Positions 1-64,000 of a DNA stretch of 64,000 bases are shown here, one piece after another. How positions within the stretch are numbered: position 1 is the stretch's first letter; every line of letters starts with the position of its first letter. A program made the translations under genes and the position numbers. The notes under the pieces were generated by a model, which searched no databases, had not been told where the DNA came from, and saw only the letters and a program-made list of their open reading frames with translations. Source of the DNA: Microlunatus elymi (lineage in GTDB: Bacteria; Actinomycetota; Actinomycetes; Propionibacteriales; Propionibacteriaceae); NCBI RefSeq assembly GCF_007362775.1, contig NZ_CP041692.1, forward strand, positions 4,030,001 through 4,094,000, written 5' to 3'.

Positions 1-1398
<1,398 letters not shown>

Positions 1399-1404
1399 AG
1401 CGTG

Positions 1405-1410
1405 ACCCTA
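1405..1410 (-). promoter_or_regulatory. Candidate -10 box of a leaderless pyk promoter
   Basis: TAGGGT on the minus strand lies 6 nt before the pyk GTG, so transcription would start at or next to the start codon. No clear -35 element is visible. The same arrangement recurs at several other genes in the window. Confidence 0.5.
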
Positions 1411-1516
1411 TTACGTCCGGACGAGGGGCCGTGCCTCACCCCCGGCCGCTGAGCCCTCGGCCCAGTCTGTCCTCAGCCTCGGGGCCGCGTCGACCGTTTC
1501 ACCGACGTCGCGCAGG

Positions 1517-2443
1517 TCACGGCGAACGGATGAGGTCCAGCGCGTGTTGCAGATCCTCCGGATACGGGGATTCGAACTCCACCCAGTCCCCGGTCGCCGG
1601 GTGGGTGAACCCGAGCCGGACCGCGTGCAGCCATTGCCGGACCAATCCGAGTTCGGCGGCCAGCCGCGGATTCGCGCCGTACGTCGGGTCGCCGACACAC
1701 GGATGCTTGATCGCGGCCATGTGCACCCTGATCTGGTGAGTCCGACCGGTCTCCAGCTTCACCTCGAGCAGGGTCGCCCCGCGATGCGCCTCCAGCGTCC
1801 GGTAGTGCGTCACGCTGTGCCGGCCGCCGGCCAGCACGGCCATCTTGTAGTCCGCGCCGGGATGCCGGCCGATCGGTGCGTCGATGGTGCCCTCGAACGG
1901 ATCCGGGTGTCCCTGGACGAGGGTGTGGTACGTCTTGTCCACGGCGCGATCCCGGAACGCCTGCTTCAACACGGTGTAGGCACGTTCGCTCTTGGCCAGC
2001 ACCATCAACCCGGAGGTGCCGACATCCAGCCGCTGCACGACGCCCTGGCGTTCCGGGGCACCGGAGGTGGAGATCCGGAAGCCGGCACCGGCCAGATGCT
2101 CGGTGACCGACGGACCGTCCCAGCCCAGGCTCGGATGCGCTGCCACCCCGACTGGTTTGTCCACCACCACGACGTGCTCGTCGTCGTAGACGATCCTGAC
2201 GCCGGCGACCACCTGAGGCGTGACCGGTACGCCGGTGGGTGCGACCGGCAGGTCGACCTCGAGCATCGACCCGGCCATCACTCGGTCGGACTTGTTCGCC
2301 GGTTCGCCGTCGACCCGCACGGCTCCGAGCGCCGCGAGTTCTGCGACCTTGTTGCGAGACAGGCCGAGCATCCGCGCCACCGCGCTGTCCACCCGTTCGC
2401 CTTCCAGACCTTCGGGCACCAGTACCGTCTTGGACTCGGTCAC
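1517..2443 (-). CDS. RluD-type 23S rRNA pseudouridine synthase
   Basis: RluA/RluD-family pseudouridine synthase, expected to isomerise uridines in 23S rRNA. The 308-residue product has an N-terminal S4-like RNA-binding domain (about residues 15-65) and a catalytic domain with the motif RLDVGTSG, whose Asp (about residue 140) is the family nucleophile; the later [11 protein letters not shown] block is also typical. The GTG at 2443 overlaps the lspA stop as GTGA, so the two genes are translationally coupled. lspA followed by rluD is a common bacterial order. Exact target uridines cannot be read from sequence, so I give no gene symbol. Confidence 0.93.
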
Positions 2444-3114
2444 TGCTCGGTGCTCTTCTGCTCCGCTTCCGAGACCGTCGACGTGGATGTCTTGTCCATG
2501 CGTTCGGGTGCCAAAGGCTCCGCCGAACTCTGAGCAGACTCCGCCGAGTGGCCGGTGGATTTGCCGGTCCGGGCGTAGTGCTCGCCGCTGACCGCGACGT
2601 TGCGGAAGATCGCCAGGATCACGATCAGCACCGCGGCGCTGGTCACGCACATGTCGGCGAAGTTGAAAATCGCGTAGTGCGGCAGCTGGATGAAGTCGAC
2701 GACATGACCGTGCAGCGGCGACGGCGGCCGGAAGATCCGGTCGGCGAGATTGCCCGCTACCCCGGCGACCAGCAGGCCGAGCGCGACCGCCCAGCCGACG
2801 TGGCCAAGCCGAGGCAGCAGCACAGCCAGAATGAAGATCAGCACCAGGCTGGCCAGGATGGTGAACAGCAACGTGTAGTTCTCGCCCATGCTGAAGGCGG
2901 CCCCGGAGTTGCGGATCAGCTGCAATCGGATCAGGCCGCCAAACAGCACCACCGGATCGGACGGGTCGAGAAACCTGACCGCCAGCTTCTTGGTGATCAC
3001 GTCCACGGCCAGGCCGGCCAACGCGACGACGACAAACAGCCACCGGCTGCGTGCTCGCCGGCGGCCACGGTCAGGTGCGTTCTCGGTTATCGACGTTCCT
3101 CGCGTTGTTTGCAT
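2440..3114 (-). CDS. lspA: Lipoprotein signal peptidase (signal peptidase II)
   Basis: Membrane aspartyl protease that removes signal peptides from prolipoproteins after diacylglyceryl transfer. Four hydrophobic segments are visible, and the two catalytic Asp lie in GNLADRIF (about residue 125) and FNFADMCV (about residue 154); RNSGAAFS is also conserved. The C-terminal 45 residues are a polar Ser/Glu-rich tail not needed by the family. The start is uncertain: ATG at 3114 is used here, GTG at 3123 is in frame, and both overlap the 3' end of the upstream DksA-like gene. It would process lipoproteins such as the RNase at 49.2-49.7 kb. Confidence 0.92.
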
Positions 3115-4175
3115 TCCACGCACAGTGTCGCACGAGGGAACGCCTGCAGCCGACCCTTGCCGATCGGCCGACCGCAGTTGTCACAGACCCCGTAGGTGCC
3201 GTTGGCGATGTGCCGCAGGGCCGAGCGGGTCTGATCGAGCAACTCGCGGGCGTTGTTGGCCAGCGACATCTCATGATCACGTTCGAAGTTGGTCGAACCG
3301 ACGTCCGCGGGGTCCCTGCCGGCGCCCTCGCTGCCGTCGCGCAGCAGCCCGACCAGTTCGGTCTCGGAGATCTCGATCTGATCGGCCAGCCGTACGATTT
3401 CGGCCTCGAGCTCGGTCCGGATCTCCTTCAACTCCTTGGCGGTCCAGGGTTCCTCGCCCGGACGTACCGGCAGGTCACCGGCACGCATCGACCGGCCGGC
3501 GGCGACCGCTCGATCAAAGGTCGCGCCAACCGTCTCGGTGGCGACGTCGGATGCGACCGAACCGCCGGTCGCCGATGGTGTTTCCGTCACGCTTCCCATC
3601 TTCTTCGTCTCGGACACCTGCCGGGTCGAATTCGCTGATTCTGTCCCGGACCGGGTGTGACCATGATCATCTGCGGCAGTCTTGGTGGCTGCCGCCTTGG
3701 GGGCACTCGCCTTCTTCGTCGCTGTCGACCTGCGCGTCCCCGTACTGCTCGAAGCTGTCTTGGCTGCCGTCGTCTTCTTCGCTGCGGCCTTGCCCGGCGT
3801 CGCCGTCTTGGCCGATGAATTGCTGGCCGATGTCTTCTTGGCTGATGGCTTCTTGGCCGGGGCCGACTTGGTGGTGGCCGACTTGGTTGTGGCCGACTTC
3901 GTGGTGTTCTTCGCCACCGTCTTCGCGGTCGGCGCCTTCTTGGCCGGCTTCTTCGCGGCCTTGGCTGTGGCTGAGGACTTCGTTGCCGACGACTTCGCCG
4001 GGGCGGACTTCTTCGCCGGCGTCGTACGGTTCGACGCGGGCTTGCTCGAGGCGGTCTTCGAGGCCCGTGCAGTCCTCGTCGGCTTCTCGTCGGCGCCGGC
4101 GCCGGCCGTCTTCGCCTGACCTGCGGCCTTGGCGCGCCGACTCGCGGCGGTTGCTGTTGCGCTGGCTGTCATCAT
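3087..4175 (-). CDS. DksA/TraR zinc-finger protein with histone-like Lys/Ala tail
   Basis: The C-terminal 120 residues are a DksA/TraR protein: a coiled-coil region followed by a four-cysteine zinc finger (CDNCGRPIGKGR, then LCVECKQ). Such proteins bind RNA polymerase through its secondary channel. The N-terminal half, about residues 15-190, is a low-complexity run of Lys, Ala, Ser and Thr (for example KKPAKKAPTAK) like the tails of histone H1 and actinobacterial HupB, so it may bind DNA. ATG at 4175 is chosen because GAAGGGG lies 8-9 nt upstream; an in-frame ATG 54 codons earlier has no such site. The 3' end overlaps lspA. Total 362 residues. The fusion is seen directly; DNA binding is inferred. 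Confidence 0.85.
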   Translation of the reverse strand: MMTASATATAASRRAKAAGQAKTAGAGADEKPTRTARASKTASSKPASNRTTPAKKSAPAKSSATKSSATAKAAKKPAKKAPTAKTVAKNTTKSATTKSATTKSAPAKKPSAKKTSASNSSAKTATPGKAAAKKTTAAKTASSSTGTRRSTATKKASAPKAAATKTAADDHGHTRSGTESANSTRQVSETKKMGSVTETPSATGGSVASDVATETVGATFDRAVAAGRSMRAGDLPVRPGEEPWTAKELKEIRTELEAEIVRLADQIEISETELVGLLRDGSEGAGRDPADVGSTNFERDHEMSLANNARELLDQTRSALRHIANGTYGVCDNCGRPIGKGRLQAFPRATLCVECKQREERR

Positions 4176-4335
4176 CGAGCCCCTTCTGCCCCGTGCTTCG
4201 GATGCGAGGAAGTCAGAGGAACAGTAGGGCCCAACTCCGGTTTCTTCAACGAACCGCGCGGACGATTCCCAGCTTTCGGCGAGTTTTTCCCTCCGATGGT
4301 CCCGTAGACGGCGTGGCGGCGAGCTCGGAAATGGC

Positions 4336-4364
4336 AATGGGCCCCGGCAGAACCGGGGCCCATT
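4336..4364 (-). terminator. Hairpin terminator after divIVA
   Basis: A perfect 12-bp inverted repeat (AATGGGCCCCGG, loop CAGAA, and its complement) lies 25 bp beyond the divIVA stop. There is no long T-tract, as is usual for actinobacterial terminators. It separates the dcw cluster from the dksA-like gene. Confidence 0.75.
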
Positions 4365-4388
4365 CGGGTCAGTGATCGATGCGATCGG

Positions 4389-5225
4389 TTATCGCTGATC
4401 GCCCAGCAGAGCGTCCAACCGCGGGGTGTCGCTGGGAGTCGCCTGGGACTGCGGCACGGACGGCTCCGCGTCCTGCTCGGTCGCCTTGGCCGGCTCGGAC
4501 TTCGGCTGCACTTCATCAAGGATCTTCGGCGCAGAGCCCGGCTCGGACTTGCCGCCGGACAGCTTGTCGATGTGGCTGCGCAGTTCGCTGGTCAGATTCC
4601 GCCGGAAATCCGATTCGAACGTCCGCAGCTCGGCGACAGCACCGGCCAACTGATCGCGCTGCTTCTCCAGCTCACCGAACAGCTCGCGCCGCTTGTCCTC
4701 GGTGTCGCGGTCCAGTCGATCGGCGCGCGTCTGGGCATCGGTACGGATCCGCTCGGCGTTGACCCGGGCCTCGCTCTCCACCCGCTCGGCGCGAGTGGAC
4801 GCATCGGTGGTCAGCTGCTTGGCGGTGCGCTCGGCGTCGGACTTGATCCGGCCGGCCTCCTGCTCGGCCTCCGTCACCAGATTCTCGGCCTGTTCGGTGG
4901 ACATCTGCACCAGCCGCACCACGGCCGCGCTGGCCTCGCTGCTGGTGGTGACGACGATCCGCTCGCCGTTGGACGACTCCGCGGTCGCCGTCGGCTGCTG
5001 ATCCGCCACCCGGACAGCGGGCTGCTTGCCGGTGTCGCCGTCGGCGGTGTCCGCGGTGACCTTGAGGGACTCGACCTGACGCTTCAGGTTCGCGTTCTCC
5101 TCCAGCAACTGCTCGAAGGATGCTTCGACTTGGTCGACGAACTCGTCGACGTCCAAGACCTCGTAGCCGGACCTCTTGGCCATCCGGAACTTGATGTTCC
5201 GGACCTCGTCCAGAGTCAGCGACAT
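4389..5225 (-). CDS. DivIVA/Wag31 polar growth and division protein
   Basis: Coiled-coil scaffold that binds curved membrane at poles and septa and directs wall synthesis. The N-terminus has the DivIVA lipid-binding domain (LTLDEVRNIKF, then YEVLDVDEFVDQVEASFEQL), followed by an early coiled coil to about residue 60, a low-complexity spacer, and a second coiled coil (about residues 95-215) rich in Glu, Arg and Ala heptads. The tail is acidic and Pro/Gln-rich. The length of 278 is normal for actinobacterial Wag31. It lies downstream of yggT and sepF, its usual place at the end of the dcw cluster, and a strong hairpin follows. Confidence 0.95.
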   Translation of the reverse strand: MSLTLDEVRNIKFRMAKRSGYEVLDVDEFVDQVEASFEQLLEENANLKRQVESLKVTADTADGDTGKQPAVRVADQQPTATAESSNGERIVVTTSSEASAAVVRLVQMSTEQAENLVTEAEQEAGRIKSDAERTAKQLTTDASTRAERVESEARVNAERIRTDAQTRADRLDRDTEDKRRELFGELEKQRDQLAGAVAELRTFESDFRRNLTSELRSHIDKLSGGKSEPGSAPKILDEVQPKSEPAKATEQDAEPSVPQSQATPSDTPRLDALLGDQR

Positions 5226-5342
5226 CGTTCACCTCGGGTTCTTGATCAGTTGCTGTTCGTGGCAGGCATCAACGCCTGCACTGCCGCACGGGGAAGCCGG
5301 CGCACCCGCCTACCGTACCCAATCCGAATGAGCGTCGGTTAA

Positions 5343-5648
5343 TCAGGCCAGACGCAGGAAGACGTAGGCATTCGCCCACCTCAGAATGAGCACCAGCACC
5401 CACAGGCCGAGGAAGGCTATGTCGAGCATCATGGTGCCGATCCGAACGGGCCGCAGCACCTTGCGCAGAAGCCGCAGCGGCGGATCGGTGACGGTGTAGA
5501 TCGCCTCGGCCACCACCAGCATGGCGCCGCGCGGCTGCCAGTCGCGGACCAGCACCGGCACCCAGGACAGGATCATCCGGGCGATCAGAACCAGCAGGAA
5601 CAGCCACAGGATCCCGTTGATGATGTTGTAGATGATGAATGCCGTCAT
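5343..5648 (-). CDS. YggT family membrane protein
   Basis: Small integral membrane protein of 101 residues with two YggT repeats. Hydrophobic segments cover about residues 3-30 and 72-98, with the conserved loop TDPPLRLLRKVLRPV between them. Its position between sepF and divIVA is conserved in actinobacteria and many Gram-positives. Function is unknown; links to division and osmotic tolerance are proposed from context in other organisms. Confidence 0.92.
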   Translation of the reverse strand: MTAFIIYNIINGILWLFLLVLIARMILSWVPVLVRDWQPRGAMLVVAEAIYTVTDPPLRLLRKVLRPVRIGTMMLDIAFLGLWVLVLILRWANAYVFLRLA

Positions 5649-5778
5649 GCCCGCAGGTCCTCATGGCTTTCTAGCTCGTACGCCGTCGCATCGACGTCGC
5701 CAGCGTACTGACCGCCGATGTGGTCACCGGCTCTGTTGATCGGGGCTTTCGCCGGACGCTGCCCGGAATCGCGCCGCG

Positions 5779-6423
5779 CTAGCTCTGGTTGAAGAACCCG
5801 CCCGCGATCCGTTCCTTCTCCTCCGCGGTCACGTTCACGTTCTGCGGCGAGAGCAGGAACACCTTGCTGGTGACCCGTTCGATATTGCCACGCAGGCCAA
5901 GGATCAGGCCAGCGGCAAAATCGACCAGCCGCTTGGCGTCGGCGTTCTCCATCTGGGACAGGTTCATGATCACCGGGACGCCGTCGCGGAAGTGCTCGCC
6001 GATGGTCCGGGCGTCGTTGAACGACCGGGGATGAACCGTGACGATCCGGGACAAGTCGGCCCTTTCCGGTTGTGCTTGGGGTTGTTCGTACGGCGCCGGT
6101 GCCGGTGCTGCTGCGGTCGCTTCGCGGCCGGCGACGGGCTGCCGGGACACCTCCGGACGCCGACTCTCCAGCGGGGTCACGCTGGCCGACGCGGTCGGCT
6201 GCGAGGCAACCGCTGCCGAGCCGGTGTTGTGCGTTGTCCCGTTGCTGGTCGGGGCGTTGTTGACGGAGGCATTGTTGATCGAGGTCCCGGGGCGTTGCCC
6301 GGCTTCGGCCAGCAGCTCCTCCCGAGAGACGCCCTCGGTCGGCTCGGTGTCGTCGTACTCCGGGTAACGGTCATCAGTGACAAGCCCGAGCCACGCTGCG
6401 GCCCGCTTCAACCTATCCGCCAT
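5779..6423 (-). CDS. sepF: SepF, FtsZ membrane anchor
   Basis: SepF tethers FtsZ filaments to the membrane and is essential in actinobacteria, which lack FtsA. The N-terminal [15 protein letters not shown] is the amphipathic membrane-binding helix. A Pro/Ala/Thr-rich linker follows, then the conserved dimerisation and FtsZ-binding domain (about residues 125-210: VVHP-like [27 protein letters not shown]). Length 214 fits the family. It lies between ftsZ and yggT on the same strand, with an unusually long non-coding gap on the ftsZ side. Confidence 0.96.
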
Positions 6424-6684
6424 CTCTCCTGCGACCTCTCCGCTGCTGGTTATTCTCGCCCGACCCTACCGGGTCGCGACGAGGGTCTGATCCCGACACG
6501 CGGTCGAGTTACGTGCCCCGGGGCCTGGCCTGGCGGCCGACGTATGCCGCCGCGACCCGGTCGTCTTGATTCGCGGTCGAGCAGGCGCCGCTGCCGCGAT
6601 CTGGTTTGGCGTCCCACCTTGCGAGGGACGACCCTCGCGCTCCCGCCGTGGTCACCACTGCCGACCATCTTCCGCCGGCACCTC

Positions 6685-6722
6685 CGCTTCGCTCCGGAGC
6701 CGGTCTCGCGCTGGGGCGCTCG
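6685..6722 (-). repeat. Dispersed intergenic repeat B, partial inverted copy
   Basis: The last 22 bp (CGGTCTCGCGCTGGGGCGCT and onward) match the reverse complement of the repeat at 35403-35440; the first part is diverged. Confidence 0.6.
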
Positions 6723-6867
6723 ACTGGCGATCGATCTGGCCTACAAGCGTTCGTTGTGGCAGGTGTCGTTGTCCGCCAATTTGCCGGCGAGACGGCTCCG
6801 AATCTGCGGGTTTCCGGTGCATCTTGCCGGCAGATTTTCCTTGCGGGGAATCGAAGTCGTAGCGGGT

Positions 6868-6890
6868 GGTCCTTCGACGAGCTCGGGACC
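6868..6890. repeat. Palindromic repeat A (GGTCCTTCGAC type)
   Basis: A 23-bp imperfect palindrome starting GGTCCTTCGAC and ending CTCGGGACC. Two close relatives lie at 35277-35299 and 35333-35355, always outside genes. Confidence 0.65.
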
Positions 6891-6973
6891 CCGGGCGACG
6901 GGCAATCCGCTAGGGACGGTTCCCAAGTTGATCTTGGAACCCGGCCACCCGAACGCAACCTACGCATGCCCGT

Positions 6974-7011
6974 CGAGCGCGCCAGCGCGAGACCGCGCCC
7001 GAAGCGCAGCG
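6974..7011 (+). repeat. Dispersed intergenic repeat B, copy 2
   Basis: A 38-bp sequence (begins CGAGCGCGCCAGCGCGAGAC, ends GAAGCGCAGCG) that differs by a single base from 35403-35440, 28 kb away and also in a non-coding gap. Confidence 0.75.
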
Positions 7012-7130
7012 GAGGTCGCGCGGCGAGGTGCTCTGTGGAGGTACCCACGCCCGGGGGTCTGGGGGTCGCCCCCCCAGAACGCGCCCTACAGCACCCAACT
7101 CGGCGGCAGCGGCACCCCGGCGGACGATAT

Positions 7131-8441
7131 CTACTTGAGGAAGTCCGGCACGTCCAGGTCGTCGTCATCGTCGGGCGCGGGCTGCTTGCCGAAACCGTTG
7201 GAACCGAACTGGTTGGGACGGGTCTGGGTCGGTTGCGGCGGGCGGGTGCCGGCCGGCTGACCGTTGGCGGCGGGATGTTGCAGGCCCGAGCCCTGTGCCG
7301 GAGCCGGTTGTGCTTGGGCCTGCTGGGTCGGGGCCGACTGCTGCTGGGTCTGGGCCACCGGGGCGGGCTGCTGCTGCGGCTGTTGGTTCTGACTCGGGAT
7401 CCGGGCCTGCTGGGTCTGCTGCTGAGCCTGGGCGGGCTGGCCGGTGCGGACCGCGGGCTGGCGGGTGACGCCGGGCTGGCGACGCGGCGGCTGTCCGTCC
7501 TCGAAGCCGGCTGCGATCACCGTGACCCGGACCTCGTCACCGAGCGAGTCGTCGATCACCGTACCGAAGATGATGTTGGCTTCCTCGTGCGCGGCGGCCT
7601 GGATCAGGTCGGCCGCGGCAGAAACCTCGAACAGACCGAGATCGGATCCGCCGGCGATCGCCAGCAGCACCCCGCGAGCACCGTCGATACTCTCCTCCAG
7701 CAGCGGCGACGAGACGGCCAGCTCGGCAGCCGACCGGGCCCGTTCCTCGCCGCGAGCAGAGCCGATGCCCATCAGCGCCGTACCTGCGTTGGACATCACC
7801 GACTTCACGTCGGCGAAGTCGAGGTTGATCAGACCCGGGGTGGTGATCAGATCGGTGATGCCGGAGACACCTTGCATCAACACCTGGTCGGCCTGCTTGA
7901 AGGCGTCCAGGATGGCGACCTGGTGATCGGTCATCGCCAGCAACTTGTCGTTGGGGATGACGATCAGCGTGTCGACCTCCTCGCGGAGGTGGCTGATGCC
8001 GTCGTCGGCCTGAACCGAACGGCGGCGGCCCTCGAAGCTGAACGGGCGGGTCACCACGCCGATGGTCAAGGCGCCCAGCGCGCGGGCGATCCGCGCCACC
8101 ACCGGCGCACCGCCGGTACCGGTACCGCCGCCCTCACCGGCGGTGACGAAGACCATGTCGGCACCCTTGAGCGCTTCCTCGATCTCCTCGGCGTGATCCT
8201 CGGCTGCCTGCCGGCCCTTGTCCGGATCGGCGCCGGCGCCGAGACCACGGGTGAGATCGCGACCGATGTCGAGCTTGACGTCGGCATCGCTCATCAGCAG
8301 CGCCTGGGCGTCGGTGTTGACCGCGATGAATTCGACCCCCCGCAGGCCGGCCTCGATCATCCGGTTCACGGCGTTGACGCCGCCACCGCCGACACCGACC
8401 ACCTTGATGATCGCCAGGTAGTTCTGTGATGCAGTGACCAC
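7131..8441 (-). CDS. ftsZ: Cell division GTPase FtsZ
   Basis: Tubulin homologue that forms the Z-ring. The GTP-binding signature GGGTGTGG is at about residues 104-111, and the T7 synergy loop [11 protein letters not shown] is at about 203-213. A long Gln/Pro/Ala-rich disordered linker (about 320-420) leads to the C-terminal peptide DLDVPDFLK, which binds SepF and other partners. GTG at 8441 is chosen because AGGAGAAGAGG lies just upstream; an ATG ten codons earlier would place that site inside the gene. The product is 436 residues. About 425 bp of non-coding DNA precedes it, so it probably also has its own promoter. Confidence 0.98.
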
Positions 8442-8759
8442 TGGTCCGCCTCTTCTCCTGCCGTTGTGCAACTGCTGTCGGGTAGTTCTGGCTGCCCCAT
8501 CTCGACCCTGGATGAACGGTGTCGACCGACGTCCGCCGATTCTGCGCGACGATAGGTCTCAACCTGAGGTCAACGGGGAAGAAGTCCTGAGTCCAGACCG
8601 AGGCGTGACCGTCAGGCTATGAGGTCGGCAACCGATAAGTCCACACGACATCCCCGCCGCGCCGATTCGGGGCTCCAGAGGGCCGATTTGTCTCAACTTC
8701 TACTTGAACTTCATGCCGAAGTTGATCATGGAACCTGCTGCGACCAGCGATCACGCCCG

Positions 8760-8837
8760 ACCACCGAAACTCGTGTTGTCGCGACTTTGCGCGGTCCCCG
8801 GACAACCCTGAACCACCCGAACTCGTGTCGCGACTTT
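8760..8837 (-). repeat. Pair of direct repeats upstream of ftsZ
   Basis: Two near-identical 26-30 bp boxes at 8760-8789 and 8812-8837 share ACCACC..GAAACTCGTG and TCGCGACTTTG; each includes the palindrome TCGCGA. They lie in the 425-bp gap between ftsQ and ftsZ, 320-400 bp upstream of the ftsZ start. No other coding signal is seen in the gap. Confidence 0.55.
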
Positions 8838-8866
8838 GGGTGATTTTGGGATCGTCGAACGGGCGG

Positions 8867-9607
8867 TCAGCGGACGGCCGGGTTCCCGGGGGCGGAGACG
8901 TCGTAGTGGCTGCCGGGCTGTTTCAGCAGCGCGACGATCACCTGGGCCTTGAGGTCGGATTGTTCCTCGCTGCCCCAGAACACGGTGTCGCCGTTGCGGA
9001 GCTTGAGCTGGATCGAGTCTCGGGTCGGTGCCTCGATCCGGTCGACCTTGCGGGCGAGATCATCCGGCAGCGCCGCGGCCACGACGGCCAACGATTTCAG
9101 CAGTTGCCGATTGCCGGGGTCGACCTCGACCTGCGGCAGCTTCGCCGGTGCGTTGTCCACGGTCTGGTAGCCGACCCCGTACCGATCGACCAGCAGGTAG
9201 CTGCCGCCCTCGCGGGCGACGTAGACGGGGGTCCGCTCAACGACCTTGATGTCGACCGTGTGCGGCCACTGCCGTTCCACCGACACCGACTCGATCTGAC
9301 GGATCCCGGCCACTCGATCGTGGATGGCGGACAGGTCCACCCGGGCCAGCGGGGCGCCGACCGGGACCGCCGCGGTCTGCCGTACGGCGTCCTGCCCGAC
9401 CAACTTCGCGCCGCTGACGCTGACCGACTGCACCGCCAGCAGGGTGGAGAAGCCGACCGCCCAGACACCGGCGGCGATCAGCACCAACGCCAGCAGCGGA
9501 ATGGTGATCTTCAGCAGCAGCCGGCGGCGACGACGGCGCCGCCAGTCGGCGAGCGCGATCTCGTCGGCGTCGCGCCGGATCCTCAGGTCGGGCGGGCTGA
9601 TCGTCAT
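8867..9607 (-). CDS. ftsQ: Cell division protein FtsQ
   Basis: Bitopic membrane protein that bridges early and late divisome proteins with FtsL. A very basic cytoplasmic segment (WRRRRRRRLLLK, about residue 22-33) precedes one membrane helix (about 34-56). A POTRA domain follows (about 57-128; VQSVSVSGAKLV through VERTPVYV), and then the beta domain. Length 246 is typical. Its ATG overlaps the murC stop by 4 bp. The murC-ftsQ-ftsZ order is the usual actinobacterial one. Confidence 0.95.
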   Translation of the reverse strand: MTISPPDLRIRRDADEIALADWRRRRRRRLLLKITIPLLALVLIAAGVWAVGFSTLLAVQSVSVSGAKLVGQDAVRQTAAVPVGAPLARVDLSAIHDRVAGIRQIESVSVERQWPHTVDIKVVERTPVYVAREGGSYLLVDRYGVGYQTVDNAPAKLPQVEVDPGNRQLLKSLAVVAAALPDDLARKVDRIEAPTRDSIQLKLRNGDTVFWGSEEQSDLKAQVIVALLKQPGSHYDVSAPGNPAVR

Positions 9608-11124
9608 CCCGCCTCCCGGGCCACCGGCTGCTCTGCCGCAGCCACGCGATCGGTACGGCCCAGTTCATCGACGATCAACGGCGCGACCTTGGTCACGTCG
9701 CCGCAGCCGAGGGTGATCACCAGGTCGCCGGGTCGGGCGATCGCGGCCACCGTCGCCGCGGTGGCGTCCCAGTCCGGTTCGTAGGTGACGTGCGCCGTGC
9801 CCGCCGGTACGGCGTCGGCCACCAGCCGGCCGGTGATGCCGTCGATCGGATCCTCCCGATCGCCGCAGACGTCCATCACGACGGCTTCGTGCGCCGGCCG
9901 CAGCGCCTCGCCGAACTCCCGCCAGAAGTCCCGGGTCCGCGAATACAGATGCGGCTGCATCACCGCGACCACCCGGCCGGTGCCGCTCTCGTCGATCGCC
10001 GCGCGCGCGGCCCGGACCGTGTTGGCGACCTCGGTCGGATGGTGCGCGTAGTCATCGAAAACCCGTACCCCCGCCTGGGTGCCGACCAGCTGGAAGCGTC
10101 GGTACGTGCCGGGAAATCCCGCCAGCGCGGCGCGGACCTCGGCCGCCGGGTAGTCGATCCGCGTGGCGACGGCGTAGGCGGCCGCCGCGTTCAGCACGTT
10201 GTAGTCGCCCGGGACCTGCAGCCGCACCCGGCCCGAACCCGACACCGCATCGGTGAGCGTGAAGGTCGAGCCGAGACCCGCGTACGACTCGTCGCCGATG
10301 ACGATGTCGGCTCCCGGACTGCGGCCGAAGGTGACGATCTCGGGCACCGGCTCGCCGTCGGTGGCTAGCGCCCGAAGCTGGTCGGTGAGCTGGACCGCGC
10401 CGGGATCGTCGGCGCTGATCACCAGCAGCTTCACCCGGGTGCCGAGACTCGGATGCGGCTGGCTGGCAAATCGCAGGAAGCCGGCCCGATAGTTCTCCGG
10501 GGTGCCCCAGTTGACGAGATGATCGGGATCGACGTTGGTGATCACCGCGATCTCGGTCGGATATTGCAGGAACGAGCCGTCGGACTCGTCCGCCTCGACA
10601 ACGAACGCGTCGCCGCCGCCGAGATGGCCGCCTGTTTTGCCGATCTTGGCGCCCTCGCCGGGGTGGTAGAGCGCTCCGCCGATCACGTACGACGGATCGG
10701 CACCAAGCGCGGTGAGCAGGTAGGCGATCATCCCGGTGGTGGTGGTCTTGCCGTGGGTTCCGGCCACCGCGATGCCGCGTTTGCCCTTCATCAGCGAGGC
10801 CAGCGCGACACTGCGGTGCAGCACCGGCACGCCCCGTCGCCGAGCCTCGGCCAGTTCGGGGTTGGTTTCCCGGATGGCCGACGAGGCGACCACCGAACGG
10901 GCGTCGCCCAACTGCTCGGCGGCATGACCGACGTGGGTGCGTACGCCGATCGCCGCCAGCGACTTCAGGTAGTCCGAATCGGAACGATCACTGCCGCTGA
11001 CCTCGATCCCGCGCTGGGCAAAGACGGTCGCGACACCGTTCATGCCGGAGCCGCCGATCGCGATGAAGTGCACCGGCCCGAGTTCGTCGGGGTCGGGAAT
11101 CTCGGTCGGTTCGATGAGTGGCAA
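9604..11124 (-). CDS. murC: UDP-N-acetylmuramate-L-alanine ligase
   Basis: ATP-dependent Mur ligase adding L-Ala to UDP-MurNAc, the first amino acid of the stem peptide. The N-terminal Rossmann motif is HFIAIGGSGMNGVA (about residue 19) and the ATP-binding loop is GTHGKTTTTGM (about 120). DDYAHHPTEV is the conserved Mur ligase C-terminal block. The length of 506 is slightly above the family mean. The gene starts 1 bp after the murG stop and ends in a 4-bp overlap with ftsQ, so it is in the middle of the co-translated dcw run. Confidence 0.97.
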   Translation of the reverse strand: MPLIEPTEIPDPDELGPVHFIAIGGSGMNGVATVFAQRGIEVSGSDRSDSDYLKSLAAIGVRTHVGHAAEQLGDARSVVASSAIRETNPELAEARRRGVPVLHRSVALASLMKGKRGIAVAGTHGKTTTTGMIAYLLTALGADPSYVIGGALYHPGEGAKIGKTGGHLGGGDAFVVEADESDGSFLQYPTEIAVITNVDPDHLVNWGTPENYRAGFLRFASQPHPSLGTRVKLLVISADDPGAVQLTDQLRALATDGEPVPEIVTFGRSPGADIVIGDESYAGLGSTFTLTDAVSGSGRVRLQVPGDYNVLNAAAAYAVATRIDYPAAEVRAALAGFPGTYRRFQLVGTQAGVRVFDDYAHHPTEVANTVRAARAAIDESGTGRVVAVMQPHLYSRTRDFWREFGEALRPAHEAVVMDVCGDREDPIDGITGRLVADAVPAGTAHVTYEPDWDATAATVAAIARPGDLVITLGCGDVTKVAPLIVDELGRTDRVAAAEQPVAREAG

Positions 11125-11125
11125 T

Positions 11126-12301
11126 TCAATCCCCTGCAGTCTTCTTGTCGCTCGCCACCTCGAGGGTGAGCCGGGCCAGCCGCGCGGAGGCCTCGGACGA
11201 GGCTACGCTGCGGGCCGCCTCGGCCATCGCGGCCTGCCGGTCCGGGTCGTCCAGGATCGCCGGTACGGCGGTCAGCAGCACGTCGCCGGTGAGGGTCGAG
11301 TCGTCCAGCAGCCGAGCGCCGCCCGCCTCCACCACCGCGGTGGCGTTGCGGGCCTGTTCGCCGTTGCCGACCGCGTACGGGACCAGCAGCGAGGGCAGCC
11401 CGAGCAGAGCCTGTTCGAGGGTGGAACTTGCGCCGGCCCGGCTGAGCACCAGGTCGGCGGCCGCGTACGCCTTCTCCATCTCCTGGACGAAGCCGACCGG
11501 CTTGTAGACCGCCTCGGTCTGCGGATCGAACATTTCCACATCGGCCTCGGTGAGGTTGTTGCCGCCGAGCACGTGCAGGATCTGGATGCCCTCGCGCAAC
11601 AGTCCGGTCCGGGCCTCGAGCACCGCCCGGTTGATCCGCACCGCCCCCTGCGAGCCGCCGGTCACCAGCAGCGTGGGCATGTCCTCGTCCAACCCGAGCT
11701 CGGCGCGCGCCCGGGTCTTGAGCGTCCGGCGTCGCTGCTCGTCGGCATCGGCCAGGTCGACGATCGAGGTGCGCAACGGCAGTCCGATCCACTGCGCATG
11801 CGGCAGCGGCGTGGACGGGAACGACGTCGCGACGTATGGGGTGAAGCGCGCGGCCAGCCGATTGGCCAAGCCGGGAAGGGCATTCTGCTCGTGGATGACG
11901 ATCGGGATCCGCAGTCGGCGCGCCGCCAGATAGGCCGGTGTGGACACGTACCCGCCGAAACCGAGCAGCACGTCTGCCTCGGCCTTGCGCAGGATCGCTG
12001 CGGCGGCCGAGACCGCCTTGCCCATCCGGATCGGCAGCTTCACCAGATCGACCCCGGGTTTGCGCGGCATCGGCACCGGCGGGATCAGCTCCAGCGGCAG
12101 CCCGGCCGCCGGAATCGTCCGGGTCTCCAGACCGCGCGCGGTGCCGATCGCGGTCAGGGTGATGTCCGGTTCCAACGCGCGCAACTGCTCGGCAGTGGCG
12201 ATCAACGGAGACGTGTGCCCGGCCGAGCCGCCGCCGGCCAGGACCACGCTGTGCGGCCTGCCGTGGCCGTGCGCCCCGGGATCGGGCTGCGGGTCGCTCA
12301 T
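11126..12301 (-). CDS. murG: Lipid II synthase MurG (UDP-GlcNAc transferase)
   Basis: GT28 glycosyltransferase that adds GlcNAc to lipid I on the inner membrane face, giving lipid II. The glycine-rich loop VVLAGGGSAGHTSP lies near residue 19-32, with GFGGYVSTPAY and HEQNALPGLAN in the acceptor domain and GGSQGA and SRAGASSTLEQAL in the donor domain. Length 391 is normal. ATG at 12301 overlaps the ftsW stop as ATGA. Confidence 0.97.
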   Translation of the reverse strand: MSDPQPDPGAHGHGRPHSVVLAGGGSAGHTSPLIATAEQLRALEPDITLTAIGTARGLETRTIPAAGLPLELIPPVPMPRKPGVDLVKLPIRMGKAVSAAAAILRKAEADVLLGFGGYVSTPAYLAARRLRIPIVIHEQNALPGLANRLAARFTPYVATSFPSTPLPHAQWIGLPLRTSIVDLADADEQRRRTLKTRARAELGLDEDMPTLLVTGGSQGAVRINRAVLEARTGLLREGIQILHVLGGNNLTEADVEMFDPQTEAVYKPVGFVQEMEKAYAAADLVLSRAGASSTLEQALLGLPSLLVPYAVGNGEQARNATAVVEAGGARLLDDSTLTGDVLLTAVPAILDDPDRQAAMAEAARSVASSEASARLARLTLEVASDKKTAGD

Positions 12302-13617
12302 CGGCGCCCGCCCCGGCCGGAGCGAGTCGACCGGCCGTCGACCACGGTGGACATCTTCGGATGCGGCGGCTTCGTCGAGCGCGCAAGCACCTTGCGGGCG
12401 TCGGGTTCGTTACGGGCGCAGGCGATCAGGATGCCGACCGCGAACACGTTGGCCATCAACGCCGACCCGCCGTAGGACAGCAGCGGCAACGGCACACCGG
12501 CCACCGGCAGCAGCCGCAGCACCACACCGAGATTGATCAAGGTCTGCACCATGAACCAGGCGGTGACCCCGGCGGCCAGATAGCGGGAGAACTTGTCGTC
12601 GGACCGGGAGGCGATCCGCAGCCCGGCGTAGCAGAGCACCAGGAACAGCCCGAGCACGGCGAGGCTGCCGAACAGCCCGAGCTCCTCGCCGATCACCGCG
12701 AAGATGTAGTCGGTGTGGGCCTCCGGCAGGCTGCCCCATTTCTGCCGGCTGTTGCCGATCCCGACGCCCCACCAACCGCCGGACGCGATGCCACGCATCG
12801 CCACCGTGGACTGCAGGTTGGCTCCGGCCACGTCCGCCGACGGGTTGAGGAAGGCGAACAGCCGACCCATCCGGTTCGGGCTGGTGATGAACAACCCGAC
12901 CACGCCGACGATGCCGACCAGGCCGATCGAGGCGAAGATCCGCAACGGCGCGCCGACCACCCAGAGGATGCCGGCGACGATGCCGGCCATCACCACCGCG
13001 GTCCCCGCGTCGCCCTGGAACACCACGAGCATGATCAACAAGCCGGTGACCGGCAGGAACGGGATCAGCAGATGTTTGGGCTGGTCGAGCAGTTTGTCCT
13101 TGCGGGCAAGGACATCCGCGGCCCAGATGATCATCGCGAGCTTGGCGAACTCGGACGGCTGGAACTGCAACATCGGGGACCCCAGCTGTACCCAGTTGCG
13201 GTTGCCGTTGATGTTCTGGCCCAGCGGCGTGTAGGTCAGGATCACCATCGCGGTGGCGATGAACAGGGACAGCCAACCGATGACCCGGAGCATCGAACGC
13301 GACATCCGGGTCAACACGAAGGCACCGATCACACCGACGACCAGGAAGACGGCCTGTCGCTTCAGGAAGTAGTACGCGTCGCCGTGCTCGGTTTGACGCG
13401 CGTACACGCTGGAACTGGACAACACCATCATCAGGCCGAGCGCGATCAGCATGCCGGCCGAGCCCAGCACCAGGTGGAAGCTGGCCATCGGTTTGTCCAG
13501 GGTCGCCTTGATGAAGTCCAGCCGGCCAGGTTTGCTTGCCTGCTGGCGATTTCGACCGGCCGCGGGCGATTCGGGTTTGGTCACGCCCTTCGCCCGTACG
13601 TCGCCGGTCACGCTCAC
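12298..13617 (-). CDS. ftsW: Lipid II glycan polymerase FtsW (SEDS family)
   Basis: SEDS-family transglycosylase that works with FtsI at the septum. About ten membrane helices are visible, with the conserved WVQLGSPMLQFQPSEFAKLA block and the C-terminal GVPLPLLSYGGSALMANVFA. A basic cytoplasmic N-terminal tail of about 45 residues precedes the first helix. GTG at 13617 is chosen because GAGAGGA lies about 9 nt upstream; an in-frame GTG at 13626 overlaps the murD stop as GTGA but is too close to that site. The product is about 439 residues and the tail is Arg/Lys-rich. Confidence 0.95.
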   Translation of the reverse strand: MSVTGDVRAKGVTKPESPAAGRNRQQASKPGRLDFIKATLDKPMASFHLVLGSAGMLIALGLMMVLSSSSVYARQTEHGDAYYFLKRQAVFLVVGVIGAFVLTRMSRSMLRVIGWLSLFIATAMVILTYTPLGQNINGNRNWVQLGSPMLQFQPSEFAKLAMIIWAADVLARKDKLLDQPKHLLIPFLPVTGLLIMLVVFQGDAGTAVVMAGIVAGILWVVGAPLRIFASIGLVGIVGVVGLFITSPNRMGRLFAFLNPSADVAGANLQSTVAMRGIASGGWWGVGIGNSRQKWGSLPEAHTDYIFAVIGEELGLFGSLAVLGLFLVLCYAGLRIASRSDDKFSRYLAAGVTAWFMVQTLINLGVVLRLLPVAGVPLPLLSYGGSALMANVFAVGILIACARNEPDARKVLARSTKPPHPKMSTVVDGRSTRSGRGGRR

Positions 13618-13622
13618 GCCGT

Positions 13623-15095
13623 TCACTCCTCTCGGGCCGCCAGGGCCTGGACCGCCGCGGCGAAGGCGTCCCCGCGTTCGGCGTAGTCGGTGTACATGTC
13701 CCGGCTCGCGCACGCCGGCGCCAACAGCACCACGTCGCCCGGCCGTGCCAGCGACGCCGCCGCCTCGACGACCCGAGCCATGGCACTAGTTTCGGTGTCG
13801 CCGATGCTGATCACCGGGACCTGCGGCGCGTGTCGTGCCAGGGCCTGGGCAATCTCGTCCCGGTCGACGCCGAGCAGCACCGCTCCGCGCAGCCGGTCGC
13901 GGTTGCGGATCACCAGATCGTCGAAGGTGACCCCTTTGGCCTGGCCGCCGGCCACCCAGACGACGTCGTCGAATGCCGTCAAGGACGCCTGTGCGGCATG
14001 GGGATTGGTGGCCTTCGAGTCGTCGACGTAGCGGACGTCGCCGATCACCCCGACGGTCTGGATCCGATGTCCGCCGACCCGCATCGCCCGCAGACCGTCG
14101 CGGACCGCGGTCGGCCGGACTCCGAACGATCGTGCCAGCGCTGCGGCCGCCAGGGCGTTGGCCACGTTGTGGGGCGCACCGCCGGCGCCGCTCTCGTCGG
14201 GAGCGACATCGGCGATGGTGGCCAGCTCGACCGCCGAAGTCTGCCGCTGCTCGATGAAGGCCCGGTCCACCAGGATGTCCTCGACCAGGCCGAGCATCGC
14301 GACCTTCGGTACGCCGAGCGTGAAGCCGATCGCCCGGGCACCCTCGATCACGTCTGCCTCCTCCACCATCTTCCGGGTGGTCTCCTCGGCCACGTTGTAG
14401 ACGCAGGATTGCTGTACCCGTTGAAAGATCTTGGCCTTGGCCGCCGCGTAGGCCTCCGCGCTGCCGTGCCATTCCAGGTGATCGAGATGCAGGTTGAGCA
14501 CTGCGGCCGAGTGCAGCGACAGCGAATTCGACCAGTGCAGCTGGTGGCTGGACAGTTCGACCGCGAGCACATCGTAGGGTTCCGGGTCGAGGACGATCTC
14601 CATCAACGGGCGGCCGATGTTGCCGACCGCCGCGGTCCGGAGCCCGGCGGCGGTCAGCATCGAGGCCAGCATCTCGGTGGTGGTGGTCTTGCCGTTGGTG
14701 CCGGTGATGCCTAGCCACGGGATCTGCTTGTTCGGCTGCATCAACCGCCAGGCGAGCTCCGGCTCCCCCCAGATCGCGACGCCTTGCGCCGCGGCCTGGG
14801 CCAGCATCGGCTGATGCGGCGGCAATCCGGTGGTGATCACCAGGTCGGTGCCGGTGGGCAGGTTGTCGGTGCTGCCGGGTCCGATCCTGACTCCTGCGCC
14901 AAGGGTTTCCAGCAGCTTGGCCCGATCCTGCACCGGTTCGGAGTCGCCGTGGTCGAGCACGGTGACCTTGGCGCCGTACTCCAGCAGGCCGTCGGCGGCG
15001 GCGAACCCGGCCACTCCCAGCCCGGCGACGACGGCACTGACCCGACTCCAGTCGCTGGCGCCGTTGTAGTCGGCCAGCCATTCGATCGTGTTCAC
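13623..15095 (-). CDS. murD: UDP-MurNAc-L-alanine-D-glutamate ligase
   Basis: Mur ligase adding D-Glu to UDP-MurNAc-L-Ala. It shows an N-terminal Rossmann fold ([16 protein letters not shown]), the ATP loop [15 protein letters not shown] (about residue 130), and [11 protein letters not shown], a hallmark of MurD. GTG at 15095 is preferred over upstream in-frame codons because GAGGTGG lies 5 nt before it and the protein then begins [12 protein letters not shown]. Length is 490. It lies between mraY and ftsW, as in other dcw clusters. Confidence 0.96.
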
Positions 15096-15123
15096 GCGTT
15101 CCACCTCATCATTGTCAGCATGG

Positions 15124-16203
15124 TCAGCCGACCAGCCACTCGGCATAGAAGATGCCCAGTCCGGCTGCCACGCACAGCCCGGCGATGATCCAGAACCGCA
15201 TCACGATCGTCACCTCACGCCAGCCGACCATCTCGAAATGGTTGTGCAGCGGCGAATTCCTGAACAGCCGCTTCGGTGTCCCGGTCAGCCGCCGGGTCGC
15301 CTTGAAGTAACTGGTCTGCAGCACCAGCGAGCCGACCTCGATCACCATCAGTCCGCCCAACAGGATGAGCAGCAGCTCGGTCCGGCTGAACACCGCGAAC
15401 GCGGCCAGTCCGCCGCCGAGCGAGAGCGCTCCGGTGTCTCCCATGATGATCTTGGCCGGTTTGGCGTTCCACCAGAGGAATCCGAAGCAGGCGCCGGCGA
15501 CCGCGAGCGCCACCGCTGCCAGATCGTACGGGTCACGTACCTCGTAGCAGTTGGGTCCGGCCGAGGCGACGCGGGCGCAGGACTGGTTGTACTGCCAGAT
15601 GTTGATCAACGCGTACGCGCCGAAGATCATCGTGCAGGCGCCCGCCGCCAGGCCGTCCAATCCGTCGGTCAGATTCACCCCGTTGCTGGCTCCGACGATC
15701 ATCAGCAGGGTCCAGATCACCGCCAGCGCGATCGGCAGCTGGGGTGAGAAGTCCCGCAGGAAGGAGATGAACGGCGAACCCGGTGTCATCCCGCGAGCGT
15801 CCGGGAAGTGCAGCGCCGCGACCGCGAAGATGCCGCCGATGATCACCTGTCCGGCGATCTTGAACCAGCCCGGCAGGCCGCCCGAGTGCTGCCGGCTGAT
15901 CTTGAGCCAGTCGTCCAGGAAACCGACCATCGCCAGCCCGTTCATCAGGAACAGCACCAGCCAGGCCGAGACACTCGGCTGTTCCGTGGTGATCAACTTC
16001 GCCAGCAGGTAGCCGAGGTCGACGGCGATGATGATCACCACGCCGCCCATCGTCGGGGTGCCCCGCTTGAGCTGATGCGTCTGGGGCGTACCGTCACGGA
16101 ACGGCTGACCGTATCCCCTTCGGGCAAAGGCATTCACCGCGATCCGGGTGCCGAGCAGGGAGCCGAGCAGGGCCAGCAGACCGGCCGTCGCAATAGCGAT
16201 CAC
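15124..16203 (-). CDS. mraY: Phospho-MurNAc-pentapeptide transferase MraY
   Basis: Polytopic enzyme that transfers phospho-MurNAc-pentapeptide to undecaprenyl phosphate, forming lipid I. Conserved cytoplasmic loops are all present: FLDDWLKI (about residue 95), [12 protein letters not shown] (about 180) and [11 protein letters not shown] (about 255), which carry the Mg-binding and catalytic Asp residues, plus the C-terminal HNHFEMVGW histidine loop. About ten membrane helices. The start ATG lies 3 bp beyond the murF stop. Confidence 0.97.
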
Positions 16204-16206
16204 GGG

Positions 16207-17646
16207 CTACTCCGTCGACAGCTGATCGCCGAGGCTCTCCAGGCCGACATCGCGGGAGGCCTTGATCAACACCGCGTCGCCCGGATGCAGTGCACCGAGC
16301 GCCGGGATCACCGCCTCCTTGTCAGGAACCTGACGAATCGAACCGGCCGCGGACTGTGATCGCGCGCCGTCCGCGATGGCGCCCGCGGCCTCACCGACCA
16401 CGATCAACTCGTCGACCCCCAGCTCGGCAGCCGTCCGGCCCACGCCGCGATGCAACTCCTCGGAGTCGGGGCCGAGTTCGAGCATCTCGCCGAGCACGGC
16501 GATCGTCCGAGCCTGCGATCGGGTGCTGGACCGGCGACGGCCGATCTCGGTCAGGGTCGACAACGCGGCCTGCATCGAGGCCGGGTTGGCGTTGTACGCG
16601 TCGTTGATCAGCACCACGTCGCCGGCCAGTTCGTGCAACTCCATCCGCCAGCGGGACCGGATCCCCACCCGGGTCAGCACGTCGGCGATCTTCTGCGGCT
16701 CGACTCCGACGCTGTACGCCGCCGCGGCGGCCGCGACGGCGTTGCCGACCTGGTGCCGGCCGAGCAGCCGCAGCCGGACCGGATGTCGCCGGTCGTTGAT
16801 GATCAAGGTGAAGCTCCAGCGATCCAGTTCGTCGGCAGCGAGATCGACGGCGTACACCTGCGGGATCAGGCCGGCCGGCAGGTCGTCGCCCTCAACCCCG
16901 TACGACAACACCGGCGCGCTGGTGCGTTCGGCCATCCGCCAGACTCGTCGGTCGCCCGCGTTCAGTACCGCCCGGCCGTCGGTGGGCAGGGCCTCGACCA
17001 GCTCACCCTTGGCGGTGGCGATTGCGTCCTGGCTGCCGAACTTGCCGAGGTGGGCCACGCCGACGTTCAGCTCCAGACCGATGTCCGGCGGTGTGATCTC
17101 GCACAGGTACTTGATGTGCCCGATGCCCTTGGCGCCCATCTCGGCGATCAGGTAGTCGGTGTCGGTCGTCACACAGCTGGCGGTGACCGGCAGCCCGATC
17201 TCGTTGTTCATCGAACCGCGCGGCGCGACCGCCGAGCCGTGCGTCTCCAGCAACTGGGCCAGCAGGTCCTTGGTGGTGGTCTTGCCGGCCGAACCGGTGA
17301 TGCCGAGCACCGTCAGGCCGGTCTTCTTGGCGATCTTGATCACGTGCCGGCCGATCACGCCCATCGCGGTCTGCGGGTCGTCCACCACCAGACACAATCC
17401 GCCCGGCACCGGACGGGACGTGATCGCGGCCACTGCGCCGGCCGCCCAGGCGTTGCGCGCGTAGTCGTGGCCGTCGACCCGTTCACCCGGGAAGGCCACG
17501 AAAAGGCTGCCCTGCTTGACGTTGCGCGAGTCGTACGCCAGGTCGACGACCGGGGCGTCGAGTGCGGCCGCGGTGGGTGCGGCACCGTCGATCTCGGCTC
17601 GGGCGCCGATCAACTCGGCCAACTCGCGCACGGTGTTGTTGATCAT
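16207..17646 (-). CDS. murF: UDP-MurNAc-tripeptide-D-Ala-D-Ala ligase
   Basis: Mur ligase that adds D-Ala-D-Ala and completes the UDP-MurNAc pentapeptide. ATP loop GITGSAGKTTTKD (about residue 115), substrate block NDAYNANPASMQAAL (about 335) and the N-terminal DSR motif (LAYDSRNVKQGSLFVA) all match. ATG at 17646 overlaps the murE stop as ATGA and has GGGGAGCAGG just upstream; in-frame starts further back lie inside murE and are rejected. Length 479. Confidence 0.96.
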   Translation of the reverse strand: MINNTVRELAELIGARAEIDGAAPTAAALDAPVVDLAYDSRNVKQGSLFVAFPGERVDGHDYARNAWAAGAVAAITSRPVPGGLCLVVDDPQTAMGVIGRHVIKIAKKTGLTVLGITGSAGKTTTKDLLAQLLETHGSAVAPRGSMNNEIGLPVTASCVTTDTDYLIAEMGAKGIGHIKYLCEITPPDIGLELNVGVAHLGKFGSQDAIATAKGELVEALPTDGRAVLNAGDRRVWRMAERTSAPVLSYGVEGDDLPAGLIPQVYAVDLAADELDRWSFTLIINDRRHPVRLRLLGRHQVGNAVAAAAAAYSVGVEPQKIADVLTRVGIRSRWRMELHELAGDVVLINDAYNANPASMQAALSTLTEIGRRRSSTRSQARTIAVLGEMLELGPDSEELHRGVGRTAAELGVDELIVVGEAAGAIADGARSQSAAGSIRQVPDKEAVIPALGALHPGDAVLIKASRDVGLESLGDQLSTE

Positions 17647-19439
17647 GCCTGCTCCCCAGCGTCCCGTACGTCCTGCCAACCGGTCAGCAACTGCTCGACG
17701 TCGTCGAACGGCAGCACCCGACCGGTGATCTCCTGCCCTCGCTCGTGTCCCTTGCCCAGCAGGGCGATCACGTCGTGCGGCCCGGCCTGTCGCAGCGCCG
17801 TACGGATCGCAGCTGCGCGGTCGCCTCCGTCGAGCACCACGACCGGCCGGGACTGGTGCGCCGCCTGCTGCCGGGCGCCGTCCAGTGCAGCGGCGCGGAT
17901 CGACGCGGGATCCTCGGTCCGCGGGTTGTCGTCGGTGATGATCACCATGTCGGCCAACTCCGCCGCCACCGCGCCCATCGGTCCGCGTTTGGCCGGATCC
18001 CGATCCCCGCCGCAGCCGACCACGCAGATCAGCCGCGGTGACTGTTCATCAGCCGCACCACTTCGGGTCAGCCGCACCCGTTGCAACTGGTGCGGCTGCA
18101 CGGAAGTGGTGCGGCTGTGGGAAATGCCGGGCGCCGGGGCTTGGTTGACGGTGGCGCGGAGTTCGGTCAGCACCGAGGAGATCGCTTGCGGGGTGTGGGC
18201 GAAATCGACGAAGGCGCGCGGGGCGTCCGGACCAAGATCAACTCGCTGCAGCCGGCCGGGGACGGTGGCCGTCGCCAGGCCGGCCGCGGCGGTGGGCAGA
18301 TCGAGACCGGCGAGTTGCAGCATGCCCAGGGCGGTGATCGCGTTGGCCACGTTGTAGCCGCCGGGCAGGCCGAGGCGGAAAACCAGCTCCGCTTGGGGTG
18401 TGGCGATTCGGACCGCGGTCGGGTCTACCGTCCGGTCGACGCCCAGACAGCGGAAATGATCATGCTCGCCGTCACCGTCCGCACCGGCCAGGCTGGTGGT
18501 CAACACCCGAAGCCCGGCTCGATCCGCACGGGCGACCAGTTCCGGACCGCGAGCGTCGTCGGTGTTGATCACCGCGGCCCGCGCCCGCTCGGCGGTGAAC
18601 AGACTCGCCTTGGCCTCGAAGTACGCCTCCAGGCTGCCGTGAAAGTCGAGGTGATCGCGGCCGAAGTTGGTGAAGCCGGCTACGTCGAAGACGATTTCGT
18701 CCGCCCGGCCGAGCGCCAGCGCGTGGGAGGAGACCTCCATCACCACGCAGTCGGCACCCCGCTCGACCAGGATCGCCAACAGGGCCTGCAGGTCCGCGGA
18801 CTCGGGAGTGGTGACGGTGGTCCGGTCGGCGACGATCTCTTCCCCGTCGAGGAAGTAGCCGAGCGTGCCGATCACACCGCAGCGACGACCTACCGCCCGC
18901 AGCCCGGCCGCCAGCAGGTAGTTGGTGGTGGTCTTTCCGTTCGTCCCGGTCACGCCGAACATGGTCAGCCGGGTCGCCGGTCGCCCGTACACCTCTGCCG
19001 CCGCGGCGGCCATCGCCTGCCGTGGATCGTCCACCACCAGCACCGGTGCCGCACCGGTGATCTCGCGCGAATCGCTGCCCTGCAAGAGATCCGCTCCGGC
19101 GCGGTCGCTCAGCACCGCCACCGCACCGGCCTTCAGCACGTCGGCGGCGTAGCGAGCTCCATGAGTGTTGGCCCCCGGCAGGCCGACATAGAGGTCGCCG
19201 CGACGCACCGTACGGGAGTCGAAGGCGACCCCGGTCACGCTCACGCCGTCGAGCTCGCCCGAGACCACATCCGCACCGAGGGTCTCGGCCAGCCGTCGCA
19301 CCGGATAGGGCGTCGTCGATGCCGGGCGTAGACCAGGTGGGTCTTGACCGGGAACGACGGATGCGGCTGACACGGCGCTGACGCTACCCGGATCGGTCGC
19401 CGGCTCCGCAACCGACCGTTGCTCCTGCATCCTGCTCAC
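17643..19439 (-). CDS. murE: UDP-MurNAc-dipeptide diaminopimelate ligase, with in-frame insert
   Basis: Mur ligase adding the third stem residue. ATP loop [14 protein letters not shown] lies near residue 166, and DDNPRTEDP (about 510) contains the DNPR motif that marks diaminopimelate-adding enzymes rather than lysine types. At 598 residues it is about 80-100 longer than most MurE. Part of the excess is a Pro/Ser-rich N-terminal extension of about 45 residues. The other part is an insert (about residues 432-468) between the linker and VVGCGGDRD, encoded by a nested DNA palindrome. The GTG start overlaps the ftsI stop as GTGA; ATG three codons later is also possible. The catalytic residues look intact. 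Confidence 0.95.
   Translation of the reverse strand: MSRMQEQRSVAEPATDPGSVSAVSAASVVPGQDPPGLRPASTTPYPVRRLAETLGADVVSGELDGVSVTGVAFDSRTVRRGDLYVGLPGANTHGARYAADVLKAGAVAVLSDRAGADLLQGSDSREITGAAPVLVVDDPRQAMAAAAAEVYGRPATRLTMFGVTGTNGKTTTNYLLAAGLRAVGRRCGVIGTLGYFLDGEEIVADRTTVTTPESADLQALLAILVERGADCVVMEVSSHALALGRADEIVFDVAGFTNFGRDHLDFHGSLEAYFEAKASLFTAERARAAVINTDDARGPELVARADRAGLRVLTTSLAGADGDGEHDHFRCLGVDRTVDPTAVRIATPQAELVFRLGLPGGYNVANAITALGMLQLAGLDLPTAAAGLATATVPGRLQRVDLGPDAPRAFVDFAHTPQAISSVLTELRATVNQAPAPGISHSRTTSVQPHQLQRVRLTRSGAADEQSPRLICVVGCGGDRDPAKRGPMGAVAAELADMVIITDDNPRTEDPASIRAAALDGARQQAAHQSRPVVVLDGGDRAAAIRTALRQAGPHDVIALLGKGHERGQEITGRVLPFDDVEQLLTGWQDVRDAGEQA
18050..18117. repeat. Nested palindrome inside murE
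   Basis: Outer arms CAGCCGCACCACTTC (18050-18064) and its exact complement (18103-18117) enclose a second pair, CAGCCGCACC (18069-18078) and its complement (18089-18098), around GTTGCAAC (18080-18087), itself a palindrome. The element adds about 24 codons without breaking the murE frame. It resembles palindromic elements that insert into genes in frame. Confidence 0.85.
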
Positions 19440-21433
19440 CAGGTGAGCGGACGGTCCATCTGGGCGGCTCCCCAGCGCTTGTTCTTCTGATCCGGCGCGA
19501 TGCCGTAGCGCGGCAACGCGAAATCCATGATGTCGGTGTAGACCGGCGCCGCGGTGCCGGTACCGGAGTCACCGTGCTTGGGGTTGTCCAGCACCACGTA
19601 GGTGAGGATCTTCGGGTCGTTCAACGGGGCGATGCCGACGAACGAGGTGACGTAGCCGCGGTAGCAGCCGCAGGATGCGTTGTAGCGCTGGGCGGTGCCG
19701 GTCTTGCCGCCGGTACGGTAATGATCGAGCATCAGGAACTGCTGACTGATCTCGTTCCGGGTGACCACCGCCTCCATCATGTCCCGGACCTCGGCCGAGG
19801 TCTTGGCCGAGACCACCCGGCGCGGTGACGTCCGGTTGATCGCCACCGAGCTGCCGTCGGCGTTGGTCGCGGACTTGATCACCGTCGGCGCGTGGTAGAC
19901 ACCGCCGTTGACGATGGCCGAGATCGCCGCCGCTTCCTGGATCGCCGTCACCGACAGGCCCTGACCGAAGGCGATCTGGTCGCGGGTGTAGTCCTTCATG
20001 TCCGCACCGGGCAGCACTCCGGACGCCTCACCAGGCAGCTCGATCCCGGTCTGCCGGCCGAGGCCGAAGCTGCTCAGGTAGTCGTGCAGCGTCTTCTTGT
20101 CCATCTGCCGGGTCAGCATCAGGGTGCCGATGTTGGACGAGTGCGCGATCACTCCGCGCATGGTGTAGTCGACGGTTCCGTGCGGTTCGGCGTCCTTGAT
20201 CCGGCCGCCGCCGGAGGCGATCGTCGGCGGCACCTGCACCTTGGTGTCCGGATCGGCTGTGCCGCTGTCGATCAGCGCCGCCGAGGTGAGCACCTTCTCC
20301 ACACTGCCCGGTTCGTACGTCTGGCTGACCAGCCGGTTGCCCAGGTTGTCGGGATCGGTCTTGCCGGGCTCATTGGAGTTGTAGCCCGGCGACTGCGCCA
20401 TCGCGAGCACCTGTCCGCTGGTCACGTCCATGGTGATTGCCATCCCGGACTGCGATCCGGTCTTGGCGACTGCGGCATCGAGTCGCCGCTGGGCCACCCA
20501 CTGCAGCTCGGAGTCGATCGTCAGCTGGTAGTTCACCCCGTTCTTGGCCGGAGTGATCTTGCTCTCCCCCAACGGGATCTTGCTGCCGTTCGGGGCGCTC
20601 TCGTAGCTCTCCTTGCCCTCGGTGCCGGCCAGCGACGAGTTCTCCGAATACTCGAGTCCGGCCTGGCCCTTGTTCTCGCCGTTGACGAAGCCGACCACGT
20701 TGGATGCGACGGCGCCGGCCGGATAGGTCCGGATCGGATCGTTCTCGCGGTAGATACCGGGCAGGCCGGCCGCATCCAACTCGGTGGCGATGTCGGTGTA
20801 GATGTCGGCCGGCACCTTCTTCTTCACGTACACGAATCGGGTGTCGTGGCGCATCAGGGTGGCGATGGTCTGCTGCTTGTCGATCTTGGTGTGTTTGCCG
20901 ATGATGTCGGCGATCTTGGTCGCCTCGGCCAGGCCGCAGAGCTTGCCGTAGACCTGATCCGGCTCACCGCAGTCCTGACTGGTCAGGGTCGGATCCGCGG
21001 TGATGTCGAAGGCCGGCGTTGTCCCGGCCAGCACCTCGCCGTTGCGATCGGTGATCTCTCCGCGGGCCGGCAGCAGCGGTTTGCTGGTGGTCAGGCTGGC
21101 AGTCGCGATGGCCCCGTACGCCGCCGAGTCGAAACCCTGCAGTTGCAGCAGTCGACCGGCGCACAGCGAGATCGCGATCGCCATCGCGATGCCGATGATC
21201 TGCACCCGGCGCCCGGCCGAACCGAGCGGGATCCGCAGCGTACGACGCCGCTTGCGTTGCCGCGAGGACTTGGGCTGAGGTGCGGTCTTGGACCGCTGTG
21301 CGGGCTTGCGCCGCGCGATCGGGCCCTGCTTGCTCGGTTTCCGAGTCTTGGTCCGCGGGTTCCGCGCCTGCTGACTGCTCGCCCGCTGGTTCGGGGTCGC
21401 CCGCTTCGATGGATGCTGTCGTCGCTCGCCCAC
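19436..21433 (-). CDS. ftsI: Septal transpeptidase FtsI (class B penicillin-binding protein)
   Basis: Class B PBP that cross-links septal peptidoglycan with FtsW. The catalytic triad motifs are SVEK (Ser377, Lys380), SSN (432-434) and KTG (577-579). A dimerisation domain (about 120-300) precedes them, and a single membrane helix lies at about 77-98. The cytoplasmic N-terminus is unusual: about 75 residues very rich in Lys, Arg, Gln and Pro. Length 665 is in the range for actinobacterial PBP2/PbpB. It ends in a GTGA overlap with murE and begins 6 bp after the ftsL-like gene. Confidence 0.96.
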   Translation of the reverse strand: MGERRQHPSKRATPNQRASSQQARNPRTKTRKPSKQGPIARRKPAQRSKTAPQPKSSRQRKRRRTLRIPLGSAGRRVQIIGIAMAIAISLCAGRLLQLQGFDSAAYGAIATASLTTSKPLLPARGEITDRNGEVLAGTTPAFDITADPTLTSQDCGEPDQVYGKLCGLAEATKIADIIGKHTKIDKQQTIATLMRHDTRFVYVKKKVPADIYTDIATELDAAGLPGIYRENDPIRTYPAGAVASNVVGFVNGENKGQAGLEYSENSSLAGTEGKESYESAPNGSKIPLGESKITPAKNGVNYQLTIDSELQWVAQRRLDAAVAKTGSQSGMAITMDVTSGQVLAMAQSPGYNSNEPGKTDPDNLGNRLVSQTYEPGSVEKVLTSAALIDSGTADPDTKVQVPPTIASGGGRIKDAEPHGTVDYTMRGVIAHSSNIGTLMLTRQMDKKTLHDYLSSFGLGRQTGIELPGEASGVLPGADMKDYTRDQIAFGQGLSVTAIQEAAAISAIVNGGVYHAPTVIKSATNADGSSVAINRTSPRRVVSAKTSAEVRDMMEAVVTRNEISQQFLMLDHYRTGGKTGTAQRYNASCGCYRGYVTSFVGIAPLNDPKILTYVVLDNPKHGDSGTGTAAPVYTDIMDFALPRYGIAPDQKNKRWGAAQMDRPLTW

Positions 21434-21439
21434 TGCAGA

Positions 21440-22126
21440 TCAGCCCCGCCCGTTCGATTCCTGCTGCTTCGATTCCTGCTGCTTCTGGCCCGATTCCTGA
21501 CCGGTCTGACCGGATGCGGTCTGCTGGTTCTGCTCGGCCTGCTTCTGTTCGGCCTGCTTCTTCTGGGCCGCTTGCTTGTCGGCTTCCCGGCGGGCCTGTT
21601 CGGCTTGCTTCTTCGCCTCGGCGGCCTTCTTCTTCGCCTCTTTCGCCTCACGCTCGGCCGCGATCTGTTCGGGCGACTTCACCAGGCCGGGCACCTCGTT
21701 GCCGCGGACGACCGTCGGCTTGCCGATCACCTTGCCGTTCGGCAGTTTCAGAAACGCCGGCTCCGGATTCGGGCGCATGCCCAAGCCGAATGCGCGGGCC
21801 GCCAGCTTGTCGGCCGACCGCAGGTCGTCCACCTGCTGCGCCAACGCCGCCTGCTGGTAGGTCAGTCGATTCGCCTGCTGATGCAGCGCCTGGGCCTCGA
21901 ACGCCTGCCCCTGCAAGGTGGTGTTCAGGGTCAGCAGGCCGGCCATGCCGACCCCGAAGATCCCGATCAGCACCAGCACGAACGGCACCCGGCCGAGTCG
22001 CCGACGGCCGGCGCCGCCCTCGATCACCGAAGGGCGCACCCGACCGGTACCGGATGCATCGCTGCCGGGGACGTCCGGACTGGAGTCCGCGGAATCTCCG
22101 GACGTGTCGGCCCACAGGGCACTCAT
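21440..22126 (-). CDS. FtsL-like divisome protein with long charged C-terminal helix
   Basis: Position between rsmH and ftsI, a single membrane helix (about residues 47-68) and a following coiled coil (about 72-115; LHQQANRLTYQQAALAQQ) identify this as the FtsL counterpart. Such proteins join FtsQ and activate FtsWI. ATG at 22126 has a strong GAGGAGG site 7 nt upstream. Unlike ordinary FtsL of about 100-200 residues, this 228-residue protein ends in a 75-residue Lys/Glu/Ala/Gln tract (KEAKKKAAEAKKQAEQARR and onward) that should lie outside the membrane. Sequence similarity within FtsL is low, so the call rests mainly on context and topology. Confidence 0.82.
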   Translation of the reverse strand: MSALWADTSGDSADSSPDVPGSDASGTGRVRPSVIEGGAGRRRLGRVPFVLVLIGIFGVGMAGLLTLNTTLQGQAFEAQALHQQANRLTYQQAALAQQVDDLRSADKLAARAFGLGMRPNPEPAFLKLPNGKVIGKPTVVRGNEVPGLVKSPEQIAAEREAKEAKKKAAEAKKQAEQARREADKQAAQKKQAEQKQAEQNQQTASGQTGQESGQKQQESKQQESNGRG

Positions 22127-22215
22127 CGCTTCGCCTCCTCGGTCGATCGGCTGATCTTCGGCTTGTTCTGGCCAGCCTTGTTCTGGCCCGCCTTGCCCTT
22201 GCTCGTGCGATTCAT
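22123..22215 (-). CDS. 30-residue basic microprotein coupled to rsmH and ftsL
   Basis: A 30-codon ORF fills the gap between rsmH and the ftsL-like gene. Its ATG overlaps the rsmH stop as ATGA and its TGA overlaps the ftsL start as ATGA, so ribosomes could pass through all three. The peptide starts [10 protein letters not shown], contains a duplicated KAGQN block, and carries eight Lys and three Arg. The ftsL ribosome binding site lies within its last codons. I know of no family for it. It could be a functional basic peptide, or mainly a translated bridge that keeps ftsL coupled to rsmH. Confidence 0.6.
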
Positions 22216-23222
22216 CCGGCCCGCCCGCGGGGCGTGCTGCGGTGAGCCGGGGCGATGCGTTCGGCCGCACGGAGTCGTGCAGACCGGGCGCGCGGGTTGG
22301 CTGCCGCCTCGCGGTCGTCCGGCCGGTCGGCGCCGCGGGTGAGCAGTCTCAACTCCGGTCCGAGCTCCGGCGGCACCACCGGCAGGTCCCGCGGCGCCCG
22401 GTCCGAGGACGCCACCCGCAGCACCTGCTTGACCTGCCGGTCCTCCAGCGAGTGATAGGCCAGCACCGCGATCCGGCCGCCGACGGCCAACACGTCGACC
22501 GCGCTCGGCAGTACGCCCTTGAGCGCTTCGAGTTCGCGATTGACCTCGATCCGGAGCGCCTGAAAGGTTCGTTTGGCCGGATGTCCACCGGTCCGTTGCG
22601 CGGCCATCGGCACGGCGCCGGCGATGATCTGCACCAGCCGTGCCGAGTTGGTGATCGGCGCGGATTCGCGCTCGCGGCAGATCGCCGTTGCGATCCGGCG
22701 GGCATTGCGTTCCTCGCCGTACTCGAACAGGATCCGGGTCAGGTCGGCTGCCGAGTACGTGTTCACCACCTGCTCGGCGGTCAGCGGCTCGCTGCGATCC
22801 ATCCGCATGTCCAGCGGCGCGTCCACGCTGTAGGCGAAACCGCGTTCGGTGCGGTCGATCTGCAACGAGGACAGGCCCAGGTCGAGCAGCACCGCCTGGA
22901 CGTCGTTGATCCCGCGATCGGCCAGCACGTCGGAAAGTTCGTCGTAGACCGCGTGCACCAACTCGATCCGGTCCGCGTACGGGGCCAGCCGCCGACGAGC
23001 GGTGTCGAGGGCATCGGTGTCGCGATCGAGCCCGATCAGCCGGGCCTGCGGGCAGTTCTCCAGCAGCGCGGCCGCGTGGCCGCCGAGTCCCAGGGTGCAA
23101 TCGACCAGGATCGGCCGATCGTCCGCGCTCGGGCGGTTGGTGAGAGCAGGACCGAGCAGGGCGACGATCTCGTCCAGCATGACCGGGACGTGGACGGCAC
23201 CCTGATCCGGCGAGTCAGCCAT
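22212..23222 (-). CDS. rsmH: 16S rRNA (cytosine-1402-N4) methyltransferase
   Basis: RsmH (MraW), an AdoMet methyltransferase acting on C1402 of 16S rRNA. The N-terminus [13 protein letters not shown] and the AdoMet-binding motif [14 protein letters not shown] (about residues 50-63) are characteristic, with [12 protein letters not shown] and [13 protein letters not shown] further on. ATG at 23222 follows AGGTACGCC; an in-frame start 15 codons earlier is less likely because the family N-terminus starts about here. Length 336. It leads the division run downstream of mraZ, with a long hairpin RNA in the spacer. Confidence 0.96.
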
Positions 23223-23293
23223 CGAGGCGTACCTCGTCGCCGTCCAGCGCTGCCATCTCGACCCCAACCTCGCGCGTCCGTCGGTACTCGTCC

Positions 23294-23415
23294 GGGGGCT
23301 GCTCGTGTCTTCAGGTTTCAGCCCTGGATCTGCGGGAAGTCCTACCTGGCGCCGGGGAAGTTGCGCCAGGGAGTCAGATCCCAGGACTGAAGCCTGAGGG
23401 CACGAGCAGTGCCCC
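23294..23415 (-). ncRNA. Long hairpin RNA in the mraZ-rsmH spacer (mraW motif candidate)
   Basis: About 120 nt folds back on itself. Outer arms CTGCTCGTG (23299-23307) and CACGAGCAG (23401-23409) pair exactly. The next arms, TCTTCAGGTTTCAG and CTGAAGCCTGAGGG, differ from perfect pairing mainly at positions that would be G-U pairs in RNA. Then CCCTGGATCTG pairs with CAGATCCCAGG with one flaw, and the tip is CCTGGCGC/GCGCCAGG. A structured RNA named the mraW motif is known upstream of this gene in actinobacteria; I cannot align to its model here. Confidence 0.6.
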
Positions 23416-23447
23416 TACTGCGGTCCGGACGATGCGAGTCGGTGCGA

Positions 23448-23876
23448 TCACATGCCCGGGAAGACCTCTTCGTTCATGTCGGCGAATGCCGGTTCCTGCT
23501 GGCTGGAGTAGTCCTCCCAGGCCCCGACATCCCAGACCTCGACGCGGTTGATCGCACCGACCACCACGACGTTGACCTCCAGCCCCGCGTAGCTGCGGAG
23601 CTGCTGCGGAATGGTGATCCGCCCCTGCTTGTCCGGCTTCTCATCGGACGCACCGGCGGCGAGCATCCGCTGGAAGTCGCGTACCTGCTTGACACTGGTC
23701 GGTGCCGCGGAGATCGACTTGGTCATCTCCACGAAGGTGGCCATCGGATAGATGGCCAGACACCGGTCCTGCGCCCTGGTGATGACGAGCCCTTCCGCCA
23801 ACTCTTCGCGGAACTTGGCGGGAAGGATCAGCCGGCCCTTGTCGTCGAGCTTCGGGGTGTGCGTACCGAGGAACAC
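23448..23876 (-). CDS. mraZ: Transcriptional regulator MraZ
   Basis: MraZ is the regulator that opens the dcw cluster and controls its own promoter. Two SpoVT/AbrB-like repeats are visible, each with the DxxxR core: KLDDKGRLILPAKFR (about residues 9-23) and KPDKQGRITIPQQLR (about 81-95). The length of 142 is normal. GTG at 23876 follows a GGGAGG site by about 8 nt. Upstream lies an array of TGG boxes at about 10-bp spacing, as expected for its operator. Confidence 0.96.
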   Translation of the reverse strand: MFLGTHTPKLDDKGRLILPAKFREELAEGLVITRAQDRCLAIYPMATFVEMTKSISAAPTSVKQVRDFQRMLAAGASDEKPDKQGRITIPQQLRSYAGLEVNVVVVGAINRVEVWDVGAWEDYSSQQEPAFADMNEEVFPGM

Positions 23877-23921
23877 GGCTCACACCTCCCAGCTCCAGAA
23901 CGGATCCGAACTGCGTCATCT

Positions 23922-23989
23922 CCACCCGATCTCCTCCATTTCGCGCCACCTTACTCCATTTCGCCCCACTAGAGCCAGTTTCCGCCCCA
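23922..23989 (-). promoter_or_regulatory. MraZ operator: array of TGG boxes
   Basis: On the minus strand, boxes of the form TGGNG begin at 23989, 23977, 23968, 23958, 23948, 23938 and 23924. Five consecutive ones are spaced 9-10 bp, one helical turn, so they face the same side. MraZ is known to bind such repeats before its own gene. Confidence 0.75.
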
Positions 23990-24033
23990 CGACTTCTCCA
24001 CTCCGCCGCCACGGCGGATCTGCAGGTGAACGA

Positions 24034-24062
24034 TTGACTCGTCGCGACCGTCTGCGTAGGTG
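24034..24062 (+). promoter_or_regulatory. Candidate promoter of the moxR operon
   Basis: TTGACT at 24034-24039 and TAGGTG at 24057-24062 are separated by 17 bp, about 50 bp before the moxR start. The -35 is good, the -10 lacks the final T. A second TAGCAT at 24075-24080 is an alternative. Confidence 0.4.
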
Positions 24063-24111
24063 ACCGGGGCCGCATAGCATGTAGCTCGACCGCCTGCGGA
24101 AGGACAGTCCC

Positions 24112-25193
<1,082 letters not shown>

Positions 25194-25197
<4 letters not shown>

Positions 25198-26525
25198 GCG
25201 ATCGTCGGGACCGCCGACCGGCTCACCGGCTGACGGTCCGCGGACGACTGATGCTCGGGCTCGGCATCGCCGTGGTCGTGGTCTCGATGATCGCCGGGCA
25301 GCGGGACGTGATGCGGATCGGATTGCTGCTGCTGGCGTTGCCGGTGGTCGCGCTGATCCTGCTCGGTCTGTCCCGGCTGCGGCTCAGTTCGCAGCGGGCG
25401 ATCGTGCCCGGCCGGGTGCAGCTCGGGTCGCCGATGGTCGGCCGGATCACCTTGTCGTTGGAGAGCCGGCTGCCGATCGGCATGGTGATGCTGGAGGACC
25501 AGATCCCGCCCGAACTCGGCGAACGTCCGCGCTTCACCATCGACCGGGCCGGGGTGACCTGGCGCCGGGAGGTCGAATTCCCGTTGCTCGGCCGGGTCCG
25601 CGGCCGCTGGATCTGCGGACCGCTGCTGGTGCACACCGTCGACCCGTTCGGGTTGGTGCGCCGCGATCAGCAGTTCGTCGCCACCTCCGAGGTGTTGGTC
25701 ACTCCGCAGATCGTGCAGTTGACCTCGATCACCGGCTCGGGCGGGGCCGGCAGCTCGGGCGAGTCGCAGCCGCATCGGATCGGCATCGTCGGAGCCGATG
25801 ACGTGCTGATCCGCGAATACCGGCATGGCGACGACGTACGCCGGGTGCATTGGCGCTCGACCGCCCGCCGGGGCGACCTGATGGTCCGCCGGGAGGAGCA
25901 GGCCTGGGATCCGGCCGCACGAATCATCCTGGATTCCCGGTCCGGCGCGCACGCCGGCCAGGGCATGCGCAGCTCACTGGAATGGGCCGTGTCGGCCGCC
26001 GCCTCGATCGGGCTGCGGTTCATCGACGACGGCTATCGGCTGGACGTGTTCGAGGCCGACGGCACCCTGGATCTCGGCGCCGTGAGCGGGCTGAATCGTA
26101 CGGTGACCGGCGATCTGCTGATCTCCCGGCTGACCGATCTGCACCCGCGCCGGACGTACAGCCTGCGCTACGCACTCGAGGCCGCGGCCACCGACCACGG
26201 CGAGTTGCTGGTGGCGATCATGGGGCGACTGTCCGCCGACGACGCGCATGCCCTGCTGCGTACCCGCGGCCAGCACACCCATGGACTGGCGCTGCTGCTG
26301 GACGTCGACTCGTTCGACCGGGCGGCCCATGCCGAACCGGGCGCCGAGGAGGCACCGGCGGATCCGCGCCGCGTTGCCGAGTTGAACGCGACCGCGGAAC
26401 TGCTGGCCGGACACGGCTGGCGGGTGGTCCGGGTCGACCGATCGATGTCGGTCGCCGACGCCTGGGCAGCTCTCGACGGCTCGTCGCGGGCTCCTGTTGA
26501 GCAGACCGTTGCCGGGGCCTCCTGA
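25194..26525 (+). CDS. DUF58 domain protein
   Basis: Membrane-anchored DUF58 protein of 443 residues. Two hydrophobic helices lie near residues 17-60, then a beta-rich domain. The DUF58 core motif IREYRHGDDVRRVHWR is at about residue 204-219, and a von Willebrand-like region follows. In this operon type the DUF58 protein is the membrane partner of the MoxR ATPase. ATGA overlap with moxR upstream and TGATG overlap with the next gene show tight coupling. Confidence 0.92.
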
Positions 26526-28765
26526 TGCGTCCGACCGATCGGTACGCGATCGCCATCGCCGTGTCCGTGGTGCTGGCCAGCTTCACGCTGTCCCCACTGA
26601 CCGCGGATCCTTCGTACCTGGGCGCCAGCTGGTTGCTGATCCTCGGCATCTGCCTGATCGGGGCGCTGGCCCGGCGGACCCCGCTGGGTTCACCGGGCAC
26701 GCTGGTCGCTCAGCTGCTGGCGATCACCGGCTATCTCTTCTGGCTTTCCGGACGCGCGGCCGAGGTGGCCCAGCTGGGGTTCGGCCGCCGGATCGTCGAG
26801 TTGCTGGCCAGCGCCGGCGAACACATGCGGACCGAGGCGGCGCCGATGTCGGCGAACGCCGGGGTCAGCCTGCTCTTCATCGGATCGCTCGGCCTGATCA
26901 CGGTGATCACCGACCTGCTGGTGATCACGGCGGCCAAGCCGGCGCTGGGGCTGGCGCCGCCGTTGACGGTCTTCCTGGTACCGGCCATCGGCTTGGGCAC
27001 CGACATCGGCGTACGAGCTTTCCTGTGCATCGGCGTCGGTTATCTGGCGATCCTGATCGCCGAGGGGATGAACACCAACGCCCGCTGGACCCGCGGGCTG
27101 AGCAAGGACAGTGCCGGCGGTTCGATGCCGGAGCAGACCCGGGCGGTGGTCTGGCGGGCGGCCGCCTACATCGCGGTGCCGGCACTGGCGTTGTCGCTGG
27201 TGGCGGGCTCGGCGTTGCCGACGTTGGCGTTGAGCGGCTGGGGGTTCGGCGAGGGCAACGCGGGCAACGGGCCGCTGCGGCTGTCCGATCCGACCCTGGA
27301 CCTGAAGCGGAACCTGACCCTGCCGGCGAACCGGGTGGTGCTCACGTACCGGACCAACAAGCCGACCGGGCAGTATCTGCGGATGGCGTCGCTGCCCTCC
27401 TTCAGCGACGCCGGCTGGCGGAACGCGCAGACCACCATCGATCAGGGCAACCGACTGCCGCAGCCGCCCGGGCTGACCGCGCCCACCGGCAAGGACCGCA
27501 AGACCACGATCACGATCAAGAACCTGGACAGCGAGTATCTGCCGCTGCCGTTCGCTCCGCGGTCCTTCGAGGCCGCCGGCCAGTGGGGCTACGACCCGAA
27601 CTCGCTGGTCGTGATCGCCTCCGACCGGGACCAGGACCGGACGCAGGCAACCCACGACCTGACCTACACCGTGGACAGCAGGGACATCATCCCGAACCCG
27701 CAGACGCTGGCCGGCATCGTCACCGGCGACCCGCCGGACGCCAACCTGACCACGGCCGTCCCGGCGGACCTGCCGAACAACATCCGTCAACTGGCCCGCC
27801 GGATTACCGTCGGCGCCGATTCTCCGGCGGAGAAGGCGGCAGCGATCCAGGCGTACCTGCGTAACAGCGACAACTTCACCTACAGCACCGATCCGCGGCC
27901 GGGCAGCGGCTATCAGGCGCTGGAGAACTTCCTCTTCCGGGACAGGCACGGCTACTGCGAGCAGTTCGCGGCGTCGATGGCGATCCTGGCACGCATCGTC
28001 GGGATCCCGAGCCGGGTCGCGGTCGGCTTCCTGCCGGGCACCCGCAACGGCGACGTCTGGACGGTGACCGCGCGGGATTCGCATGCCTGGCCGGAACTGT
28101 ACTTCAGTGGTTACGGCTGGGTGCGGTACGAACCGACGCCGTCGTCGGTCACCGGGTCGGCACCGGCCTGGTCGATCGCCCAGTCCGTCCCGGCGAGCCA
28201 GGAGTCGGCACCGGCGACGAACAGCCAGGTGCCGTCCACCGAGGCTCGGCCGCGGAATCGGGCCGAGGAACAGGCGGCGCATCAGAGCGCCGGCACGACG
28301 GCGCAGCAGCCGTCCTTCCCCTGGGTCAAGGTCCTCGGCTTCGGTGGCGGCGGGCTGCTTCTGCTGGCGTTGCTGGCAGCACCGGCGACCATCCGGATCG
28401 GTCGTCGTCGCGCCCGGCTCGGCGGCGGTATCGCCGATCCGGCCGATCGGATCGAGGCCGGCTGGGCGGAGGTCCGTGACACCGTACGGGATCTGCGTCG
28501 GCCGTGGCCGAAGGCGTCGCCGCGGGCCATCGCCGGACAGGTGAGCCGGCATGCTGACGACTCCGCGAAGGAGGCGTTGGCCGAGTTGGCGGTGTTGGTG
28601 GAGCGGGAACGTTACGCGCGGACGTTCACCGATGCAGCGGCTGCTGCCGCAGTGGCTCCGCTGGTTCGGTCGGTGCGACAGGGACTGCTGCAGGACAGGT
28701 CCCGGCGGGCTCGGGCGGCGATCACACTACTGCCCCGCTCGGTGTTCCGGCGGGGCAGCAGCTGA
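26525..28765 (+). CDS. Membrane transglutaminase-like protein (TgpA type)
   Basis: A 746-residue membrane protein. Five or six N-terminal helices (about residues 5-235) carry an extracytoplasmic transglutaminase-like domain with Cys in HGYCEQFAASMAILAR (about 475-490) and His in SHAWPELYF (about 519), the usual catalytic pair. A Pro/Ser/Ala-rich stretch and one more membrane helix (about 600-625) lead to a cytoplasmic DUF4129-like tail. Similar proteins sit with MoxR and DUF58 in many bacteria. Cross-linking or protease activity is inferred from family only. Confidence 0.9.
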   Translation: MRPTDRYAIAIAVSVVLASFTLSPLTADPSYLGASWLLILGICLIGALARRTPLGSPGTLVAQLLAITGYLFWLSGRAAEVAQLGFGRRIVELLASAGEHMRTEAAPMSANAGVSLLFIGSLGLITVITDLLVITAAKPALGLAPPLTVFLVPAIGLGTDIGVRAFLCIGVGYLAILIAEGMNTNARWTRGLSKDSAGGSMPEQTRAVVWRAAAYIAVPALALSLVAGSALPTLALSGWGFGEGNAGNGPLRLSDPTLDLKRNLTLPANRVVLTYRTNKPTGQYLRMASLPSFSDAGWRNAQTTIDQGNRLPQPPGLTAPTGKDRKTTITIKNLDSEYLPLPFAPRSFEAAGQWGYDPNSLVVIASDRDQDRTQATHDLTYTVDSRDIIPNPQTLAGIVTGDPPDANLTTAVPADLPNNIRQLARRITVGADSPAEKAAAIQAYLRNSDNFTYSTDPRPGSGYQALENFLFRDRHGYCEQFAASMAILARIVGIPSRVAVGFLPGTRNGDVWTVTARDSHAWPELYFSGYGWVRYEPTPSSVTGSAPAWSIAQSVPASQESAPATNSQVPSTEARPRNRAEEQAAHQSAGTTAQQPSFPWVKVLGFGGGGLLLLALLAAPATIRIGRRRARLGGGIADPADRIEAGWAEVRDTVRDLRRPWPKASPRAIAGQVSRHADDSAKEALAELAVLVERERYARTFTDAAAAAAVAPLVRSVRQGLLQDRSRRARAAITLLPRSVFRRGSS
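28730..28758. terminator. Hairpin between convergent transglutaminase and DUF3040 genes
   Basis: CTGCCCCGC and its complement GCGGGGCAG form a 9-bp stem with an 11-nt loop. It lies in the last codons of the transglutaminase gene, 30 bp before the stop of the opposing gene, and could end transcription from both sides. Confidence 0.5.
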
Positions 28766-28787
28766 GATCTCGATCGGGACGTGCGGG

Positions 28788-29180
28788 TCAGAACCCGGAC
28801 TCGTCGCGGCGCTTGCGCCAGCGCTCCTCCATCTTGTCCATGAACCCTTGCGCGTTGGGCGCCGACTGCGGCGTCTTCGGCCGGTCACCGCGACCGGTGT
28901 CGGAGGGCGCGTCATTGACGTGTTGCCAGGAGTAGATGGCCGTAACGGCAGCGGCCAGCATGACCACGAAGCCCAGCACGCTGAAGAAGATGTTGGTGGA
29001 CATGCCGAGGATCAGCAGGGCCAGACCGGCGAAGAAGCCCAATCCGGCGATCGCGGCGCGTCTGCGGTGGACGCGACGGCTCCCCTTACCGCTGAGCGTG
29101 TGTGACAGCTTCGGGTCCTCGGCTGCCAGCGCCGCCTCCATCTGATGGAGAAGTCGCTCTTCTTCATCTGAGAGGGCCAT
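28788..29180 (-). CDS. DUF3040 small membrane protein
   Basis: A 130-residue actinobacterial protein of the DUF3040 family. The N-terminus MALSDEEERLLHQMEAALAAEDP is the family signature. Two membrane helices (about residues 43-90) follow a basic patch (GSRRVHRRRAA), and the tail is polar. ATG at 29180 follows GGGAGG by 7 nt; a longer reading from 29255 adds residues foreign to the family. DUF3040 genes often sit near dcw clusters in actinobacteria. Function unknown. Confidence 0.9.
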   Translation of the reverse strand: MALSDEEERLLHQMEAALAAEDPKLSHTLSGKGSRRVHRRRAAIAGLGFFAGLALLILGMSTNIFFSVLGFVVMLAAAVTAIYSWQHVNDAPSDTGRGDRPKTPQSAPNAQGFMDKMEERWRKRRDESGF

Positions 29181-29414
29181 GGGCCACCTCCCACTGTTTT
29201 GTGTGTCCGCCTCTTCCACGCAGGGAACGTGGATGCCAAACAGTCTAGGCGTCAAGGGGGTTGGGCGAAACCTGAACCTGGAATCACCCTGGTTCCTCCC
29301 CGACCCGACCTTGCCCGATGGACTCGGCGAACCGGCGCTCCTGCGCGCTGTAGGCCGAAGGTTACGTTCCCGCTCGGCGCGCTGGCAAGACGTCTCAGCG
29401 TTGGATCTGCCGGA

Positions 29415-30587
29415 TCAGCCGGCTGGGCGGGCGGGTCGAACCAGTGCGAGTCGTTGCACCGCCTTCGATCCGAACTTGGCGCCGGCGGCGTCCATCGCCT
29501 GCTCGACCTCACGCCAACCCCGCTCGGGATCGGTGAGCAGCGGCTGCCGGTAGGTGTTGCCGGCCGGCACCATCTGCTCGCCACGCACTCCGACCCGGCG
29601 GATCCGCTTGCCACGCGTCGCCAGCCGCGCGAACAGCCGGACCGCCACCGCATGCAACTCACCGGTGACGTCTGACGGGGTCGGCAGCACCGCCGATCGC
29701 GTCACCGTGGAGAAGTCGGAGTAGCGGATGGAGATGCTCAGCGTGCGTGCGAGCTTGCCGCTGGTACGCAGCCGGTGCGCGACCCGGGCGGACATCCGCA
29801 GCAGCTCGCGTTCGATGATCCGCGGGTCGGCGGTGTCGACGGCGAACGTCTCCTGCGCTCCGGTGCTGTGTTCCCGGGCGCCCAGGGTGACGCGCCGGCC
29901 GTCCCTGCCCCACGCCAGGTCCGCGAGCATCGCTCCGTACCGCTGGCCGAAGGCATGCTGCAGCACCGGCCGCGGCATCCTCGCCAGGTCGGCGACGGTG
30001 AAGATGCCGAGCCGATGCAGACCCTCCGCGGTGGAGCGGCCGATCCCCCACAGCTCCTCGACCGCCAACGGATGCAGGAAGTCGGCCACCCGGTCCGGGG
30101 TCACTTCGACCAGGCCGTCGGGTTTGGCCTGCCGTGAGGCGACCTTGGCCACGAACCGGGTCGGGCCGATGCCCACCGAGCAGGTGATCTGTTGCTCGTC
30201 GGCGACGGTGGCCCGGATCTGTTCGCCGATCTGGGCCGGCGGGCCGAGGCGGCGGATCGCCCCGGTGACATCGAGGAAGGCCTCCTCGATCGAGCCGCGC
30301 TCGACATGGGCGGTGATGCTGTCGAAGATCGCGAAGATGCCGGCCGAGACCGTACTGAAGGCGTCGTAGTCCGGCGGCACGGTGATCAGCCCCGGGACCA
30401 GTCGTCGCGCCCGCATGGCCGGCATGCCGGAGCTGATGCCGAGCCGGCGGGCCGGGTAGTTGGCAGCCAGTACCACGCTGCGGTGCGCGCCGCCGACGAT
30501 CACCGGGACGTCCCACAGCTCGGGTCGGTGCCGCAGCGCGACCGAGGCGAAGAAGGCATCCATGTCGACGTGCATGATCACGCTCAC
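29415..30587 (-). CDS. dinB: DNA polymerase IV (Y family)
   Basis: Y-family translesion polymerase. The catalytic Asp/Glu motifs are MHVDMDAFFASV (at the N-terminus) and SIEEAFLDVTGA (about residue 105). The HhH and little-finger domains follow (ELWGIGRSTAEGLHRLG). The start is ambiguous among GTG 30587, GTG 30581 and ATG 30575, which are two codons apart; no strong ribosome site helps. Length 390. It follows the methyltransferase gene by 34 bp on the same strand, so the two may be co-transcribed. Confidence 0.93.
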   Translation of the reverse strand: MSVIMHVDMDAFFASVALRHRPELWDVPVIVGGAHRSVVLAANYPARRLGISSGMPAMRARRLVPGLITVPPDYDAFSTVSAGIFAIFDSITAHVERGSIEEAFLDVTGAIRRLGPPAQIGEQIRATVADEQQITCSVGIGPTRFVAKVASRQAKPDGLVEVTPDRVADFLHPLAVEELWGIGRSTAEGLHRLGIFTVADLARMPRPVLQHAFGQRYGAMLADLAWGRDGRRVTLGAREHSTGAQETFAVDTADPRIIERELLRMSARVAHRLRTSGKLARTLSISIRYSDFSTVTRSAVLPTPSDVTGELHAVAVRLFARLATRGKRIRRVGVRGEQMVPAGNTYRQPLLTDPERGWREVEQAMDAAGAKFGSKAVQRLALVRPARPAG

Positions 30588-30621
30588 CGGGTGCCCCCGA
30601 TCCCGGTCGCCGACTGCCGGA

Positions 30622-31344
30622 TCAGCGCGTGGCGAAGATGTGCGCCCACGGCGCGATGGCGCGGAAGGCGACGTCCGTGCTGATCCTGGTCTCCAACTCG
30701 TACAGCGCCTCGAGCAGACCCGGTTCGGCCTCCAACGCGGCCTGCGGTACGTGATTGGCCAAAATCCCGATGCCGCTGATGTCGCTGATCGCGAAACCGG
30801 CCCGCTCCACCAGGTCGACCACCTGCTCCAGGTCGAACCTGGCCGGATCGTCGAGGATCTGCAACGCAACCGGGATGTGTCCCTGCAGGGCTTGCGACAG
30901 CACGGCTGCCCGCCGTTGCGGAACGACCAGGCTGAGCACACCGTCGGGCCGGACCACCTCGGCCATCGCGGCCAGCGCCGTACCCGGATCGTCGACGACC
31001 TCCAGAGTCCGATGGCAGACCATCACATCGGTGGAGTCCGTGCCGAGCAGCGCGACCATCTCCGAGGCGTCGCCCTGGATGCCGCGCAGCCGATCGGCCA
31101 GTTGACGCTCGGTGATCCGCCGCTGCAGCGAGGCCAGCGCATCCAGGCTCGGGTCGATCACGGTCACCGGATGGCCCGCCTCGGCGAGCCTGATCGCCAG
31201 TGTCCCGGTGCCACCGCCGAGGTCGGTGACGCTGTATTCGGCCAGGCCGCGCCGGGTCTGCCAGTCCCGTAGCTGGGTGCTGAGCAGGTCGTCCAGCAGC
31301 GCACCCGCCACCGATCGAGACCGATTGCGCCGGACCTCGGCCAT
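30622..31344 (-). CDS. Class I SAM-dependent methyltransferase
   Basis: A 240-residue class I methyltransferase. AdoMet motif I is VTDLGGGTGTLAIRLAE (about residues 38-54), with an acidic VIDPS at the end of strand 2 and VMVCHRTLEVVDDP as motif IV. ATG at 31344 follows a clear AGGAGG site by 6 nt. Substrate unknown. Placement before dinB might suggest a link with stress or DNA repair but that is weak. Confidence 0.88.
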   Translation of the reverse strand: MAEVRRNRSRSVAGALLDDLLSTQLRDWQTRRGLAEYSVTDLGGGTGTLAIRLAEAGHPVTVIDPSLDALASLQRRITERQLADRLRGIQGDASEMVALLGTDSTDVMVCHRTLEVVDDPGTALAAMAEVVRPDGVLSLVVPQRRAAVLSQALQGHIPVALQILDDPARFDLEQVVDLVERAGFAISDISGIGILANHVPQAALEAEPGLLEALYELETRISTDVAFRAIAPWAHIFATR

Positions 31345-31725
31345 CGTGATCCTCCTGTGCTCTCTCGGCCACCGCCTGCCCAGGAAACCGCCGTTCACCC
31401 CTGGTGGTGTGGCCCAAGTCTTGCAACCGTCTCCCCCTTCTCGCGCAGCAACCCACCCCCGGCCGAAATACCGGGGCGGTCGCCGGGAGCTCCGACCGGA
31501 ACGGGGGTCGAGGTCCGTCCGGCCGAAGCGGCCCGGATCCGCGACGCCGCGAACGTCACGGGTCACCACGATCGTCCGATCGGGCCCTTGCCTGTGGCGG
31601 GTGTCAGACACCCCGCCGAGCACCGTTTTCGAACAACCATTCGACAATCGGCAACGTTACCCGAGAGCTCCGACAGTCGGAAGAGATCGAGCCCTCCCTG
31701 GCCCGGTGATCAGCAGAAGCGCGGC
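31345..31725 (-). other. Non-coding gap before the methyltransferase gene
   Basis: About 380 bp without a recognisable gene. It holds an inverted repeat GGCGGGTGTC/GACACCCCGCC near 31598-31620 that may end transcription of the upstream PIG-L gene. Nothing else is evident. Confidence 0.4.
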
Positions 31726-32480
31726 TCAGGAGAACCGGTAGACCTGAGCGAGTGCCGCGAATCTGGTGCCGAAGCGGGTGCCGGCCTGGCGGGCGAAACC
31801 CTCCAGGAATTCCTCCGGATCGATCTCGTAGCTCAGCCCGGCCAGGTAGGCGGCGTGCGCCTTGAGCGCCGCGACGCCGGCGTCGAAGGTGTCACTGATG
31901 TCGACCGCGTGCCCTGCCTGCGGCGAATTGGCCTCCCAGACCTGCCGTACGCCGTCCCAGGGCTGCAACCCGGACTCGACCTGATCATGGAAGACCCACC
32001 GGTTGGCGGCGTCGCGGACCGCGTCCAGCACCGCGCGGCCGGCCGCGATGTGGTCGGCCTGATTGAGCCGGTCGCCGCCGAAGGTGTCGTGGAAGTTGCC
32101 GGTGATCACGATCTCGGGCCGACAGCTGCGGATCGCGGCGCAGATGATCTTGCGCAGGCCGACTCCGTACTCCAGCACTCCGTCGGGTTGGCCGAGGAAG
32201 TCGACCCGGTCCACTCCGACCACGTTGGCCGAGGCGATCTGCTCGGCTTCGCGGATCGGCCGGCACTCGTCGGGCGTGATGCCGTCGATGCCGGCTTCGC
32301 CGCTGGTGATCATGACGTAGCGGAGTTGCTTGCCCTGACCGGTCCATCGAGCCACCGCGGCCGACACCCGAACTCAAGATCATCGGGGTGGGCGACGATG
32401 CAGACGGCTCGTTGCCAGTCCTCGTCCAACGGTTCGAGCGCACGTTCCGGCGGCTCGACCGCCTTTGGGGTAGCTGTCAT
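31726..32480 (-). pseudogene. PIG-L (LmbE) family deacetylase with a 1-base frameshift
   Basis: PIG-L/LmbE enzymes are zinc-dependent N-deacetylases of GlcNAc-type substrates; the mycothiol enzymes MshB and Mca belong here. From ATG 32480 the frame reads to VAHPDDLEFG, the zinc-binding HPDD motif (about residues 31-34), then breaks. The rest of the family sequence (SAAVARWTGQGK, GVDRVDFLGQPDG, NFHDTFGGDRLNQADH) continues in another frame from 32367. Adding one base near 32367-32370 restores a single 251-residue protein of normal length. It is either a fresh pseudogene, a sequencing error, or less likely a frameshifting site. Confidence 0.8.
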
Positions 32481-32563
32481 GGAACGAAACTAGAACAGAC
32501 AGTGGTCAAGATTCTTCGCCTTCGTTGCGGTGCTGGTTCGCCGGTCGGTCGTACCGGGCCGGA

Positions 32564-32569
32564 TAGGGT
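32564..32569 (+). promoter_or_regulatory. -10 box before the P450 leader ORF
   Basis: TAGGGT sits 6 nt before the GTG at 32576, the leaderless pattern seen at pyk and lacI. No obvious -35. Confidence 0.5.
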
Positions 32570-32575
32570 CTGGCT

Positions 32576-32620
32576 GTGACCTGCCCAGGGGTGGCAGGCC
32601 TGACAGACTTGGATGGGTGA
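32576..32620 (+). CDS. 14-residue leaderless upstream ORF before P450
   Basis: GTG at 32576 opens an ORF reading VTCPGVAGLTDLDG and stopping at TGA 32618-32620. The last base of that stop is the A of the P450 ATG (TGATG). With the TAGGGT box 6 nt upstream, the mRNA would start at this GTG, so ribosomes loading on the 5' end would translate the leader and reinitiate on the P450 gene. The P450 start has no strong ribosome site of its own. One Cys codon at position 3 is notable, since Cys-containing leaderless small ORFs occur in mycobacteria. Inference from layout only. Confidence 0.5.
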   Translation: MTCPGVAGLTDLDG

Positions 32621-33915
32621 TGGGTCTTCGTTCAACGATCCGGGCATGGCTCGGCCGGCGGCTGCTGGCCCGCACCGGCGGCCAACTGGACCTCTCTCAG
32701 CTGTCGGCGGTGCCGAAACAGTTCCAACTGCCCTTCATGCGCGACGGGATCGATCCGGTGCCCGAGCTGGCGCAGCGCCGTGCCGAAGAGCCGGTGACCC
32801 GGCTGGGAAAGCTGTTCGGGCTGAGCATCTGGATGGTGTCCGGCTACGAGGAAGCCAAGCAGGTGCTGGGCAGCCGGGACGGCTACAGCAACGACGTCCG
32901 GCCCTATGTCGGCAACCGGGACACCTCGGATGCGCATGACATCGGCGGTCTGGGTTTCACCGATCCGCCGGACCACACCCGCCTGCGCAAGATCCTGACA
33001 CCCGAGTTCACCCGGCGTCGGTTGCAGCGGCTAGAGCCGAAGATCAGCGCCACCATCGAGCGACAACTCGACGATGTGGCCGGCAAGGGGCCGGTGGTCG
33101 ATCTGGTGCCCGACTTCGCGTTCCCGATCCCGTTCACGGTGATCTGTGACCTGCTCGGGTTGCCGATCGAGTCCCGGGCCACCTTCCAGGAGCTCGGTCC
33201 GGCCCGGTTCGACGTGACCAGCGGCGGGATGGGAGCGCTCAACGCCGGCGTGGAGTCTCGCAGCTTCCTGATCGAGGCGGTTCGCCAGCAGCGGGAGAAT
33301 CCGGGCGACGGCCTGATCGGCCAGATCATCAAGGACAACCGCGACGACGTCACCGACCTGGAGCTGGCAGGCCTGGCCGACGGGGTGTTCACCGGCGGCT
33401 ACGAGACCTCGGTCAGCATGCTCTCGTTGGGATCCCTGGTGCTGCTGCGCAATCCGGAGGCGATGCGGATGCTGGCCACCGAGCCGGACAGTGTCGACGC
33501 GATCGTCGAGGAGATGCTGCGCTACCTGACGGTGGTCCAGATCGGTTTCCCCCGCTTCGCAAAACAAGATCATCTTCTCGGCGGCAAGCAGATCAAGGCG
33601 GGCGATCCGCTCCTGGTCTCGCTCAGTGGCGCGGATCGCGACCCGGCCATGTACGCGGACCATCCGGAGGCGTTCGACCCGCACCGCAACCCCGGCCAGT
33701 CGCACTTCGCCTTCGGCCACGGGCTGCATCGCTGTGTCGGCGCGGAGTTGGCCCGGATGGAGCTGCGGGCGGCGTTTCCTGCGCTGGCCAAGCGATTCCC
33801 GGAGATGACCCTGGCGATCGAGCCGGGCGCGCTGCAGTTCCAGGAACTGTCGATCGTGTACGGGTTGAAGTCACTGCCGGTACGACTGAACGCGGACCTG
33901 CCCGCGACCGTCTGA
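32620..33915 (+). CDS. Cytochrome P450
   Basis: Soluble heme-thiolate monooxygenase of 431 residues. Heme-binding FGHGLHRCVGAELA carries the Cys ligand (about residue 371), ExxR is EEMLRY, and the I-helix oxygen-binding site reads GGYETS in place of the usual AGxDT. HTRLRK is the C-helix heme-propionate contact. No membrane anchor. ATG at 32620 overlaps a 14-codon leader ORF. No redox partner gene is next to it. It is followed by a separately promoted FAD enzyme. Substrate is unknown. Confidence 0.95.
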   Translation: MGLRSTIRAWLGRRLLARTGGQLDLSQLSAVPKQFQLPFMRDGIDPVPELAQRRAEEPVTRLGKLFGLSIWMVSGYEEAKQVLGSRDGYSNDVRPYVGNRDTSDAHDIGGLGFTDPPDHTRLRKILTPEFTRRRLQRLEPKISATIERQLDDVAGKGPVVDLVPDFAFPIPFTVICDLLGLPIESRATFQELGPARFDVTSGGMGALNAGVESRSFLIEAVRQQRENPGDGLIGQIIKDNRDDVTDLELAGLADGVFTGGYETSVSMLSLGSLVLLRNPEAMRMLATEPDSVDAIVEEMLRYLTVVQIGFPRFAKQDHLLGGKQIKAGDPLLVSLSGADRDPAMYADHPEAFDPHRNPGQSHFAFGHGLHRCVGAELARMELRAAFPALAKRFPEMTLAIEPGALQFQELSIVYGLKSLPVRLNADLPATV

Positions 33916-33967
33916 ACACGACCCCGGGCGGGATCACCGTCGCTGCTGTGCCGGCCGACGGTTGGCG

Positions 33968-33973
33968 TAGGGT
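33968..33973 (+). promoter_or_regulatory. -10 box of leaderless FAD oxidoreductase gene
   Basis: TAGGGT lies 8 nt before the GTG start at 33982. No ribosome binding site fits between. Confidence 0.5.
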
Positions 33974-33981
33974 CTGCGGCT

Positions 33982-35247
33982 GTGGCTGAGCTGGTGGTGA
34001 TCGGAGGCGGACTGGCCGGGATGGCGGCGGCCGCACGGCTGGCCAAGGCCCGGCATCACGTCGTACTGCTGGAACAACGCGATCGACTCGGCGGGGCCTG
34101 GGCAGCACGTGATCTTGACGGAATCCCGGTGGACGCCGCGCCGCCGATCTTCTCTTTCCCTGCCCCGTGGCGGGATCTGTTCCGCAAGAGCGGCCGCTCG
34201 TTGGAGGCGGAGTTCGCGCGCAGCGGCGACGAGTTGGTACCGGCGCCGCCGACCCGGCACCTCTTTGCCGACGGCACCGAATTCGTGCTGCCGATCGGCC
34301 GCGGCGATCAGGACGAGGCGATCGCGACCAGGTTCGGCCGGCCGGTCGCCGATCGTTGGCGCGATCTGGTCGACAGCCTCGGCGAGGTGTGGCAGACGCT
34401 GCGCCCGTTGGGCATCGAGGCCGAACTGTCCGGTCGTGATCAACTCCCGCGTATGGTCCGGAAAACCCTTCTGCACAAGCAATCCCTGGCCGACGTCGCC
34501 GATTGCCTCGATCATCCGCAGCTGTCCATGATCATCCGTGATCTTGGTCATCCGGCCGGTGGGCCGCCGGAGCGGGTGCCGGCCTTCTGTGCGGTCCAGT
34601 TGTATCTGGACCGCACCTTCGGCCGCTGGACGGCCGGATCCGGGACGACCATGATCAACTCGCTGCAGCAGCGGCTGTCGCTGCGCAAGGTCGAGGTCAG
34701 GTTGCAGACGCCCGCCACAGCCATCGAGACCGACCCGCTCGCCGTGATCGCCGACGACCGTCTGGCGGCCGACGCGGTGATCGCCACCTGCGATGCCGAC
34801 CAGCTCTACCACCGGCTGCTGCCGGGTAGGACTGCCCGCAAGGAGCGCCGGCGGCTGGAGCGGCTGCCCGAGGCGTTGGCTCCGAGCATCGAGGTGCGCT
34901 GGGACGACGCGGGACTGCCGGCCCGCGGCGAGCCGACCGAGACGATCCGGCATACCGCCGGCGTCGGCCCGCGGATCGAATACACCCGTCCGGTCGACGG
35001 TCGGACCCTGCGGATCGTGCACGACTACACCGAACCGCGCACCGATCCGACCGCCGGCCTCGGCTGGCGCGGATTCGCCGGTTGGCTGAAGCGCCCGCCG
35101 ATCAGCAGCGAACTGACCGGCCTCTACACCGCCGGCCCGTTCTCCCGCGGCGGGCCGGCCCCGTCGATGCAGGTGCTCTCCGGCGCCCTGGCCGCGTACG
35201 CCAGTCAGCGTCTGGTCGCCCCCGACCGCCCCCTCGAACCCCGCTGA
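33982..35247 (+). CDS. FAD-dependent oxidoreductase, phytoene desaturase-like
   Basis: A 421-residue protein of the amine-oxidase/phytoene-desaturase superfamily. The N-terminal dinucleotide fold reads LVVIGGGLAGMAAAARLAK (residues 4-22), then EQRDRLGGAW (about 31-40), as in carotenoid desaturases and related FAD enzymes. The C-terminal FAD contact LYTAGPFSRGG is also recognisable. GTG at 33982 is supported by the leaderless -10 box and by the position of the dinucleotide fold. It follows the P450 gene but has its own promoter. Whether it acts on an isoprenoid is not shown. Confidence 0.85.
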   Translation: MAELVVIGGGLAGMAAAARLAKARHHVVLLEQRDRLGGAWAARDLDGIPVDAAPPIFSFPAPWRDLFRKSGRSLEAEFARSGDELVPAPPTRHLFADGTEFVLPIGRGDQDEAIATRFGRPVADRWRDLVDSLGEVWQTLRPLGIEAELSGRDQLPRMVRKTLLHKQSLADVADCLDHPQLSMIIRDLGHPAGGPPERVPAFCAVQLYLDRTFGRWTAGSGTTMINSLQQRLSLRKVEVRLQTPATAIETDPLAVIADDRLAADAVIATCDADQLYHRLLPGRTARKERRRLERLPEALAPSIEVRWDDAGLPARGEPTETIRHTAGVGPRIEYTRPVDGRTLRIVHDYTEPRTDPTAGLGWRGFAGWLKRPPISSELTGLYTAGPFSRGGPAPSMQVLSGALAAYASQRLVAPDRPLEPR

Positions 35248-35276
35248 GCGTCCCGTCCTGCAACGGGTCGCGTCGC

Positions 35277-35299
35277 AGTCCTTCGACACGCTCAGGACC
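35277..35299. repeat. Palindromic repeat A, copy 2
   Basis: A 23-bp imperfect palindrome, AGTCCTTCGACACG then CTCAGGACC. It lies in the 340-bp gap before helD, which otherwise holds only the repeats listed and a probable promoter region. Confidence 0.7.
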
Positions 35300-35332
35300 C
35301 TTGAGGCCGCGTCATGCGCGCGGTCGGATTCC

Positions 35333-35355
35333 GGTCCTTCGACAGGCTCAGGACC
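35333..35355. repeat. Palindromic repeat A, copy 3
   Basis: GGTCCTTCGACAGG then CTCAGGACC, 56 bp after copy 2 in the same orientation. Units of this type are common in actinobacterial intergenic DNA. Confidence 0.7.
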
Positions 35356-35402
35356 CCGATGCCGTCACCACGAGCGCTTGAAACTCGGATTGAACGCCCC
35401 CT

Positions 35403-35440
35403 CGAGCGCCCCAGCGCGAGACCGCGCCCGAAGCGCAGCG
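35403..35440 (+). repeat. Dispersed intergenic repeat B, copy 1
   Basis: A 38-bp GC-rich sequence starting CGAGCGCCCCAGCGCGAGAC, nearly identical to 6974-7011. It stands 48 bp from repeat A copy 3; the two repeat types are also neighbours in the ftsZ-sepF gap. Confidence 0.75.
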
Positions 35441-35591
35441 AAGGGCGCGGGTTGAGATCACCGTGAAGGTGATCAAGGCGGGGGTCCGGGGTCGTCCCCC
35501 GGAAGGTAGGACGCCAGATCGCATCGCGGCAGCGGCACCCATTCCGACCGCGCTAACATATCGAGTTCGACCAATGGAGTAAGGAATCTTC

Positions 35592-37862
35592 TTGTCAACT
35601 CCCGGTGAGAGCAGTTCCACAGCAGCAGCCGATACAGCAGACGATGCACAGACCACGGCCGGCAACGGCCGGCAGGGCGGCAGTCGCGGCACCACCTCCC
35701 CCGAGGTGATCGCCGCCGAGATCGCCGGAGAACAAGCCCACGTCGACCAGGTGTACGCCCGGTTGGGCGAAGCGACGCGCTCCGCCCGGCAGGTCGCCTC
35801 CGAAGGGCGTTCGCGCTATCAGTCCGACCGGCAGAGCTACGTCCGGGAGGAGGACGGCACCGGGCTGTACGAGCGCGACGTGTTCGCCTTCCAGGCCGCC
35901 AAACGGCTGGCCACCCTGGACGCCGAGCACGAGGGCCTGGTCTTCGGCCGGCTCGATCGGGCCGACCGGCAGACCCACTACATCGGCCGGATCGGGGTCC
36001 GCGACGAGGATTACGAACCGCTGGTGATCGACTGGCGGGCACCGGCCGCCGAGCCGTTCTATCGGGCCACCCCGACCAAGCCGATGAACGTGATCCGGCG
36101 CCGAGTGCTGCGCTCCCGCGGTCAACAGGTGATCGGCATCGAGGACGACCTGCTGGACGACGAACATGCCGACGACACCCTGGTGGTGGTCGGCGAGGGC
36201 GCCCTGATGGCGGCGCTGTCGCGGGCACGGGGCGCCCAGATGCGCGACATCGTGGCCACCATCCAGGCCGAGCAGGACGAGGCGATCCGGGCGCCGTACC
36301 AGGGCGTGACGATGATCACCGGCGGACCCGGCACCGGCAAGACCGTGGTGGCCCTGCACCGCGCGGCGTACCTGCTCTACTCCAATCGGCGTCGGTTCGA
36401 GTCCGGCGGTGTGCTCGTGGTCGGCCCGAGCAGGGTGTTCATGAACTACATCGAACGGGTGCTGCCGTCGCTGGGTGAGGAGTCGGTCACGCTGCGGCCG
36501 ATCGGCGCGGTCGCCTCCGACGTGGTCAAGCTCAGCGGCGAGCGGACCGACAGCGCCGAGGTCGCCGGGATCAAGGGCCGGCTGGCCATGGTCGGCGTCC
36601 TCAAGCGGGTGGCCGCGCTGCCGACCAAGGGCGCGCCGGACATCCTGGCCGTCACGATCAAGGGCGAGCCGCTGGTGCTGCGAGTCGACCAGCTGAACCG
36701 GATCCGTACCGATGTGCTGTCGCGTTATCGGGTCAACCAGGGCCGGGCCGCGGCCGAGTCGGCGTTGCTGAACGCGTTGTGGGCGTTGAAGCCGGCGCAG
36801 ATCGAGTTGGATCGCGATCAGTTCGACGAGCAGATCGGCTCGATGGCGTCGTTCCGGATGTTCTGCAACGCCTGGTGGCCCTACCTGTCCGCCGAGGAGG
36901 CGTTGGCCCGGTTGGGTGATCGCGACACGTTGCGTCAGGTCGCGGCCGGCAGCCTCTCCGATCATGATCAACAATTGCTGGCCGACAGCTTTGCCGGCGG
37001 CGGTGAGCCGACGATCGCCGACGGCGCGCTGCTGGACGAGTTGATCGACCGGATCGGCCCGGTGCCGCAGACCGAGACCGAGCCGAACATCTTCCTCGAC
37101 GACGAGGGCTCCCAGGTCAGCGAGTTGGTCACCGTGGCCGATCGGTTGTCGGTGCAGCGCGAGGTGGATCCGTTCGCCGAGCCCTACCAGACCTACGCGC
37201 ACATCCTGCTGGACGAGGCGCAGGACATCTCGCCGATGCAGTGGCGGATGCTCCGCCGTCGCGGCCAGCACGCCAGTTGGACCATCGTCGGTGATCCGGC
37301 GCAGAGCTCCTGGCCGGATCCGGACGAGGTGCAGCGGGCGATCCAGCAGGTGATCGGCAAGGCACCGCATCGCGAATTCCACATGAGCACCAACTACCGC
37401 AGCCCGGCCGAGGTTTTCGAGCTGGCCGCCAAGGTCGCGCTGCATGCCTACCCGAAGGCCGATCTGCCGAAGGCGGTCCGATCGGTCGGCATCGAGCCGG
37501 AGTTGCGCGTCGCACAGCGCGGCGATGATCTTGGTCCGGACGCCGTCCGAGCGGTACGAGATCTGCTCACCGTGGTGGAGGGCACGGTCGGCGTCATCTG
37601 CCCGCCGTCGTTGCTGGACAGCGTCGAGACCAAGATCAACTCCGAGATCGACGATCATGATCTGCGGCGGGTGATCGTGGTGACAGCCTTGCAGGCCAAG
37701 GGACTTGAGTACGACGGCGTGCTGGTCGTCTCCCCCGATGATCTTGTCAGTCAGACGCCGGGCGGCGAGCGGGTGCTCTACGTCGCGCTGACCCGACCGA
37801 CCCAGCGGCTGATCACGCTCGACCGAACTCCCGGCGCAACCTGGCGTAGACCTCTCGGGTAG
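35592..37862 (+). CDS. HelD-type UvrD-like helicase (RNA polymerase-associated)
   Basis: A 756-residue superfamily I ATPase of the HelD type, which releases stalled RNA polymerase; some actinobacterial homologues (HelR) protect against rifamycins. The N-terminus is a charged extension with a coiled coil (about residues 35-100). Walker A is GGPGTGKTVVALH (about 244-256), Walker B is LLDEAQDISPMQW (about 540), then STNYRSPAEVFELA and ALQAKGLEYD, with LYVALTRPTQRL at the end. A TTG start at 35592 follows AAGGAA by about 6 nt. No rifamycin-associated promoter element was recognised. The last 50 bp overlap the metF 3' end on the other strand. Confidence 0.9.
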   Translation: MSTPGESSSTAAADTADDAQTTAGNGRQGGSRGTTSPEVIAAEIAGEQAHVDQVYARLGEATRSARQVASEGRSRYQSDRQSYVREEDGTGLYERDVFAFQAAKRLATLDAEHEGLVFGRLDRADRQTHYIGRIGVRDEDYEPLVIDWRAPAAEPFYRATPTKPMNVIRRRVLRSRGQQVIGIEDDLLDDEHADDTLVVVGEGALMAALSRARGAQMRDIVATIQAEQDEAIRAPYQGVTMITGGPGTGKTVVALHRAAYLLYSNRRRFESGGVLVVGPSRVFMNYIERVLPSLGEESVTLRPIGAVASDVVKLSGERTDSAEVAGIKGRLAMVGVLKRVAALPTKGAPDILAVTIKGEPLVLRVDQLNRIRTDVLSRYRVNQGRAAAESALLNALWALKPAQIELDRDQFDEQIGSMASFRMFCNAWWPYLSAEEALARLGDRDTLRQVAAGSLSDHDQQLLADSFAGGGEPTIADGALLDELIDRIGPVPQTETEPNIFLDDEGSQVSELVTVADRLSVQREVDPFAEPYQTYAHILLDEAQDISPMQWRMLRRRGQHASWTIVGDPAQSSWPDPDEVQRAIQQVIGKAPHREFHMSTNYRSPAEVFELAAKVALHAYPKADLPKAVRSVGIEPELRVAQRGDDLGPDAVRAVRDLLTVVEGTVGVICPPSLLDSVETKINSEIDDHDLRRVIVVTALQAKGLEYDGVLVVSPDDLVSQTPGGERVLYVALTRPTQRLITLDRTPGATWRRPLG

Positions 37863-38778
37863 CCAGCGACCGATTCATCGTGTAGAGGTGCACGCCGGGG
37901 GCTCCGCCGGCGAGCAACTCGGCGGCCAGCTCGCCGGCAATCTCCACGCCGACCTTGCGAACCGCCTTCGGCTCGTCGCCCTCTGCTTCCAGCCGGCCCA
38001 CGACCGAGGCGGGCAGCTCGGCCCCGGACAGCTCGGCGAATCGCTGGATCTGGCTGATCCGAGTGACCGGCTGGATGCCCGGGATGATCGGGATGTCGCA
38101 GCCGAGCGAGCGAACCCGATCCACCAGCTCGAAGTAGCGAGCCGGAGTGAAGAACAGCTGGGTGATCGCGAAATCTGCCCCGGCCGCGGCCTTGGCGGCC
38201 AGCACCCGGGCATCCAGATCGGCGTCGCGTTCTTGCGGATGGATGTCGGGGAAGGCACCGACGCCGATGCAGAAGTCGCCGAGTTCGCGGATCATCGCGA
38301 CCAGTTCGGTGGCGTTGGCGAGCCCGTCGGGATGGCGTTCCCACGGCACGGTCGGGCCGCCCGGCATGTCGCCGCGGATGGCCAGCACATGGCGGATCCC
38401 GGCGGCCGCGTACGAGCCGATCACCTTGCGCAGTTGGGCTTTGCTCTGTGAGGCGGCGGTCAGGTGAGCCATCGTCCGTAACGTGGTGGTGGCTGCGATC
38501 TGCTCGGTGATCTTGATCGTCCGATCCCGAGTGGTGCCGTTCGCACCGTAGGTCACCGAGACGAAATCGGGAGCCAACGACTCCAGCCGGCGAACGGTGA
38601 ACCAGGCCCGTCGTTCCTCCTCCTCGTTGCGTGGCGGGAACAACTCGAACGAGAACAACGGCCGATCCGCACGCGCCAACAGGTCGGCGATCGAGGGCGC
38701 ACGCATGCTCGACGCGGCACTGCGCGTCGGGGTACGGGCAGCCCCGGTCGGGCTCGACGAGGTGGTGTGCACGGCCAT
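37813..38778 (-). CDS. metF: Methylenetetrahydrofolate reductase
   Basis: FAD enzyme reducing methylene- to methyl-tetrahydrofolate for methionine synthesis. FSFELFPPRNEEEE (near residue 43) is the conserved N-terminus of the barrel, with VSVTYGANG, GDMPGG, ITQLFF and IPGIQPVT along it. ATG at 38778 is taken because a TAGGCT box lies 8 nt upstream, giving a leaderless mRNA; ATG at 38706 is an alternative that would drop a 24-residue Ser/Thr-rich lead. Length 321. Divergent from idsA-like gene; converges with helD, 3' ends overlapping by 50 bp. Confidence 0.94.
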   Translation of the reverse strand: MAVHTTSSSPTGAARTPTRSAASSMRAPSIADLLARADRPLFSFELFPPRNEEEERRAWFTVRRLESLAPDFVSVTYGANGTTRDRTIKITEQIAATTTLRTMAHLTAASQSKAQLRKVIGSYAAAGIRHVLAIRGDMPGGPTVPWERHPDGLANATELVAMIRELGDFCIGVGAFPDIHPQERDADLDARVLAAKAAAGADFAITQLFFTPARYFELVDRVRSLGCDIPIIPGIQPVTRISQIQRFAELSGAELPASVVGRLEAEGDEPKAVRKVGVEIAGELAAELLAGGAPGVHLYTMNRSLATREVYARLRREFGRA

Positions 38779-38786
38779 AGCGGCCA

Positions 38787-38792
38787 AGCCTA
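38787..38792 (-). promoter_or_regulatory. -10 box of leaderless metF promoter
   Basis: TAGGCT on the minus strand, 8 nt before the metF ATG. The same hexamer serves the divergent gene at 38849-38854. Confidence 0.45.
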
Positions 38793-38848
38793 ACGGCGCG
38801 ACCGCCCGAGGTGGTCGAACCGTCCGCAGATGACCGGTGGCCGACACG

Positions 38849-38854
38849 TAGGCT
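38849..38854 (+). promoter_or_regulatory. -10 box of leaderless polyprenyl synthetase gene
   Basis: TAGGCT followed by 7 nt and the GTG at 38862. The divergent metF -10 is 57 bp away, so the two promoters share a short control region. Confidence 0.5.
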
Positions 38855-38861
38855 CAGGGCC

Positions 38862-39995
38862 GTGACCCATCCCGAGCCCGGATCCCCTCTCGGCCCCGAC
38901 TTCATCGACGCGGTGTCGGTGGCGATCAAGGACTTCCTCGATCGGCAGGCGGCGGTGCTGAAGCCGGTCGGTACCGAGTTGGAGCCGGTGCATCGGATCG
39001 GCGCCGAGTTGGCCGCCGGCGGCAAGCGGCTGCGTCCCGCCTTCTGTTACTGGGGTTACGTGGCCGCCGCCGATGATCCGGGCGAGCTCGGGCCCGCGCT
39101 GATCAAGGCCGCGGCCAGTCTGGATCTGTTGCACATCAGCGCTCTGGTACATGACGACGTGATGGACGCTTCGGATCTGCGCCGAGGAAAACCGGCCGCC
39201 CATCGCCAGTTCGAACGGTTGCACACCGATCTCGGCTGGAGCGGAGATCCGGCCGTCTTCGGCCGAGCGGGTGCGATCCTGCTCGGTGATCTGTTGCTGA
39301 TCTGGTCGATGCAACTGCTGCACGAGTCCGGGCTGCCGCTGAGTGTGCTGGACCGCGGGCTGCCGATCGTGGAGGTGATGCGGACCGAGGTGACGGCCGG
39401 CCAGTTCCTCGACGTGGTTGCCCAGGCGCAGGATCACGCCAGCTACCTGCCGGAACAGGCCGACGACTCCCGCCTGGTGCTGGAGCGCGCGCTGGACGAG
39501 GCGAGCCGCGTGGTCGAGTACAAGTCGGCCCGATACACCGTACGGCGGCCGTTGCAGTTCGGTGCCGCGCTGGGTGGCGCGGACTCGGCGCTGCAAGATC
39601 AACTCGCCGCCTTCGGCTCACCGATCGGCCGTGCCTTCCAGTATCGCGATGACCTGCTCGGCGTGTTCGGCGACAGCGCGGTGACGGGAAAGCCCAGCGG
39701 AGATGATCTTCGCGAGGGCAAGCGTACGGTGCTGGTCGCGCAAGCCCTGGCGCGAACCGATCCGGGCGGTCGCAAACTGCTGGAATCCCAACTGGGCAAC
39801 AAGAATCTTGATGCTGCCGGTGTCGCCGAGCTGCAACGGGTGATCATCGACTCCGGTGCCCGGGATGCGGTGGAGCAGATGATCGATCATGATCAACACG
39901 TGGCGATGCAAGCGCTGGAGCATGCCGACCTCACCGATGCCGGCCGGACGGCCCTGACCGCCCTGGCCTCGGCCGCGATTCGTCGCAGGTTCTGA
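38862..39995 (+). CDS. Polyprenyl (geranylgeranyl-type) diphosphate synthase
   Basis: Trans-prenyl chain elongating enzyme condensing isopentenyl diphosphate onto an allylic primer. First Asp-rich motif is LVHDDVMDAS (about residue 93) and the second is YRDDLLGVFGD (about 265), with GGKRLRP for diphosphate binding (about 52). The residues before the first motif (ISALVH) are small, consistent with a C20 or longer product, but length cannot be fixed from this. GTG at 38862 is set by the leaderless promoter. Length 377. The 3' end overlaps the sulfotransferase gene by 65 bp. Confidence 0.93.
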   Translation: MTHPEPGSPLGPDFIDAVSVAIKDFLDRQAAVLKPVGTELEPVHRIGAELAAGGKRLRPAFCYWGYVAAADDPGELGPALIKAAASLDLLHISALVHDDVMDASDLRRGKPAAHRQFERLHTDLGWSGDPAVFGRAGAILLGDLLLIWSMQLLHESGLPLSVLDRGLPIVEVMRTEVTAGQFLDVVAQAQDHASYLPEQADDSRLVLERALDEASRVVEYKSARYTVRRPLQFGAALGGADSALQDQLAAFGSPIGRAFQYRDDLLGVFGDSAVTGKPSGDDLREGKRTVLVAQALARTDPGGRKLLESQLGNKNLDAAGVAELQRVIIDSGARDAVEQMIDHDQHVAMQALEHADLTDAGRTALTALASAAIRRRF

Positions 39996-40713
39996 ACTGC
40001 CGCAGCCAGCCCTCGTTCAACTCGTCGGACTGCCTGCGATCCGGCGCGGCGATCCGTGTACCAGTTGGGATTTCGATGCCGAGTTGATCAAGCAGGTCGC
40101 GCACCGTACGGACGGGATCGGCGACCAACTCCTCGTAGGCGATCGCCAGCGGTCGCACGCCGGCCGCTGCGAACCATGATCGCCAGGCGGCATTGTGTTC
40201 CTCGATCGTCTGCCCCAGCAGGTCGATCTGCTCGGGGTCGAAGTGCGGTTCGCCGGCGGCGACATCACCGGTCTGCCAGTAGGCGGTCTGTTCAGCGCGA
40301 GCCCAGGAGACCGCCTGCGCGAGCACGTCCTGCCTGCTCAGGTAGACGAAGGTCAAACCTGGCTCGAAGGCGCGTTGCAATAACCCAAGATCAGCTTGTG
40401 GGCTGTGGACCGCGATGCTCGGATCGATCTTGGCGACGACGTTGTCCAGGCTGCCCCACATCACCCGACAACCGAAGATCCCGTTCGCGGTACTGCCGGC
40501 AGCGATAGCGGCAGCCACGAAGGCCCCCTGATCCACGCACCCATCGGTTTGGTCGATGCTCCACTGGCGGGCGTAGTCCGACTCGTTCTGAATCCGAAAG
40601 TAGGACTCCGGCCGGCCGACCGCCCCGGTCGAGGCCAGCAACCCGCACAGGAATGTGCTGCCGGTGCGCGGCGTACCGCAGATGAGGTAGGAACGCTCCG
40701 GCACTGGGGCCAC
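39931..40713 (-). CDS. Stf0-like sulfotransferase
   Basis: A 260-residue PAPS-dependent sulfotransferase of the Stf0 type, the family of mycobacterial trehalose sulfotransferase. The 5'-phosphosulfate loop is ICGTPRTGSTFLCGLL (about residues 11-26), with GRPESYF and FGCRVMW following as in Stf0, and the 3'-phosphate block FVYLSRQDVLAQAVS (about 117-131). GTG at 40713 is leaderless by its TAGGGT box. Its 3' end lies inside the polyprenyl synthase gene on the other strand. The acceptor is unknown. Confidence 0.87.
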   Translation of the reverse strand: MAPVPERSYLICGTPRTGSTFLCGLLASTGAVGRPESYFRIQNESDYARQWSIDQTDGCVDQGAFVAAAIAAGSTANGIFGCRVMWGSLDNVVAKIDPSIAVHSPQADLGLLQRAFEPGLTFVYLSRQDVLAQAVSWARAEQTAYWQTGDVAAGEPHFDPEQIDLLGQTIEEHNAAWRSWFAAAGVRPLAIAYEELVADPVRTVRDLLDQLGIEIPTGTRIAAPDRRQSDELNEGWLRQFRTCDESRPRPGRSGPSGRHR

Positions 40714-40719
40714 ACCAGC

Positions 40720-40729
40720 ACCCTATTGT
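40720..40729. promoter_or_regulatory. Overlapping divergent -10 boxes (bidirectional promoter)
   Basis: ACCCTATTGT contains TAGGGT on the minus strand (40720-40725, 6 nt from the sulfotransferase GTG) and TATTGT on the plus strand (40724-40729, facing the hydrolase). They share two base pairs. Confidence 0.5.
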
Positions 40730-40755
40730 CAGTGGCTGGTGCGACTGTTGTGCAC

Positions 40756-41637
40756 ATGCAGATCTCGATGATGCCTCTGCGGACCACGAAGGTCTCGGTG
40801 GGTGGACACGATGTGGTGGCGGATGTGGGTGGCGACGGTCCTCCGGTGCTGCTGTTGCATGGGTTCCCACAGACCCGTCTGACCTGGCGTTCGGTGGTTC
40901 CTCTGTTGGCCGACCGCTTCCAACTCGTTTGTCCAGATCTACCCGGCTACGGAGACAGTGCCCGCCTTGGCGACGCCCCACAGTCGTTCGATGAGGCTCT
41001 CCTCGGCAGGCATATGGTCAAGCTGATGCATCAGTTGGGCTATGAGCGTTTCGCTGTTGTTGGACACGATCGTGGTGGTCTGGTCGCGTTTCGCGCTGCG
41101 CTTGATGATCCGGACTCGGTTACCCATCTCGGAGTGCTGGACATCCTCCCCACTGTCGACAACTGGGCCGCCCTACAGGGCCCGGGCGGTGTGTTCGCCT
41201 TCCACCTGTATCTGCTTGCTCAACCCACTGACCTACCCGAGCGGCTGATCGGCGCTGATCCCGACGTGTTCTTCGGGCATTTCCTCGATACGTGGACCGA
41301 GGTGCCCGGAGCGATCCCGCCGGATGTCCGAGCTCACTACTTGAGCGCCGCCGGTCGACCTGAGGCCATACATGCCATCTGTGACGACTACCGAGCCAGC
41401 GCATTCATTGACGGAGTCCAGGACGAACGTGATCAGGCCGAGGGGCGACGCCTGACAATGCCCGTCCTCGCCGCCTGGCAGGATCCGGGCGAAGCGCGGC
41501 TGCCCTTCGATCCAGTGCGGATCTGGGAAAGCTGGGCCGCCGACGTGCATACCGTTGCCCTCCGGTGCGGACACTTCCTTCCCGAGGAACTACCAAAACA
41601 GGTTGCAGATGCGGTGACGCAGCTGATCGCTTCCTAG
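40756..41637 (+). CDS. Alpha/beta hydrolase, haloacetate-dehalogenase-like
   Basis: Alpha/beta hydrolase of 293 residues closest in pattern to haloacetate/fluoroacetate dehalogenases and epoxide hydrolases. HGFPQTRLTW is the oxyanion-hole strand, VVGHDRGGLVAF carries an Asp nucleophile, and RCGHFLPEE carries the catalytic His. In fluoroacetate dehalogenase a His-Trp pair in the cap binds halide; here the aligned stretch reads FAFHLYLLAQP, keeping His but with Leu for Trp, so the substrate may differ. ATG at 40756 is preferred; GTG at 40750 is possible. Transcribed from the shared promoter with the sulfotransferase. Confidence 0.87.
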   Translation: MQISMMPLRTTKVSVGGHDVVADVGGDGPPVLLLHGFPQTRLTWRSVVPLLADRFQLVCPDLPGYGDSARLGDAPQSFDEALLGRHMVKLMHQLGYERFAVVGHDRGGLVAFRAALDDPDSVTHLGVLDILPTVDNWAALQGPGGVFAFHLYLLAQPTDLPERLIGADPDVFFGHFLDTWTEVPGAIPPDVRAHYLSAAGRPEAIHAICDDYRASAFIDGVQDERDQAEGRRLTMPVLAAWQDPGEARLPFDPVRIWESWAADVHTVALRCGHFLPEELPKQVADAVTQLIAS

Positions 41638-41766
41638 GGTCCAGCGCCCACATCGTCTCGCGTCGAACACACGACCGACATGACGCCAGTCGGCCACCAC
41701 CACCTCGAGCCGATACCGCGGCTAGGTCCCCTCAGCTCGGCAGTGCCTTTTGTCGGCTGCCCCGAT

Positions 41767-41772
41767 TAGTCT
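41767..41772 (+). promoter_or_regulatory. -10 box of leaderless Uma2 gene
   Basis: TAGTCT, then 7 nt, then GTG at 41780. Confidence 0.45.
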
Positions 41773-41779
41773 GGCGGAC

Positions 41780-42337
41780 GTGACCAGTGCCGCGGACCAG
41801 ACCTACCGGTGGAGCCCGAACGGCTTCCTGCGCGCCTACGAGGCCGGTGCGTTCGACGCTCGGGTCGAGCTGATCGACGGGGAGGTGGTGCCGGTGGTGA
41901 TCGGAGAATGGCATGGAGAGACCGCATTTCGGATCGGCGGAATCCTGCGCGACGTCGCCGGCGGCATCGTCACCGGGTCCACTCTGTCGGCCGGTGATTC
42001 GCTACCTGACCCCGACTGCTGGGTCCGTCGGGCGGGAGCCGAACCAGCAGGACAGCTGAGCGATCGGCTCTCTGTCTGGAAACCTGCCGACGTACTTCTC
42101 GTCGTCGAGGTGTCCGACGAGTCGGTGATGCGCGATCTCACGGTCAAGCCGGCGATCTACGGCTCGGCCGGCTACCCGACGTATTGGGTGATCACGCGGG
42201 ACGCGATCTACGAGCACACCGATCCCACGGCTGCCGGTTACCGCACTCGTACCGAATATCGGCGCGGGGAGCGGATCGGCTTGCGGTACGCCGGCACTGA
42301 GCTCTCGGTCGGCGAGCTCCTCGGCCCCGTCGACTGA
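41780..42337 (+). CDS. Uma2 family endonuclease-like protein
   Basis: Uma2/DUF820 proteins have a PD-(D/E)XK restriction-like fold and are widespread in actinobacteria and cyanobacteria. ELIDGEVVPV (about residue 30), LPDPDCWV (about 75) and the core LLVVEVSDESVMRDL with a downstream Lys (KPAIYGSAGYPTYWVI) make the active-site pattern. GTG at 41780 is set by the leaderless -10 box. Length 185. Real substrates of the family are not established. The stop is 5 bp from the convergent DUF4185 gene. Confidence 0.88.
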   Translation: MTSAADQTYRWSPNGFLRAYEAGAFDARVELIDGEVVPVVIGEWHGETAFRIGGILRDVAGGIVTGSTLSAGDSLPDPDCWVRRAGAEPAGQLSDRLSVWKPADVLLVVEVSDESVMRDLTVKPAIYGSAGYPTYWVITRDAIYEHTDPTAAGYRTRTEYRRGERIGLRYAGTELSVGELLGPVD

Positions 42338-42342
42338 TCGTT

Positions 42343-43455
42343 TTACAACCAGCGGCCGAGACCGCGGAATCGGTACTGCGAGACGTGATAAACGCTGTTG
42401 TCGCTGGTGTTCCACTGGCTCACGGTCAGGTGCAGGTCGTCCAACCGGGAACCGGGGATGACGTAGCTGCCGTAGAGCTGGGCCACGTGGTTGGTGTCCT
42501 GCGCGTCCCAGCTGGTGCCGTGCAGCAGGGTGACGGATTCGGTCTGCCGCAGGTCCTGGCTCGGATGATCAAGAACCATCGCGTCGATCCGATACTGGTC
42601 CGGATTGAACCAGGTGAAGACCCAACGATCTCCCAACTGTCGTAGCGACATCTCGCCGATGATGCCGTCCGTCACCGGGTCCGGGCCGGCGCCCCATTGC
42701 CACCGACCGCCGGCGACTCCCCACGGTTCGTACGCGTCGGGATCGGTCAACCGCTCGGGCCGCACCCGATGCAAGATCATCGGGCTCGCTCGGAGGAACT
42801 TCGCCGAATACACGTAAACCCAGCCGTCCGACCCGAGCGCCCAGGTGAAGAGCTGCCACATCTGGTTGTGCGCCGCGCCGGGGAAACGCGCACCCGAATC
42901 CTGCCAGGTCGCCCCGTTGTCGGTGGAGGTCCAGATCCCGCTCCAGATCACGTTGCCGAAGCCCTGGTTGACCACCGCCTGCAGGTAGATCGTGTCGCCG
43001 ATGGTGATCAGATCCGACGGGATGATGGTCGAGATCTCGTCGCCGTGCTGGTACGGGATCAACTGGGTGGCCCAGTTGCCGCCGACCGCCTGATCAACAC
43101 GGACGCCCGACGGCAGGCCGCGAGTACGGGACCAGGCTGCGGTGGGCGATCGCCAGTTCTCTCCCCAGGCCGGCCCGAAGCTGTCCCCGAACACGTACAA
43201 CGTTCGACCGTCCGGGCAGCGCACCGGAATGCCGAGATCAACCCAACTCAAGCCGAATCGGCCGGTCAGGTCCGGGCCGGTGATGTCGGTGATCTTGCTG
43301 ATCGTGATGCCGTCCGCCTTCACCGGTGGAACGGCGGCGGCCGGCGTCAGCTGTCGCGCCGCGATCCCGGTGCCGAGGGTGGCGGCGGCACCGCCGATCA
43401 GGAGGCGTCGAGAAAGTCGTGATGATCTTGGTGTTGACGGCTGCGTGGCGTCCAC
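42343..43455 (-). CDS. Tat-exported DUF4185 protein
   Basis: A 370-residue secreted protein. The N-terminus carries a twin-arginine signal, SRRLLIGGAAATLG (about residues 16-29), ending near AAAVPP. The mature part is a beta-propeller-like DUF4185 domain (LYVFGDSFGPAWG, STIIPSDLI, IWTSTDNGATWQDS, FTWFNPDQYRIDAMVLDHP), a family tied to glycoside-active enzymes. GTG at 43455 follows AAGGAG by 8 nt. No active-site assignment is possible. It is divergent from the ArsR gene. Confidence 0.85.
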   Translation of the reverse strand: MDATQPSTPRSSRLSRRLLIGGAAATLGTGIAARQLTPAAAVPPVKADGITISKITDITGPDLTGRFGLSWVDLGIPVRCPDGRTLYVFGDSFGPAWGENWRSPTAAWSRTRGLPSGVRVDQAVGGNWATQLIPYQHGDEISTIIPSDLITIGDTIYLQAVVNQGFGNVIWSGIWTSTDNGATWQDSGARFPGAAHNQMWQLFTWALGSDGWVYVYSAKFLRASPMILHRVRPERLTDPDAYEPWGVAGGRWQWGAGPDPVTDGIIGEMSLRQLGDRWVFTWFNPDQYRIDAMVLDHPSQDLRQTESVTLLHGTSWDAQDTNHVAQLYGSYVIPGSRLDDLHLTVSQWNTSDNSVYHVSQYRFRGLGRWL

Positions 43456-43519
43456 GGGCTCACTCCTTCGTGATGGCCGAAAGTCAGACCTGAACCTACA
43501 CGGGATTGACACCAACGTG

Positions 43520-43537
43520 CATAAGTGCAACCTTATG
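43520..43537. promoter_or_regulatory. Candidate ArsR operator
   Basis: CATAAG-N6-CTTATG, a perfect 6-bp inverted repeat, ends 5 bp before the ArsR GTG at 43542. TTGACA at 43506-43511 may be the -35, though no -10 at ideal spacing is clear. Position and symmetry suit autoregulation. Confidence 0.5.
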
Positions 43538-43541
43538 ATTC

Positions 43542-43877
43542 GTGACCACTTATCAGGTCGACGGGTGGACGGCCCTCGGCGATCCCAGGCGGCGGGAGAT
43601 CTTCGAACGCCTGGTCGAGCGGCCGCGTACGGTCGCCGAACTCACCGGGGAACTGCCGATCAGCCAACCGGCGATCTCCCAACACCTGAAGGTGCTGCGG
43701 GAGGCGGACCTGGTCGGGTTCCGGCCGGACGGCGCCCGTCGCGTCTACCGGGTGAAGCCCGAGGGCATTGCCGCTCTGCGGGCCGATCTCGACCGTTTCT
43801 GGGCCAGCACGTTGGCCAACTTCAAACAACTCGCGGACGCCGAAGCCGCGCAGCGGAAGGACAACGATCATGACTGA
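43542..43877 (+). CDS. ArsR-family transcriptional regulator
   Basis: A 111-residue winged-helix repressor. LGDPRRREIFERLVERPRTV and ELPISQPAISQHLKVLREA (recognition helix about residues 44-62) are typical of the ArsR members paired with SRPBCC proteins. It lacks metal-binding Cys pairs, so it is probably not a metal sensor. GTG at 43542 is the first start after the palindrome. The stop overlaps the next gene by 8 bp, forming a regulator-effector pair. Confidence 0.92.
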   Translation: MTTYQVDGWTALGDPRRREIFERLVERPRTVAELTGELPISQPAISQHLKVLREADLVGFRPDGARRVYRVKPEGIAALRADLDRFWASTLANFKQLADAEAAQRKDNDHD

Positions 43878-44346
43878 CACCACGACCGAGCCGGCGATCC
43901 GGCATCACGTCGTCGTCGACATCCCGGCCGATCGCGCCTTCGCGATCTTCACCGAGCAGTTCGACAAGATCAAACCGCGCGAGCAGAACCTGCTCGACTC
44001 CCCCATCGCCGAAACGATCTTCGAACGCCACGTCGGCGGCAACGTGTACGACCGCGGCGAGGACGGATCGGAATGCCGTTGGGCCCGAGTGCTCGCGTTC
44101 GAGCCGCCGGCACGGTTCGTGATCAGCTGGGACATCGGACCGAACTGGCAACTCGAGTCCGATCCGGCCCGCTGCAGCGAGGTCGAGGTGCGCTTCGTCG
44201 CCGAGACGCCCGACCGCACCCGGGTCGAGCTGGAGCATCGCAACCTGGATCGGCACGGCGACGGCTGGCAGGCTGTCGGTCGAGGCGTGTCCGCTCCGAA
44301 CGGCTGGCCGCTCTACCTCCAGCGCTTCGCCGAGTTGACCCGCTGA
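43870..44346 (+). CDS. SRPBCC/AHSA1 family protein
   Basis: A 158-residue START-like fold protein of the AHSA1 (Aha1 C-terminal) branch. VVVDIPADRAFAIFTEQFDKI at the N-terminus, GGNVYDRGEDGSECRWARVLAFEPP and RVELEHRNLDRHGDGW are standard for these partners of ArsR regulators. The deep pocket of the fold binds hydrophobic ligands, but none is known here. ATG at 43870 overlaps the regulator stop. Confidence 0.9.
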   Translation: MTDTTTEPAIRHHVVVDIPADRAFAIFTEQFDKIKPREQNLLDSPIAETIFERHVGGNVYDRGEDGSECRWARVLAFEPPARFVISWDIGPNWQLESDPARCSEVEVRFVAETPDRTRVELEHRNLDRHGDGWQAVGRGVSAPNGWPLYLQRFAELTR

Positions 44347-44483
44347 CTCCGCTGCCCGTCACCGCTTCCCGCGCACTTCCCTGCCGCCGGGCACTCTTCC
44401 CGCGCACCCACGGCGCTCCCGCGCAAGTTCGTACCTGCGCGGCTGCGCCAACGGTGCGCGGGAACGCCGAGGAGGCGGCGGGA

Positions 44484-45320
44484 TCAGAGGTCGGGTTCGA
44501 TCAGCCGGTGGTAGCGATCGGCGACCTCGGCGGCCACCTCCGCGTACGGCCGGGCCCAGACGTCGGCGTGGAAGACCTCGGTCTCGATGTCGCCCGTGTA
44601 GCCGGCCGCGACCACGGCCCGGGTGATCGGCGTGAAGTCGATGTGACCGTCACCGACGATGCCCCGGGACAGCAGGTTGTCGGCCGGCAACGGGGTGATC
44701 CAGTCGCAGACCTGGTAGCTGGTGATCCGGCCACCGGCGCCGGCGCGCGCGATCTGCTCCAGCACCTGCGGATCCCACCAGATGTGGAAGGTGTCCACCA
44801 CCACGCCGGCCACCTCGGCCGGGAACTGCTCGGCGATGTCAAGAGCCTGACCAAGGGTGTTGATCACGGCCCGATCCGCTGCATACATGGGATGGAGCGG
44901 CTCGATCGCCAGCCGGACACCCGCTGCCCGGGCGTCGTCGGCGAGCTCACCGATGGCGTCGCGGACCCGCTCCCGGGCTCCGGCAAGATCACGATCACCC
45001 TCGGGCAACCCACCGGCCACGAGCACCAGGGTGTCGGTGCCGAGCCGACGAGCCTCGTCCAGGGCTCGCCGGTTGTCGTCCAGCGCGGCGTCGCGGACCG
45101 GCCCCGGCTGGCCGGTGAAGAAGCCGCCGCGGCACAGGCTGGAGACCCGCAGACCGGAGTCAGTGACCAGCTCGACGGCCTTGTCCAGCCCGACCTCCTG
45201 GACCGGCTCACGCCACAGCCCGATCGACTCGTAGCCGGTGTCAACGGCCACCTGCAAAGCCTCGGCCAGGGACGCGTACTTGATCGTCGCCTGGTTGAGG
45301 GAGAACCGTCCGTGCGTCAC
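44484..45320 (-). CDS. Sugar phosphate isomerase/epimerase (TIM barrel)
   Basis: A xylose-isomerase-like TIM-barrel protein of 278 residues. Metal-binding positions look intact: LAIEPLHPMY (Glu, about residue 144), VVDTFHIWWDP (Asp/His, about 180), YQVCDW and GHIDF, ending with DIETEVFH (Glu). It is the last gene of a three-gene operon; GTG at 45320 overlaps the DUF993 stop as GTGA. In such operons these enzymes act on keto-sugar intermediates. Substrate unknown. Confidence 0.88.
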   Translation of the reverse strand: MTHGRFSLNQATIKYASLAEALQVAVDTGYESIGLWREPVQEVGLDKAVELVTDSGLRVSSLCRGGFFTGQPGPVRDAALDDNRRALDEARRLGTDTLVLVAGGLPEGDRDLAGARERVRDAIGELADDARAAGVRLAIEPLHPMYAADRAVINTLGQALDIAEQFPAEVAGVVVDTFHIWWDPQVLEQIARAGAGGRITSYQVCDWITPLPADNLLSRGIVGDGHIDFTPITRAVVAAGYTGDIETEVFHADVWARPYAEVAAEVADRYHRLIEPDL

Positions 45321-46501
45321 CGTCCTGCCTCGATTCCGTTCAGGGACAGCAATCCGTGCCACCGAGCGGCAGCAAGATCGGGATCGGACAGCGCGTTAGC
45401 CTCGGCCGCGAGTCGGACGATCTCGGACAGATGCGGCAGGCTGCGGGCGCTGTGCAGTCCGCCGATCATGGCCGGGCTGGGCTGGTGGCCGTTCAGCCAG
45501 GACAGGAAGGCGACACCGGTCTTGTAGTAGAAGGTCGGCGCGGCGAAGATCTGCCGGGACAGGGCCTCGGTCGGCCCGAGGATGGACCGATACCGATCAT
45601 GATCACCGGCGTCCAGCGCCTGGATCGCCGCGGACGCGTTCGGGCCGACCGCGGCGAAGGCGCCCAGCAGTGCATCGGAGTGTCGCTCGCCGTCGCCCTC
45701 GATCAGTCCGACGTAGTTGAAATCGTCGCCGGTGAACAGCCTGACGCCGTCCGGAAGCTCTGCCCTGACAGCGATCTCGGCGTTGGCATCCAGCAGGCTC
45801 ATCTTGATCCCGCGGACCTTGTCGGCGTGTTCGCCGATGATCTGCAAGACGATCTTGCTCGCCTCCGCGGCGTCGGAGCTGCCGAAGTAGCCGGCCAGCT
45901 GCGGATCGAACGCCTCCCCCAGCCAGTGCAGGATCACCGGCGACTCGGCCTGCTCCAGCAACGCGGAGTAGACATCGACGTAGTCCTGTGGTGACTGCGC
46001 TGTCCGGGCCAGATGCCGGCTGGCCATCAGCACCACACCCGCGCCCTGCTGCTGGGTGAATTCGAGTTGATCAAGGTAACCGGCCTTGATCCGATCGAGG
46101 CTGATCTCCGGCTCGTCGAGGTGATCGGTGTTGACACCCACCACCACGGCGTCGGCAAGATCATCAAAGCCGGACTCGGTCCTCGCCTCGGCCGCACTGC
46201 GGGCGATCAGCTCGCGGGTCGCGGCGGCATCGAGACCCATGTTGCGTTGCGCCGTGTCCATCGCGTCGGCCACGCCGAGCCCCCAGGACCACAGATGCCG
46301 ACGGAAGCCGAGGGTGGCGTCCCAGTCGATCTCGGCCGGCGCGCCGGGCACGTTGTCGGACCAGGCGTACGGCACCACATGTGCTGCCGCATAAGCGATC
46401 CGGCTCCTGAACCGCCCGGTCGGCCGGGTCAGCGGTTCGACCGCTCCGGACTCGTACGAGGTCAGTCGACCATGATCATCAAGCAGCGAGAAGGCGGTCA
46501 T
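45317..46501 (-). CDS. DUF993 protein, dihydrodipicolinate-synthase-like barrel
   Basis: A 394-residue DUF993 protein. The family is a divergent relative of the DHDPS/NAL class I aldolases. VRGIKMSLLDA (Lys233) matches the position of the Schiff-base Lys in that superfamily (GIKD-type strand), and YYKTGVAFLSWLNGHQ is a family block. The reaction is not known. ATG at 46501 overlaps the dehydrogenase stop as ATGA. Together with the neighbouring dehydrogenase and epimerase it suggests a retro-aldol or dehydration step of a sugar pathway. Confidence 0.85.
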   Translation of the reverse strand: MTAFSLLDDHGRLTSYESGAVEPLTRPTGRFRSRIAYAAAHVVPYAWSDNVPGAPAEIDWDATLGFRRHLWSWGLGVADAMDTAQRNMGLDAAATRELIARSAAEARTESGFDDLADAVVVGVNTDHLDEPEISLDRIKAGYLDQLEFTQQQGAGVVLMASRHLARTAQSPQDYVDVYSALLEQAESPVILHWLGEAFDPQLAGYFGSSDAAEASKIVLQIIGEHADKVRGIKMSLLDANAEIAVRAELPDGVRLFTGDDFNYVGLIEGDGERHSDALLGAFAAVGPNASAAIQALDAGDHDRYRSILGPTEALSRQIFAAPTFYYKTGVAFLSWLNGHQPSPAMIGGLHSARSLPHLSEIVRLAAEANALSDPDLAAARWHGLLSLNGIEAGR

Positions 46502-47643
46502 TCGGCCGGCACCTCGATCCGCTTGCCGCCGGCCGAGCTCCGCAACGCCAACTCGGCCAGCCGGACGCCGCGTGCCCCGGACCGGAAGTCGTACGGGTGC
46601 GGGCCGTCGTCCAGCACGTGCCGGATGAAGTCCTCCCACTGCGCCCGGAAGCCGTTGCCCATCGGGGTGGTCTCCGGCACCTGATGCCAGTCGGCCAGGT
46701 AGTCATGATCATCTTTGACGTCCGGATTCCAGGTCGGTCGCGGGGTCGCGGTCCGTGGCTGGATCTCGGCGCCGAACAGTCCGACTACCGCACTGCCCAA
46801 GGTGCCGTCCACCTGGAATTCGACCAGTTCGTTGCGATGCACCCGGACATCCCAACTGGAGTTGAGCTGCGCGATCACTCCGCCCTCCAGTTCGAACACC
46901 GCATAGGCGGCGTCGTCGGCGGTCGCGGTGTACGGCTTGCCCTGCTCGTCCACCCGCTCGTCGATGTGGGTTACCGCCTGCGCGTACACCGAACGGACCT
47001 GACCGAACAGACCCTCCAGCACGTAATTCCAGTGCGGGAACATGTCGGAAACGATGCCGCCGCCGTCCTCGGAGCGGTAGTTCCAGCTCGGCCGCTGGGA
47101 CGGGATCCAGTCCCCCTCGAAGACCCAGTAGCCGAACTCGCCACGGACCGACAGGATCCGGCCGAAGAAGCCGGAGTCGATCAGCCGACGCAGCTTGCGC
47201 AGACCGGGCAGGTAGAGCTTGTCGTGTACCACCCCGTTCTTCACCCCGGCTTCCTCGGCGAGCGCGATCAGATCCCGCGCCTCCTCGGAGGTCTCGGCGA
47301 TCGGCTTCTCGGCGTAGATGTTCTTGCCGGCCGCGATGGCCTTCTTGACCGCCGGCACCCGGGCGCTGGTCAACTGGCTGTCGAAGTAGATGTCGATCCG
47401 GGGATCGGCCAGCGCGGCGTCCAGGTCGGTGGTCCACTCGGCGATCTCATGCCGCTTGGCGATCTCGGCCAGCTTCTCGGCATTGCGACCGACCAGGACC
47501 GGGCGGATGCCGACCCGCCGGCCGTCGGACAACTCGACGCCGCCGTCGGCCTGAATGGCCAGCAGCGACCTGACCAGATGCTGGCGGTAACCCATCCGTC
47601 CGGTGACGCCGTTGACGATGATGCCGACCTCATTGTGTGCCAC
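46498..47643 (-). CDS. Gfo/Idh/MocA family dehydrogenase
   Basis: NAD(P)-dependent sugar dehydrogenase of 381 residues. The nucleotide fold reads VGIIVNGVTGRMGYRQHLVRS (near residue 6), which is a slightly unusual glycine pattern. EKPIAETSEEA (about residue 114) carries the catalytic Lys, and the C-terminal part has SDMFPHWNYVLEGLFG with its His. It is the first gene of the operon, divergent from lacI. GTG at 47643 has a weak AGAGAG site about 9 nt upstream; TTG at 47652 is an in-frame alternative. A LacI-type operator lies 28 bp before it. Confidence 0.92.
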   Translation of the reverse strand: MAHNEVGIIVNGVTGRMGYRQHLVRSLLAIQADGGVELSDGRRVGIRPVLVGRNAEKLAEIAKRHEIAEWTTDLDAALADPRIDIYFDSQLTSARVPAVKKAIAAGKNIYAEKPIAETSEEARDLIALAEEAGVKNGVVHDKLYLPGLRKLRRLIDSGFFGRILSVRGEFGYWVFEGDWIPSQRPSWNYRSEDGGGIVSDMFPHWNYVLEGLFGQVRSVYAQAVTHIDERVDEQGKPYTATADDAAYAVFELEGGVIAQLNSSWDVRVHRNELVEFQVDGTLGSAVVGLFGAEIQPRTATPRPTWNPDVKDDHDYLADWHQVPETTPMGNGFRAQWEDFIRHVLDDGPHPYDFRSGARGVRLAELALRSSAGGKRIEVPAE

Positions 47644-47670
47644 GGTGACCAACTCTCTAAGGCTCAGAAA

Positions 47671-47686
47671 TGGAAAGCGCTTGCCA
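47671..47686. promoter_or_regulatory. LacI-type operator O1
   Basis: TGGAAAGCGCTTGCCA, near-palindromic around CG with the AAGCGCTT core used by many LacI-family regulators. It lies just upstream of the dehydrogenase start. Confidence 0.75.
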
Positions 47687-47748
47687 CACTAATCGGAGCA
47701 ATGAGCGTTCGTCAATCATGACTTTCCGACTTTGGGCGGTGGCCAGAA

Positions 47749-47763
47749 GGGAAAGCGCGTGTC
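47749..47763. promoter_or_regulatory. LacI-type operator O2
   Basis: GGGAAAGCGCGTGTC keeps the left half of O1 (GGAAAGCGC) exactly. Its centre is 78 bp from that of O1, and it abuts the lacI -10 box, so it could repress lacI directly and loop with O1. Confidence 0.55.
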
Positions 47764-47769
47764 TAGGGT
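47764..47769 (+). promoter_or_regulatory. -10 box of leaderless lacI gene
   Basis: TAGGGT, then 6 nt, then GTG at 47776. Confidence 0.5.
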
Positions 47770-47775
47770 AGTGCC

Positions 47776-48864
47776 GTGAACCAATCCGACGATGCCGCCG
47801 GATCCGGCGGATCAACGACCGGACGCCCCGGTCATCCCCCGGTGCGCCGAAGCGCGACGCTGAGCGACGTGGCCCATGAGGCCGGCGTCTCCCTGGCGAC
47901 CGCGTCACGGTCGCTGAACGGGAGCACCCGAACCGTGCGCGAGGAGTATCGCCAGCGGGTGCTGGCGGCGGCCCGCAAGCTGAACTACTCGGCCAACCAT
48001 TCCGCCCAGGCGGTGGCCCGCGGCACCAGCAACACCGTTGCGCTGGTGGTCTCCGACATCGCCGACCCCTACTTCTCCTCGATCGCCTCCGGTGTGATGC
48101 GCGCGGCGGAGGACGAGGGACTGGTGGTCACCATGTCGATCACCGAACGGCGGCCGGAGCGAGAGGCCGAACTGGTCCGGGCGCTGCGCGGGATGCGGCC
48201 ACGCTCACTGATGCTGGTCGGCAGCCGCCGTACCGATCCGAGGGCCGCCGAGGAACTCGAGGCCGAGTTGACCGCGTACGAGCAGGCCGGCGGTCGGGTG
48301 ATCGTGATCGCCCAGCCGACGATGCCGTTCCGTACGGTGGCCATTCGCAACGAGGAGGCAGCCGCCGACCTGGCCGAGCAGCTGATCGGGCTGGGGTACG
48401 AGTCGATGGCGGTGCTGGCCGGTCCGGATGGACTGCTGACCGCCCGGGAACGAGTCCGCGGCTTCGTCGACCGGTGCACCGAGCTCGGCGTGCAGGTCCC
48501 CGAACGCAAGATCGTGCACGGCGAATTCACCCGTGACGGCGGCTTTGTGGCCGCGGCCGAACTGCATCGGCGTGAGTTGTCCGATGTGGAGTTGGTGTTC
48601 GCGGTCAATGACGTGATGGCTGTCGGGGCGATGGCCTACTTCCGCACCACCGGAATGCAGTTGGGTCAGGACATCGCAATCGCCGGCTTCGACGACATCG
48701 AGACCCTGCGCGACGTCTCCCCCGCGCTGACCACGGTCGCGCTTCCGCTGCAGCAGATCGGCCGGGTCGCGGTCACGCTGGCACTGACCGAGGACCCGGA
48801 CAGCGAGGTGGTGCCGGTCGACGGCTCGGTGATCATCCGGGAGAGCACACCCCGGCGGAAGTGA
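47776..48864 (+). CDS. LacI-family transcriptional regulator
   Basis: A 362-residue LacI regulator. The helix-turn-helix TLSDVAHEAGVSLATASRSL lies at about residues 28-47, with the hinge NYSANHSAQAVARG. The periplasmic-binding-like domain follows (VALVVSDIADPYFSSIASGV, then FAVNDVMAVGAM and IAGFDDIETLRDVSPALTTV). Thirty residues before the helix-turn-helix are Gly/Ser-rich. Divergent from the dehydrogenase-DUF993-epimerase operon and flanked by two operator-like sites, it almost certainly controls that operon. Its stop TGA abuts the barstar stop to form TGATCA. Confidence 0.95.
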   Translation: MNQSDDAAGSGGSTTGRPGHPPVRRSATLSDVAHEAGVSLATASRSLNGSTRTVREEYRQRVLAAARKLNYSANHSAQAVARGTSNTVALVVSDIADPYFSSIASGVMRAAEDEGLVVTMSITERRPEREAELVRALRGMRPRSLMLVGSRRTDPRAAEELEAELTAYEQAGGRVIVIAQPTMPFRTVAIRNEEAAADLAEQLIGLGYESMAVLAGPDGLLTARERVRGFVDRCTELGVQVPERKIVHGEFTRDGGFVAAAELHRRELSDVELVFAVNDVMAVGAMAYFRTTGMQLGQDIAIAGFDDIETLRDVSPALTTVALPLQQIGRVAVTLALTEDPDSEVVPVDGSVIIRESTPRRK

Positions 48865-49239
48865 TCAGCCTCGCTGGTCCAAGATCACGGCGAATTCGGG
48901 CCCTGCTTGTGTTCGGTCGGTCAGTACCGCGCGCGCCCGATCGGCGTAGGCGGGGTCGGTGGCCGCGAAGTCTTGCCAGAAGATGATCACCGCGGTCTTC
49001 GGCGGCACCGCCCGCAGCGAGTCCCACAGTGCGTCCAAGTTGTGACCGGAGTAGGCCGGAAAGTCAAGCCCGCTTGCGATGTTGCGGTAGAAGCCCTGCC
49101 GGTCGCTGAAATGATCAAGGACTCGTACGTTCCAGCCGGCCAGACGCAGCCGCTGCTCCAGTTGCGTGCTGTCGGACACCTCGACAACTCCGCCGGAGGC
49201 AATCCGGCGGATGGTCGACTCGAGATCGTCGCCGGTCAT
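48865..49239 (-). CDS. Barstar-family RNase inhibitor
   Basis: A 124-residue barstar-fold protein, the tight inhibitor of barnase-type RNases. The barstar signature is the helix that plugs the RNase active site: here AYSGHNLDALWDSLRAVPPKTAVIIFW (within about residues 60-88) with the conserved Asp and Trp. The first 40 residues are an extension before the WNVRVLDHFSDRQGFYRNIA strand and helix. ATG at 49239 overlaps the RNase stop as ATGA, so toxin and inhibitor are made from one mRNA. Confidence 0.93.
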   Translation of the reverse strand: MTGDDLESTIRRIASGGVVEVSDSTQLEQRLRLAGWNVRVLDHFSDRQGFYRNIASGLDFPAYSGHNLDALWDSLRAVPPKTAVIIFWQDFAATDPAYADRARAVLTDRTQAGPEFAVILDQRG

Positions 49240-49691
49240 CGGCGAACCCTGGAGAAGCTGTCGTAGTGATCATCGGTGTAGTAGAAGATCGTGTCGTGAT
49301 CACCGGTGACGATCCGGCGCGCACCGCGATCGCTCTCGCCCGGCGTCGGCACCGTGTACTCGTGGTAGTAGTCGTTGGGCTCCTGTGGCAGGATGCCTTC
49401 CCGATTGCCGAAGACCGAACCGTCCTCGTCGTACGGGTAGGGCCCGCCGGCGTCGATCAGCTTGATCGTCTGCCTTGCCTGCGGCGGAAGTTGATCTTGA
49501 TCGAGGTACGGCAGCCCGGACACCGGATCGACGCTCGCGCCGGAGGTCGGATGGCCCGCCGTGGTCGCCCCGCAGCCCGACAACAGCACCAACACCAACA
49601 GCAGCACCCCGACCAGCACACCCCTCCCCGACTTGTCAGCGGCAGGGCGCGCTCCAGCGCCTTCTACCGCTGACAACTCGGCGGAAGTCAC
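49236..49691 (-). CDS. Lipoprotein ribonuclease of the barnase/RNase Sa family
   Basis: A 151-residue guanyl-specific RNase with a lipoprotein signal. The membrane segment VLVGVLLLVLVLLSGC (about residues 25-40) ends in lipobox LSGC, so Cys40 should be lipidated. The catalytic domain keeps the RNase Sa pattern: Glu in YYHEYTVPTPG, Arg in GARRIVTG and His in YTDDHYDSFS. The RNase is exported and its barstar stays inside. GTG at 49691 lies 5 bp after the thiE-like stop; the cytoplasmic lead of 24 residues is rather long. Lipidation, rather than secretion, is the unusual point. Confidence 0.9.
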   Translation of the reverse strand: MTSAELSAVEGAGARPAADKSGRGVLVGVLLLVLVLLSGCGATTAGHPTSGASVDPVSGLPYLDQDQLPPQARQTIKLIDAGGPYPYDEDGSVFGNREGILPQEPNDYYHEYTVPTPGESDRGARRIVTGDHDTIFYYTDDHYDSFSRVRR

Positions 49692-49696
49692 GGCGT

Positions 49697-50395
49697 TCAG
49701 GCCTGTTCGGCCAGGGCGGCGAAGGTGAGACGGGTGAGGTCCGGGTCGGCGGACCAGAATTCGCGCAGCCGTTGCGACAGCTCGCGCGCGGCCGTACGAG
49801 GGTCGTCGGCCTCGGTCAGGGTGCGGCTGACGGCGATCCGACGGACTCCGGCCGCGATCGCCTGCTCCAGCCGCGCGGCGTCGTACTCGCCGACCGCGAA
49901 CCAGGGCTTGGAAGCCACCTCGGCAACCGGGGCCGCCGCGGCCGCCTGCTCGGCGAGCGCGAAGTCGTCGGCGGCGTCGACCAGCAAATAGTCGATCGCC
50001 GGCTCGTCCAGCAGCCGCTGGAGCTCCGCTCCGGTCGCCACCTCGGCGCCGAGCCGGGTGAAGCGTCCCAGCCGAGCCTTGAAGTCAGCCAATTCGGCGC
50101 TGTCTCCCGGGTTGCTCAGCTGGACCACGTCGGCGCCGAAGTCGGTCGCCAGTCGATCCGAGTCGGTGACCACCACCAGATGCCGATGCCGGGCGGCCAC
50201 ATCCCAGGCCGTACGCAGCGCAGCCAGTTCGGTTTCATGATCAAGTCCCGGCTCGCGGATCTGGACAAGATCAACACCGCCGGCCACCGCCGCCTCCAGG
50301 AAGGGGCCGAGATCGCCCCGTACGGATCGCGTGTCGGTGGTCAGCATCAGTCGGGCCAGCTTCACCTGAGCTCCGACGCCGATCAGCACGTTCAC
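49697..50395 (-). CDS. Thiamine phosphate synthase/TenI-like protein
   Basis: A 232-residue TIM barrel of the ThiE/TenI type. LARLMLTTDTRS, VDLVQIREPG (the VQLRxK-type strand), VVTDSDRLATDFGADVVQLSN and the late AIAAGVRRIAVSRTL match the fold. Some ThiE phosphate-binding residues are altered (no clear GGI motif), so true thiamine phosphate synthase activity is not certain. GTG at 50395 is placed by a TAAAGT -10 box 6 nt upstream, a leaderless start. It heads a thiE-RNase-barstar transcript. Confidence 0.72.
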   Translation of the reverse strand: MNVLIGVGAQVKLARLMLTTDTRSVRGDLGPFLEAAVAGGVDLVQIREPGLDHETELAALRTAWDVAARHRHLVVVTDSDRLATDFGADVVQLSNPGDSAELADFKARLGRFTRLGAEVATGAELQRLLDEPAIDYLLVDAADDFALAEQAAAAAPVAEVASKPWFAVGEYDAARLEQAIAAGVRRIAVSRTLTEADDPRTAARELSQRLREFWSADPDLTRLTFAALAEQA

Positions 50396-50401
50396 CCGGA
50401 T

Positions 50402-50407
50402 ACTTTA
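50402..50407 (-). promoter_or_regulatory. -10 box of the thiE-RNase-barstar unit
   Basis: TAAAGT on the minus strand lies 6 nt before the GTG at 50395. No -35 is obvious. Confidence 0.45.
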
Positions 50408-50492
50408 CCGGGGCGCGAGCACCCAGCCTTCCAGCAGCCGGCCGACCACGCCGGCGCGGGCGACGATCCAAGACGTGAGTGCCGCCACCACC

Positions 50493-51047
50493 TCAGCCAC
50501 GGACGCTCCCGTCGCGCGCGGTCAAGGTGTGGTGCCGACGATCGTGATAGACCAGCGGCGCCGCCTCACTGCGGATCACGGTCTGCAGCACGTCGACGAT
50601 GATCAAGAAACTCGGGCCGACCGGTATCCGTCGATTGACCTGGCCGCGCAACCAGCTGTGTCCACCGTCGAGCACCGGCTCACCGGTGTCCAACACGCTC
50701 CAATCGCCGTGGGCAAAGCGATCCACGTCGGTGGCAGCGAAGCGTAACGACGCGTCTGCCTGGTCGGCGGTGAGGAAGTTGATCACCAGCGACTCGCTGC
50801 GCGCCACCGACGGCCAGGACCGCGAGGTCGCGGCCAGCGAGAAGGCGACGGAAGGTGGCGCAGCGGCCACCGAGATCACCGAGGTCGCGGAGAATCCGAC
50901 CGGTCGGGCGTCGCCGGTGCGCAGCGTGATCACCGACACCCCGGCCGGATGGCGGCGGAAGATCTGCTTGAAGTCGTCGACGGTGACCTGGTTGATCTCT
51001 TCGTCGAGCATCGGTTCGGCGGTGGTGCTGATCTGGGACACCCTCAT
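50493..51047 (-). CDS. Flavin reductase family protein
   Basis: A 184-residue FMN-binding split-barrel protein of the flavin reductase (HpaC/NtaB) family. VDDFKQIFRRHPAGVSVITL, PVGFSATSVISVAAAPPSVAFSL and GDWSVLDTGEPVLDGGHSWL follow the family pattern. Such enzymes supply reduced flavin to two-component monooxygenases, but no monooxygenase gene is beside it. ATG at 51047 overlaps the DUF1684 stop as ATGA. Confidence 0.9.
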   Translation of the reverse strand: MRVSQISTTAEPMLDEEINQVTVDDFKQIFRRHPAGVSVITLRTGDARPVGFSATSVISVAAAPPSVAFSLAATSRSWPSVARSESLVINFLTADQADASLRFAATDVDRFAHGDWSVLDTGEPVLDGGHSWLRGQVNRRIPVGPSFLIIVDVLQTVIRSEAAPLVYHDRRHHTLTARDGSVRG

Positions 51048-51919
51048 GCTGCATGCACCGCCGTCGAGTCCAACGATGTCGTCGATACCGGCTGATCAAG
51101 ATCAACTGGGTACGGTGCCTGCTCGCCGGCGGTGACCGCGAGGTCCATCCGGTTCTCGGCCAGTGGTTGCGGGCAGGTGCCGAAGTTGTTGAATGCGTAC
51201 GGGAGATCGACCGCCTGGTTGAAATCCAGCACGACCTCGCTGCCGTCGTCGCCGACCACTACCGGCAACACCCGCCAGGGTGCGGTCTCGGCGCCGCTGG
51301 TCACGTCGGAGAACAGAATGCTGGTCCGGGCGCCGGTGACCACGGTCAGCCGATGCTCGACCCCACCGCGGCGGAACGACACCTCGCCGATCGCCTCCTG
51401 ACGATGCCGGAGGCCCGGTTGAGCGCCCGCCACGGTGATCGTCCGCGGCGTGCCGAATCGGCGGAATTCGGCTCGGATCACCCAGCCCGGATCGAAGGCA
51501 AAGGCTGGCACGCCTCGGAACGCGGTCCGGCTCACGGCCTGTGGATCGTAGACCCGCAAGGCCAGACTGGCGGTCCGCTTGATCAACTCGATCCGTCTCG
51601 CGGTCTCGTCCAGTCGGCCGTATTCGGCAATGATCACCGACCCCGCCTCGCCCACCGACTGACGGATGGTGCCGGTGATCAACTCCTGACTGACCGGCCT
51701 GCGCAGACTGTCGCCCTCGTCCGCGTACCCGAGAAGCTGATCATCCTGAACCGACCACTGACCGGGGACCTCCGGAAACCGTAGCGGCGACTCGGTCAGC
51801 CAGTACAGCCCGGTCTGGGCCAATGGCGAATCGGGACGGCTCAGCTGGCGGAAGCGCTCGGCCCGCAGCTCATGCCAGCTCCGTTCGTGATCGACTAGGC
51901 CGGTATCGATGACGGTCAT
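51044..51919 (-). CDS. DUF1684 protein
   Basis: A 291-residue DUF1684 protein. SWHELRAERFRQLSRPDSPLAQTGLYWL at the start and VLDFNQAVDLPYAFNNFGTCPQPLAENRMDL near the end are the family blocks (quoted here within residues 14-40 and 245-275). Function unknown; actinobacterial copies often sit near flavin enzymes. ATG at 51919 follows AAGGAG by 8 nt and also overlaps the stop of a 42-codon upstream ORF as ATGA. Confidence 0.88.
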   Translation of the reverse strand: MTVIDTGLVDHERSWHELRAERFRQLSRPDSPLAQTGLYWLTESPLRFPEVPGQWSVQDDQLLGYADEGDSLRRPVSQELITGTIRQSVGEAGSVIIAEYGRLDETARRIELIKRTASLALRVYDPQAVSRTAFRGVPAFAFDPGWVIRAEFRRFGTPRTITVAGAQPGLRHRQEAIGEVSFRRGGVEHRLTVVTGARTSILFSDVTSGAETAPWRVLPVVVGDDGSEVVLDFNQAVDLPYAFNNFGTCPQPLAENRMDLAVTAGEQAPYPVDLDQPVSTTSLDSTAVHAA

Positions 51920-52044
51920 GACTGTGCTCCTTCTGCAACGTGGTTGCGCGGTGCGCTGCTGCCGGGTGTGCCAGTGCCCTGCGCGGTGATCGGCGCCGAG
52001 CCGGCCACGCCGGGATTGAGGTGCTGTTCGGTCCAGTAGGTCAA
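51916..52044 (-). CDS. Possible 42-residue leader ORF coupled to DUF1684
   Basis: From TTG at 52044 an ORF reads LTYWTEQHLNPGVAG and on to a TGA that overlaps the DUF1684 ATG as ATGA. The overlap, and the operator palindrome about 120 bp further upstream, suggest this 5' region is translated. No ribosome site precedes the TTG, and the frame stays open further upstream, so the true start is unclear. I recognise no family. It may be the remnant of an upstream gene rather than a functional peptide. The rest of the 51920-52465 gap holds only the operator region. Confidence 0.35.
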   Translation of the reverse strand: MTYWTEQHLNPGVAGSAPITAQGTGTPGSSAPRNHVAEGAQS

Positions 52045-52163
52045 GCAGCGGAAACGTCGGCTCGTGTCGGATGGTTCTCGGACCCTTAGGTGTCGACCGT
52101 GCCTGCCTCCGGGGCCATCGTGGGAGTCGTCCTCTCATGATCAGGTTCCAAACTCAGATATAC

Positions 52164-52180
52164 CCTAGTGATTCACTAGG
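52164..52180. promoter_or_regulatory. Operator palindrome upstream of the DUF1684 operon
   Basis: CCTAGTG-ATT-CACTAGG is a perfect 7-bp inverted repeat in a locally AT-rich stretch with TATAC and TGTATA at its outer edges. It lies 240 bp before the DUF1684 start and 290 bp before the divergent kinase gene. The minus-strand reading contains TAGGGT overlapping the right arm. Confidence 0.6.
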
Positions 52181-52465
52181 ATGTATAGGAATTGAATCGC
52201 CAGGTGTCTCGGTCCTCTCATCAGGGACCCGGATCTTGGGGATGGGTCCGCGCTTGCCCGGCGGTCCAGTCGGGCCATGTCTCCACCCGGGGCACCCCGC
52301 CGCGGAGGAGGGTTGCCGGCCAGCAAGCCGGGACTTGACACTGGCGCTCTTGACGCACCGAACGCTACCTCAGCCCCGGCTGCACGCTGAGCGCCTCGTC
52401 CAGAATGTGAGCAGGATCCCATCGGTGATTCAACCGGTCGATATCCGAGTGCTGATCCGGCCGGG

Positions 52466-53347
52466 ATGTGCTTGTCTGATCCGGTGACCACGGAGCCAAC
52501 GCAGGCGGCTGTCGTCCTCCGCGATCGCGAACTCGGCCGGCTCGTACGTGATCTTCGCCCGGATCCACCGGATCAGGCGCGCCTGTTCCGAGGACGGCTG
52601 ATCAGCTCCGACGCTTCGTGTTACCTCAAGGTCGGGCCCGGAGAACTCGAAGCCGTATGGATGCCGGCCATCAGTGCTCGCGCCGTCGACATCGTCGCCC
52701 GCGTCCTCGCCACCGGCACATTCGCAGAGAACAACCAGCAGTGGCTACTCCTCGAAGATCTCCCCCTCCGAGCGAGGTCCGATCGGCTCGAAGACGTCCT
52801 GGGCGTGATGCGCTGCGCTGCCCGGTTTCAGCAGGTTGCCGCCGATGTGTCACTGCCCACCTACCCGATCGACGCCGAGTTCGTCACGACCTACACCCGG
52901 AAGGCGATCGAAGCCGACTGTCCCGGAGCGGCGGCGGCTGTCCTCACGCGAATCGACGCCGATGATCAATGGCTTCGTTCATGGGGCGGCCACACGATCG
53001 GCCACGGTGACGTCCACTTCTGGAACGCCGTCTCCGCGACCACGGCGGGTCCATGGCGGCTGATCGATCCGATCCCGCGCAACGCACATTGGGCCTGGGA
53101 CGCCGCATACGCCCAGTTGACCTCGGGCGTGCCCGAGACACCAGACCTGATCGCCGTCCTCGCCGACCAACGACATCGTCTCGGGCTGCCGATTGAGGAC
53201 GCAGAGCGGATCGACCAGATCCGCACTCAACTGCTCGGCTGGTCCTCACTGCTGTGGTGGGCGCTTCTGCCTGCCCGGCGGTACGAGCCGTGGTGGCGGA
53301 GCGAGGTCGAGCGCAACGTCGACGCCCTGGCCACCCTCCGACACTGA
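52466..53347 (+). CDS. APH-like phosphotransferase
   Basis: A 293-residue member of the aminoglycoside phosphotransferase/choline kinase fold. The Brenner motif is GHGDVHFWNAVS (catalytic Asp about residue 180) and the metal Asp follows in WRLIDPIP. The N-terminal lobe is short and its nucleotide Lys is likely in ASCYLKVGPGELEA. The name reflects fold only; many such enzymes act on small metabolites rather than antibiotics. ATG at 52466 is used; GTG at 52484 is in frame. Confidence 0.8.
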   Translation: MCLSDPVTTEPTQAAVVLRDRELGRLVRDLRPDPPDQARLFRGRLISSDASCYLKVGPGELEAVWMPAISARAVDIVARVLATGTFAENNQQWLLLEDLPLRARSDRLEDVLGVMRCAARFQQVAADVSLPTYPIDAEFVTTYTRKAIEADCPGAAAAVLTRIDADDQWLRSWGGHTIGHGDVHFWNAVSATTAGPWRLIDPIPRNAHWAWDAAYAQLTSGVPETPDLIAVLADQRHRLGLPIEDAERIDQIRTQLLGWSSLLWWALLPARRYEPWWRSEVERNVDALATLRH

Positions 53348-53422
53348 ACGCGACGCCTTCCGAGCAGAGTTGCAGGAGGTTACGCACCCATACCGGGGCC
53401 CGGTCTCGCCCGAGACCCTGAT

Positions 53423-53485
53423 ATTGAGGCGCCAGTCGAGCAATTTGGCGCCCAGCAGCTGATATCCGCAACCTGGCGCCTCAAT
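53423..53485. repeat. Long-armed inverted repeat between kinase and methyltransferase genes
   Basis: ATTGAGGCGCCAG (53423-53435) and its exact complement (53473-53485) bracket 37 bp that hold a third GGCGCC copy. A smaller palindrome, GGTCTCG-CC-CGAGACC, lies just before at 53402-53417. The 334-bp gap has no gene. It may be a terminator or a regulatory site. CTGGCGCCTCA recurs once at about 58323. Confidence 0.55.
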
Positions 53486-53681
53486 CGCAGGGTTTCGAAC
53501 ACGTCGCCGGGCAAGTCCCCTCTAGCCCGCCGATCTCCCCACCTCAGGGCAAAGGTCGTTCTCGGAATTGGAAAGTCGCTGGCCTTATCCGCAGAAGGCT
53601 GACACGGTGCAGGTGATCAGGCCGCCCGGAGCACGTTGACCCGGGCAGCGGAGTTCGCATAACTCGAGCACGGAGGCAGGC

Positions 53682-54437
53682 TTGCAACCCGAGCTGTTGT
53701 CGTTGCCGGATCGGTACCCAAGATCATCGACCTACGATCCGGAGTGGGTGATGTCGCTCGACATGGGACCCAATCCGTTGTGGCAGCTGGAAGAACTCTG
53801 GACCGATCTCGATCTGAAGCCGGGACAAAAGGTGCTCGACGTCGGCACCGGCCGCGGCGCCACGGCAGTGTTCCTCGCCCGCGAAGCTGGGGTCAGAGTG
53901 GATGCGCTCGACTTGTGGATCGCCACCGACGAAGCCGCCCAGACGTATCGGGATGCGGGCGTCGGTCAGCTCGTCAGGCCGCTGCAGGGCGACATTCGCA
54001 CGCTCGAGCTTCCCGAAAGCGAGTACGACGCTGTCGTTAGCCTCGACGCCTGGGAGTACTTCGGGACCGACGTGCACTTCCTGCCACGTCTGGTTCGCGC
54101 ACTCAAGCCCGGCGGTGTGCTGGCCTTCGCAACCCCGTCGCTGCGCGAAGACCCGTACATCAGCGACCCGCTTCCGGCGCTCGTCGACCTCGCCGCGTTC
54201 GAGGTGTTGAGCTGGCATCCGGCCGACTGGTGGGCCAAGCACACCGCGTTGACTGGCAAGCTGATCGACGTCCGAGCCTGGGTACCGCAGGACAGCCTGG
54301 ATCTGTGGCTGCGCTGGGAACGTGCGGTCGACGGCAACCCCGAGATGCGCAGCGTGATCGCGGCCTATCAACAGCTCGGTGGCGATCCGCCGGCACTTGG
54401 ACTGGTCCACGTGACCGGTCGGAAGCCGCCCCGGTGA
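53682..54437 (+). CDS. SAM-dependent methyltransferase
   Basis: A 251-residue class I methyltransferase. AdoMet motif I is VLDVGTGRGATAVFLARE (about residues 52-69), with ALDLW at strand 2 and YDAVVSLDAWEYFGTD as motif IV. The N-terminal SLDMGPNPLWQLEEL block resembles small-molecule methyltransferases of the cyclopropane/UbiE type. TTG at 53682 follows GGAGG by 5 nt. Substrate unknown. Confidence 0.85.
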   Translation: MQPELLSLPDRYPRSSTYDPEWVMSLDMGPNPLWQLEELWTDLDLKPGQKVLDVGTGRGATAVFLAREAGVRVDALDLWIATDEAAQTYRDAGVGQLVRPLQGDIRTLELPESEYDAVVSLDAWEYFGTDVHFLPRLVRALKPGGVLAFATPSLREDPYISDPLPALVDLAAFEVLSWHPADWWAKHTALTGKLIDVRAWVPQDSLDLWLRWERAVDGNPEMRSVIAAYQQLGGDPPALGLVHVTGRKPPR

Positions 54438-54551
54438 TAACGCCGTGCGCTCAGACCGGTGACTCCGCCGCCAGTTCGCCGTGGCGCAACCGGTGTTGAT
54501 CGGCGAAGGGACTCAGCACCGTGACGAATTCCCCGGCAACTCTGTAACGGT

Positions 54552-55052
54552 CTACCGACGAAAGAGCCGCGGCGGATGCCACCGAAATACCGGCTGATCG
54601 CTCGTGTCATCGGTGAGTTCGAACGTCCAGTGCAAGCCACGCTCCCCGTTGAGGAATCTGATCGCCGGCTCGCGGATTGGATCGTAACGATGCAGGGCGA
54701 GCAGTTCGACGGCTCGGTCGACTTCGAACCATTGCGCATCATCGACGGTGCCGTCGGGGTCAGCCGGTTCAAGGTGTGGATCGGTCGTCGTGGCGGTGAA
54801 GTTCCAACTCTGTGACAGCTGAACGCCGCCGCGCCGGACCTCTGACGTCGCGATCAGCTGGAACTGCGCTGGGTCGAGCGTGCAGCCGGACTCCTCGACC
54901 AACTCGCGCGCCGCCGCAATTGCCGGCGTCTCGCCCTCCTCAATGCCACCGCTCGGCAACGTCCACAGCGGCTGATGGGTGAAGAAGTCGTGATCCCGTA
55001 CCAGAAGGACTGCTTCTGCCAAGAACACGATGCTTCCCACGTAGCCGCGCAC
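54552..55052 (-). CDS. Nudix hydrolase
   Basis: A 166-residue Nudix hydrolase. The Nudix box GGIEEGETPAIAAARELVEE then SG (about residues 35-57) is complete, with the metal-binding Glu residues. LWTLPSG precedes it as usual. The GTG start at 55052 abuts the remains of a kinase gene on the same strand, so the N-terminus may have been reshaped. Substrate is a nucleoside diphosphate derivative by family, otherwise unknown. Confidence 0.87.
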   Translation of the reverse strand: MRGYVGSIVFLAEAVLLVRDHDFFTHQPLWTLPSGGIEEGETPAIAAARELVEESGCTLDPAQFQLIATSEVRRGGVQLSQSWNFTATTTDPHLEPADPDGTVDDAQWFEVDRAVELLALHRYDPIREPAIRFLNGERGLHWTFELTDDTSDQPVFRWHPPRLFRR

Positions 55053-55142
55053 GAAGGGCAGTCAACCAGGCTGGCGTCCGATGCGCGATCGATAGCCCGA
55101 CCGGCGGCTTCAGACTTGATCCTGGGCCGGCCGGAAGAATCC

Positions 55143-55377
55143 CGGACTCGTAAGCGGTCAGCTCCCGACGCCAGTAGGCCCAGTGATCTCGCCGGCGCGA
55201 GTGCTTGGCATGCGGGCCTGAGCGTAGCGGCCGAAACGTCTTTCGGACCAGCTGCAGCGCCAGACCATCACCGCGGTTGACCGTGACCAAACGGAGGTCT
55301 CCTGAAGCCGCGCCCGTGCCGTTCCCGAGCGGCCGATCCACTATCGCCGTAGCGCCGACTTCATCAGGGTCGATCAT
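55143..55377 (-). pseudogene. N-terminal fragment of an APH-like phosphotransferase
   Basis: About 78 codons read LVTVNRGDGLALQLVRKTFR then DHWAYWRRELTAYESGILPA, the pattern of the N-lobe of a phosphotransferase family seen in actinobacteria. The rest of the kinase (catalytic HGD loop) is missing; the frame runs on into unrelated sequence before the Nudix gene. This is a deletion remnant in a segment with two insertion sequences. The assignment of the fragment is from pattern memory only. Confidence 0.45.
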
Positions 55378-55543
55378 CCCCGAAGGATCACCCCAGGCAT
55401 AAGGTCAGTCGTTGACACCCCAACACCGTCCCAGACGCGCGATGCTCCCCGCGACTGGAATTCGCGTGCACCCGACAACACACCCCGTTACCCCTGCCCC
55501 GGAGCCGGATGGTCGACCGGGCAGGTGCGGAGTGCTGTCGCCT

Positions 55544-57201
55544 CTAGCCTCGATATTTCGTGATCTTGGTGTTGTGACCGTGGGTTGAAACACGGAAGTG
55601 CCTGTCCTGCTTGGAAGACTAGCGATTGTCTGAGTCGTGAATCATCCAAGGGGAAAGGCACTCCGCAGGTGAAGCGTAACCGAGGTGGCGGACTGGTTCT
55701 TGATCCCAGGCGTGAGTCGTTGATTTCGTCGTCGGGTGCGTTGTTGTTGACCGAGACGATCCGGGCTGCCGGTCTGGATCGGGCCTTGTCGAGGGCGTTG
55801 GCTCGGTGGCGGGCCGATCGCTACGTGCATGATCCGGGCAAGATCCTGCTCGATGTGACTGTCGCGGTCGCCCTGGGTGGGGATTGTCTGGCCGATGTGG
55901 CCGCGGTCCGGGCCCAGCCTGAGGTGTTCGGCCCGGTGGCCTCGGACCCGATAATCTCACGACTGTTCACAACACTGGCCGCCGATGTCGATGAGGTGGT
56001 GACCGCGATCCGCTCGGTTCACGCGACGGCCCGGGGCCGGGTCTGGGCCCGGCGGCGGCCGGTGTCGGGACCGTCCGGGCAGCGCGATGGCGGGCAGGTG
56101 ATCATCGATATCGATCCCACGTTGGTGACCGCGCATTCGGACAAACAAGGCGCCGGCCGGACCTATAAGCGGGGTTACGGGTTCCATCCGATCTGCGCGT
56201 TCGTCGATCACGGCGAACACGGCACCGCCGACACGCTGGCCATCGATCTGCGGCCGGGATGGGCCTCGGCGATGGACAGTGCCGACCACATCAACACCCT
56301 GGACCACGCCCTGGCTCAACTCCCGCCCGGTGAACGCGACGCGGTGCTGGTGCGGACCGATTCCGGACCAGGCAACAAAGACTTCCTCGACCACGTCATC
56401 GCTGCCGGTCTGGAATACAGCGTCGGGTTCAAGGCCAGCAACCGGGTCGCGGCCGCGATCGAGACGATCCCGGACCAGGCCTGGCAGCCGGCCCTGGACA
56501 GCAACGGTGATCGGCGTGAGGGTGCCGAGGTCGCCGAACTCACCCGGTGGATGCCACCCCTGACCCGTGGCCAGGACGAGTGGCCGGCCCAGATGCGGGT
56601 GATCGCCCGCCGGGAACGGCCCCATCCCGGCGCCCAGCTGAGGTTGACCGATCACAACGGCTGGCGGGTCACCTGCTTTGCCACCAACACCCGCGGCCCG
56701 GGCTGGACCATCCCGGTGCTGGAAGTCCGACACCGCCAACGCGCCCGCTGCGAAGACCGGATCCGCGCCCTGAAAGACACCGGACTACGCAACCTGCCCT
56801 TCCACGGCTACAACCAGAACCGGATCTGGGTCGAGATCGTCGCCCTGGCAGCCGACCTCCTGGCCTGGACCCAGACCCTGGCCTTCGAACCCACCGCCGA
56901 CATCCGCCGGTGGGAACCCAAACGACTCCGCTTCCGCATCCTCGCCGTGGCCGGACGCATCATCCACACCAGCCGCCGACACCTCCTGCGACTCCCACGC
57001 GGCTGGCCCTGGAACCACTACATCGACCACGCCTGGACCAGCCTGAGCACCGCCTGACCAACCAGCCCCTACCCCAACGACCAAGGACCACGGAGAACCG
57101 GCGGACACAGCGCCGGAGCCCACCCCTGCCCACACCATCGATCGAAGCCTCAACCACTACAACCATGATCAACAACGAGCCAGACGAAAGATCGAGGCTA
57201 G
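55544..57201 (+). mobile_element. IS1380-type insertion sequence
   Basis: A 1658-bp element. Ends CTAGCCTCGATATTTCGT (55544-55561) and its near-exact inverse (57184-57201) differ by one base. It carries one transposase. The immediate flanks (GCCT left, GTTG right) do not match, so there is no target duplication; the element may be old or flanks rearranged. Confidence 0.85.
55669..57057 (+). CDS. IS1380-family transposase
   Basis: A 462-residue DDE transposase. Catalytic residues appear as Asp in IIDIDPTLVTAHSDKQG, Asp in VLVRTDSGPGNKDFLDH and Glu in RCEDRIRALKDTGLRNLPF. The N-terminal LTETIRAAGLDRALSRAL and C-terminal FRILAVAGRIIHTSRRHLLRL blocks are standard for the IS1380 group. GTG at 55669 follows a GGGGAAAGG stretch. 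The reading frame is complete, so the element may be active. Confidence 0.93.
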   Translation: MKRNRGGGLVLDPRRESLISSSGALLLTETIRAAGLDRALSRALARWRADRYVHDPGKILLDVTVAVALGGDCLADVAAVRAQPEVFGPVASDPIISRLFTTLAADVDEVVTAIRSVHATARGRVWARRRPVSGPSGQRDGGQVIIDIDPTLVTAHSDKQGAGRTYKRGYGFHPICAFVDHGEHGTADTLAIDLRPGWASAMDSADHINTLDHALAQLPPGERDAVLVRTDSGPGNKDFLDHVIAAGLEYSVGFKASNRVAAAIETIPDQAWQPALDSNGDRREGAEVAELTRWMPPLTRGQDEWPAQMRVIARRERPHPGAQLRLTDHNGWRVTCFATNTRGPGWTIPVLEVRHRQRARCEDRIRALKDTGLRNLPFHGYNQNRIWVEIVALAADLLAWTQTLAFEPTADIRRWEPKRLRFRILAVAGRIIHTSRRHLLRLPRGWPWNHYIDHAWTSLSTA

Positions 57202-57254
57202 GTTGAGCTCGCGGCTAGACCCTCACCGCCGGATTCCGTCGCCGACCGATGGTG

Positions 57255-57818
57255 CTACGGCGTCCGGGTGGCGGTATCCGGACGGGTGTAGGTCAGCGCC
57301 AAGTTGCCTCGCGGGAATGATCTCGCCTCGACCAATCTCAGCGTCGTGAACTCGGTGAACAATTGACTGCCACTGCCGTGCGCAACCGGCGTGATCAACA
57401 GGTGGTACACGTCGACCAGATCAGCCCGGACGAACGCCTGCGCGAAACGTACGCCGCCGTGGGCAAGGATCGGCCCGCCCTCTTCTGCTTTCAACGCGGC
57501 GATCTCAGGGGCCAGATCTCCCGAGCACACGGTTGTGGTCGCCCACGGCGTCGGGATCGGGTTGCGGGAGAACACGACCTTCGGGATCCGGTTCATCGCA
57601 TCGGCCTCCGGCCCATCCTGGAACGGCCAATGCCCCGCCATGTCCTGATAGGCCTGAGCACCCATCACGTGTACGCCCGCGCTGCCGAGCACCTCGGCCA
57701 TATGTGTCACGAACTCCGGATCGTTGTCGTACTCCACGAAGAAGTCTTCAGGCACCCCTGGCGGCGGGGCGCTGTAGCCGTCGAGGGACAAGCTGTGACG
57801 AAGGATGAGTGGTCGCAC
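57255..57818 (-). CDS. Dihydrofolate reductase/RibD-C family protein
   Basis: A 187-residue member of the DHFR-like RibD C-terminal family. LILRHSLSLDGYSAPPP at the N-terminus, VMGAQAYQDMAGHWP, PKVVFSRN and GGPILAHGGVRFAQAFVRADLVDVYHLLI match. GTG at 57818 follows AGGAGA by 6 nt. Proteins of this type bind NADPH and reduce pterin- or flavin-like substrates; most are uncharacterised. It is not a standard FolA. The gene lies just right of the IS1380 element. Confidence 0.88.
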   Translation of the reverse strand: MRPLILRHSLSLDGYSAPPPGVPEDFFVEYDNDPEFVTHMAEVLGSAGVHVMGAQAYQDMAGHWPFQDGPEADAMNRIPKVVFSRNPIPTPWATTTVCSGDLAPEIAALKAEEGGPILAHGGVRFAQAFVRADLVDVYHLLITPVAHGSGSQLFTEFTTLRLVEARSFPRGNLALTYTRPDTATRTP

Positions 57819-57906
57819 GGGATTCTCCTGAGGTCGATTCGAATGATTGTGGTGCACCAAGGCGGCGACCTGGCCCGCTACGCCGGCCTTGTGATCTGGG
57901 CCGGGG

Positions 57907-58060
57907 TCAAGGCCGGTAGATGACCAGGATCGAGCCGCCGGCGAAGGATGTGACATCGACGAGTTGCAGATCTGTCCGAGCGTCAAGGTGGTCGAACAGA
58001 CGCCGGCCCTCATGGACCACGACCGGATGTATTCCGCGTGATTCAGCGCCCTTCCTGCCG
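57907..58060 (-). pseudogene. C-terminal fragment of a second DHFR/RibD-like gene
   Basis: The last 43 codons before the stop read GIHPVVVHEGRRLFDHLDAR then TDLQLVDVTSFAGGSILVIY, the usual C-terminus of this family. The sequence upstream in the frame does not continue the family (no N-terminal strand or NADPH loop). The remnant ends 88 bp from the intact relative. The 58061-58471 stretch beyond it shows no gene that I can support. Confidence 0.55.
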
Positions 58061-58579
58061 CCACGATGGATCAAGGCCCAGTCGGCCCTCCACCCTCCGT
58101 CGAACAGAACGCCCACGGATCGACAGCATGCCGCCGCAGTCCGCAGTGGATCGATCGCCGGGCGGCCGGTTGAGTGACCACGGATCTGTTGCGTTCCCGC
58201 TGGAGCGTGCCGAACCGCTCGCCGCGGACCGGCTCGCCGCGGACCGGCTCGTCCGGCGTCGATCCCTGGGATCAAGGCGTCAGATCGCGAAAATCGCGGT
58301 CCGCAGGTGATTTTGACCATCTGGCGCCTCATATTCAGGTTCCCGGACCCGCCAACGTCCCCGGCCCCAAGGTGCGCTGCCCGCCCGGAAGTCGTTCCAC
58401 CAACGGGACACCCGGCTCAGCCGACTCCACGCGGCGCAGGAACTTCGGCCAGATCGGACGGATAACAGCTTTGTCGCCTGCCAGGAGGAAGGGACCACCG
58501 GTTTGCCATGAGGATGGGACCGGGTTCGTCCCCGGTGGTCGACCGTGGGACCGATGATTGCTGATGGGTGGGGTTCTGG

Positions 58580-59407
58580 TCAATCCTGCTGGTCGGACTC
58601 GGCTGGTTTGCCGCGTCGGGGCCGTTGTCGTTGGCGGTAGGACTCGCCTTCGACGACGAGTTCGTAGGCGGCTGATTGGAACCGGTCCATCGCGGATTGG
58701 GCGAGCAGCGGGTCGGCCATCATGGTCAGGATTTCGGGTGGCTCGCGGTTGCTGGTGATGATCATGGAGCCTTTGCGGTGTCGTTCGACGATGAGTTCGT
58801 AGAAGTCGCTGGTTTCGGTGGTTTCGAGGCGGTGCAGGGCGAGGTCGTCCATGATCAACAAGTCGACGCGGTGGAGTTTACGCATCTCGTCGTCGTAACT
58901 GCCGTCGAGCCGGGCGCCGCGGAGTCGTTTGAACAGTTTGTCGGCGCGTTCGGCGTGCACGCTGTGGTGACGTCTGACGGCGATGTGGCCGAGTGCGTTG
59001 GCCAGGAACGTCTTCCCGACGCCGACGGGTCCCATGATCAGAACGTTGTAGGCATCGGCCAGGAACCTCAGTGAGGTGAGTTCCTGCCATAGGTCCTGAT
59101 CGAAGCTGGCCGGCGTGGTGTCGTCCCAGGCCTGGAGCTGCATCTGCGGGTCGAGGTGGGCTGCTTTGGCGCGGCGTTGGGCGGATTGGCGGTCGCGGCG
59201 GGTGACTTCGTCGGAGAAGATCATTTCCAGGAAGTCGTGGTGCGGCATCCGGTTCGACCGTGCCAACGCGAGCCGGTCGGGCAGGGTGTCGAGGAGTTGA
59301 CCGAGTTTCAACCGACGCATCAACGACTTCAACTCCGGGGTGACCTCGATCGGCTTGACCGCAGGCTCGGCATCCGGTCGACGACTCGCGCGCTGGCTCG
59401 TGCTCAT
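58580..59407 (-). CDS. istB: IS21-family helper ATPase IstB
   Basis: A 275-residue AAA+ ATPase that assists the IstA transposase. Walker A is LIMGPVGVGKTFLANALG (about residues 123-140) and Walker B is DLLIMDDLALHRL (about 183-195); SNREPPEIL is the arginine-finger region. ATG at 59407 overlaps the istA stop as ATGA, as in other IS21 members. Complete. Confidence 0.95.
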   Translation of the reverse strand: MSTSQRASRRPDAEPAVKPIEVTPELKSLMRRLKLGQLLDTLPDRLALARSNRMPHHDFLEMIFSDEVTRRDRQSAQRRAKAAHLDPQMQLQAWDDTTPASFDQDLWQELTSLRFLADAYNVLIMGPVGVGKTFLANALGHIAVRRHHSVHAERADKLFKRLRGARLDGSYDDEMRKLHRVDLLIMDDLALHRLETTETSDFYELIVERHRKGSMIITSNREPPEILTMMADPLLAQSAMDRFQSAAYELVVEGESYRQRQRPRRGKPAESDQQD

Positions 59408-61098
59408 GGCAACCTCCGGACCGTCTCCGACGACGAGTCGGAACCTGCTGTTGATCTTGAAAGTGTTGGTCTCGACGTTGATCTTGATGTTGACGTTGAT
59501 CGCCGGATGGCGAAGTCGCCGGTGTCTCGGACGAACCGGGACGGCGCTGACACCGATCTCGCTGGACCCGGTGTCGCCGAGTCCGCTGTTGCTGGCAGCA
59601 GCGTGGGCTGGGCCTGGATGGCTTGGGTGGTGGCGCGGGTGAGCATGCGGTCGATCAGGCCGATGTCGATGACTTCGGCTTCCAACGCCCGCCGGCAGGC
59701 GTCATCGACCGCTTCTGGGCCGTGGCGTTTGACCAGGCCGAGGAGCCGGTAGACCTGCCGCATCTTGGTCCACGGCAACGGATGCTCCAACACCTGCGCG
59801 GCATAGACACCGATGTGGTCGCCGTGGATCGCGGCTTTGCGTTGCAGGGCGTCGATATCACGCATCGCATAGACCGACTGATGCGCCGGCAGATCAGCCG
59901 GATCGGTCTGCCGACGACCAGGTCCCACCCTCGGGTGGACCTTGATCAACTCGGCCCGCCAGTACAGCTTCACCGTCGCCGCATCGGCGCGGGCGGTGAT
60001 CCGTTGCCCGATCAGATCGCCCGGGACGCTATAGAGGGCCTTGGCGACCTGGACGTGCCGGTCCGGGGCCACCTTCGGCCGGGTCCAGGACGGCACGTCG
60101 AACGGCGTCACAGGGCGGGCCAGCAGCTTCGGCTGCTCGTCGGCGGTGAACACCTCGGCCGGATGGAGCCGGGTCGTGCCATGGACCCGCATCCCGGCGG
60201 TCTCAGCACACCACCGCTCGGCCCGAGCCCGGCAATCGTCCAGGCCGTTGAACGACTCGCCGGCGAAGAAGTTCGAGCGCGCATACTGCACGCACCGCTC
60301 GACCCTCGGTTTGTCCTGCGGGCTGCGGACCCGGGCCGGATCGACCACGAACCCGCGGGACTCGGCATACTCCCGGAACGATTCGTTCAACCGCGGATCG
60401 GTCGCGTCCGCGCGGTCGACGATGGCCTTCATGTTGTCCGGAATCACCACCGCGAACACGCCGTCGAAGAACTCCCACGCCGCCTCGAACCCGGCAATCA
60501 CCTCCTGCAATGTTTCACCGAAGGTCGGATAGACGAACATGTGCCGCGAATAGACCGCGGTGAAGATCAACCCCTTCGTCACCCGACGACGAACCTGACC
60601 GGAACCATGATCAACTTCGATCATCCCGAGTCGTCCGAAGTCGACCTGCAACTCTGCACCCGGCTCACAATCAGCGACTCGAACCGTGGCCCGCCGACGA
60701 CCGAAGTCCAACTCACTGGTCGCATACCGATTCAGGGTCCGATACGACACCACCACACCCCGACGACCCAACAAGATGTTGATCTTGGTCAACGTCAGGC
60801 CCTGATCCAACCAGGCCTTGAGTTGATCATGATGAACAGCGATCGTCTCCCACGCCTCACCCTTGCCGTTGGGACGCTTGCTACGAACTCCACCGACCAC
60901 CGCGGTGATCAACTCACTGGTCAGCTGGGACGCGTCCCCGTCACGGTCCAGGCCGTGGGACTGCGCCATCTCCACATACCGGCGGACCGTCTTCCGATCG
61001 GTGCCCGACAACCGGGCCACCTCCCGCAGACCGGTACCCGCCAGCCACAATCGCAAGATCTCTCGGATCTCGACCACCGAAACCTCCCGGAAGCTCAT
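59404..61098 (-). CDS. istA: IS21-family transposase IstA
   Basis: A 564-residue DDE transposase. An N-terminal helix-turn-helix (REVARLSGTDRKTVRRYVE, about residues 25-43) binds the ends. The catalytic Asp in LQVDFGRLGMIEV (about 150), Asp in VVIPDNMKAIVD (about 218) and Glu in PQDKPRVERCVQYA (about 262) are in place. The C-terminal 60 residues are a Ser/Thr/Arg repeat-like tail. ATG at 61098 is chosen to start at MSFREVSVVEIREILRL. Complete. Confidence 0.95.
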   Translation of the reverse strand: MSFREVSVVEIREILRLWLAGTGLREVARLSGTDRKTVRRYVEMAQSHGLDRDGDASQLTSELITAVVGGVRSKRPNGKGEAWETIAVHHDQLKAWLDQGLTLTKINILLGRRGVVVSYRTLNRYATSELDFGRRRATVRVADCEPGAELQVDFGRLGMIEVDHGSGQVRRRVTKGLIFTAVYSRHMFVYPTFGETLQEVIAGFEAAWEFFDGVFAVVIPDNMKAIVDRADATDPRLNESFREYAESRGFVVDPARVRSPQDKPRVERCVQYARSNFFAGESFNGLDDCRARAERWCAETAGMRVHGTTRLHPAEVFTADEQPKLLARPVTPFDVPSWTRPKVAPDRHVQVAKALYSVPGDLIGQRITARADAATVKLYWRAELIKVHPRVGPGRRQTDPADLPAHQSVYAMRDIDALQRKAAIHGDHIGVYAAQVLEHPLPWTKMRQVYRLLGLVKRHGPEAVDDACRRALEAEVIDIGLIDRMLTRATTQAIQAQPTLLPATADSATPGPARSVSAPSRFVRDTGDFAIRRSTSTSRSTSRPTLSRSTAGSDSSSETVRRLP

Positions 61099-61326
61099 AG
61101 GGCCAATAGATCGGCCGAACAACCGAGACCCCGGCAGGCGCGCCAACGGTGGTCCCATCACTGGCAAAACCGTCAGCCAGGTGGTCCCATCACTGGCAAA
61201 CCAGTGGTCCCATCCTCATGGCAAAACCGGCTCCGAAGCGGTCCCTTCCCGCTGGCAACCGACAGCTTTGTCGTCGGCGAGGGGATGCATCAAGTCGGCA
61301 CCCGCGCCCTCACCAGAGCTGGAACG

Positions 61327-62238
61327 ATGGGACTGATGACAGACCTCGAGCTTGATGAGCGTGCCCGAATCTGGGTCGAATCCCAGACACGGTCGTCGAT
61401 CGCGGCCGTGACGGAAATGGGCGGCGGCATCACGAACACCAAGTGGAAGGTCCGGCTCAGCCGCGGCGATCCGGTGGTCATCCGTTGGTCCGATCCTGCC
61501 GTATGGGCTGAGAAGGGTCGCGATCACGTTCAGCGGGAAGCGGCTGCGTGCAGACTCCTCGCCACCTCCGACGTGCTACTGCCCCGACTCATCGCCACGG
61601 ACGGGTACGGAGACGTTGCCGGCGCCCCGGCAAACCTGATGACCTGGCAACCCGGCTCGCCCCGACTGGACCCCTTGGGTACGACTGCCGTTCACGAACT
61701 CGCACGGCTAGCCGTGGCGATCCACCGCCATCCCGTGCCCGTTCAGGACCGCGCTCCTACCTTCAGCTATCGCTGTCCGGCCTCTCCGGAGGTCCCGGAC
61801 TGGGCCCGGCGCCCGGCGTTGTGGCGCCGGGCCATCGACATCTGGAAGGCAGGGGCCCCGCCGACACCGTACGGCCTGCTGCACCGAGACTTCCATCTCG
61901 GAAACATCCTGTGGGATGGGGACCAGGTCACCGGCGTCGTCGACTGGGCCGAGATGTCGTGGGGACCGGCAGATCTGGACGTCGCCCACATATGCGCCGA
62001 CTTCGCCATGTTGCACACCCTCGCCGATGCCGACGCGTTCCGAACGAGTTACCAGGCACTCGGCGGCGTGCTGGATCGGGATCTGGACGGCAACCGATTC
62101 TGGATCGTCAGCGACATTCTCGGCTTCCTGCCCGACCCGGCCCATATCCTGCCCGGCCTGGCCGGCGCCAGGCCCGACGTCCGTCCCGACGACGTCCGGT
62201 TCGGCCTGGAGGAGCTGCTCGAACGCACGCTGTCCTGA
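61327..62238 (+). CDS. APH-like phosphotransferase
   Basis: A 303-residue aminoglycoside-phosphotransferase-fold protein. Catalytic LLHRDFHLGNILWDGDQVTG has the Brenner motif HxDxxxxN (about residues 181-190), and the metal-binding Asp is in GVVDWAEMSWGPADLDVA. The N-lobe reads GGGITNTKWKVRLSRGDPVV, a nucleotide-loop pattern. ATG at 61327 is used; ATG at 61336 is close. The IS21 element ends 62 bp upstream, so the native promoter may be displaced. Substrate unknown. Convergent with the ribosomal-protection-type gene, stops 20 bp apart. Confidence 0.85.
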   Translation: MGLMTDLELDERARIWVESQTRSSIAAVTEMGGGITNTKWKVRLSRGDPVVIRWSDPAVWAEKGRDHVQREAAACRLLATSDVLLPRLIATDGYGDVAGAPANLMTWQPGSPRLDPLGTTAVHELARLAVAIHRHPVPVQDRAPTFSYRCPASPEVPDWARRPALWRRAIDIWKAGAPPTPYGLLHRDFHLGNILWDGDQVTGVVDWAEMSWGPADLDVAHICADFAMLHTLADADAFRTSYQALGGVLDRDLDGNRFWIVSDILGFLPDPAHILPGLAGARPDVRPDDVRFGLEELLERTLS

Positions 62239-62258
62239 CGCACTCGGGGCCGCGAAGG

Positions 62259-64000
62259 TCAGGTCAGCGACTCTTCCGGCAGCTCGCTGTCGCGTTGACG
62301 CGCTCGCACCGGCGGACGACCGCTGACCGGCTGATAGGCGTCGAACTGGTACTGCAGAATTCCCTCCCCGCCGGTGAGGTCGGGCAGTTGGTGCTGCAGC
62401 TCGTGCAGCCGGGCGGCCACGAGCCGGGCCTCGATGCGTGCCATCATCCCCACCTGCCATTGGCCTATGGGTTGGGCGCGCATCCGTCCGAGGACGGTCT
62501 GCAGCGCAGCGGCGTCGGATTCCGGCACCTCGAGCGAGATGCGGAGCACCGGCTCGCACACCTGGGTGCCGGCGAGCCGGAGGGCCTGCCGGCAGACCAC
62601 CGGCGTCACCTTGCGGTAGTCGCGGGACGTGCTGGTGGGGCCGCGCTTGGACGGCGGTCCGTCGGCGACGCTGTATGCGGTCTCGACCAGCGTGACGATG
62701 CAGTCGGTGACGGCCCAGCCGTAGTGTCCGCGCGCAAGAGCGTCCCGGACGTGTCGTTCGATCGCGGAGGCGAACCGCTCGACATCGCCGTACAGATACA
62801 ACGGCATGTCGAGGGCCGGGGCAGCGACGGCAAAGCGCACCCCACTCCCCGGCTCGCCGGGTTCGATCCGCAGCCCGATGGTCGCCTGGTACGGGTTGCT
62901 CGGGGTGTTCAGCCGCTCGACCGCGGTAGCCACTGTCCGCGGCCGCTCGATGTGCAGCACCGCGGCGTCGGCGAAGCGCGCGTCGACCCCGTACTCGTCG
63001 GCAAGGGTGGCTTGGAGCACCTCTTGCTGTACCCGGCCGTACAGCGACACGGTGGGGTGACCGGCGGCGTCGACGTGAACGTTGATCAGTGGATCCTGAT
63101 CGGCCAGTTGCACCAGGGCCGTCCGCAACGCCGGGCCGTCCTCGGGTCGTCGTGCCTCAACGGCGGCCTCGAGCGTCGGCGGCGGGAAGTGCGGTTCGGT
63201 CTGCACGGCCAAATCGCCGACCGCGTCGCCGACCCGTACGGCGGCCAGGCCGTAGACCCGACCGATCTCTCCGGGGACGAGCCGATCCGCCGGCCCCCAG
63301 CCGTGGGAGCCGTAGGTCTCCACGGCCGACACCTTCCCGCTGCGGCCGCCGGAAAGCTCCAGTCGTTGGCGTGGACGCAACGTGCCCTCGTTCATCCGGA
63401 GGTACGCGATCTTGCCTCCCTCCGGGCCGCGCTCGACCTTGAAGACCCGGGCCGATATCGGTGCGTCGATCGCGCCCGCGGCGGTGGGCAGCAACGTCGT
63501 CAGCGATCCCAGGAGCTCGCCCACCCCCGCCCCGGTCAGCGCGGAACCGGCGAAGATCGGGTGCAGCACGCCGGCCCGGGTCTGCGCCGCGACGTCGGCG
63601 GTCAGATCGCTCTCCGACAGCACCGTGCCGTCGACGTACGCCGCGAGCACGCCGTCATCGTGCTCGGCAAGGGTTGTGGTTGCTCGCTCGGCGAACGCGG
63701 GATCGTTCGTCCGGTACGTGGCAAACGACGATGCCCGGGACCCAGCGCTCAGCACGCGCCCCATCGGCAGGACGTCGGGCGTCAGCCGGGCACGGATCTG
63801 ACCGATCACCCGTTCCAGATCGGCGCCCATCCGGTCGATCTTGTTGACGAACAGCAGCGTCGGCACGCCGAGCCGCTGGAGGGCACCCATGATGATCCGC
63901 GTCTGCGGCTGCACGCCCTCGACGGCCGAGATCACCAGGATGGCCCCGTCGAGAATGCCGAGGACGCGTTCGACCTCGGCGATGAAGTCCGGGTGGCCCG
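62259..64000 (-). CDS. Ribosomal protection (Tet/Otr-type) elongation-factor-like GTPase, 5' end cut by window edge
   Basis: About 580 codons of an EF-G-like GTPase. The fragment starts in domain I at GHPDFIAEVERVLGILDGA (the G3 DxxGH region), followed by ISAVEGVQPQT and the G4 motif LLFVNKIDRM. Domain II and III blocks follow, and the C-terminus has ARGHYGWAVTDCIVTL and the extended helix of Tet ribosomal-protection proteins. These differ from EF-G by this C-terminal tail. Family members release tetracyclines from the ribosome, but chromosomal copies in actinobacteria need not confer resistance. The N-terminus with the Walker A lies beyond position 64000. Confidence 0.88.
   Translation of the reverse strand, partial: GHPDFIAEVERVLGILDGAILVISAVEGVQPQTRIIMGALQRLGVPTLLFVNKIDRMGADLERVIGQIRARLTPDVLPMGRVLSAGSRASSFATYRTNDPAFAERATTTLAEHDDGVLAAYVDGTVLSESDLTADVAAQTRAGVLHPIFAGSALTGAGVGELLGSLTTLLPTAAGAIDAPISARVFKVERGPEGGKIAYLRMNEGTLRPRQRLELSGGRSGKVSAVETYGSHGWGPADRLVPGEIGRVYGLAAVRVGDAVGDLAVQTEPHFPPPTLEAAVEARRPEDGPALRTALVQLADQDPLINVHVDAAGHPTVSLYGRVQQEVLQATLADEYGVDARFADAAVLHIERPRTVATAVERLNTPSNPYQATIGLRIEPGEPGSGVRFAVAAPALDMPLYLYGDVERFASAIERHVRDALARGHYGWAVTDCIVTLVETAYSVADGPPSKRGPTSTSRDYRKVTPVVCRQALRLAGTQVCEPVLRISLEVPESDAAALQTVLGRMRAQPIGQWQVGMMARIEARLVAARLHELQHQLPDLTGGEGILQYQFDAYQPVSGRPPVRARQRDSELPEESLT

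Follow-up and report, generated by a model that had tools for sequence, protein, structure and literature searches.

Why does an open reading frame of 30 codons lie between rsmH and ftsL, sharing four nucleotides with each of them? The window, that is, the whole stretch of 64,000 nucleotides of Microlunatus elymi DNA that was analysed, carries all three on its minus strand. The upstream gene, rsmH (22212..23222), codes for the 16S rRNA cytosine-1402 N4 methyltransferase (PF01795; TIGR00006 with 296.9 bits against a cut-off of 154.3) and the downstream gene is ftsL (21440..22126; FtsL_Actino with 82.5 bits against a cut-off of 55). The spacer of approximately 85 nt that separates them is occupied by the small ORF (22123..22215, 30 codons and a stop), whose ATG (22215-22213) forms a first ATGA with the rsmH stop (22212..22215) and whose TGA (22125-22123) forms a second one with the ftsL start (22123..22126). 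A preliminary description of the locus had reported this double 4-bp overlap, and the sequence agrees with it. It had also rightly placed the ftsL ribosome binding site inside the small ORF, where the Shine-Dalgarno AGGAGG (22139-22134, a 6-nt match within the codons for EEA) stands 7 nt before the ftsL ATG, and noticed a duplicated KAGQN block, which corresponds to a 15-nt in-frame tandem duplication (22165..22194, with copies at 22194-22180 and 22179-22165). The number of Lys and Arg residues was overestimated, as there are 9 of them among the 30 residues and not 11. At -4 nt, both junctions of the small ORF fall within the distances that were taken as compatible with translational coupling (a stop/start overlap, or approximately -8 to +10 nt). 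The position of the ftsL start is backed by the N-terminus MSALWA, common to a clade of four species including this one, and by similar MSA- starts across most of the genus. The possibility that FtsL extends N-terminally beyond 22126 was considered, the frame being open up to 22270 in this genome, and rejected in view of the clade-wide MSALWA start and of an in-frame stop in one relative (L003).

One possible answer is chance. In high G+C DNA with few stops, the spacer would simply happen to be open, ftsL would start from its own Shine-Dalgarno and the ATGA sites would be leftovers, the first perhaps of a former ftsL start. The 6-nt Shine-Dalgarno match of ftsL speaks for this explanation, and so does the frequency of similar arrangements in the genome. 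Our own gene calls over 864 kb gave 726 genes and 469 co-directional pairs, 230 of them separated by gaps of 12-250 nt; strict bridges, with 4-bp overlaps on both sides, occupy 8 of these 230 gaps, which is not significantly more than the 5.3-5.5 expected from shuffles (P = 0.14-0.16). When the stop was allowed to fall from -8 to +10 nt, the count was 12 of 230 for 11.4 expected. The earlier statement that a double overlap is unlikely by chance thus fails for a single case, and a genome-wide habit of bridging was rejected, since neither count is in significant excess. Therefore, any bridging effect has to be specific to particular junctions, and the geometry studied here is counted as non-random because it is conserved in relatives, not on the basis of one instance. 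A further strict match, located before a putative whiA gene, was dropped, as nothing in the other 18 loci of the genus matches the gene upstream of it.

Within the genus, the junction was compared across 20 genomes, which gave 21 rsmH loci. The two genes overlap directly (ATGA or GTGA) in 14 of these loci, five have bridges of 13-32 codons (L001-L004 and L008) and the last two (L011/L015) have a three-codon bridge that looks as if 8 nt at the start had been duplicated in tandem. In one draft genome (G013), two different rsmH genes (L006 and L031) are found on two contigs, perhaps as the result of a mixed assembly. The first four bridges (L001-L004) belong to the four-species clade that includes the window species (tree support 100/99). 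They are 30, 13, 21 and 17 codons long and each of them has both 4-bp overlaps, but their sequences differ and resemble one another only near the end that bears the Shine-Dalgarno. The sole invariant column of their alignment is the last residue, the codon of which has the A of the ftsL ATG as its third nucleotide. The L011/L015 pair is placed apart from this clade, among directly overlapping species, and L008 has no settled position, which would imply, if the direct overlap is ancestral, that bridges arose at least twice in the genus. In the nearest relatives, sequence and length vary freely but the frame is maintained, as are both overlaps, which suggests that the ORF is most likely a stepping stone that carries ribosomes across the gap, rather than a working peptide. 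As for the preliminary proposal that the ORF tunes FtsL dosage through coupling, what stands is the geometry of coupling, as the frame and both overlaps persist in spite of the changes in length and sequence. The same description had looked to relatives with an interrupted frame or a non-coding spacer for evidence against the ORF. The outcome is mixed: the frame is open in all four species of the clade, yet 14 of the 21 loci of the genus have no spacer and some distant actinomycetes have unbridged gaps.

The comparison also bears on the other proposal of the preliminary description, in which the peptide itself acts on RNA or the membrane. A functional basic microprotein, with the ribosome as a further possible target, would account for the 9 basic residues and for a gene-like codon usage (see below). 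Nevertheless, sequence, charge and length are all unconserved among the four nearest species: the net charge is 0, -1 and +1 in L002-L004, and both the basic character and the KAGQN repeat are missing in the three nearest relatives of the window species. The absence of the spacer from two thirds of the genus loci, the lack of any family match in Pfam and NCBIfam, and homologous pairs from other genera that show no excess of third-position differences make this explanation very improbable. A regulatory leader or attenuator, in which ribosome stalling on the ORF would control ftsL, agrees with a location just upstream of this gene and with the presence of its Shine-Dalgarno inside the ORF. However, no terminator-like or sigma-70-like promoter site was found at 22080-22400 and no Rfam match at 21400-23500, RNA folding at the junction is ordinary (z -0.47) and no residue is conserved except the last one; we regard a leader function as extremely improbable. 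Within the genus, a Shine-Dalgarno match of 5-6 nt is found at the rsmH end in 10 of the 14 directly overlapping species, while the five species with the longer bridges have matches of 0-4 at the rsmH end and of 4-6 at ftsL. A shift of the Shine-Dalgarno from the rsmH tail to the tail of the bridge would fit these figures, but it was rejected as it does not agree with the means over the whole set of junctions (4.23 for bridge starts, 3.87 for ftsL after a bridge and 4.61 for direct overlaps).

The constraint on the peptide was evaluated in homologous bridges. Five rsmH-ftsL pairs, all from other genera and none involving the window ORF, show 15/27/19 differences at codon positions 1/2/3; for the 300 nt at the end of the accompanying rsmH genes, the figures are 6/4/53, as befits strong constraint. 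These five were retained out of 15 pairs found (identity of at least 0.83; two share L158), the others being L150/L161, which is redundant, and nine pairs at 0.72-0.78, most of which resemble chance alignments. At another junction, pbpA-pknB (see below), ten pairs were found and the four disjoint ones that were counted show 11/10/12 differences. Judging from these substitutions, the homologous bridge pairs show no sign of purifying selection on the peptide. Codon usage was also considered. The synonymous codons of the four clade bridges are like those of the genes of this genome (z = 4.13; none of 2,000 shuffles was as high), with a GC content of 0.40/0.46/0.89 at codon positions 1/2/3. The L008 bridge is also gene-like (P 0.001), and so are the remaining 27 strict bridges between rsmH and ftsL (z 4.67, using the codon table of this genome as a proxy). 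The pbpA-pknB bridges have no clear codon bias (P = 0.17 in the clade and P = 0.05 for the remainder of the genus). The combination of gene-like codons and an unconserved peptide is in line with an ORF that would be read while its product is irrelevant; alternatively, the codon bias could possibly come from descent from duplicated coding DNA.

To look beyond the genus, 309 rsmH loci from actinomycetes were reduced to 291 distinct junctions by removing 18 (11 without a transmembrane ORF, 6 duplicates and 1 in which this ORF is too far away); a weak match (L032) and other stretches of the window genome (L281-L330) were left out of the classification. The 291 junctions correspond to 198 direct 4-bp overlaps, 9 TGATG overlaps, 23 short gaps, 2 cases without a start and 59 gapped junctions, defined by a gap of at least 15 nt and an ftsL start picked by Shine-Dalgarno and start codon only. 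The sampling was uneven, as two families were queried with bridged Nocardia and Pseudonocardia records and the genus g38, which we take to be Streptomyces, was searched after gaps had been seen there. Loci L033-L112 include Nocardia, Pseudonocardia, Actinomycetospora and others; the family of G088, searched with a Pseudonocardia query, gave at most 68% identity, which does not establish Pseudonocardia as one of its members. The 59 gapped junctions are split into 32 strict bridges, 7 bridges to a lower-scoring start, 7 ORFs ending near the start and 13 junctions without a single-ORF bridge. Five of the 7 near-start ORFs are from g38 and overlap the ftsL start by 8 or 11 nt, and the other two end 13 nt short of it.

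The 32 strict bridges exceed the shuffles (mean 14.3, maximum 25 in 1,000) under a conservative null that allows for frame-2 spacers hidden among the direct overlaps, in a test that is conditional on the presence of a gap; as sampling favoured bridge-bearing groups, the bridged share of the class is not readable from these counts. When one junction was kept per spacer cluster, 27 of 52 were strict for 13.3 expected (maximum 23), although these clusters are not phylogenetically independent. Shifting the spacers by 1 or 2 nt left only 1 to 6 of the 59 bridged, and the wider stop interval (-8 to +10 nt) gave 35 of 59 (17.3 expected, maximum 28). Where a start codon overlaps the rsmH stop, the frame of ftsL is the bridging one in 34 clusters, the other visible one in 11 (p = 0.0008) and frame 2 in 2. 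Four of the 13 junctions without a single-ORF bridge hold apparent chains of two or three mini-ORFs with NTGA overlaps (L336, L357, L331 and L350, all from g38). Three-step bridges (L336 and L357) are above chance (2 for about 0 in 400 shuffles) and two-step bridges are close to it (2 for 1.5-1.7 in 400 shuffles). Eight gapped junctions have neither a single nor a chained bridge (L059, L076, L203, L205, L278, L280, L353 and L356). Some other junctions have their own peculiarities: L199 and, among the near-start group, L226 hold apparent chains of mini-ORFs, judged by eye; the spacer ORF of L149 is in frame with ftsL in an apparent fusion; and the mini-ORF of L095 (Nocardia nova) ends before it reaches ftsL and, in comparison with L069, seems to have undergone a frameshift.

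Strict bridges in the window genome also include one at pbpA-pknB (G000:C1, about 564171-564223, minus strand). The flanking proteins have Pfam transpeptidase and protein kinase matches, and the names pbpA and pknB, like sufS and sufU below, are putative ones given on top of Pfam matches. From 90 loci of the genus and the order (L361-L450), 8 were removed (6 duplicates and 2 without a pbpA match), and the 82 distinct junctions consist of 5 direct overlaps and 77 gaps of at least 12 nt. Strict bridges cross 47 of the 77 gaps, for a shuffle mean of 12.1 and a maximum of 22. The ORF that starts at the pbpA stop ends between -8 and +10 nt from the pknB start in 64 of 77 junctions, for 25.6 expected under the conservative null (maximum 38 of 2,000) and 18.1 with all frames in the null (maximum 29); 13 of the 77 lie outside this interval and widening it to admit -11 nt raises the count to 67. 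Per spacer cluster, the figures are 36 of 43 for 16.2 expected (maximum 26), and shifted spacers leave 9-13 of the 77 junctions and 7-8 of the 43 clusters. The case for bridging of this type is stronger at pbpA-pknB than at rsmH-ftsL. A third junction, sufS-sufU, was studied in 19 loci. Bridges are present only in four species (L470-L473, 2 strict and 2 near), which are precisely those of the rsmH-ftsL bridge clade; the other 15 loci have 13 direct or short junctions and 2 unbridged gaps of 16 nt. In the window genome, this bridge is located at about G000:C1 3930740-3930765, on the minus strand. A chance ORF agrees poorly with a frame kept across species beyond shuffles at both rsmH-ftsL and pbpA-pknB, also when counted per spacer cluster, and with the gene-like codons of the clade, so that we judge this explanation unlikely for the window ORF.

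We consider it quite probable, in view of these comparisons, that the small ORF is a relay translated by termination-reinitiation, in which the frame is kept and the peptide is dispensable. In the ancestor, the rsmH stop and the ftsL start probably overlapped directly (ATGA or GTGA), as they do in most of the genus, which would have let the ribosomes ending rsmH re-initiate on ftsL. The junction would then have gained a spacer, and coupling would have survived where this spacer remained an open frame between both overlaps. Today, ribosomes would terminate rsmH at its TGA, restart at the ATG that overlaps it, translate the spacer into a short nonsense peptide and, having terminated at the second TGA, initiate again on ftsL, with the help of the Shine-Dalgarno contained in the last codons of the relay. 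We infer the translation of the relay by ribosomes, the dependence of ftsL output on it and the order of the evolutionary events. In a reporter study of six gene pairs from E. coli and Haloferax, a gap of approximately 20 nt nearly abolished reinitiation (PMC10666635), so a bare spacer of 85 nt should uncouple ftsL and an ORF filling it has a reason to exist. Against the relay, ftsL has a strong Shine-Dalgarno of its own, from which it could start independently; the eight unbridged rsmH-ftsL junctions, the 13 pbpA-pknB ones outside the interval and the lack of a clear codon bias at pbpA-pknB also count against it. In other bacteria, division is limited by FtsL, which may be why the link is kept. 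The feature is real as a reading frame, probably unimportant as a peptide and of interest as a relay.

Several known systems share traits with this arrangement. The distance of -4 nt found at both junctions is the commonest one among ATGA-coupled pairs, according to PMC10666635 and a review (PMC12548453); unlike in those pairs, a third and apparently peptide-indifferent cistron would here link two known genes that are 85 nt apart. As described in PMC12548453, mycobacterial MIRUs have the same geometry, with an ORF joined to the downstream gene at -4 nt, but they are dispersed repeats with many copies. This likeness could come from the insertion of a mobile repeat of the MIRU type into the ATGA overlap; nevertheless, the sequence has one full match in the genome (the next by E-value covers 17 nt and the longest weak matches less than 40 nt) and the nearest relatives carry unrelated sequences, which brings the probability of such an insertion close to nil. 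Elsewhere, the bridge ORF of L029 (G050) begins MSERSERII, with a GAGCGAGCGGAGCGAGCG-type repeat at its start, maybe a dispersed element, so that this particular ORF possibly had a MIRU-like origin. Mycobacterial RTGA-coupled small ORFs can remain linked to the next gene although their sequence diverges, as the authors infer from an example (PMC4633059). The relay stop similarly forms an ATGA with the next start (22126-22123), and the linkage but not the peptide is conserved in the four-species clade; in contrast, the RTGA-coupled ORFs that these authors analysed begin leaderless transcripts, while the relay sits between two genes and overlaps the preceding one. The synthetic nfORF boosters presented in PMC13255528 are also nonsense ORFs with an internal ribosome-binding site by the stop and raise the translation of the next gene, but they were engineered and tested in E. 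coli. Finally, bacterial leader genes, for which an enhancing effect on expression through reinitiation has been proposed and which were noted in Actinobacteria, are short ORFs without a stable product near the gene start; the abstract of that work reports a distance peak of 10-11 bp in Actinobacteria and mentions no double-overlap bridge (PMC4833913).

The small ORF is of a known kind, mycobacterial MIRUs and coupled small ORFs being its nearest precedents. To these it adds a bridge that overlaps the genes on both sides and that recurs at defined junctions, alone or chained, in sequences unrelated to one another. Among the titles and abstract openings listed, most subscription papers lying outside them, no such bridges were found at rsmH-ftsL or pbpA-pknB. 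On balance, we lean towards a more general proposal, namely that selection at some actinomycete operon junctions (rsmH-ftsL, pbpA-pknB and perhaps sufS-sufU) maintains an uninterrupted passage of ribosomes, and not a short distance between the genes. Their spacers may reach about 100 codons and drift freely as long as ribosomes can read them, either as one ORF or as two or three chained mini-ORFs. They would make up a class of relay cistrons, maintained in evolution whatever their peptide, which annotation could overlook or take for microproteins. If this is true, translational coupling can outlast the loss of gene overlap, and the FtsL and PknB junctions are places where cells appear to keep it. 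In that case, a conserved position, a conserved frame and even gene-like codons in a short ORF need not mean a functional peptide, and the natural bridges of a single junction, which are unrelated in sequence and range from 3 to 105 codons, offer a clean test of termination-reinitiation.

In the window, the spacer that separates rsmH from the preceding gene contains a long imperfect inverted repeat (23294-23414). Its 34-nt arms are 82% complementary, it folds far better than shuffled sequences (z -6.81) and it is present as a single copy in the genome.
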